IMG/VR virus record: IMGVR_UViG_3300007345_000340
Span: 1 to 21,540 of that record
Strand: one strand, 5' to 3'
From: a virus
DNA length: 21,540 nucleotides
The first letter of the stretch is position 1; every line of letters begins with the position of its first letter. A model generated the notes under the pieces. It ran no database searches. It saw only the letters and a list, made by a program, of their open reading frames with translations, and was not told the DNA's origin. Positions 1-21,540 of this stretch are shown one piece after another. Position numbers and translations under genes: made by a program.

Positions 1-617
1 ACTGAATAAGCTATTCTATTTATTAAAGCAGTATAACCACTAGGAACAGTATAGCATCCTATTTGAGACTGTCCTTTAAAAATTCCATTGGCTTTTATAG
101 CCGACCAAATATCACCTGCTCCGCTTTCTTGTATAGTTAATTCTCCCTGATGGCTTGCGCTTGATTGCGTTGCATACGTTCCGCTACTTGCAACATACCA
201 TCTATAAAGTCTTATAAGAGAATCAGGAAGCGCAACCGGCGTAAGACCGTTCATAGTTACTGTGTTCGAAGTGATAACTAACTCACCTGCCACCTCTTTC
301 AGCCCTTCGTAATACACCGTTCTAGCTCCAATACCCGAAGCATTATCATCTGCACTATTCGAAACAATTTCTAGCGCCGTATTTGAGGTTGGCATTCTAT
401 AAAATCCCGATTGTGTAATTGGTGCAAACGTACTGCCTACATTAGCATTTCTCCCAAACTTATGTACAATGCTAAAATTAGGCACATTACCCAAAGACAT
501 CTCAACGTGGAAATCAAGAACTTTCTTATAGTAGTCTCTGTGTGAGTTATAGATATAATCCGCCCGATTGACGTAAGTGTTATCCTCACGAAGCATCCGA
601 CCGGTTTGCTTATGCAT
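1..617 (-). CDS. Virion structural protein, partial (C-terminus outside window)
   Basis: An open minus-strand frame starts at the ATG at 617-615, one base after the stop of the gp10-like gene, and runs without a stop off the left edge, giving about 205 residues. It opens MHKQTGRMLREDNTYVNRAD and continues with a segment around GNVPNFSIVHKFGRNANVGS, then TALEIVSNSADD, GARTVYYEGL and TPVALPDSLIRLYRW. This pattern, with Gly/Thr-rich beta-strand-like stretches, resembles virion proteins of uncharacterised function that I recall from many marine and environmental tailed phages. That is from memory, not a search. Its place directly after head-tail connector genes suggests a tail or neck component. 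A shorter overlapping frame starting at 622 is a shadow. Function beyond 'virion protein' is inference. Confidence 0.75.
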   Translation of the reverse strand, partial: MHKQTGRMLREDNTYVNRADYIYNSHRDYYKKVLDFHVEMSLGNVPNFSIVHKFGRNANVGSTFAPITQSGFYRMPTSNTALEIVSNSADDNASGIGARTVYYEGLKEVAGELVITSNTVTMNGLTPVALPDSLIRLYRWYVASSGTYATQSSASHQGELTIQESGAGDIWSAIKANGIFKGQSQIGCYTVPSGYTALINRIAYS

Positions 618-618
618 A

Positions 619-1137
619 TCATTTAATCCCACGAAGAACTCCTTTGAGACGTTTTAAGAGTTGAGGTTGTTCTGCAAAGAATGCCGGAAATAAAAAAGGT
701 TGAGCTTTTGTTCCCTTGTGAAGTATCGATTTTATAATAGGATATATTGCTTCTTCTGGTATGCCTTTTCTCTTTGCCCATACTTTGATGCTCTTTTCCA
801 TATCCTCATAAGAACCTCCTTTCTTTCCTTTAAATTGCATCGCATATCCCTCTAGACCAGGAGGTATATCAACTTTTGATTTAGTACCAAATTCTACATA
901 CGGTGCATATTTTACATCTGTAAATACTTCTCTCGATAAACCTGATCCTCTTACATCGATAGATGTTTTCAGTCTATTATTCGCACCGGTTGGAGCGTTT
1001 CTCTTGGCTTTTCCTTCTATGTTACGAGCAGAACGTTCTATCTCTTTCTCTGCTGATTTACGTACTTTCTCTCCTAAACTATCGAGTACCTTTAGAGTTT
1101 TGTTTATAGATTTGATATCAGCCTTAACGCTTATCAT
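619..1137 (-). CDS. HK97 gp10-like head-tail connector / tail completion protein
   Basis: 172 residues. The start overlaps the upstream gene by 4 bases. The N-terminal half is a charged helix (about residues 14-50, LDSLGEKVRKSAEKEIERSA) followed by a typical gp10-family core: KRNAPTGANNRLKTSI, then DVKYAPYVEFGT near residues 75-85, which is the characteristic 'Y-A-xx-VEFGT' segment. The C-terminus contains KGTKAQPFLFPAF, the 'QPFLxPA' motif usual near the end of this family. Family members sit at the head-tail interface or complete the tail tube end. Position after gp6-like and head-closure genes fits. Length is at the upper end for the family, with a slightly extended middle (residues 95-130). 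Confidence 0.85.
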   Translation of the reverse strand: MISVKADIKSINKTLKVLDSLGEKVRKSAEKEIERSARNIEGKAKRNAPTGANNRLKTSIDVRGSGLSREVFTDVKYAPYVEFGTKSKVDIPPGLEGYAMQFKGKKGGSYEDMEKSIKVWAKRKGIPEEAIYPIIKSILHKGTKAQPFLFPAFFAEQPQLLKRLKGVLRGIK

Positions 1138-1499
1138 TCTGCAAACGCTATGAGTTCAGTAACGGCATTATCTTCGTTTGAGTTAATAGCGTATTCTACA
1201 TTTAATTCTTTTCCATCGTACTGCAATCTTAATAGATGGTCATAAGTATCTCTCGAATATCCGGCGCTTACAAAATCATCTCTGTAACGAGTCCGAATCT
1301 TATACTTAGTCTTACCCTTTAACCCACCTACTTCGAGCGCCTCAGAGCCTGACAGAGGCTTCACATCAGCCCATACAGTTCCAAGAGTGTTCCAGGTTCT
1401 AGTGTTACCACCCATTCCATCAGATGTTAGAGAGTAATACTGTATAGTAACTCTCTGCTTCATCATCCCGATGTTGATTTGTCGAGACTTAGTTTTCAT
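1134..1499 (-). CDS. Phage head-tail joining / head closure protein
   Basis: 121 residues. Overlaps its neighbours by 4 bases on each side (ATGA-type coupling). After a basic leader, residues 12-30 read MMKQRVTIQYYSLTSDGMGG, which fits the 'LRxRVTIQ...D..GG' opening of the Phage_H_T_join family (SPP1 gp16-like). TWNTLGTVWADVKPLSGSE follows, another hallmark of that family. These small beta-barrel proteins form the ring below the portal/adaptor that closes the filled head. The family call rests on motif recall and strong synteny between the gp6-like and gp10-like genes. MMKQRV at residues 12-17 could be the real start, since the first eleven residues are not typical. Confidence 0.85.
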   Translation of the reverse strand: MKTKSRQINIGMMKQRVTIQYYSLTSDGMGGNTRTWNTLGTVWADVKPLSGSEALEVGGLKGKTKYKIRTRYRDDFVSAGYSRDTYDHLLRLQYDGKELNVEYAINSNEDNAVTELIAFAE

Positions 1500-2080
1500 A
1501 GCTTGGCGTATCTCTTGAAGTGTGCCTTGCTACTATTTGGCATCATTGACACGCTTCCTTCTACTACATCCTGGCGATCTTCGTAGTTAGATGCTACTAA
1601 TTTCTTTATTCCTAGAGTTATCCCGGAAGGTATAGAGCTATACCCTGCAACATATACAACCTTTAGCCTTATTCTATCGTCAGGAACTTCCCATCCATAT
1701 ACCGTATCGATTATAAGAGTATCTCCAGTCAGATAATAGTCTTGGTTATTGGTTAGAGTTGTCTCAGTTCCTTCTGTATCGACTCTCTTGACTGAAGTGA
1801 TACTTTGTACTGGATAAAGAGGTAATCGGACTTCCTTGCCATAATATTCGTACTCGATTGTAACTGTTTTCTCTATCAGTTGGAATCCGTATTGCTCTTC
1901 TGCAAAATCTATACTCTCTGCGACTAGACTTGCAATCAGCGAATCATCTGCGGAAGTATCTACTCGCATCCAGGCTTTAGCATCTGCCGTACTTAGTACA
2001 TCGGTAGAGGCATTTGTTCCGGTGTCAACAGTTGAGTAAGTGAATGGGCCAGTTTTACCCTTGTAAGGAGATTTAAGCAT
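1496..2080 (-). CDS. Head-tail connector, HK97 gp6-like adaptor
   Basis: 194 residues. It contains the usual opening of the Phage_connect_1/gp6 family: VLSTADAKAWMRVDTSADDSL at about residues 27-48, then IASLVAESIDFAEEQYG, a helical stretch, and a beta-rich centre with LPLYPVQSITSVKRVD and DDRIRLKVVYVAGYSSIPSG. The 'P-V-x-S-I-x-S-V' and 'VxYxAGY' segments are typical of the adaptor that binds under the portal as a dodecamer. A weak ribosome-binding sequence (AGGA) lies 5 bases before the start inside the end of the preceding gene. Overlaps of 8 bases upstream and 4 bases downstream indicate one translationally coupled operon. Confidence 0.88.
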   Translation of the reverse strand: MLKSPYKGKTGPFTYSTVDTGTNASTDVLSTADAKAWMRVDTSADDSLIASLVAESIDFAEEQYGFQLIEKTVTIEYEYYGKEVRLPLYPVQSITSVKRVDTEGTETTLTNNQDYYLTGDTLIIDTVYGWEVPDDRIRLKVVYVAGYSSIPSGITLGIKKLVASNYEDRQDVVEGSVSMMPNSSKAHFKRYAKL

Positions 2081-2351
2081 TGAGTTCCTCGACTAATTTT
2101 TCAGCTTTGGATTTGGTTAGTCTATCGATAATCTGATTGTTGCGCTTCACATAGTACATCGTTTTAGTGCTTTCATCCTTTTCGATGAACGCCTTAGCAT
2201 CTACTGTATAAGCTTGCTTGTCCTCTTTTGTCTCGTATGCTAGTCCTTTATAAAGTAAGTCAGCTATCGAACCCTTATCTAACTTGAGAGGATCGTTTTT
2301 CTTTATTCGTTGATTTTTATGGATGAAGCTCCGTCTCGCTCTGTAAGGCAT
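2073..2351 (-). CDS. Small hypothetical protein between capsid and connector genes
   Basis: 92 residues from the ATG at 2351-2349, opening MPYRARRSF. The frame stays open upstream to 2474, but the extra 41 residues overlap the capsid gene end and the conserved-looking hairpin at 2372-2415, so the shorter start is chosen. No clear ribosome-binding site precedes it. The protein is basic at the N-terminus, then Lys/Asp/Glu-rich. It ends with TKSKAEKLVEELNA, a helix like those of small phage proteins encoded just after the major capsid gene. Those are often head-decoration or connector-associated, but nothing here proves such a role. I do not recognise a family. Confidence 0.7.
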   Translation of the reverse strand: MPYRARRSFIHKNQRIKKNDPLKLDKGSIADLLYKGLAYETKEDKQAYTVDAKAFIEKDESTKTMYYVKRNNQIIDRLTKSKAEKLVEELNA

Positions 2352-2371
2352 AATACTAGGGTTTAATTGAG

Positions 2372-2415
2372 AAGGATGGGGAGGAATCGAACCTCCCCAA
2401 GTTCCAAACATCCTT
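2372..2415 (-). other. tRNA-like hairpin (canonical T-arm on an acceptor-like stem) after the capsid gene
   Basis: Read on the minus strand, the gap between capsid stop and next start folds as a 6-7-bp outer stem (AAGGATG with CATCCTT) and a 7-bp inner stem (GGGGAGG with CCTCCCC). The 7-base loop TTCGATT matches the tRNA T-loop consensus TTCRANN, with G before and C after it. The 3' side is paired continuously, as in the coaxial T-arm/acceptor helix of tRNA. The 5' side carries only an 11-base bulge where the D and anticodon arms would be. No U-tract follows, so it is not an ordinary terminator. It is not a functional tRNA. It may be a tRNA-like regulatory element, a processing site, or a relic. 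Confidence 0.45.
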
Positions 2416-2424
2416 ATGGTAATA

Positions 2425-3648
2425 TTAAGAATTACCTGCGTTAGTGATTGCAGTTGTGAAGTTACCGAAAGCACCTGCGTTAGGTAGGTAAGTCGGTAGA
2501 GCTAAACGGCCTGCAACTTGTACAGTTACTAGATCTTTGATAGCGTTGTCTTGATCTTGCTCGTAGAAACGAACAGAAACAGACTCACGATCAAATAAAG
2601 TACATAGTTGAGCAAAGTCAGCTACTAAGAAGTCATCAGCATCTCCATCGGTATCATTGATTGCGTTAGTAGCAATTACTGGAACACCTAAGATAGAAGG
2701 CACACGAGTTCCGAAGATAACGTCTTGTGGGAAGATGTAACGACCATCAGCATCTTTGTTGCGAATCATATCGAAATATCGAGCGATTGACATCATTACG
2801 GCGCTAGGTTGGAAGTTACGATTTCTCACTTGCTTGATAGCTTCTAAAAGTACATCATACTCTTGAGCATCTGCATCATTGGTGTACTGATCTAAAGCAT
2901 AGTCAGTAGATGTTACAGTAAGACCATAAGTAGAGTCATACAAGTTGTAAGCATCTTCGGCTTTCATATACTTCTCCATACCTCGTAAAGAGATGTGAGA
3001 AGCTAGGCCGGCAGTATCATTAAGAGCTTCTTTAGAAACTCGGAAATGTGCAGAGATTTTCTCTACTACTGCATCAGTTGCAACTAAATCAAAGTCATTC
3101 TGTCCGGAAGCAACGCCTTCGGCAGTAACACCGGTGTTGTCGGTGAAGTTAGTTTCTTTGATATAGCGGATTTTGTCAGAGTTAGTAGTACCTACTGGTA
3201 GGAACTGACGTACATGAACTCTTCGCTCAGGATCGAATTTGAATCCAGGAACATAATCAGCAGGAACAACATCGCCAGTATAAGCACCTGATTCGGTGAT
3301 AACTGCTTTGGTGTCCATTGTAAAGCCTGAGATTTGACCTGCTTTGAACGCTTCGATTTGATCTTTGTTTGAATCTAAACCATCCTTTAGGATGTTTTTT
3401 AGAGACATAGGCTGAGATCCACCGCCTAAACGGTTGTTATTCTTTTCGATTGATTCAATTCTTTCCTTTTGAGAAGCTATTACTTCTTCAAGATTTTTGA
3501 TTTCAGACTTGGTAGCTGAATCAGCTTCGCCTGAAAGTTTAACTTGCTCTTCGAGTTTGCTATAACGCTCCTCAAGGGCTTTAGTTTGTTCGGCTAGACC
3601 ATTCTTTACAGAAGCCAAGCCTTCTTTTAAGGTATTTTCTAAGTCCAT
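2425..3648 (-). CDS. Major capsid protein, HK97 fold
   Basis: 407 residues. Residues 1-75 are a heptad-like coiled coil (LEERYSKLEEQVKLS, IKNLEEVIASQKERIESIEK), matching the N-terminal delta/scaffolding domain of HK97-type capsid precursors, which the co-encoded protease removes. A Gly-rich link (RLGGGSQPMS) leads into the capsid domain. The later part has the family's look: VHVRQFLPVGTTNSDKIRYI, VEKISAHFRVSKEALNDTA, MMSIARYFDMIRNKD and FGTRVPSILGVPVIAT near the C-terminal third. It ends in PTYLPNAGAFGNFTTAIT. A strong AAGGAG ribosome-binding site lies 8 bases before the ATG, inside the last codons of the protease gene, as expected for the most abundant protein. Overlap with the protease is 10 bases. 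Confidence 0.93.
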   Translation of the reverse strand: MDLENTLKEGLASVKNGLAEQTKALEERYSKLEEQVKLSGEADSATKSEIKNLEEVIASQKERIESIEKNNNRLGGGSQPMSLKNILKDGLDSNKDQIEAFKAGQISGFTMDTKAVITESGAYTGDVVPADYVPGFKFDPERRVHVRQFLPVGTTNSDKIRYIKETNFTDNTGVTAEGVASGQNDFDLVATDAVVEKISAHFRVSKEALNDTAGLASHISLRGMEKYMKAEDAYNLYDSTYGLTVTSTDYALDQYTNDADAQEYDVLLEAIKQVRNRNFQPSAVMMSIARYFDMIRNKDADGRYIFPQDVIFGTRVPSILGVPVIATNAINDTDGDADDFLVADFAQLCTLFDRESVSVRFYEQDQDNAIKDLVTVQVAGRLALPTYLPNAGAFGNFTTAITNAGNS

Positions 3649-4919
3649 AATTTGAACTCCTTTTCGATTTGTAGTTGATTGTTGAATTGTTTGAAAATTG
3701 CATCAAAATCGGCGTCATTACTTACAGAGGTGATTGGCTCGGCTTCTGTGTTTTGAAGTGATTTTCTCAATGCTTCTTCCAAATTCTTGATATGCATTTC
3801 AATTAGCATAAAAGTCTCGTCAGTATAGTCTCCTGAGTCAAATGCTCTGACTAATGTCTTGTATTGATCAACCTGATCTTTCTGAGATCCTTTGGCCATT
3901 CCTCCTAGCGCCATTTCATTCGCTCCCCAAGTAACAGTTGATCCTTCCCACATCTTAACTTCGTTGACTATGTAGGCTTCATCTTCATTAGAGAAGTCTC
4001 TACGTACAAAATTGATACCGACTGAATGCTCTTTAAGAACTCCATCTCTATATAGCTTGAGAACATCCGTTCCTAACTGTGTGTCGGTGATAGCAGTACG
4101 GAAATATAGCCCTTTCTCATCTTCTACGAGCATTGATGGCTTACCCAATACAGTAAGCGGATCGTGCTGATAGAGGTGCATAATTCTATTCTTTCCGTTT
4201 GGCCCATTCTCTTTGATGGTTTTGGTATAGCACCCTTTCATCATTATATCGCCGTCAGAATCTTTGTAATCAAAAACCGAATAATATCCCTCAATCATAC
4301 GGCGCTCGACATCGACATCCTTTAGAATGCCGGCTTTTTTAGTTATAAATGGATTCATACTTTTAATTGGATTTATTTTGGTTAATGCAGAGGCTCTATG
4401 TCCGGCATAGACATCGGATGCCTCGCCTCCTCTATAAACTTGTATAAGTACCGCCGGATCATCCTCCGTGCCGGTAATAGTAAAAGCTGAATTAGGAACA
4501 TCAATCTTTCCATCTCTCACGATTTTTGTAATTTTACCTCTTGCTCGGCCTCCACTTGAGTTCCAAGAGACAAAATCGCCAACACTTAATTCATCCGCTT
4601 CAGCTTTTAACATCTTTTCCTCGTCAATTTGTTTTGATTTACGTATCGCCCAATCCACGCCCGAAGTACCTCCCCAAGCATCCCACATTAAACCACCGCA
4701 TCCCTCATCGTAAGGAACATCTTTATGTTGTCTGTGCCGATTGAATGAGGCCATACGTTTTACTACATCCTCAGAAATAGGCTCACGATTCGCAAGCTGA
4801 GTCGCTCTGCGCCATCCTACTGGAGTACCGCACCCTCTAGGATTGCCGGACTCCTCCTTATACTTCAAGGCTCTCTTTGCGTTGTTGCTTGCGCTCTTTG
4901 GATAATCGGTATAACTCAT
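3639..4919 (-). CDS. Prohead protease (peptidase U35) with N-terminal extension and TUDOR-like domain
   Basis: 426 residues, far longer than the roughly 200 typical of HK97 proheads proteases. Three parts are visible. Residues 1-100 form a Cys/Trp-containing domain (RGCGTPVGWRRATQLA, ISEDVVKRMASFNRHRQH, CGGLMWDAWGG). Residues 110-165 look like an Hva1_TUDOR/DUF2945 domain (LSVGDFVSWNSSGGRARGKI, then a DDPAVLIQVYR end). Residues 205-340 are the serine protease: MIEGYYSVFDYKDSDGDIM, catalytic-looking His252 in LYQHDP and Ser299 in KEHSVGIN. It should cut the capsid delta domain and itself inside the prohead. No ribosome-binding site precedes the ATG. A gap of 165 bases separates it from the glycosyltransferase gene upstream. 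Domain names are from motif recall. Confidence 0.88.
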   Translation of the reverse strand: MSYTDYPKSASNNAKRALKYKEESGNPRGCGTPVGWRRATQLANREPISEDVVKRMASFNRHRQHKDVPYDEGCGGLMWDAWGGTSGVDWAIRKSKQIDEEKMLKAEADELSVGDFVSWNSSGGRARGKITKIVRDGKIDVPNSAFTITGTEDDPAVLIQVYRGGEASDVYAGHRASALTKINPIKSMNPFITKKAGILKDVDVERRMIEGYYSVFDYKDSDGDIMMKGCYTKTIKENGPNGKNRIMHLYQHDPLTVLGKPSMLVEDEKGLYFRTAITDTQLGTDVLKLYRDGVLKEHSVGINFVRRDFSNEDEAYIVNEVKMWEGSTVTWGANEMALGGMAKGSQKDQVDQYKTLVRAFDSGDYTDETFMLIEMHIKNLEEALRKSLQNTEAEPITSVSNDADFDAIFKQFNNQLQIEKEFKLWT

Positions 4920-5005
4920 AAAAAAGGTTTGTTGTAAAAATACGGATTTTTTACATTATTTAACAATTAGCCTTGATATATTGCAAAAACCTTTAATATA
5001 TACTT

Positions 5006-5167
5006 ATGACAGAGTTATTTGATAGAGTAGATGAGCAGTTGCGTAATAACTGGCCAGTAGATGCAAAGGATATAGAGGAGCTTCTTAACCTTGCTCGTAT
5101 CGCATCGAATATACTAGATCGGCTTGTTGAGACTGGAGAGGCTTACCGATCTCCTCGTGATAGATAG
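5006..5167 (+). CDS. Possible 53-residue acidic protein on the opposite strand
   Basis: An open plus-strand frame begins ATG ACA GAG TTA (MTELFDRVDEQLRNNWPVDA) and continues with helix-like IEELLNLARIASNILDRLVE, ending in TAG at 5165-5167. Half of it lies in the gap between the protease and glycosyltransferase genes and 83 bases overlap the 3' end of the glycosyltransferase antisense. Composition (acidic, amphipathic, no odd runs) looks like a genuine protein, and AT-rich sequence precedes the ATG. It would be the only plus-strand gene in the leftward late region. No ribosome-binding site is clear. It could equally be a chance frame. Confidence 0.35.
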   Translation: MTELFDRVDEQLRNNWPVDAKDIEELLNLARIASNILDRLVETGEAYRSPRDR

Positions 5168-5738
5168 TGCTTTTGTTTTCTAGATGCTGAATCCATCCGG
5201 CTTCGTGTCCTAGACATATTATTTTCTTACGGCGCTTCGCTATTTCTTGGCCGGCCATAATATCGGACATTCTTTGATGCTTCCATTCTTGTATATCGAA
5301 CTTGAAGTCATCCGTATGAAAAGCAGATACTCCAGTTCCTGGTATATCTAGCTCGTAGTCTCCCTTAACATCTTTGAGGCATTGATACACCATGTGGCCT
5401 CTATAATAGTCTAAACCATATCCTAACATCTTACGGCCGTGAAAGGTTATCCAACATCCAGGATATTTCTTCATCCCTTTAAGTATAGTCTCCACGTAAT
5501 CCGGAGGATAGATAAGATCGTCATCGCAAGAGAGATAGATTCCTCTGCTTTTAGGAAGCCAAAAGAATTTAGAGTTGTCGGTGTAATCGCATCCGGTGAA
5601 TACTTGCGCATCCTCTACCTTCGGAAGATAATCGTTAGCATATACTCGAACTACATCAACTTGATCTTTTAGAGAATCGATTACTTGCTGAAGTGTGTCT
5701 TTTCTAGACTTGATCGTTGCTAGATTGGCCGTTATCAT
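5085..5738 (-). CDS. GT-A type (family 2-like) glycosyltransferase
   Basis: 217 residues. The fold signature is a short N-terminal beta/alpha unit (MITANLATIKSRKDTLQQVI) followed by YLSCDDDLIYPPDY at residues 68-81. The DDD at 72-74 is the metal- and nucleotide-sugar-binding DxD motif. Downstream GYGLDYYRGH and LDIPGTGVSAFHTDDF resemble the acceptor-side region of phage and capsule glycosyltransferases. It should transfer a sugar from an activated donor. The acceptor is unknown: virion protein, modified base or host glycan are all possible. It is the last gene of a coupled island (6392-7030, 5841-6395, 5704-5853, 5085-5738) embedded in the head-assembly operon. Confidence 0.8.
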   Translation of the reverse strand: MITANLATIKSRKDTLQQVIDSLKDQVDVVRVYANDYLPKVEDAQVFTGCDYTDNSKFFWLPKSRGIYLSCDDDLIYPPDYVETILKGMKKYPGCWITFHGRKMLGYGLDYYRGHMVYQCLKDVKGDYELDIPGTGVSAFHTDDFKFDIQEWKHQRMSDIMAGQEIAKRRKKIICLGHEAGWIQHLENKSTIYHEEIGKPLQSQQADLVYSMRYEQG

Positions 5739-5853
5739 ATAGCTCTATTTTAAATGCGATGTAAAAGGTTATAAAAGCGATTCCGATTCTCCAATCTGCC
5801 CAAAAACAAAGAAGCGCCGTTAATATGTAAGATATTGATCCTAGAGTCTGCAT
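5704..5853 (-). CDS. Small membrane protein, 49 residues
   Basis: Starts at the ATG at 5853-5851, overlapping the end of the FkbM gene by 13 bases, and ends in TAG at 5706-5704 inside the start of the glycosyltransferase gene. Translation gives MQTLGSISYILTALLCFWAD, then a second hydrophobic stretch (RIGIAFITFYIAFKIELYD) and a short polar tail. Two short membrane segments, or one hairpin, are likely. The interlocked overlaps on both sides argue for translation as part of the sugar-modification island. It might anchor the glycosyltransferases at the membrane. That is inference. No family is recognised. Confidence 0.6.
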   Translation of the reverse strand: MQTLGSISYILTALLCFWADWRIGIAFITFYIAFKIELYDNGQSSNDQV

Positions 5854-6395
5854 ATTATATCTCCTTTAGTGTATTGCATACGGTAGCCTTTATTTTTTAG
5901 CCTTTGAGTAATTGCCTCTATTTCTTTTTGATTAGATAGCTCGTTATTCTCAAAAATAATAATTCTAGGAGAAATCTGAACAGTATCAAGAAAATCATTT
6001 AGTATTACGCAATCGTGTCCTTCTGTGTCTATCTTTAACACTTGAATCTTTTTGATATTATACTTGTCTATTAATGACTTGATTCTTACGACTTTGACTT
6101 TATCGCATTTCATTATAGACAGTCCTTTCTTCTCCTCTTTTAAAACTTTTAGCATTGTAGGATGAGGCTCACCTATCATATTGCAACCTTTTAACCAATT
6201 AGGAAGTTTGTGCTTATCAATATCCTCCGGATTCATATAAAACATAAGAACCTCTCCCTCAAAGTTTGAAATAGCTACGTTTTCTTTTCTGCACTCAGGA
6301 AGAGAATCAAAATAAGTTTTGACTGGCTCGATAAAGAGTCCGTCTCTTTTACCGGCCATCGTTGCAAAGTTAGATGTTCCTATCTCGATTATCAT
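5841..6395 (-). CDS. FkbM-family SAM-dependent methyltransferase
   Basis: 184 residues. The SAM-binding opening is IEIGTSNF (residues 3-10), followed by GLFIEPVKTYFDSL, where the acidic Glu23-Pro24 is typical of the family. The family's second hallmark, LKIDTEGHDCVIL, is at residues 120-132, and PRIIIFENNEL follows. FkbM-type enzymes usually O-methylate sugars or other small acceptors. Overlap with the upstream glycosyltransferase is 4 bases (ATGA) and with the downstream membrane protein 13 bases. The N-terminus is short for the family, lacking most of the region before motif I. Likely role: methylating a sugar added by one of the flanking glycosyltransferases. Confidence 0.85.
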   Translation of the reverse strand: MIIEIGTSNFATMAGKRDGLFIEPVKTYFDSLPECRKENVAISNFEGEVLMFYMNPEDIDKHKLPNWLKGCNMIGEPHPTMLKVLKEEKKGLSIMKCDKVKVVRIKSLIDKYNIKKIQVLKIDTEGHDCVILNDFLDTVQISPRIIIFENNELSNQKEIEAITQRLKNKGYRMQYTKGDIICRL

Positions 6396-7030
6396 TGATT
6401 TATTAAAGGTACTTTCTTTCTTAGCTCCGGATGCATCATAGAAGGATGATCTCCGTGCTTGACTAGAGACTTCTTAGGAATAAACATCGGAACAAAATTA
6501 ATAAAGAACTGAGTTGATTGATACATACCAACCTGAGAGCTAGCGCTAGGATCATCAAATCGCACTTGATCTACTGGAGGCATAGTAAACTTTATTATTT
6601 CAAGAGTTCTACGATTACAATGATATCCGCAGTCTGTAAAAGCTACTTGTATTGATGGTACACCGTGAAATTCTCTTTCTACTGGCTTACAAGCGATAAA
6701 GCATTGAGTCCTTCCATCATTAAGGAGATTGTATGCAAACGGCTCTTCTTGTTTAAATTTATCTAATACATCAAACTGCACCGAACTAAAGTCATCGGGA
6801 AGAAATGTAAAGTATTCATCACTAGAAGCCTCGCATATCTTAAGTGCATAATCCCAGTTCTCCCAAAAGCCTTCTCTTCCCTTATGCTCAAGTCTATGGA
6901 AGTCGCACTTCTTAGCGAATAACAGAGAGTCAAAATCAGAACCATCGTCAATAACTACCGGTTTCTCAGGGCATTCATCTATAAGCCTTGCAAGCATATC
7001 CGGCCGATTGTATGAGAATATGACTATCAT
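6392..7030 (-). CDS. Glycosyltransferase-like protein (GT-A fold)
   Basis: 212 residues. It opens MIVIFSYNRPDMLARLIDEC, the usual beta-1/alpha-1 of family 2 enzymes. PVVIDDGSDFD (residues 24-34) follows in the nucleotide-binding position, and EYFTFLPDDFS with Asp79-Asp80 serves as the likely DxD equivalent. Later segments (CGYHCNRRTLEII, FINFVPMFIPKKSLVKHGDH) are not diagnostic. Both ends overlap neighbours by 4 bases, so it is translated in the head operon. It differs clearly in sequence from the second glycosyltransferase at 5085-5738, suggesting two different sugars or acceptors rather than a duplication. Confidence 0.72.
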   Translation of the reverse strand: MIVIFSYNRPDMLARLIDECPEKPVVIDDGSDFDSLLFAKKCDFHRLEHKGREGFWENWDYALKICEASSDEYFTFLPDDFSSVQFDVLDKFKQEEPFAYNLLNDGRTQCFIACKPVEREFHGVPSIQVAFTDCGYHCNRRTLEIIKFTMPPVDQVRFDDPSASSQVGMYQSTQFFINFVPMFIPKKSLVKHGDHPSMMHPELRKKVPLINQ

Positions 7031-7914
7031 TCAATATCAGTATCTATTACTTGATATGTCATCGTACATCGGCAGTTGATGGTATTACCTGGAGAGCCCG
7101 CTCTATCTCCTGGATGTTGTAAATACTCTCCGCTTACATTAAACGCCTGGTCTAATGGAATGCCTTTATCCTCATCCATTGAATAATGATCGAATATGTC
7201 TTTAGGATTTAATCCTCTTGTGCGATTGTCTCTAGTAGCAAGCCAATACTTCTGCATAGGAAATCCGGTTTCTTGCGCTCCCATCAAAGAGCCTGCATTA
7301 CTTGCTCGGATTATTTCTGTTCTGCCTATAAGTTCAGCTCGGCGCTCCGATACCGCAAAGTTGCTCATTAACTCGTTTTGAAACTCTCTTATGCTCAATC
7401 CCTCAATGATAGCCCTTTGTGCAATCTCTCTAACGCTTCTCTCAGTTGTTCCAGTCATTAAATCCGTTAAGTCGATGACATTATCATCAAACCATCTTGA
7501 TACCCATTCATCCCAATTAACCTCAGTCTTGTTAGCTCTTTTTATCAAATCGGCATAGGTATCTTGAGCAAATTGCCTCATTACTCTAGAGTACACATTG
7601 AACATCGCATTTTCAATCGGCGCTCTGTTGATACTGTATTCTGCCGATAAGCCGTTAGCTTTTACCTGATCAAGGTATTCATTGGCTTGTGTCTTTAACG
7701 CTCGAGAGAACTCGGTTTTGGCGTATCTAAGATAAGATGCTCGCTTACGGTCGATTGTTTTCCAAGTCATAACCTTGAGCTTCTCTTTTCTATACTGAGA
7801 AGCGCATATTGCTATTGCTTGTTCTTGTGGAGTTCCTTCATCAACTACGAACCGAATACATCGGCTCATAAAAGAACCTTCCGCTTCGTTAGGTTTTGGA
7901 GTTGGTATTGGCAT
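7027..7914 (-). CDS. Minor head protein, Mu F / SPP1 gp7-like
   Basis: 295 residues. Residues 1-45 (MPIPTPKPNEAEGSFMSRCI, AIAICASQYRKEK) are a small leader domain that phages often attach to head proteins. The Phage_Mu_F core lies in the C-terminal half: EGLSIREFQNELMSNFAVSE, then RRAELIGRTEIIRASNAGSL, then YWLATRDNRTRGLNPKDIFDH, ending with the metal-binding-looking PGNTINCRCTMTYQV. This protein class associates with the portal inside the prohead and may enter the cell with DNA. The start lies within the portal gene's 3' end (26-base overlap). The GAAGG seven bases upstream of the ATG can serve as a ribosome-binding site. Confidence 0.88.
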   Translation of the reverse strand: MPIPTPKPNEAEGSFMSRCIRFVVDEGTPQEQAIAICASQYRKEKLKVMTWKTIDRKRASYLRYAKTEFSRALKTQANEYLDQVKANGLSAEYSINRAPIENAMFNVYSRVMRQFAQDTYADLIKRANKTEVNWDEWVSRWFDDNVIDLTDLMTGTTERSVREIAQRAIIEGLSIREFQNELMSNFAVSERRAELIGRTEIIRASNAGSLMGAQETGFPMQKYWLATRDNRTRGLNPKDIFDHYSMDEDKGIPLDQAFNVSGEYLQHPGDRAGSPGNTINCRCTMTYQVIDTDIE

Positions 7915-9274
7915 AGTCGGCCTTCAATCTCTTTATCTCTTCCTCTGTTATTTGGAAGGTTGTATCGGGGATGAGGTTGGCCGGGATATATCGAGCTTCA
8001 TCACCGATCGGCTCGTACCCCATTTCTTTTCTTTTCTCGTCTAGTGATAACCACCAGGCCTGAGCAAGCCAAGCAACTTTATCACTTGTCTCTTGGCCTA
8101 TTGCATCGATGCTCTGAACATCAAAGTCGAGATGATACTTCTTATTTGTGAAGCGAGGAACGATAGAACGGTTCATCTCAGCAAAATCACGAACTAGAGA
8201 AGGAATCACGTTATCAAGATACAACTGCTTACGAGATTGCTCTTTGTTTGCGTTAGTCTTGTTATCCGGATCGTTTAGAAGTTCAGATGGATAATTGTAC
8301 ACATTACAGATATCTCTCTGCGACATCTTACCGCTTTCTAGTATCTCTAAGTCTATTGGGGGAATACCAAAAGCCTGGAATCCTAACTTTGCGCTTGATA
8401 CTAACCAGGATTTATAGTTATCAGGCCCATTCATAGAACGAAGATAATGCTCTAGTTGCGCTCTCTGCTCTTCTGTTAGTCTGTCGATATCGGGATCATC
8501 AGGAAATACTACACCGCTTGCTCCACCATTACGGAAGGCTTTGGATAATGCGTTATCGCCATCATTACCTAATCGGATTGCGCTACGTGCAGACTTGAGA
8601 GGAGACATACCGTACAAGTGATTACCTACTCCATCATAGTCAGGATTCCAATATTTCCAATGCATTACAGAATCGGCCTCTAGCCTTTCACCTGAGTAAC
8701 CGTATACATCAAGCATATATGCCTTAATTAGACTCTCATACGAAGCATCTGCGATTATATTGGTAAACTGAGAAGGCATTACCCACATCTCTCCAATACT
8801 GCCATCACCTAACTCAACGAAGTGAGTGTATCCGTTGCCGGTGATTAGCTGAAAGCCTTTCATATTCTCATACCATTCGGGATATCCTTGTAATGGATTA
8901 GGATTGTTTATGAGCTTATATAAAGGATCACGTTCATCTGTAACATCCTCAAAGGCTTGCTCTTTTAATTCTAGAGCGTAATCTATATTCTTTTGAGTAG
9001 CGCCGTTACGCATACCGTATTTCATTTTACGATACTGATGCGCTTTCTTTACATCCTTAACCTCGTGTACTACCGGAGGAACAGAAGAGGCCGATCTAGT
9101 TATTCCGTTCACCACAGAATATACATCGGGATTAGTTTCATAGGCATCTGCTACATATCCCTCTTGAGTGTCTGAGAATACGATAGGTGAGCCGGATTGA
9201 TAGCGAAACAACTGCCTATTAAGCCTATTGTTTAGCCGTTGTTTTTTGAAAGGGATTAAATCGCTAAAATTCAT
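7889..9274 (-). CDS. Portal protein, HK97 family
   Basis: About 461 residues from the ATG at 9274 (MNFSDLIPFKKQR). An in-frame TTG two codons upstream is less likely. Typical portal sequence is spread throughout: VYSVVNGITRSASSVPPVVHE near residue 55, DPLYKLINNPNPLQGYPEWY, LITGNGYTHFVELGDGSIGE, VMHWKYWNPDYDGVGNHLYG, MSPLKSARSAIRLGNDGDNA, and the C-terminal SQRDICNVYNYPSELLND and NKEQSRKQLYLDNVIPSLVR. It forms the dodecameric DNA channel at one head vertex and binds the terminase. It is separated from the terminase gene by an 88-base gap containing a hairpin terminator, so it may have its own promoter. No ribosome-binding site is evident. Confidence 0.93.
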   Translation of the reverse strand: MNFSDLIPFKKQRLNNRLNRQLFRYQSGSPIVFSDTQEGYVADAYETNPDVYSVVNGITRSASSVPPVVHEVKDVKKAHQYRKMKYGMRNGATQKNIDYALELKEQAFEDVTDERDPLYKLINNPNPLQGYPEWYENMKGFQLITGNGYTHFVELGDGSIGEMWVMPSQFTNIIADASYESLIKAYMLDVYGYSGERLEADSVMHWKYWNPDYDGVGNHLYGMSPLKSARSAIRLGNDGDNALSKAFRNGGASGVVFPDDPDIDRLTEEQRAQLEHYLRSMNGPDNYKSWLVSSAKLGFQAFGIPPIDLEILESGKMSQRDICNVYNYPSELLNDPDNKTNANKEQSRKQLYLDNVIPSLVRDFAEMNRSIVPRFTNKKYHLDFDVQSIDAIGQETSDKVAWLAQAWWLSLDEKRKEMGYEPIGDEARYIPANLIPDTTFQITEEEIKRLKADYANTNSKT

Positions 9275-9310
9275 TTGCAAATATTTTGTTACAATTTAAG
9301 CAATTTTATG

Positions 9311-9341
9311 AAAAGAAACGAGAGCCTCTCACAACTCTCGT
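9311..9341 (-). terminator. Probable Rho-independent terminator after large terminase
   Basis: On the minus strand a perfect 7-bp stem, ACGAGAG with CTCTCGT, encloses a 10-base loop and is followed at once by TTCTTTT. It sits 22 bases past the terminase stop and before the portal start. The stem is moderate in strength, so termination may be partial and tune terminase against portal expression. Confidence 0.6.
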
Positions 9342-9362
9342 AACTCAGAGAATAATAAAACA

Positions 9363-10550
9363 TCAAACAATACTGAAATCTAGTTTTTTACGGCGCAATT
9401 TATCGGTTAATGCATATCTAATCGCATCAATTCCGTGATTAAAGTCATCTATCGGTTTATTCGTTGACTGTCCGTGCCGATCCTTTGCCCAAATATACGA
9501 AGAAAATTCCTCTATTAGATTCTTACTTGATGCGTGTATGTTGACCTGGTATTCGTTTATCCTCTGAATGCCGTACATAATAGAATCCTTACCTTTCTGC
9601 GCCGGAGAAACCCAAATACCTTCTCTTTTTAGTTCCTCGATGCTTTTAGGTTCGGCGCTATCTGCTATTATTTGATCCGTTATCTCTAAACTCTTTATCA
9701 AACGACTAATATCTTGGTTCGTAAGTCCTTTCCGGTAGATGTGTTCTTTAACGTACAAAGCGCCGTGAGCCATTCGTATCTCAATGAGCGTAGTAGGATC
9801 ATTAGTGAAACCGAAATCCATACCAAAGACTCTCCATTTATACTCCGGCCATTCCTTTGTAGTTTTAAAATTAGGAAATATTAGTCCTTCTAATCTTCCT
9901 ACTTCCCCCATACCATACACCTTCCACCGATATTCGTTAGCCGTTCCTCTCTTAATGTTCTCAGGTGTTGGCTCGTAGCTTTCTATCTTCTCTATAATAG
10001 CCGGCGCAATAAAATCATTATCTAAGTAAGTCGTTACATTCCATTCGACATCATCTCTGCCTTCTAGTTGATCGTGCGCCCAAAACCTTGCGCTCGGATT
10101 AAAATCAATTATAGTTTGTTTTGTTGTCCTCATATTGATTTGCTCGAATATGCCGTACTTGATAGCATTGGCCTCGTTGAAGAAGGCTCGATCTCTCTTA
10201 CCTGATCGAGCATCATACTCATCTTGGAATGACTTGAACTCTATTACCGAACCGTTGATAGATTCAAATATACGATCCGACTTGTTTTCATACGGCCAGT
10301 ATATTTTTAGCTCAGGAGTATTGGCTAGTATATTCTTGGCATCTCGATAAGCTCCCGACTTTAGATTAGGAACATCTTCTGCGATTACCGTGATTGTTTC
10401 CTTTGGATTCTCTGCTCCAACCATAAAAAGATATTGGAGAATCGTGTACGTTTTTCCGGAGGAGCTTCCGCCTTGTTGTACGTTAATAGGTTTATTTTTT
10501 AGGAGGCTTTGATGAACCTTTTGATTCATCCCCATCTTGAACGTTTCCAT
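9363..10550 (-). CDS. terL: Terminase large subunit, PBSX-like
   Basis: 395 residues. The ATPase Walker A is QQGGSSSGKTYT (residues 25-36) and the Walker B region is KRDRAFFNEAN (118-128), with the coupling motif TIIDFNPSARFW (146-157). The C-terminal RNase H-like nuclease has Asp245 in VFGMDFGFTNDPT, Asp297 in IIADSAEPKSIEEL, and a final acidic/His cluster in DDFNHGIDAIRYAL. It cuts concatemeric DNA and pumps it into the prohead through the portal. Start at 10550 is supported by GGAGGT five bases upstream. The gene therefore overlaps the small-terminase end by 59 bases, which is longer than usual. Confidence 0.95.
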   Translation of the reverse strand: METFKMGMNQKVHQSLLKNKPINVQQGGSSSGKTYTILQYLFMVGAENPKETITVIAEDVPNLKSGAYRDAKNILANTPELKIYWPYENKSDRIFESINGSVIEFKSFQDEYDARSGKRDRAFFNEANAIKYGIFEQINMRTTKQTIIDFNPSARFWAHDQLEGRDDVEWNVTTYLDNDFIAPAIIEKIESYEPTPENIKRGTANEYRWKVYGMGEVGRLEGLIFPNFKTTKEWPEYKWRVFGMDFGFTNDPTTLIEIRMAHGALYVKEHIYRKGLTNQDISRLIKSLEITDQIIADSAEPKSIEELKREGIWVSPAQKGKDSIMYGIQRINEYQVNIHASSKNLIEEFSSYIWAKDRHGQSTNKPIDDFNHGIDAIRYALTDKLRRKKLDFSIV

Positions 10551-10896
10551 ACACTACCTCCAATTTTGGGAGTTTTACTTCTCCGCTATGTTCTCTGTAT
10601 TCCATTGCTAATGCTTTTCTTTCGTCATTAGTTGCAAGTAGCTTGTATAAAGCTAGGAGACTAGCCGGTGATTTACTCTGATGCAGTTTTGATCGAATCG
10701 ATACTTTTGTTCGCATAGCATTTTTGTTAAGTTTTTCTTTTATGGCCTTCGATTTCTCCGAATCAGGAGGAAAATGCTCATAAAATGTACTCTCTGCTAT
10801 ACCTAGATAAGCTACCACATCAGAAACAAAAAAAAGGTTATTTTTATCAATGTCCTCTATGGCTCTCTCGTATAATTCGCTAGTCTTGTACGCCAT
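10492..10896 (-). CDS. terS: Terminase small subunit (putative)
   Basis: 134 residues directly upstream of and overlapping terL. Residues 1-45 hold a helix-turn-helix-like segment (FFVSDVVAYLGIAESTFYEH), as expected for DNA recognition. A central helical region follows (AMRTKVSIRSKLHQSKSPAS, LLALYKLLATNDERKALAMEY). The tail is Lys/Pro-rich (GSSKPPKK) and may contact TerL. GGAG lies six bases before the ATG, inside the end of the methyltransferase gene. The call rests on the HTH plus helical domain layout and on position. No sequence hallmark fixes the family. The packaging site was not identified. Confidence 0.75.
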   Translation of the reverse strand: MAYKTSELYERAIEDIDKNNLFFVSDVVAYLGIAESTFYEHFPPDSEKSKAIKEKLNKNAMRTKVSIRSKLHQSKSPASLLALYKLLATNDERKALAMEYREHSGEVKLPKLEVVYGNVQDGDESKGSSKPPKK

Positions 10897-12085
10897 ACGG
10901 TTCTCCGTTTATTTTTATCTCCAATGTATCATCTAGCTTTCTCATTCGGTCTATTATAACTTGGCAATACTTCGGGTCTAACTCCATACCGTAGCATTTA
11001 CGTTTAAGTTGGTGTGATGCTACCATTGTTGAGCCTCCACCTAAGAAACTATCATATATTAAGTCATTAGACTTACTACTATTTTTTAATGCTCTTTCTA
11101 CTACATCAATAGGTTTTTGTGTTAAATGAAAATTATTTTGCTTGTCTTTTGGGAATTCCCATACTGTTTTTTCGTTTGTTGCTCCATACCAGTTAATGCT
11201 TTTTCCTTTTTTAAATCCGTATATACAAGGCTCATAGTTAGGTATGTATTGACTCATAAATGCTCCTGACCCACTTTTAACTTTATACCAACAAATTACC
11301 GCTCTAACTTCAATGGGTGTTTTTGACAAACCTGCATAAGTCTCTTTAGACTTTCCACCTGCATACCATATATAAAAAGGAGAAGTGTCTTTTGAAAAAA
11401 TACAAGCATTATTTATAGCATCCTCAAATAGACTAGACAATTTATCATCTTGAAACTCATCGCTTTCAATACCTTCTCTTTGTTTTTTATTATGGCCTCC
11501 AGTATAACTAACTCCATAAGGCGGGTCGGTAAATACCATATCCGCTTTCTCCCCGTTCATCAAACTTGCAACAGCATCGCTATCAGTGGAATCCCCACAA
11601 AGTAACCTATGCTCTCCTATCTCGATTAAATCTCCAAGCACTACATCGACCTTTATATCTTCGGGTTCTTCGTAGTTATCCTCCTCTGCCTCTAGCTCCT
11701 CCGCTTCAATATCCCCAAATAATTCCTCATCGCTGAATCCCCAATCGGTCAATTCCTCAACCTCGAAGTAATTGGCTAGGGCATCATAATCCCATCCACC
11801 AGTATTTTTATTGAGTCGGATGTTTAACTCTCTCTCCTTCTCTTTGTCGAGTTCTAACTCCACGCAGGGGAATGTTTCCCATCCTAATCGTTGCGCCGTT
11901 TTGAGCCTTTGATGGCCTCCAATGATGATGTTCTTTCTATCCGGATGTGTGTTTATAATAGCCGGATCTACTGCGCCGAATCTTCTAAGTGAGGCCTCAA
12001 GATGAGTTGCTTGTTCGTTTGTGAGGTGTCTAGGATTGTACTCGGCCGGGATTAAATCTTTTATCTGCCTATCTACAATCTTCAT
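10880..12085 (-). CDS. ParB-like nuclease domain fused to beta-class DNA methyltransferase
   Basis: 401 residues. Residues 1-95 are a ParB N-terminal domain: IKDLIPAEYNPRHLTNEQ, ASLRRFGAVDPAIIN, and the GGHQR motif at 56-60. An acidic linker (about 118-145) follows. The methyltransferase has motif IV DPPY at 187-190 ahead of the SAM-binding DSFLGGGST at 345-353, the order of beta-class N6/N4 enzymes. DPPY favours adenine N6. This fusion is common beside phage terminases and is thought to protect or mark phage DNA. The target sequence is unknown. No restriction partner is present. The middle (about 11040-11460) is visibly more AT-rich than the flanks. It shares one base with the upstream gene (TAATG). 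Confidence 0.92.
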   Translation of the reverse strand: MKIVDRQIKDLIPAEYNPRHLTNEQATHLEASLRRFGAVDPAIINTHPDRKNIIIGGHQRLKTAQRLGWETFPCVELELDKEKERELNIRLNKNTGGWDYDALANYFEVEELTDWGFSDEELFGDIEAEELEAEEDNYEEPEDIKVDVVLGDLIEIGEHRLLCGDSTDSDAVASLMNGEKADMVFTDPPYGVSYTGGHNKKQREGIESDEFQDDKLSSLFEDAINNACIFSKDTSPFYIWYAGGKSKETYAGLSKTPIEVRAVICWYKVKSGSGAFMSQYIPNYEPCIYGFKKGKSINWYGATNEKTVWEFPKDKQNNFHLTQKPIDVVERALKNSSKSNDLIYDSFLGGGSTMVASHQLKRKCYGMELDPKYCQVIIDRMRKLDDTLEIKINGEPYGVQD

Positions 12086-12396
12086 TATAGAGAATTAAGT
12101 ATCTCGTTTAGCATCTCGGTAAACTGGGTTAATTGGTCAGGTGTTACCCATCCCATAATGAACGCAGTTGTTAATGCTATTGCTACAGTATTACGGAGCG
12201 TAAACGCTTCAAGAAGTTCTCTTTTAGTTTGATTCCACTCTCCTGCAACGATTGCCTTGAGTGCTTTTCCGATGAATTGGTTTGGCAATGGCAAGATGTC
12301 GAGTGCGCCGTGCAACACTTGTCCGGCTTTGTTTTTTCCTTCGGCAGTTTGTGATATGATACGTACAAGTTTCCAGTCCTTGATTGGTTTTTTCAT
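12085..12396 (-). CDS. Small membrane protein, holin candidate
   Basis: 103 residues. One clear hydrophobic segment at about residues 69-84 (TVAIALTTAFIMGWV) follows a basic, amphipathic N-terminal half and precedes an acidic end. GGAG stands 8 bases before the ATG inside the previous gene. It is the third gene in a row after the M15 peptidase and the coiled-coil membrane protein, which makes a lysis role (holin or membrane partner) the natural reading. One membrane span and a polar N-terminal half would be unusual for classic class I/II holins, so the function is inference. Confidence 0.65.
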   Translation of the reverse strand: MKKPIKDWKLVRIISQTAEGKNKAGQVLHGALDILPLPNQFIGKALKAIVAGEWNQTKRELLEAFTLRNTVAIALTTAFIMGWVTPDQLTQFTEMLNEILNSL

Positions 12397-12656
12397 TTCA
12401 TCATCTCCGATATCGCATTGAATAAAGCACTAGAACCAAGTCCTGCTCCGGTTGCCCAAGCGATAATCTTTTGCTTGAACTTCTGCAAATCAGCTATATT
12501 TTCTGAGTTTTGACTTACTTTTTTGACAAGGCCTTCTTGACCAAATTCGTTTCCTATGAGAGCTTCTTTTATTTCTTGAACGTCTTTAGCTAATACCTCA
12601 ATCATAGTCTCGAGTTTATGGATGTCGAATTTAACCTGGTCTATTTCTTTTTGCAT
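12393..12656 (-). CDS. Coiled-coil protein with C-terminal membrane anchor, XhlA/holin-like
   Basis: 87 residues. Residues 1-35 form a coiled coil (DQVKFDIHKLETMIEVLAKD, VQEIKEAL), and a second helix follows at 44-60. Residues 63-82 (KIIAWATGAGLGSSALFNAI) form a small-residue-rich membrane segment next to the C-terminus. The layout matches XhlA-type haemolysin/holin helpers: cytosolic coiled coil plus C-terminal anchor. It lies between the endolysin and another small membrane protein, with a 4-base overlap downstream. No ribosome-binding site is visible before the ATG. Confidence 0.68.
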   Translation of the reverse strand: MQKEIDQVKFDIHKLETMIEVLAKDVQEIKEALIGNEFGQEGLVKKVSQNSENIADLQKFKQKIIAWATGAGLGSSALFNAISEMMK

Positions 12657-12697
12657 AATAAAAAGTTTGTTTAACCAAAGTTACGAATTTTTACAAT

Positions 12698-13138
12698 TCA
12701 ACGAAACTCTTTCACAAGATTATGCAAATCTATTATTTCCCACTTAACAACATCGGCGTTAGATATGAACAGATGCTTACCGTGAAACTTCTTGTCTATG
12801 TGAAAGCCTCCGTATGCGAATAGTTTTCCAGGAGGATAATAACAGATGCGATTGATGTTTGGATTTGAGTATAGAGCTAGAAGCAGGTAGAGAAAGTTAT
12901 TAGGATCAACAAGCACCGGTCGGAGATCTATTGCTCCTGCGCCGTTGAAGTAGTGCTGAGACGTTCCATCTCCCCACCTAACCGAATCAGTAATCTTTAT
13001 CGGGAATCCTACTAAAGATCGAACTTTGTCGAGTTCGTTGATCCAGGTGTTTATCTTTGGGAGTATCTTTCTCTGCGCTAGTTGTGGATGATCTAGCTGA
13101 TCGTCTGATATGAACTCTGTAAGACTGAAGTAACTCAT
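12698..13138 (-). CDS. Endolysin, M15 family D,D-peptidase
   Basis: 146 residues, the normal size for a single-domain Peptidase_M15 phage lysin. Zinc-site residues are visible: SQHYFNGAGAIDLRP with His62 and Asp71 (SxHxxGxAxD-like), and GGFHIDKK with His113 and Asp115 near the end. The N-terminus (MSYFSLTEFISDDQLDHPQ) is the usual 'F-S-x-x-E' opening of this group. It should cut peptide cross-links of peptidoglycan. There is no signal peptide, so release depends on the two membrane proteins downstream. A strong GGAGG lies before the ATG inside the end of the HTH gene (4-base overlap). Confidence 0.88.
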   Translation of the reverse strand: MSYFSLTEFISDDQLDHPQLAQRKILPKINTWINELDKVRSLVGFPIKITDSVRWGDGTSQHYFNGAGAIDLRPVLVDPNNFLYLLLALYSNPNINRICYYPPGKLFAYGGFHIDKKFHGKHLFISNADVVKWEIIDLHNLVKEFR

Positions 13139-13326
13139 TTGGCCTCCATTTTTTCTTTTAATATCATTATTTCTCGTACAACTTGAAAGCTTGCATACTT
13201 TGCTTTACCGGATCTAAAATAATGCAATCGGCTCATTGTTACTCCGGTCTTTTGCATTACTTTCGTTAGGTTTTGATCTTGTAACCAATCCCATACTTCT
13301 TGCTCTTCTTTCATTGCTTGTGTCAT
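13135..13326 (-). CDS. Small helix-turn-helix (XRE/Cro-like) regulator
   Basis: 63 residues. Residues 18-52 (QNLTKVMQKTGVTMSRLHYF, then the following RSGKAKYASFQVVREI) read as a five-helix XRE-type HTH with the recognition helix near TMSRLHYF. The size equals Cro-type repressors. Immediately upstream are two near-identical 15-bp direct repeats (13331-13368), a plausible binding site for its own control. Being the first gene before the lysis and packaging genes, it may gate late expression. Partner and regulated promoter are inference. No ribosome-binding site is apparent. Confidence 0.65.
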   Translation of the reverse strand: MTQAMKEEQEVWDWLQDQNLTKVMQKTGVTMSRLHYFRSGKAKYASFQVVREIMILKEKMEAK

Positions 13327-13330
13327 TTAA

Positions 13331-13368
13331 TTGTGCAGATTTTAGGGTTTTTGTTGTGCAGATTGTAG
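13331..13368. promoter_or_regulatory. Paired 15-bp direct repeat, candidate operator
   Basis: TTGTGCAGATTTTAG (13331-13345) and TTGTGCAGATTGTAG (13354-13368) match at 14 of 15 positions, with starts 23 bp apart, close to two helical turns. They lie 5 to 42 bases before the ATG of the small HTH gene. This is a likely autoregulatory operator. Confidence 0.55.
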
Positions 13369-13406
13369 TCAAGTTTTTTGCGCAAGATACTTGTCGTTTA
13401 TTTTTT

Positions 13407-13441
13407 CATTCATTAGTTATTGTTTTGATTGTTAGTGAATG
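13407..13441. repeat. Imperfect inverted repeat in the gap upstream of the HTH gene
   Basis: Arms CATTCATTAG (13407-13416) and TTAGTGAATG (13432-13441) pair at most positions around a 15-base AT-rich centre, just past the stop of the zinc-ribbon gene. No U-tract follows on the minus strand (it is A-rich), so a terminator is unlikely. It may be a protein-binding site. Confidence 0.35.
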
Positions 13442-13443
13442 AA

Positions 13444-13632
13444 TTACCACTCACTCCTCGCCTCTATTATATCGTCTAGGCTTGCAAATTCAGCCATAGG
13501 CGCACCGCAATTAGGGCATACTACATCTACATCGGTTACAGTACCGAAGCCATCAGAAAAAGAATTGTCCTCAATCTGCAAGTCTTTTATCTCGAGTACC
13601 TCATCGGAGCATTCGCATTTTATCTCCTCCAT
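13444..13632 (-). CDS. Small zinc-ribbon-like protein
   Basis: 62 residues with Cys6 and Cys8 (IKCECSDE) and Cys39 and Cys42 (VVCPNCGAPMAEF), a CxC...CPxCG arrangement able to hold one zinc. The stretch between is acidic (LQIEDNSFSDGFG). The strongest ribosome-binding site in this part of the window, AAGGAGG, precedes the ATG by four bases. Such small zinc ribbons are frequent in phage early or middle regions, sometimes contacting host polymerase or nucleic acid. No specific function can be assigned. Confidence 0.72.
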   Translation of the reverse strand: MEEIKCECSDEVLEIKDLQIEDNSFSDGFGTVTDVDVVCPNCGAPMAEFASLDDIIEARSEW

Positions 13633-13793
13633 ACATCCTCCTTTAATTTGTGGATTCGGCGCTCTCTTTTCTCGTATGCTAGAAATGACATTGAGATAAT
13701 GAGAATCAACGACAGTTGTATCATCATTTGACTAATAGTTTCTCCTTCTAGTGCGATCGTGATTAAAAATAGTATAGATAAAATTGCCTTCAT
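13620..13793 (-). CDS. Small membrane protein, 57 residues
   Basis: Starts at the ATG at 13793, coupled by an ATGA overlap to the upstream gene and preceded by GGAG five bases away. It ends in TAA at 13622-13620, overlapping the zinc-ribbon start by 13 bases. Translation gives MKAILSILFLITIALEGETI, then a second hydrophobic stretch (MMIQLSLILIISMSFLAYE) and a basic tail (KRERRIHKLKEDVWRR). Two membrane passes with a positive cytosolic C-terminus are likely, or a signal-like first segment. The good ribosome-binding site and couplings on both sides support translation. No family is known to me. Confidence 0.65.
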   Translation of the reverse strand: MKAILSILFLITIALEGETISQMMIQLSLILIISMSFLAYEKRERRIHKLKEDVWRR

Positions 13794-13990
13794 ATTATCT
13801 CCGGTTTAAGGTTAAATTCGTGTCTTATGGTTTTGACTACTCTTTTTACGAAGCCTTTTTTAGTTTCGTGAGGTATCGAGTAGTATGAGAATTTGTTTGT
13901 GTTATTGTTAAACCAACATACGGCGCAGTATCTTATACCTTCATCCATTGGAATATCTTTTAGCTTCATCCAAATCATTCTACTCTCCAT
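13790..13990 (-). CDS. Hypothetical protein, 66 residues
   Basis: Small protein with alternating beta-like segments (IRYCAVCWFNNNTNKFSYYS) and a basic helical end (KGFVKRVVKTIRHEFNLK). A CAVC pair is present but no second Cys pair, so zinc binding is unlikely. The start at 13990 (MESRMIWMKL) overlaps the upstream gene by 16 bases. MIWMKL or MKLKDI are alternative starts. It belongs to the run of tiny minus-strand genes between the control region at 14.6 kb and the lysis cassette. Not recognised. Confidence 0.6.
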   Translation of the reverse strand: MESRMIWMKLKDIPMDEGIRYCAVCWFNNNTNKFSYYSIPHETKKGFVKRVVKTIRHEFNLKPEII

Positions 13991-14220
13991 TTTGTTTTAA
14001 GTTCTCGGCGTTGAATATTAAACTCAACTTCTAAGTCTAGTAGAGCATCGTAATAAAAGATGGTAGATAAATCTTTACCGGAGATGTTCTCCCAATGCTC
14101 TTCTTCTAAGTCTCGCCATTCTTTACCCATTGAGACAATAGGCTCTCCTGCTAATCCTGCCGGATATACTGTCATATCTGATTCGTCTAGTACGTGCTGA
14201 ATGCTTGTTAGTAGTATCAT
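13975..14220 (-). CDS. Hypothetical protein, 81 residues
   Basis: Acidic protein with an aromatic-rich middle (KEWRDLEEEHWENISGKDLS) and a basic end (IQRRELKTKWRVE). No membrane segment, Cys cluster or recognised motif. The ATG at 14220 stands 15 bases after a very stable UUCG hairpin (14235-14252), so that hairpin lies in its leader and may influence processing or translation. It has no visible ribosome-binding site. Internal MTVYPAGLAG is an alternative start. Confidence 0.55.
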   Translation of the reverse strand: MILLTSIQHVLDESDMTVYPAGLAGEPIVSMGKEWRDLEEEHWENISGKDLSTIFYYDALLDLEVEFNIQRRELKTKWRVE

Positions 14221-14234
14221 AGTAGTGTAATTAA

Positions 14235-14252
14235 GGGAGGCCGAAGCCTCCT
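14235..14252 (-). terminator. UUCG-capped hairpin, weak terminator or mRNA-processing element
   Basis: On the minus strand GGAGGC-TTCG-GCCTCC forms a perfect 6-bp stem closed by the extra-stable C(UUCG)G tetraloop, extendable by one wobble pair. Only CTTAATTA follows, a poor U-tract, so it is more likely a partial terminator or stability element. Read on the plus strand it is followed by TTGTGTTTTAATTATT and resembles the plus-strand terminator at 17810-17837. Confidence 0.5.
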
Positions 14253-14261
14253 GGTTGTGTT

Positions 14262-14444
14262 TTAATTATTTTCTAGTTTTTTGATTGCGCTTTGAATATA
14301 TCCCACATATCTAATATGTCTATCTCTCTCCTTATTGTCCATTAATATCATATCGATCATAAAATCTAAATACTTAGATTCTAATTGTTTTAGTTGCTTG
14401 ATTGATAATTTTTTTAATTGACGTCTGAAATCAAATCTAGGCAT
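14262..14444 (-). CDS. Hypothetical basic helical protein
   Basis: About 60 residues from the ATG at 14444 (MPRFDFRRQL), preceded by AAGGTG six bases upstream. A GTG three codons earlier is possible. The protein is strongly helical and basic (RQLKKLSIKQLKQLESKYL, then MDNKERDRHIRYVGYIQSAI, ending KKLENN), with heptad-like leucine spacing. This suits a small dimer or a nucleic-acid-associated protein. It overlaps the upstream gene by 8 bases. No family recognised. Confidence 0.58.
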   Translation of the reverse strand: MPRFDFRRQLKKLSIKQLKQLESKYLDFMIDMILMDNKERDRHIRYVGYIQSAIKKLENN

Positions 14445-14616
14445 TTTCTTCACCTTTTCGCTTAATAATTTCTGTCTTGACTATACAAATCGCCTCGCCA
14501 TTGGCTATCAAATCATCTTCAGCATCCCAAATCTCCGTTTCGCATTCATAATAGCAAAGAATAGATTTTGGGTTATCAAAGTCATTAAAGACATAAGTTA
14601 TAAGTGCTTCATTCAT
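14437..14616 (-). CDS. Hypothetical protein, first gene after the 14.65 kb promoter
   Basis: 59 residues from the ATG at 14616 (MNEALITYVFNDFDNPKSIL). An upstream in-frame ATG at 14628 is possible, but GGAG ends six bases before the 14616 ATG, so that start is preferred. It is an acidic, beta-rich small protein (CYYECETEIWDAEDDLIANG) ending in a basic tail (IIKRKGEENA). It is the first gene transcribed from the near-consensus promoter at 14651-14679, so it is probably made early or at high level. Function unknown. Confidence 0.62.
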   Translation of the reverse strand: MNEALITYVFNDFDNPKSILCYYECETEIWDAEDDLIANGEAICIVKTEIIKRKGEENA

Positions 14617-14650
14617 CGTAATCTCCATTTGTGTTTCTTAATTCACAAGT

Positions 14651-14679
14651 AATATACCACACTCTACAATCATTGTCAA
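14651..14679 (-). promoter_or_regulatory. Near-consensus sigma70-type promoter
   Basis: On the minus strand TTGACA (14679-14674) is separated by exactly 17 bases from TATATT (14656-14651). The predicted start near 14644 leaves a leader of about 28 bases to the ATG at 14616. The -35 box lies inside one of two TTGACAAT repeats, so repression by a protein bound there would be direct. Confidence 0.75.
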
Positions 14680-14690
14680 TAGATTGTCAA
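14672..14690. repeat. Two TTGACAAT boxes, 11-bp period
   Basis: On the minus strand TTGACAAT occurs at 14679-14672 and again at 14690-14683, one helical turn apart. The same octamer occurs twice, 22 bp apart, in the divergent control region (17528-17535 and 17550-17557). The shared box and helical spacing suggest one regulator acting on both regions. It also coincides with the -35 element. Confidence 0.5.
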
Positions 14691-14734
14691 AAAATAAATG
14701 TAAATAATTGTAATGTTACCAAAATAATCAAAAT

Positions 14735-14750
14735 AGGAACGGTCGTTCCT
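14735..14750. promoter_or_regulatory. Perfect 7-bp-arm palindrome
   Basis: AGGAACG-GT-CGTTCCT is a perfect inverted repeat with a two-base centre, too tight for an RNA hairpin loop. A DNA operator is more likely. It sits between an AT-rich stretch (14691-14734) and the ACCAA/TTGGT palindrome pair. Confidence 0.45.
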
Positions 14751-14780
14751 GGTTATTAAGTAGATAATTACTATGGTGTG

Positions 14781-14818
14781 TACCAATAATTGGTATACTG
14801 TACACCAAAATTTGGTGT
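14781..14818. promoter_or_regulatory. Twin ACCAA-N3-TTGGT palindromes, candidate operators
   Basis: Two perfect palindromes share the half-site ACCAA: TACCAATAATTGGTA (14781-14795) and ACACCAAAATTTGGTGT (14802-14818). Their centres (14788 and 14810) are 22 bp apart, two helical turns, so two dimers would bind the same DNA face. A lone half-site (ACCAAAAT) lies at 14718-14725. They are located 120-150 bp upstream of the promoter at 14651-14679 and just past the end of the replication operon. Confidence 0.6.
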
Positions 14819-14830
14819 CTAATAAGCGCA

Positions 14831-14871
14831 AGGTTAGGGTAAGCTAAGGGTAAGGTTACTCTAGGCTAGGG
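14831..14871. repeat. Helically phased GGGTAAG / AGGTTA repeats
   Basis: GGGTAAG occurs at 14837-14843 and 14848-14854 (11-bp period), AGGTTA at 14831-14836 and 14853-14858 (22 bp), and G-triplets recur at 14837, 14848 and 14869. Part of this lies in the last codons of the gene ending at 14856. Iteron-like or a binding array. Confidence 0.4.
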
Positions 14872-15434
14872 CTAAACCTACGCTCATACTCTGAATCTAA
14901 CCTATTAAAGTAAGAATCGGCTTTAGTACCGGAGAAAAGAACGCCCTTACCTAGATTATCTCTTCCTAAGTTTGTAACGATGGTATGCAGGTTGATTATC
15001 TCATCATCGGATAAGTTCTCTAACCTTGTACCTTTCTTCTCAGGTAGCTCTTGAGGCTTGTTGTATTTTATCCAGGCTCGGGATATATCGTCAACTGCTT
15101 TCCTCATAGCCTCTGCAAAGGAGGCAATATTGTTCCCACTACGATCATACTGCGCCGACATAAGGTTATTACTAAACTCTACAAAGATAAACCCAATAGG
15201 TATATCGAGATGTAGCTTGTTATTTCTGATAATTACGTGATTGAGCCATTGATTAAAATACTCGGCTCTCAGCGCCGTTTGTTGTTTCTTATCCCTATGC
15301 TCGGGTAATTGCTTTGTAGCTCCTAGAAACTCATGTAATTGATATACGCTAGTAAGTAAATCCTTATCTGCCTGGAAGTTTGTATATGCTGACTGGAGAA
15401 GCTCCCTCCTGGTCATTTGATCCGTGTATTTCAT
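14856..15434 (-). CDS. Hypothetical protein paired with the O-like initiator
   Basis: About 192 residues if started at the ATG at 15434 (MKYTDQMTRRELLQSAYTNF). An ATG at 15416 is equally possible, and the frame stays open to an ATG at 15485. Even the short forms overlap the initiator gene by 50-70 bases. The protein is mixed alpha/beta with LHEFLGATKQLPEHRDKKQQ, then FNQWLNHVIIRNNKLHLDIP, a hydrophobic IGFIFVEFSNNLMSAQYD, and helical ASFAEAMRKAVDDISRAW. No Walker motif. In lambda the gene after O is the helicase loader P. By position this could be a loader or primosome partner, but sequence gives no support. Confidence 0.72.
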   Translation of the reverse strand: MKYTDQMTRRELLQSAYTNFQADKDLLTSVYQLHEFLGATKQLPEHRDKKQQTALRAEYFNQWLNHVIIRNNKLHLDIPIGFIFVEFSNNLMSAQYDRSGNNIASFAEAMRKAVDDISRAWIKYNKPQELPEKKGTRLENLSDDEIINLHTIVTNLGRDNLGKGVLFSGTKADSYFNRLDSEYERRFSPSLE

Positions 15435-16146
15435 TGAGTTGCTCAAGCTCGGTAAGCTCGTTGTAGAAGTCGTTAGATGTTTCATTTATATCCTTTGGTT
15501 TATAGTTGTTCCAATCTTCCTTCCACATTTCAGAGTTCAAGAAGGTAAGAGGATTTTTTTGATATTTCTTTTCCGGTTCATAAGCCTGGTATATAGGAAT
15601 AAATTCTAATATAAGACTCTTGTTTTTCTTTGAGAGATTACCCCAGTTAGTTTCGCATCTCTTGCGATCAATCTTTTTATCATAAGAATCCCAAAACAAA
15701 TCGAACATATATAACTTCTTATCATTATTTACATTCTTATCATTCTTTTCATTCTTAGTAGTTGTTGCTTGTATGTTGCTCGTTTGTTGCTCGTCTGTTA
15801 CTCGTTTGTTGCTCTGTGTGTTACTTTCTGAGTCCTCACTCTGATAAGTGTTGTAGTTGCAAACAGTTACAACCGTTCCTTGTCTGTTGCTATGTCTGTT
15901 GATTTCTCCGGTCTTTTCTAACTTGCTTAGAGAAGTCCTTATCTGTTGCGTAGAAAGATTAAGCTCAAACGCTAATACTTCTAGGCTTGATACAAAGGTT
16001 GTTCGTTTTATTAATTCACCTCTATACTTCTTGTCTTTATGATTAGCCTTCAAAAGACAATGCAAAAAAAGGCGTAGTGTATTTGGATCATCGTACCATT
16101 CCCATTCTAGAAATTGTCGATGCAGTTTGATCCATCCTTTATTCAT
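15364..16146 (-). CDS. Replication initiator, lambda O-like layout (winged-helix N-terminus)
   Basis: 260 residues. The N-terminal third is a typical phage O/DnaD-like opening: MNKGWIKLHRQFLEWEWYDD, TLRLFLHCLLKANHKDKKYR, then a winged-helix segment with VSSLEVLAFELNLSTQQIRT, SLSKLEKTGEINRHSNRQGT and VVTVCNYNTYQ (about residues 50-106). A low-complexity Asn/Thr/Lys linker (about 107-145) is encoded by the repeat array at 15732-15903. The C-terminal domain (MFDLFWDSYDKKIDRKRCET, LTFLNSEMWKEDWNNYKPK) resembles the loader-binding part of such initiators. GGAG stands eight bases before the ATG. Binding of the embedded iterons by the N-terminal domain is inferred by analogy with lambda O. Confidence 0.82.
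   Translation of the reverse strand: MNKGWIKLHRQFLEWEWYDDPNTLRLFLHCLLKANHKDKKYRGELIKRTTFVSSLEVLAFELNLSTQQIRTSLSKLEKTGEINRHSNRQGTVVTVCNYNTYQSEDSESNTQSNKRVTDEQQTSNIQATTTKNEKNDKNVNNDKKLYMFDLFWDSYDKKIDRKRCETNWGNLSKKNKSLILEFIPIYQAYEPEKKYQKNPLTFLNSEMWKEDWNNYKPKDINETSNDFYNELTELEQLNEIHGSNDQEGASPVSIYKLPGR
15732..15903. repeat. Putative replication origin: iterons plus AT-rich tandem repeats inside the initiator gene
   Basis: Plus-strand GTTGCT/GTTACT motifs begin at 15764, 15775, 15786, 15797, 15808 and 15820. The first five are exactly 11 bp apart, with unit consensus GTTGCTCGTTT. Related motifs follow at 15856, 15866, 15886 and 15898. On the left side, three tandem 9-bp units CATTCTTAT, CATTCTTTT and CATTCTTAG occupy 15732-15758 in an AT-rich stretch, like a DNA-unwinding element. 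An 11-bp period cannot arise from simple codon repetition, so selection acts on the DNA. Layout matches lambda ori inside gene O. Confidence 0.7.
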
Positions 16147-16149
16147 TAT

Positions 16150-16572
16150 TTAATCTCCAAATTGTAAAATCTCATTTTCTAAAATATCCCGATCAAATGC
16201 AAACCATCTTACTACTACATCCAATACTCTATCATAAAGCTCATCGAATCTCTTTTGGCTCATACTGTCAAAAGATATACTCTCGGCTCTGTATTGCTTA
16301 ATTCCTTTGAGATCGGTGTATTCTTTAAAGAACCCTGCCCTCTTAATGAGTTCGTGCCTTAGATCGTCTTGAGTTGGGAAATGTCTATCGAATTGCTCCG
16401 GCATATTATCATATACAACTCTTATCAAAGCAAAGAATTTACGATGATGTTGAACATTCCTTTGATCTAATGCTTTGGCTTGTAGGATATCCCCTATACC
16501 GACTCGGCGCAATTCTAATGCATCCTCATCAGTATAAGGTTTTAATCCCATCGAGGTTTTGACTAATCTCAT
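16150..16572 (-). CDS. DUF1367-like phage protein
   Basis: 140 residues. The pattern MRLVKTSMGLKPYTDEDALE, LRRVGIGDILQAKALDQRNV, QHHRKFFALIRVVYDNMPEQ and the 'hRKFFAL' segment match DUF1367 (NinB/YqaJ-neighbourhood) proteins found in many phage recombination operons. The later half contains LRHELIKRAGFFKEYTDLKG and EDSMSQKRFDELYDRV-like helical text. The biochemical role of the family is unknown, although its location with ERF and an O-like initiator points to DNA replication or recombination. It overlaps the ERF gene by 4 bases and precedes the initiator gene by three bases. Confidence 0.72.
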   Translation of the reverse strand: MRLVKTSMGLKPYTDEDALELRRVGIGDILQAKALDQRNVQHHRKFFALIRVVYDNMPEQFDRHFPTQDDLRHELIKRAGFFKEYTDLKGIKQYRAESISFDSMSQKRFDELYDRVLDVVVRWFAFDRDILENEILQFGD

Positions 16573-17105
16573 TTAGCTATCGATAAGAAGTAATCAAAGT
16601 TCTGTTTATTGACTTTGTACTTTTGTCGTAGCTTACGAGGATCTCCTCCGCTATTAACAAACTCTTCTGCCTTCTCCCATTCGGGCATCCCCTCATTGAG
16701 CCATACTTTGTCATCAGAGGCATCAAATTTAGCCTGAGATGCACGATGTCCGTGTGAGGCTATATTGGCATCATCATCCTCTGCCTCTATTCCTAGAAGA
16801 GACTGAAGAGTATAGCGCCGATAGTAAGTAATACAAGAACCAATCTTTTGAGGATCAGATAAATCCGGCAGAGACAAGAAAGCCTCCACCGAATCACCTG
16901 AGTCAACATCTACAATCCTTGTACCTACTTGGTTGCCTTCTATTGGCTGAAGTAATAGCAAATCTTCCGCTATAAGCGCCGGCCTTACTGCCTCGATTAG
17001 TTGATTGATATCGAAGTACTTTGACTTGAAGAAAGGGTTCTCAGTATCTTTCCGCATCTTATCCATTGTGCTAGTAACTTTAAATAGTTTCTTATAGATA
17101 CTCAT
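16569..17105 (-). CDS. ERF-family single-strand annealing recombinase
   Basis: 178 residues. The ERF hallmark is complete: MSIYKKLFKVTSTMDKMRKD, NPFFKSKYFDINQLIEAVRP (the 'N-P-F-F-K-S-x-Y-x-D' signature at about 23-35), LLLLQPIEGNQVGTRIVD, and the 'G-S-x-x-T-Y-x-R-R-Y' core at SCITYYRRYTLQSLLGIEAE, followed by an acidic DDDAN. It anneals complementary strands during recombination-dependent replication, probably with SSB and NinG encoded on the other arm. GGAGGT lies seven bases before the ATG, and the upstream stop shares a base with it (TAATG). Confidence 0.93.
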   Translation of the reverse strand: MSIYKKLFKVTSTMDKMRKDTENPFFKSKYFDINQLIEAVRPALIAEDLLLLQPIEGNQVGTRIVDVDSGDSVEAFLSLPDLSDPQKIGSCITYYRRYTLQSLLGIEAEDDDANIASHGHRASQAKFDASDDKVWLNEGMPEWEKAEEFVNSGGDPRKLRQKYKVNKQNFDYFLSIAK

Positions 17106-17506
17106 TATGCTACCTCCATTCTTGCTCTTTCCATTTTAAAGAACCCTGCGCCGTATTTGGTAGGTAATGGCTCATATACTTCTCCGGTTTCTGGATCAAC
17201 TATATCTGCTTTTAACTTTGTAGCTTGTTTTAGTTTCTCTTGTACTTCTTTGAGAAGATTACTGTATTGATTATATACATCGCTCGCCTTATAGTCTAAA
17301 GATTCACGACCTTTCATGTGAGAGATTTTATATCCGTCTACTATTAAGTCCTCGTTGCCCATTCTAGTGATCTCATCTACCAAGCCCTCTTCTACCTGCT
17401 TGATGATATCTTCTACTTCGCTCTTAATGGCTCTAAGTTGAACGTATGCCTTTGATGGTTTCATATCTCCATCGTTGTACTGTTTAAGTATATCTAATTG
17501 TGTCAT
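17105..17506 (-). CDS. Coiled-coil early protein, first gene of the leftward replication operon
   Basis: 133 residues. It is mostly helical: DILKQYNDGDMKPSKAYVQL, RAIKSEVEDIIKQVEEGLVD, then NQYSNLLKEVQEKLKQATKL, with a short beta-like centre (DLIVDGYKISHMKGRES). The C-terminus has a VDPETGEVYEPLPTKYG stretch. In this position other phages carry Gp157-like or nuclease-inhibiting coiled-coil proteins beside annealing recombinases, but no motif proves homology. It begins 22 bases downstream of the first TTGACAAT box of the divergent control region, so it should be among the first leftward genes made. Confidence 0.75.
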   Translation of the reverse strand: MTQLDILKQYNDGDMKPSKAYVQLRAIKSEVEDIIKQVEEGLVDEITRMGNEDLIVDGYKISHMKGRESLDYKASDVYNQYSNLLKEVQEKLKQATKLKADIVDPETGEVYEPLPTKYGAGFFKMERARMEVA

Positions 17507-17527
17507 TGTTTGATGTGTTATTTAATG

Positions 17528-17579
17528 TTGACAATCAAATATAAATAATTTGACAATAAGTGCAAACTTTTCTTACATT
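17528..17579. promoter_or_regulatory. Divergent promoter/operator region
   Basis: TTGACAAT occurs at 17528-17535 and 17550-17557, 22 bp apart. Leftward, TTTGCA (17566-17561) and TATATT (17543-17538) are 17 bases apart, with predicted start near 17531. Rightward, TTGACA (17550-17555) and a weaker TACATT (17574-17579) are 18 bases apart. Both boxes overlap the leftward promoter, and one is the rightward -35. One repressor could thus shut both arms. Confidence 0.55.
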
Positions 17580-17602
17580 CCCTATGAACTAAAATAAATG
17601 AT

Positions 17603-17743
17603 ATGAAAACACGCATTACAATCGAAGTAGAACCAAAGCTCAAAGAGGAGTTTCTCAAGAAAGCTAAAGAAGATGGCCGTACTATGAAATGGCTTTTTGA
17701 GAATTGGATAAAGTCTTATATAGATACCCCGACTAAACTGTAG
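17603..17743 (+). CDS. Ribbon-helix-helix (Arc/CopG-like) regulator, 46 residues
   Basis: Begins ATG AAA ACA CGC ATT and ends TAG at 17741-17743. The protein opens MKTRITIEVEPKLKEEFLKK. Residues 3-9 form the alternating beta strand (RITIEVE), residues 11-24 helix A, and residues 27-41 helix B (TMKWLFENWIKSYI). The turn has DGRTM where RHH proteins have the 'G-x-[ST]' pivot. Size and layout equal Arc-type repressors. As first rightward gene behind the divergent operator, it is the best candidate to bind the TTGACAAT boxes. A 90-base structured RNA and terminator follow before the next gene. Confidence 0.78.
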   Translation: MKTRITIEVEPKLKEEFLKKAKEDGRTMKWLFENWIKSYIDTPTKL

Positions 17744-17749
17744 AATTGT

Positions 17750-17809
17750 CTTGAGTTGTGAAAGGCTCAAGGCATCTTCCGGAAAATCCGGAGTCGTTAA
17801 AGATGATCG
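17750..17809 (+). ncRNA. Structured leader / candidate small RNA or attenuator
   Basis: Two stems precede a terminator. One is CTTGAG (17750-17755) with CTCAAG (17766-17771), 10-base loop. The other is CATCTT (17773-17778) with AAGATG (17800-17805), enclosing an inner CCGG/CCGG hairpin (17779-17782 with 17788-17791). Nothing codes here. It could be an attenuator before the operon, or the 3' part of a short regulator transcript or sRNA. Confidence 0.45.
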
Positions 17810-17837
17810 CCGGGAGGGCTTAGGCTCTCCTGGTTTT
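17810..17837 (+). terminator. Rho-independent terminator between RHH gene and rightward operon
   Basis: A 10-bp stem (CCGGGAGGGC with GCTCTCCTGG, two G-T wobbles) carries a TTAG loop and is followed by TTTTAATT. The next ATG is at 17842, so read-through or antitermination would be needed for downstream genes unless another promoter lies inside. Confidence 0.7.
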
Positions 17838-17841
17838 AATT

Positions 17842-18039
17842 ATGAAATACACCGAGTTTAAAAATATAACCTATCACACTCCTCTCTCTGAAGATATAAG
17901 AGAGAAGATTGCTAAAGCCTATGGTAAAGGAGAAAGAACTGTCATAGTCAATGATTTAACTATACAAGATGCTAGGGTTCTGACAAACTTGGGATATAAC
18001 ATAAAACACAGAAACAAAAAAATGGAGATACAGTTATGA
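17842..18039 (+). CDS. Hypothetical early protein, 65 residues
   Basis: Begins MKYTEFKNITYHTPLSEDIR five bases after the terminator's T-run. A helix (EDIREKIAKAYGKGER), a beta strand (TVIVNDLTIQ) and a second helix (DARVLTNLGYNI) suggest a small alpha/beta fold. No ribosome-binding site lies before it, because the hairpin occupies that space. Translation may therefore depend on whether the hairpin forms. It shares an ATGA overlap with the next small gene. Not recognised. Confidence 0.65.
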   Translation: MKYTEFKNITYHTPLSEDIREKIAKAYGKGERTVIVNDLTIQDARVLTNLGYNIKHRNKKMEIQL

Positions 18040-18194
18040 GCTTTGTATTAGGTATGATTACGGCTTTTGTTTTAAATCACTTCTACAACAATTTTAAAAA
18101 TGCGATTGTTAAAGAACAATTTGAATTAGAATGGAATCGGCGTAAACAAGCACTCATTGAGGCATCGAAGCAAGAATGGATAGAAATAAAATAA
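18036..18194 (+). CDS. Small membrane-anchored protein, 52 residues
   Basis: ATG overlaps the preceding stop (ATGA). It starts MSFVLGMITAFVLNHFYNNF, a short N-terminal membrane segment. A polar, charged helix follows (KEQFELEWNRRKQALIEASK, then QEWIEIK). It resembles single-span phage proteins with a cytosolic coiled tail. It overlaps the next gene by 19 bases. The sequence CAGTT before the ATG gives no clear ribosome-binding site, but GGAGAT ten bases upstream may serve. Confidence 0.58.
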   Translation: MSFVLGMITAFVLNHFYNNFKNAIVKEQFELEWNRRKQALIEASKQEWIEIK

Positions 18195-18445
18195 TCTTTG
18201 ATACTCAAACGCCTCCGGACTTTGGGGGAGTATTTGATGGGGATTCCTTTGGTGATATGGAATTTCGTGCTTGGGTTAATACTGCCACCACTTATCCAAA
18301 GATTAAACTCCGTTCTATCAATAAAACGGATCTCATTGTGCGCATTAAAAAAATGAGAAAAACCAAAGGGATTGAATTGGAGTTAAAACACATTTCACCT
18401 ACCACAATCGAAATCACCTTTACCGGAAAGAAATGGAACTACTAA
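18176..18445 (+). CDS. Hypothetical protein, 89 residues
   Basis: Opens MDRNKIIFDTQTPPDFGGVF and has a central YPKIKLRSINKTDLIVRIKK, followed by the beta-rich end LELKHISPTTIEITFTGKKW. The N-terminal half is Gly/Asp-rich. The C-terminal half looks like a small beta sheet with basic loops. No recognised motif. It is coupled by overlap to neighbours on both sides, within the rightward early operon. Confidence 0.65.
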   Translation: MDRNKIIFDTQTPPDFGGVFDGDSFGDMEFRAWVNTATTYPKIKLRSINKTDLIVRIKKMRKTKGIELELKHISPTTIEITFTGKKWNY

Positions 18446-18519
18446 TATTATTTATTCTTATAGTTACTGTTTTTCCTATATTCTTTGAGCTTATAAAGGA
18501 GCGTAATGGGATTAAATAG
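18433..18519 (+). CDS. Possible 28-residue membrane microprotein
   Basis: ATG GAA CTA CTA runs to TAG at 18517-18519, giving MELLILFILIVTVFPIFFEL then IKERNGIK. It is almost entirely one membrane helix with a short basic tail. It fills the gap between the previous gene and NinG and overlaps both by 13-14 bases. Its end contains NinG's AAGGAG site, so it may be a translational coupler. It could be a chance frame in AT-rich sequence. Confidence 0.38.
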   Translation: MELLILFILIVTVFPIFFELIKERNGIK

Positions 18520-18928
18520 AAGCAAGAATTTATCATCTGCAAAGAGTACGGCTGACGTTTATTTCTCTAGATACATAAGGTTAAGAGATGCGAATAGTAA
18601 CGGAATGTGTAAGTGTATAACGTGCGATACTGTTAAGCATTGGAAAGATATGGATTGTGGCCACTTTCAATCTAGGAGATATACCGCTACTAGATACCAC
18701 GAGCAAAACGCTAACGCTCAATGTCAGAGATGTAATAAATACCAATCCGGAGAGCAATACTTACACGGCAAAGAGATAGACTTAAAGTTCGGATCGGGAA
18801 CGGCTGAATTTATAACAAAATTAGCCAAGTCTATATATAAACTAAACAAAAACGAAGTTATGTCTATTGCTAAGGAATACAAAAGCAAAATGATAGAAAC
18901 TGCAAGGCAGAAAGGGATAATAATATGA
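18506..18928 (+). CDS. ninG: NinG/Rap-like recombination protein
   Basis: 140 residues. AAGGAG lies four bases before the ATG. After LSSAKSTADVYFSRYIRLRD, the metal-binding core shows Cys35, Cys37 and Cys40 (MCKCITC), then DCGHFQSRRYTATRYHEQNA and QCQRCN (Cys51, His53, Cys73, Cys76). This is the DCGHF...R-x-T-R-x-x-x-x-N-x-x-x-Q-C-x-x-C-N pattern of lambda NinG/Rap. Family members promote recombination, possibly as structure-specific HNH-like nucleases on branched DNA. Length is shorter than lambda NinG, lacking part of its N-terminal region. It works in the same pathway as ERF and SSB. Confidence 0.9.
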   Translation: MGLNRSKNLSSAKSTADVYFSRYIRLRDANSNGMCKCITCDTVKHWKDMDCGHFQSRRYTATRYHEQNANAQCQRCNKYQSGEQYLHGKEIDLKFGSGTAEFITKLAKSIYKLNKNEVMSIAKEYKSKMIETARQKGIII

Positions 18929-19230
18929 CACACAATACTGCGATACTTATATACCTACTACAAAACAATCAGAAATGGATTTCAATCAATCAAATTCGCT
19001 CTTATACGGCTTCAATGTGTAAAAGCGAATGTTATAAGGTAGGAACTAGAGTTAGCGACTTACGAGTCAAATATGGATATCCTATCGAGAACAAAAAAGA
19101 GAATGACGATGGAGTTGTACATAGTTCGTACCGAATGTGCTTATATGATAACAAGCTCCAGGAGTTAAGGCGCTTATGGCCATTTAAGAATCCTCCAACA
19201 TATAGAGAAAGTTTTAGGAGAGCGATATGA
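18925..19230 (+). CDS. Putative winged-helix phage protein
   Basis: 101 residues, ATGA-coupled to ninG. The opening AILIYLLQNNQKWISINQIR, SYTASMCKSECYKVGTRVSD, LRVKYGYPIENKKENDDGVV and SYRMCLYD reads as a small winged-helix: helix, 'I-S-x-x-Q-I-R', a recognition helix near YKVGTRVSDLR and a beta wing. This design is common in small phage proteins encoded near ninG. Target unknown. The C-terminus (LRRLWPFKNPPTYRESFRRA) is basic. Family placement is tentative. Confidence 0.65.
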   Translation: MTHNTAILIYLLQNNQKWISINQIRSYTASMCKSECYKVGTRVSDLRVKYGYPIENKKENDDGVVHSSYRMCLYDNKLQELRRLWPFKNPPTYRESFRRAI

Positions 19231-19631
19231 CTGATGATATATTTGAGTTCTTTAATGATGATGATCTAAACATTCAAGAACCGCCTCCTAGTATAAAAGC
19301 CGAAATTCAAAAAGAATTTGGGCATAAAAAACTACCGGCCTTGCCTACTCCTTATAAGTTTGGCCCGGTAATAAAAAGAAAGCCAAAAAAAAGAAAACAA
19401 AAGGAACAAAAGGAAAAAGAGCATATTATCAAGTACATTGAAAAGAATGTCATAGAGTATGTAGATAAAACGCCGGATGAGATTTACAAGATAATACATA
19501 AAGTTCAATCAGAACTTATGGATCAAATAACTGAAAACATAAAAGATTGTAGTCCTCAAGATTTAGAGATTTACCTCTCAATGAAGCAGGGAGTGCGAAT
19601 ATTTTACAACAAACTAATAAGCGAAATATGA
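19227..19631 (+). CDS. Hypothetical protein with basic central stretch
   Basis: 134 residues, starting behind AGGAG. The first part is acidic (MTDDIFEFFNDDDLNIQEPP). The middle is very basic (VIKRKPKKRKQKEQKEKEH), and the rest is helical (YIEKNVIEYVDKTPDEIYKI, IHKVQSELMDQITENIKDCS). The basic block could touch DNA or RNA. The layout between a putative wHTH gene and ssb suggests a replication accessory, but no motif supports that. It overlaps both neighbours by 4 bases. Confidence 0.68.
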   Translation: MTDDIFEFFNDDDLNIQEPPPSIKAEIQKEFGHKKLPALPTPYKFGPVIKRKPKKRKQKEQKEKEHIIKYIEKNVIEYVDKTPDEIYKIIHKVQSELMDQITENIKDCSPQDLEIYLSMKQGVRIFYNKLISEI

Positions 19632-19996
19632 ACAAAGCAATACTTATCGGGAATGTAGGAAAGCAACCCGAAATCAGAAAAACACAAACCGGAGTATCAG
19701 TTAGTACTTTTTCTCTAGCTACCTCTAAAAAGATAAAAGGAGAAGATAACACCGAATGGCATAGGATCGTAACTTGGGATAAACTCGCTGAGATAGTCGA
19801 GAAATATGTCAACAAAGGCGATAAGATAATGATCGAAGGAGAGATTCAGACTAGAGAATACGAGAAGGATGGCCGTAAGGTTTACACTACTGAGATACGT
19901 GCCTGGAATATGGAAATGCTTGGAGGAAAATCAGTAGAGCCTCAGAAAGTAGATATGTCAAACCTCGATGACATAGATGACGATTTACCATTTTAA
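19628..19996 (+). CDS. ssb: Single-stranded DNA-binding protein
   Basis: 122 residues. Typical OB-fold opening MNKAILIGNVGKQPEIRKTQ, then VSVSTFSLATSKKIKGEDNT, EWHRIVTWDKLAEIVEKYVN ('W-h-x-I-v-x-W-x-k-l-A-E'), KGDKIMIEGEIQTREYEKDG and TTEIRAWNMEML. It ends in DDIDDDLPF, the acidic tip that recruits partner proteins in bacterial SSBs. The linker is short, so the protein is compact for the family. It is the last gene of the rightward operon. It should coat single strands for ERF-mediated annealing and replication. Confidence 0.95.
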   Translation: MNKAILIGNVGKQPEIRKTQTGVSVSTFSLATSKKIKGEDNTEWHRIVTWDKLAEIVEKYVNKGDKIMIEGEIQTREYEKDGRKVYTTEIRAWNMEMLGGKSVEPQKVDMSNLDDIDDDLPF

Positions 19997-20040
19997 TCAT
20001 TGTGTAAATATATCCGGTTATGTGAAAGTAGCCGGTTATT

Positions 20041-20280
20041 TTAAAACTCTTCCGGAAATCTATCAAACGATAATACTGGCATACTAAAGGCCTCAAGAAC
20101 TAACTGTATTTCCGCAATCAAATCCTCTGTATCTTGCGATATTAGAGTAAGAGGTACTTGTACATAGTCCACCGGATAATGGTTCATATAAAAGACTTCG
20201 TGTACTGAATAGACAACCCCATCATTAGTATCCTCAGCGAATAACCGAAAGTCTGATACCAATGTGAGGTTTGCTTTCAA
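20041..20280 (-). CDS. Hypothetical protein, 79 residues
   Basis: Minus-strand gene coupled by a 4-base overlap to the phosphoesterase upstream and facing ssb tail to tail across a 44-base gap. It opens MKANLTLVSDFRLFAEDTND. Beta-like centre (VVYSVHEVFYMNHYPVDYVQ), then helix (QDTEDLIAEIQLVLEAFSMP) and the end FDRFPEEF. A small alpha/beta protein with no known motif. Sharing a transcript with the phosphoesterase suggests a joint role. Confidence 0.68.
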   Translation of the reverse strand: MKANLTLVSDFRLFAEDTNDGVVYSVHEVFYMNHYPVDYVQVPLTLISQDTEDLIAEIQLVLEAFSMPVLSFDRFPEEF

Positions 20281-21167
20281 AATGTCTCTACCGGTGTTTC
20301 TATTACTTGAGTTATAATAACTTGAGTGTCATTAGATTTCTTGTACTTAAAATCTACAAACCATCCACCAATGTCAGTAGGATTGAAGTTCTTTTCTACC
20401 GGCCATCCTGCTTTACCAGTACCTATACCATCCACATAAGATCCGGACTGTATATACTTGATTTTGTCTTTATAAATCTTTCCGTTTCGTGTTACTCGCA
20501 TCCTAGCAGTAGAAGGGTCGTACCATTTTTGATGAGTATGCCCTCTTACTAATATATGTGCATCAGGATATTTCATCGCCTCAATCTGCACATCTAGCAT
20601 ACCTTTCGATCTTTTAGCACTTCCACCGAATCCGTGATGATAGTGTATATTGCAAACGGTGCTAGTGCCTCCTGGAGATTTCATTCTTAAAAATACCCAA
20701 CCGGAATAAGCGCCGAGTTGTATGTTTACGTCATTTTCAAGATTAAGAGTCCAAACGATACTACGAAGGATGTCGTGATTGTGGAATTTGTTGATAGTCT
20801 TTTCGTGATTACCATACGATATGAGCGCTATATTCTTTGCGTAAGGCTTTAGAAAGTCAATAGTGAACTCTGCTACTAAGTCAAGGTAGGTACGGCCGTG
20901 TTGGATAAATATGGGATCGATATCTTCTCTCTGTAATCTTCTATCTCCGTATGATCCCATCACATCTAACAAATCCCCAAAAATAAAAATGAGGCCATCA
21001 GCCTCTTTTATCTCATCAAAATGCTTTTTTAAGATGTCTCTCTTACACCCAATAGAGTCCAGGTGTATATCAGAGCAAAAAAGTGTAGGTACTACATCGG
21101 TAGATCTTACGTTCTGAAACTCAAATAAATGTACATTTTCAGATAACTCTTCGACAAAATGTTTCAT
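20277..21167 (-). CDS. Calcineurin-like metallophosphoesterase
   Basis: 296 residues. All metal-binding blocks are present in order: FCSDIHLDS (Asp33, His35), FIFGDLLDVMGSYGD (Gly64-Asp65), ISYGNHEKT (Asn120, His121), NIHYHHGFGG (His175-His178) and VRGHTHQKW (His210, His212). Family members cleave phosphodiester or phosphoester bonds using two metals. Phage copies may act as nucleases (SbcD/Mre11-like) or on nucleotides. Unlike SbcD, no partner ATPase is seen here. No signal peptide, so cytosolic. A hairpin touches its start codon (21168-21188). Confidence 0.88.
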   Translation of the reverse strand: MKHFVEELSENVHLFEFQNVRSTDVVPTLFCSDIHLDSIGCKRDILKKHFDEIKEADGLIFIFGDLLDVMGSYGDRRLQREDIDPIFIQHGRTYLDLVAEFTIDFLKPYAKNIALISYGNHEKTINKFHNHDILRSIVWTLNLENDVNIQLGAYSGWVFLRMKSPGGTSTVCNIHYHHGFGGSAKRSKGMLDVQIEAMKYPDAHILVRGHTHQKWYDPSTARMRVTRNGKIYKDKIKYIQSGSYVDGIGTGKAGWPVEKNFNPTDIGGWFVDFKYKKSNDTQVIITQVIETPVETF

Positions 21168-21219
21168 AACCTTTGGTTAGTGAAGGTTTACCGAAATTAT
21201 GACTTTTTATCCGAAAAGT
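21168..21219 (-). promoter_or_regulatory. Leader inverted repeats of the phosphoesterase gene
   Basis: AACCTT (21168-21173) and AAGGTT (21183-21188) form a hairpin directly against the ATG at 21167, which could hinder ribosome entry. A second inverted repeat, ACTTTT (21202-21207) with AAAAGT (21214-21219), lies just upstream and may be an operator. No convincing -35/-10 pair was seen. Confidence 0.35.
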
Positions 21220-21251
21220 AAAATTACCAACAAGTTACCTACACACTAGAA

Positions 21252-21395
21252 TTATTCTTCAGTCTTTTCGGCTTCTTCTTTTTGCGCCTTTAAGGTATTT
21301 TCATACCCTTGCTTTACATATCTGATCTCATCAAGTTGCATTTGAGTTATTGCTTCTTGAGTTTTCAGCTCTTCGATTCTTTCTTCTAATGTCAT
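21252..21395 (-). CDS. Short coiled-coil protein, 47 residues
   Basis: ATG at 21395 to TAA at 21254-21252. The sequence MTLEERIEELKTQEAITQMQ continues with LDEIRYVKQGYENTLKAQKE and ends EAEKTEE. It is one continuous, highly charged helix with heptad spacing, so it probably self-associates or binds a partner helix. It lies between the cut gene at the right edge and the phosphoesterase. AT-rich sequence precedes the start and no ribosome-binding site is evident. Small helical proteins like this are frequent in phage early regions and have no common function. Confidence 0.55.
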   Translation of the reverse strand: MTLEERIEELKTQEAITQMQLDEIRYVKQGYENTLKAQKEEAEKTEE

Positions 21396-21430
21396 CTTGT
21401 ATAATTATGTTTAAGGTTGCCCAAATATAA

Positions 21431-21540
21431 CTACCAAGCTAATCCTTTCAAAGTCGTAGGATTCTTTTTTGCTTCGATTTGTGCCGTTATACTTGCTTCA
21501 ACATCTTCTTCGCCTACTTCAGCTTTTACCCAACCAAGAA
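21431..21540 (-). CDS. C-terminal end of a gene cut by the right window edge
   Basis: A minus-strand frame enters from the right and ends in TAG at 21433-21431. The visible tail includes LGWVKAEVGEEDVEASITAQ and ends IEAKKNPTTLKGLAW. A 'Q-I-E-x-K-K-x-P-x-x-x-K-G-L-x-W' end is seen on several phage proteins, but 35 residues are too few to name it. Start and length are outside the window. Confidence 0.6.
   Translation of the reverse strand, partial: LGWVKAEVGEEDVEASITAQIEAKKNPTTLKGLAW

Follow-up and report, generated by a model that had tools for sequence, protein, structure and literature searches.

In Salmonella phage L, gene 18 contains six 11-bp repeats (TGTCCAACGGA) that are its likely replication origin, and these have been contrasted with the four ~20-bp repeats in the lambda O gene and P22 gene 18 (PMC8022706). 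For plasmid pSK41 an in-gene origin has been shown: the winged-helix N-terminal domain of Rep binds Rep boxes located centrally within rep, the linker encoded by the origin is dispensable in trans, and the C-terminal domain can be exchanged (PMC5703833). The N-terminal domains of the PLE RepA proteins covary with their origin (PMC8263062).

The DNA analyzed here (the "window" below is this whole stretch) is a virus record of 21,540 bp that has been classed as a fragment, and in it an initiator-like gene contains an array of 11-bp direct repeats. Among described origins, the nearest is the one in Salmonella phage L gene 18, together with its relatives in Sf6 and HK620. The N-terminal domain (N-domain) of the window protein is homologous to those of Salmonella phage L, HK620, HK022 and ST160 (tblastn E values of 1e-6 to 1e-8) and Sf6 (8e-6), and phage L gene 18, Sf6 gene 43 and the O genes of HK620 and HK022 carry direct repeats of 11 bp at the corresponding place within the gene. 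The rep_origin features in the Sf6, HK620 and phage L records cover these homologous arrays, and those annotations are themselves predictions. The window differs from the phage L group in its unit sequence, its N-domain is 25–29% identical to theirs, and it has a 209-aa gene following the initiator where the phage L group has a DnaB-type helicase gene.

The initiator-like gene and its surroundings

The initiator-like gene encodes a winged-helix domain (residues 1–102) and a C-terminal part, joined by a linker in whose coding DNA the array lies. The gene, its DNA-binding domain and the gene that follows it are:

15364 to 16146, minus strand: initiator-like gene (open reading frame), 260 aa; residues 1–144 match PHROG 2514, "DnaD-like helicase loader" (3.5e-33)
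15841 to 16146, minus strand: winged helix-turn-helix DNA-binding domain, residues 1–102 (AlphaFold2, mean pLDDT 85.5)
14856 to 15485, minus strand: next gene, 209 aa, overlapping the 3' end of the initiator gene; candidate helicase-loading partner

No curated Pfam or NCBIfam model matched the initiator-like protein above its cut-off. Upstream of the gene are a NinB/Orf-like gene (16150–16572; PHROG 319, 1.5e-26), an ERF single-strand annealing protein gene (16569–17105; Pfam, 1.9e-19) and one small gene, and an SSB-like gene (19628–19996, identified by eye) and a NinG-like gene lie on the opposite strand; this neighborhood is a phage replication and recombination region. Beside the packaging genes, a 401-aa gene (10880–12085) appears by eye to be a fusion of a ParB-like nuclease domain and a DNA methyltransferase. 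The initiator-like gene most likely encodes a protein that starts replication and carries, in the DNA that encodes the linker of this protein, the 11-letter repeats to which the protein would bind.

The AlphaFold2 model of the N-domain has helices at residues 55–62 and 66–79 and wing strands at 82–87 and 90–95; residue 67 is the second residue of the recognition helix, and the helix preceding that one begins with residue 55. The closest PDB folds found with Foldseek are plasmid Rep N-terminal domains (4pql, 4pt7 and 5kbj), which include a Rep-DNA complex and have E values (1e-3 to 4e-3) of borderline significance; a search of solved structures by sequence gave nothing meaningful. The C-terminal part is exchangeable, since only 12% of the homologue pairs with 60–70% identical N-domains have detectably related C-terminal parts, and this fits a cassette of DNA-binding domain and origin that is joined to different helicase-recruiting tails.

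No recognized helicase or helicase loader is encoded in the 21,540 bp of this fragment. The 209-aa protein is predicted to be mostly helical (AlphaFold2, pLDDT 73) and had no family, phage-record or fold match in Pfam, PHROG, NCBIfam and a fold search. Relatives that are 28–96% identical to it are encoded directly downstream of the initiator in about 20 of the nearest loci, and its gene occupies the place of the DnaB- or DnaC-like gene of other relatives; with four probes, at least 32 of 229 other loci were seen to have such a gene downstream. It is possible that its product is an unrecognized helicase-loading protein.

The repeat array and the adjoining AT-rich patch

Three features lie within the DNA that encodes the linker and the wing:

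15758 to 15824, minus strand: array of six 11-bp units (direct positions, Tandem Repeats Finder and synonymous-shuffle test)
15708 to 15760, minus strand: AT-rich, purine-rich patch (81% AT) with three AAGAATGNN nonamers (15730–15756); candidate unwinding element
15880 to 15902, minus strand: two extra unit-like copies, 12 bp apart, in wing-coding codons (the matrix made from the array scores them 14.3 and 7.0)

The original prediction had placed six GTTGCT/GTTACT units at positions 15764, 15775, 15786, 15797, 15808 and 15820, and they are found exactly there, with the spacings of 11, 11, 11, 11 and 12 bp that it gave. Because the gene is on the minus strand, the functional unit reads (A)GCAACAAACGA. 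On the coding strand the five clear units are GTAACACACAG, GCAACAAACGA, GTAACAGACGA, GCAACAAACGA and GCAACATACAA, followed by a degenerate GCAACAACTAC, and the six occupy 15814–15824, 15802–15812, 15791–15801, 15780–15790, 15769–15779 and, for the degenerate last one, 15758–15768. The array accounts for the two top Tandem Repeats Finder scores of the whole window (78 for period 11 and 91 for period 22). The lag-11 score of the gene is 36/44, compared with a shuffled mean of 21.8 (z 4.2), and none of 100 synonymous shuffles reached it.

Adjoining the array, the patch at 15708–15760 is 81% AT, compared with 61% for the whole window. The three tandem nonamers claimed for it are present, with CATTCTT at 15732, 15741 and 15750, and its 9/18-bp repeat has Tandem Repeats Finder scores of 56/70; this is weaker evidence than the 11-bp repeat because a period of 9 bp is a codon multiple. 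When 141 homologues were averaged, AT content and purine content both peaked at about 0.77, 15–45 nt past the array. The predicted in-gene iteron array, lying in the linker of an initiator-like gene beside an AT-rich patch, is thus borne out.

Of the four looser copies proposed at 15856–15903, two are convincing (15880–15890, GCAACAGACAA, and 15892–15902, TCAACAGACAT) and the others are weak. Among the homologues, the array's own matrix scores in the top 10% on the gene's own wing region in 53% of loci. Another weak unit-like match, GCAACAGATAA at 15939–15949 in the codons of the recognition helix, is possibly due to chance. GC skew, which had been named as a check, is uninformative on a 21.5-kb fragment: it has no turning point at the array and tracks gene orientation.

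Period and place of the array in homologous genes

Homologues were collected from viral contigs, from one genome per prokaryotic species and from phage records, and the hosts named in these records include Bacteroidota, Bacillota, Alphaproteobacteria, Chlorobiaceae, Campylobacterales and Cloacimonadota; a plasmid search gave 15 weak relatives. A simple lag scan of the first 100 representatives found 11 to be the most frequent best period (58/100) despite widely differing units, and among 260 non-redundant homologues from several phyla the strongest period of the linker is 11 in 181 and 12 in 20. At lag 11, 161 of the 260 beat all 100 of their synonymous shuffles, and in 216 no more than 5% of the shuffles reached the observed value; at a comparable threshold, other non-codon lags gave 25–70 of 260 (10–27%). 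Confident arrays begin a median of 6 codons past the conserved Gln102, their units are spaced by 11 bp in 414 cases and by 12 bp in 60, and the core is on the coding strand in 600 of 604 cases. All three codon phases are used by the unit starts (204/234/180), and these phases together with the synonymous shuffles support the earlier claim that the repeat is selected as DNA and not as protein.

The units themselves vary widely (GCAACAAACGA, AGGGCAAACAA, ACGACCAACAA and ATGTCCAACGG, for example, and AGGGCAAGCAA in Cellulophaga phage phi18:3), and when called without reference to the protein they have the common frame NNNNC[A/C]ANCNA. What is conserved across the homologues is DNA and not peptide. 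The comparison of homologous genes that the original prediction proposed came out as it had envisaged: the sequences of unit and linker drift, and the array keeps its period and its place.

Under the filter used, 119 of the 260 homologues have no confident array, and for some of them this is probably owing to 12-bp or mixed spacing. A 12-bp period is seen at the homologous place in L145 (in which ATAGCAAACAAA is repeated), L132, L135, L139 and L152, which are mostly flavobacterial prophages. No clear 11-bp array was called in five loci from flavobacterial genomes (L140, L142, L144, L148 and L158), whose spacing may be irregular or whose array may have been lost, and L072 and L101 have a 22-bp spaced pattern (ATCGCAA...) instead of an 11-bp array.

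Covariation of initiator residues with repeat bases

Two places in the N-domain are associated with the sequence of the unit:

15910 to 15951, minus strand: recognition helix, residues 66–79; the codon of Gln67 is at 15946–15948
15982 to 15984, minus strand: codon of residue 55 (Leu in the window), the best-associated column for base 6

When about 100 alignment columns were scanned without bias, the strongest association with bases 2, 3 and 4 of the unit was that of column 67 (z of 12.7, 19.8 and 11.9, respectively), and the strongest with base 6 was that of column 55 (z 10.7). In window numbering, bases 3–4 are AA with Gln at residue 67, GG with Lys and GA with Arg or Ser, and residue 55 is Arg in relatives that have C at base 6. 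Glutamine is classically paired with adenine, and arginine or lysine with guanine; Arg55 in company with C at base 6 would mean that the arginine reads the G of the opposite strand.

These rules were derived on the first set of loci and written down before further loci were fetched. The 84 held-out loci share at most 90% identity with the first set and with one another, and their units were placed in register by a template blind to bases 3, 4 and 6, which replaced an earlier one that weighted these bases lightly; a few arrays are out of register under the blind template, so the accuracy figures that follow are lowered by it rather than raised. Base 3 was predicted correctly from residue 67 in 71 of 77 cases, compared with 38 of 77 by majority guess, and bases 3 and 4 were both correct in 58 of 77. 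Arg55 was accompanied by C at base 6 in 19 of 27 held-out loci, and a residue other than Arg by C in 4 of 57; the residue-67 rule is the stronger of the two.

For phylogenetically independent contrasts, a tree was constructed from which the recognition region had been left out. The contrasts gave 23:0 in the predicted direction for Gln versus Lys/Arg at residue 67 (p = 1e-7), 16:0 for Arg55 (p = 1.5e-5) and 9:0 for Lys versus Arg at base 4 (p = 0.002), the remaining pairs being ties or unclear. The core tetramer occurs within codons 66–69 of 18 of the 66 Gln67 loci, and the residue-67 association persists when loci whose codons 66–69 spell the core are removed and holds for several Arg codons (AGA, AGG and CGT). 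The change is clearest in a natural pair: the N-domains of L102, from a Prevotellaceae assembly, and L012, from a viral contig, are 89% identical and have Gln67 and Arg67, respectively, the five units called in each read AACA in L102 and GACA in L012 (base 3 A to G), and the wing copy differs in the same way at base 3. Exceptions to the rule include L139, L150 and L206, some of them of doubtful register, and some register errors remain in the called arrays.

Alternative explanations and proposed mechanism

Could the repeat be a by-product of a low-complexity Gln/Asn/Thr/Lys linker that is selected as protein? The linker is of low complexity, and 33 bp equal 11 codons, so the linker peptide repeats too. 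However, synonymous shuffling destroys the 11-bp signal, the units stand in all three codon phases, and the unit follows a residue of a different domain; the shuffles and the phases rule out the linker peptide as the selected entity, and we give this explanation almost no credence. It is also very unlikely that phylogeny or composition has created the covariation as an artefact, or that it arises from codon 67 lying within a unit-like sequence. The homologues share ancestry, and the Gln67-Gln68 codons (CAACAG in the window) resemble the unit core, and the window has the weak match in the recognition-helix codons, but not one of the independent contrasts was reversed, the pattern survives both removal of the embedded-core loci and the use of different Arg codons, and the GG that accompanies Lys is not spelled by its codons (AAA/AAG). 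Codon 67 inside a unit is ruled out as the source of the signal by the embedded-core removal and the Arg and Lys codon checks.

A different possibility is that the array is an initiator binding site that serves mainly in regulation (autorepression, copy control or shut-off of early replication) and that the origin is elsewhere. Covariation reports co-adaptation of protein and repeat, not origin activity, and the fragment has no skew signal at the array, both of which such a site would accommodate. On the other hand, the array is in the middle of the gene and not at a promoter, a conserved AT-rich, purine-rich patch adjoins it, and its place and layout match those of lambda and of pSK41 rep, for which an origin within the gene was demonstrated (PMC5703833). 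We therefore consider a mainly regulatory site improbable, and the feature is very probably a phage replication origin located within the gene of its own initiator, with iterons that the initiator encoded by the same gene would bind.

Such an origin might work as follows. Monomers of the initiator would physically bind the 11-bp direct repeats, which recur at about every helical turn, through their winged-helix N-domains, so that several bound monomers would line up along one face of the DNA, where residue 67 of the recognition helix would read bases 3–4 and residue 55 the base pair at position 6. Lined up in this way, the initiators could melt the adjoining AT-rich, purine-rich patch. The helicase may be recruited or loaded by the exchangeable C-terminal part, acting with the product of the next gene or with host proteins. 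More broadly, we think it likely that this is a large, phylum-crossing family of phage initiators with a simple code, in which residue 67 sets bases 3–4 and residue 55 sets base 6 of a self-encoded iteron; specificity would change together with a coordinated change of all the iterons in the same gene, the gene would be a self-contained, movable specificity cassette joined to varied helicase-recruiting tails, and groups of compatible origins could be read from sequence.

The in-gene array itself is one more putative in-gene phage origin. In most systems natural variants are scarce, which has made the coordinated change of initiator and origin specificity difficult to investigate, whereas this family offers hundreds in one frame, and two residues predict most of the bases that change. 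For uncultured phages this gives a means of predicting, from sequence, the origins and which of them are likely to be compatible, and it provides a set of binding tests for a stated rule.

Comparison with known systems

The original prediction called the origin lambda-type, a wording that the searches do not support: the window protein does not match PF04492 or TIGR01610, whereas lambda O does in the same searches (6e-36 and 5e-39, respectively), its N-domain is 16% identical to that of lambda O, and its 11-bp units differ from the lambda iterons, which are annotated as 18 bp, and fall outside the lambda O type of iteron, 18–20 bp long and internally symmetrical. The likeness to lambda O and its origin is in layout, with iterons in the middle of the gene and then an AT-rich region (PMC7466680), and the window protein probably works like lambda O while standing outside the lambda O family as its defining models draw it. 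The suggestion that the units are a distinct iteron class holds relative to lambda; the class is not new, since the 11-bp repeats of phage L gene 18 were known (PMC8022706). With the 11-bp in-gene iteron class already on record, the residue/base rule is the part for which we found no published description, the literature searched lying outside most subscription journals.

The same N-domain is present in DnaD-like replisome organizers of staphylococcal, listerial and lactobacillus phages (PHROG 2514 and 186), and 6 of the 7 that were examined have in-gene 11-bp arrays, the other having a 23-bp spacing. The staphylococcal and listerial members have a C-terminal DnaD domain (TIGR01446, PF07261) that is absent from the window protein, in which Pfam and NCBIfam searches found no DnaD/DnaB_2 domain. 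Plasmid pPR9 reportedly has an N-domain like that of a phage replication protein.

The RepA_N plasmid initiators, among them pSK41 Rep and PLE RepA, resemble the window protein in fold at borderline significance, with no sequence or Pfam match between them. The PLE origin is intergenic and has semi-palindromic iterons of ~30 bp, unlike the in-gene 11-bp array described here. The pSK41 rep gene, with four Rep boxes, and the window gene are alike in the place and layout of the array, and pSK41 Rep is the best experimental parallel.
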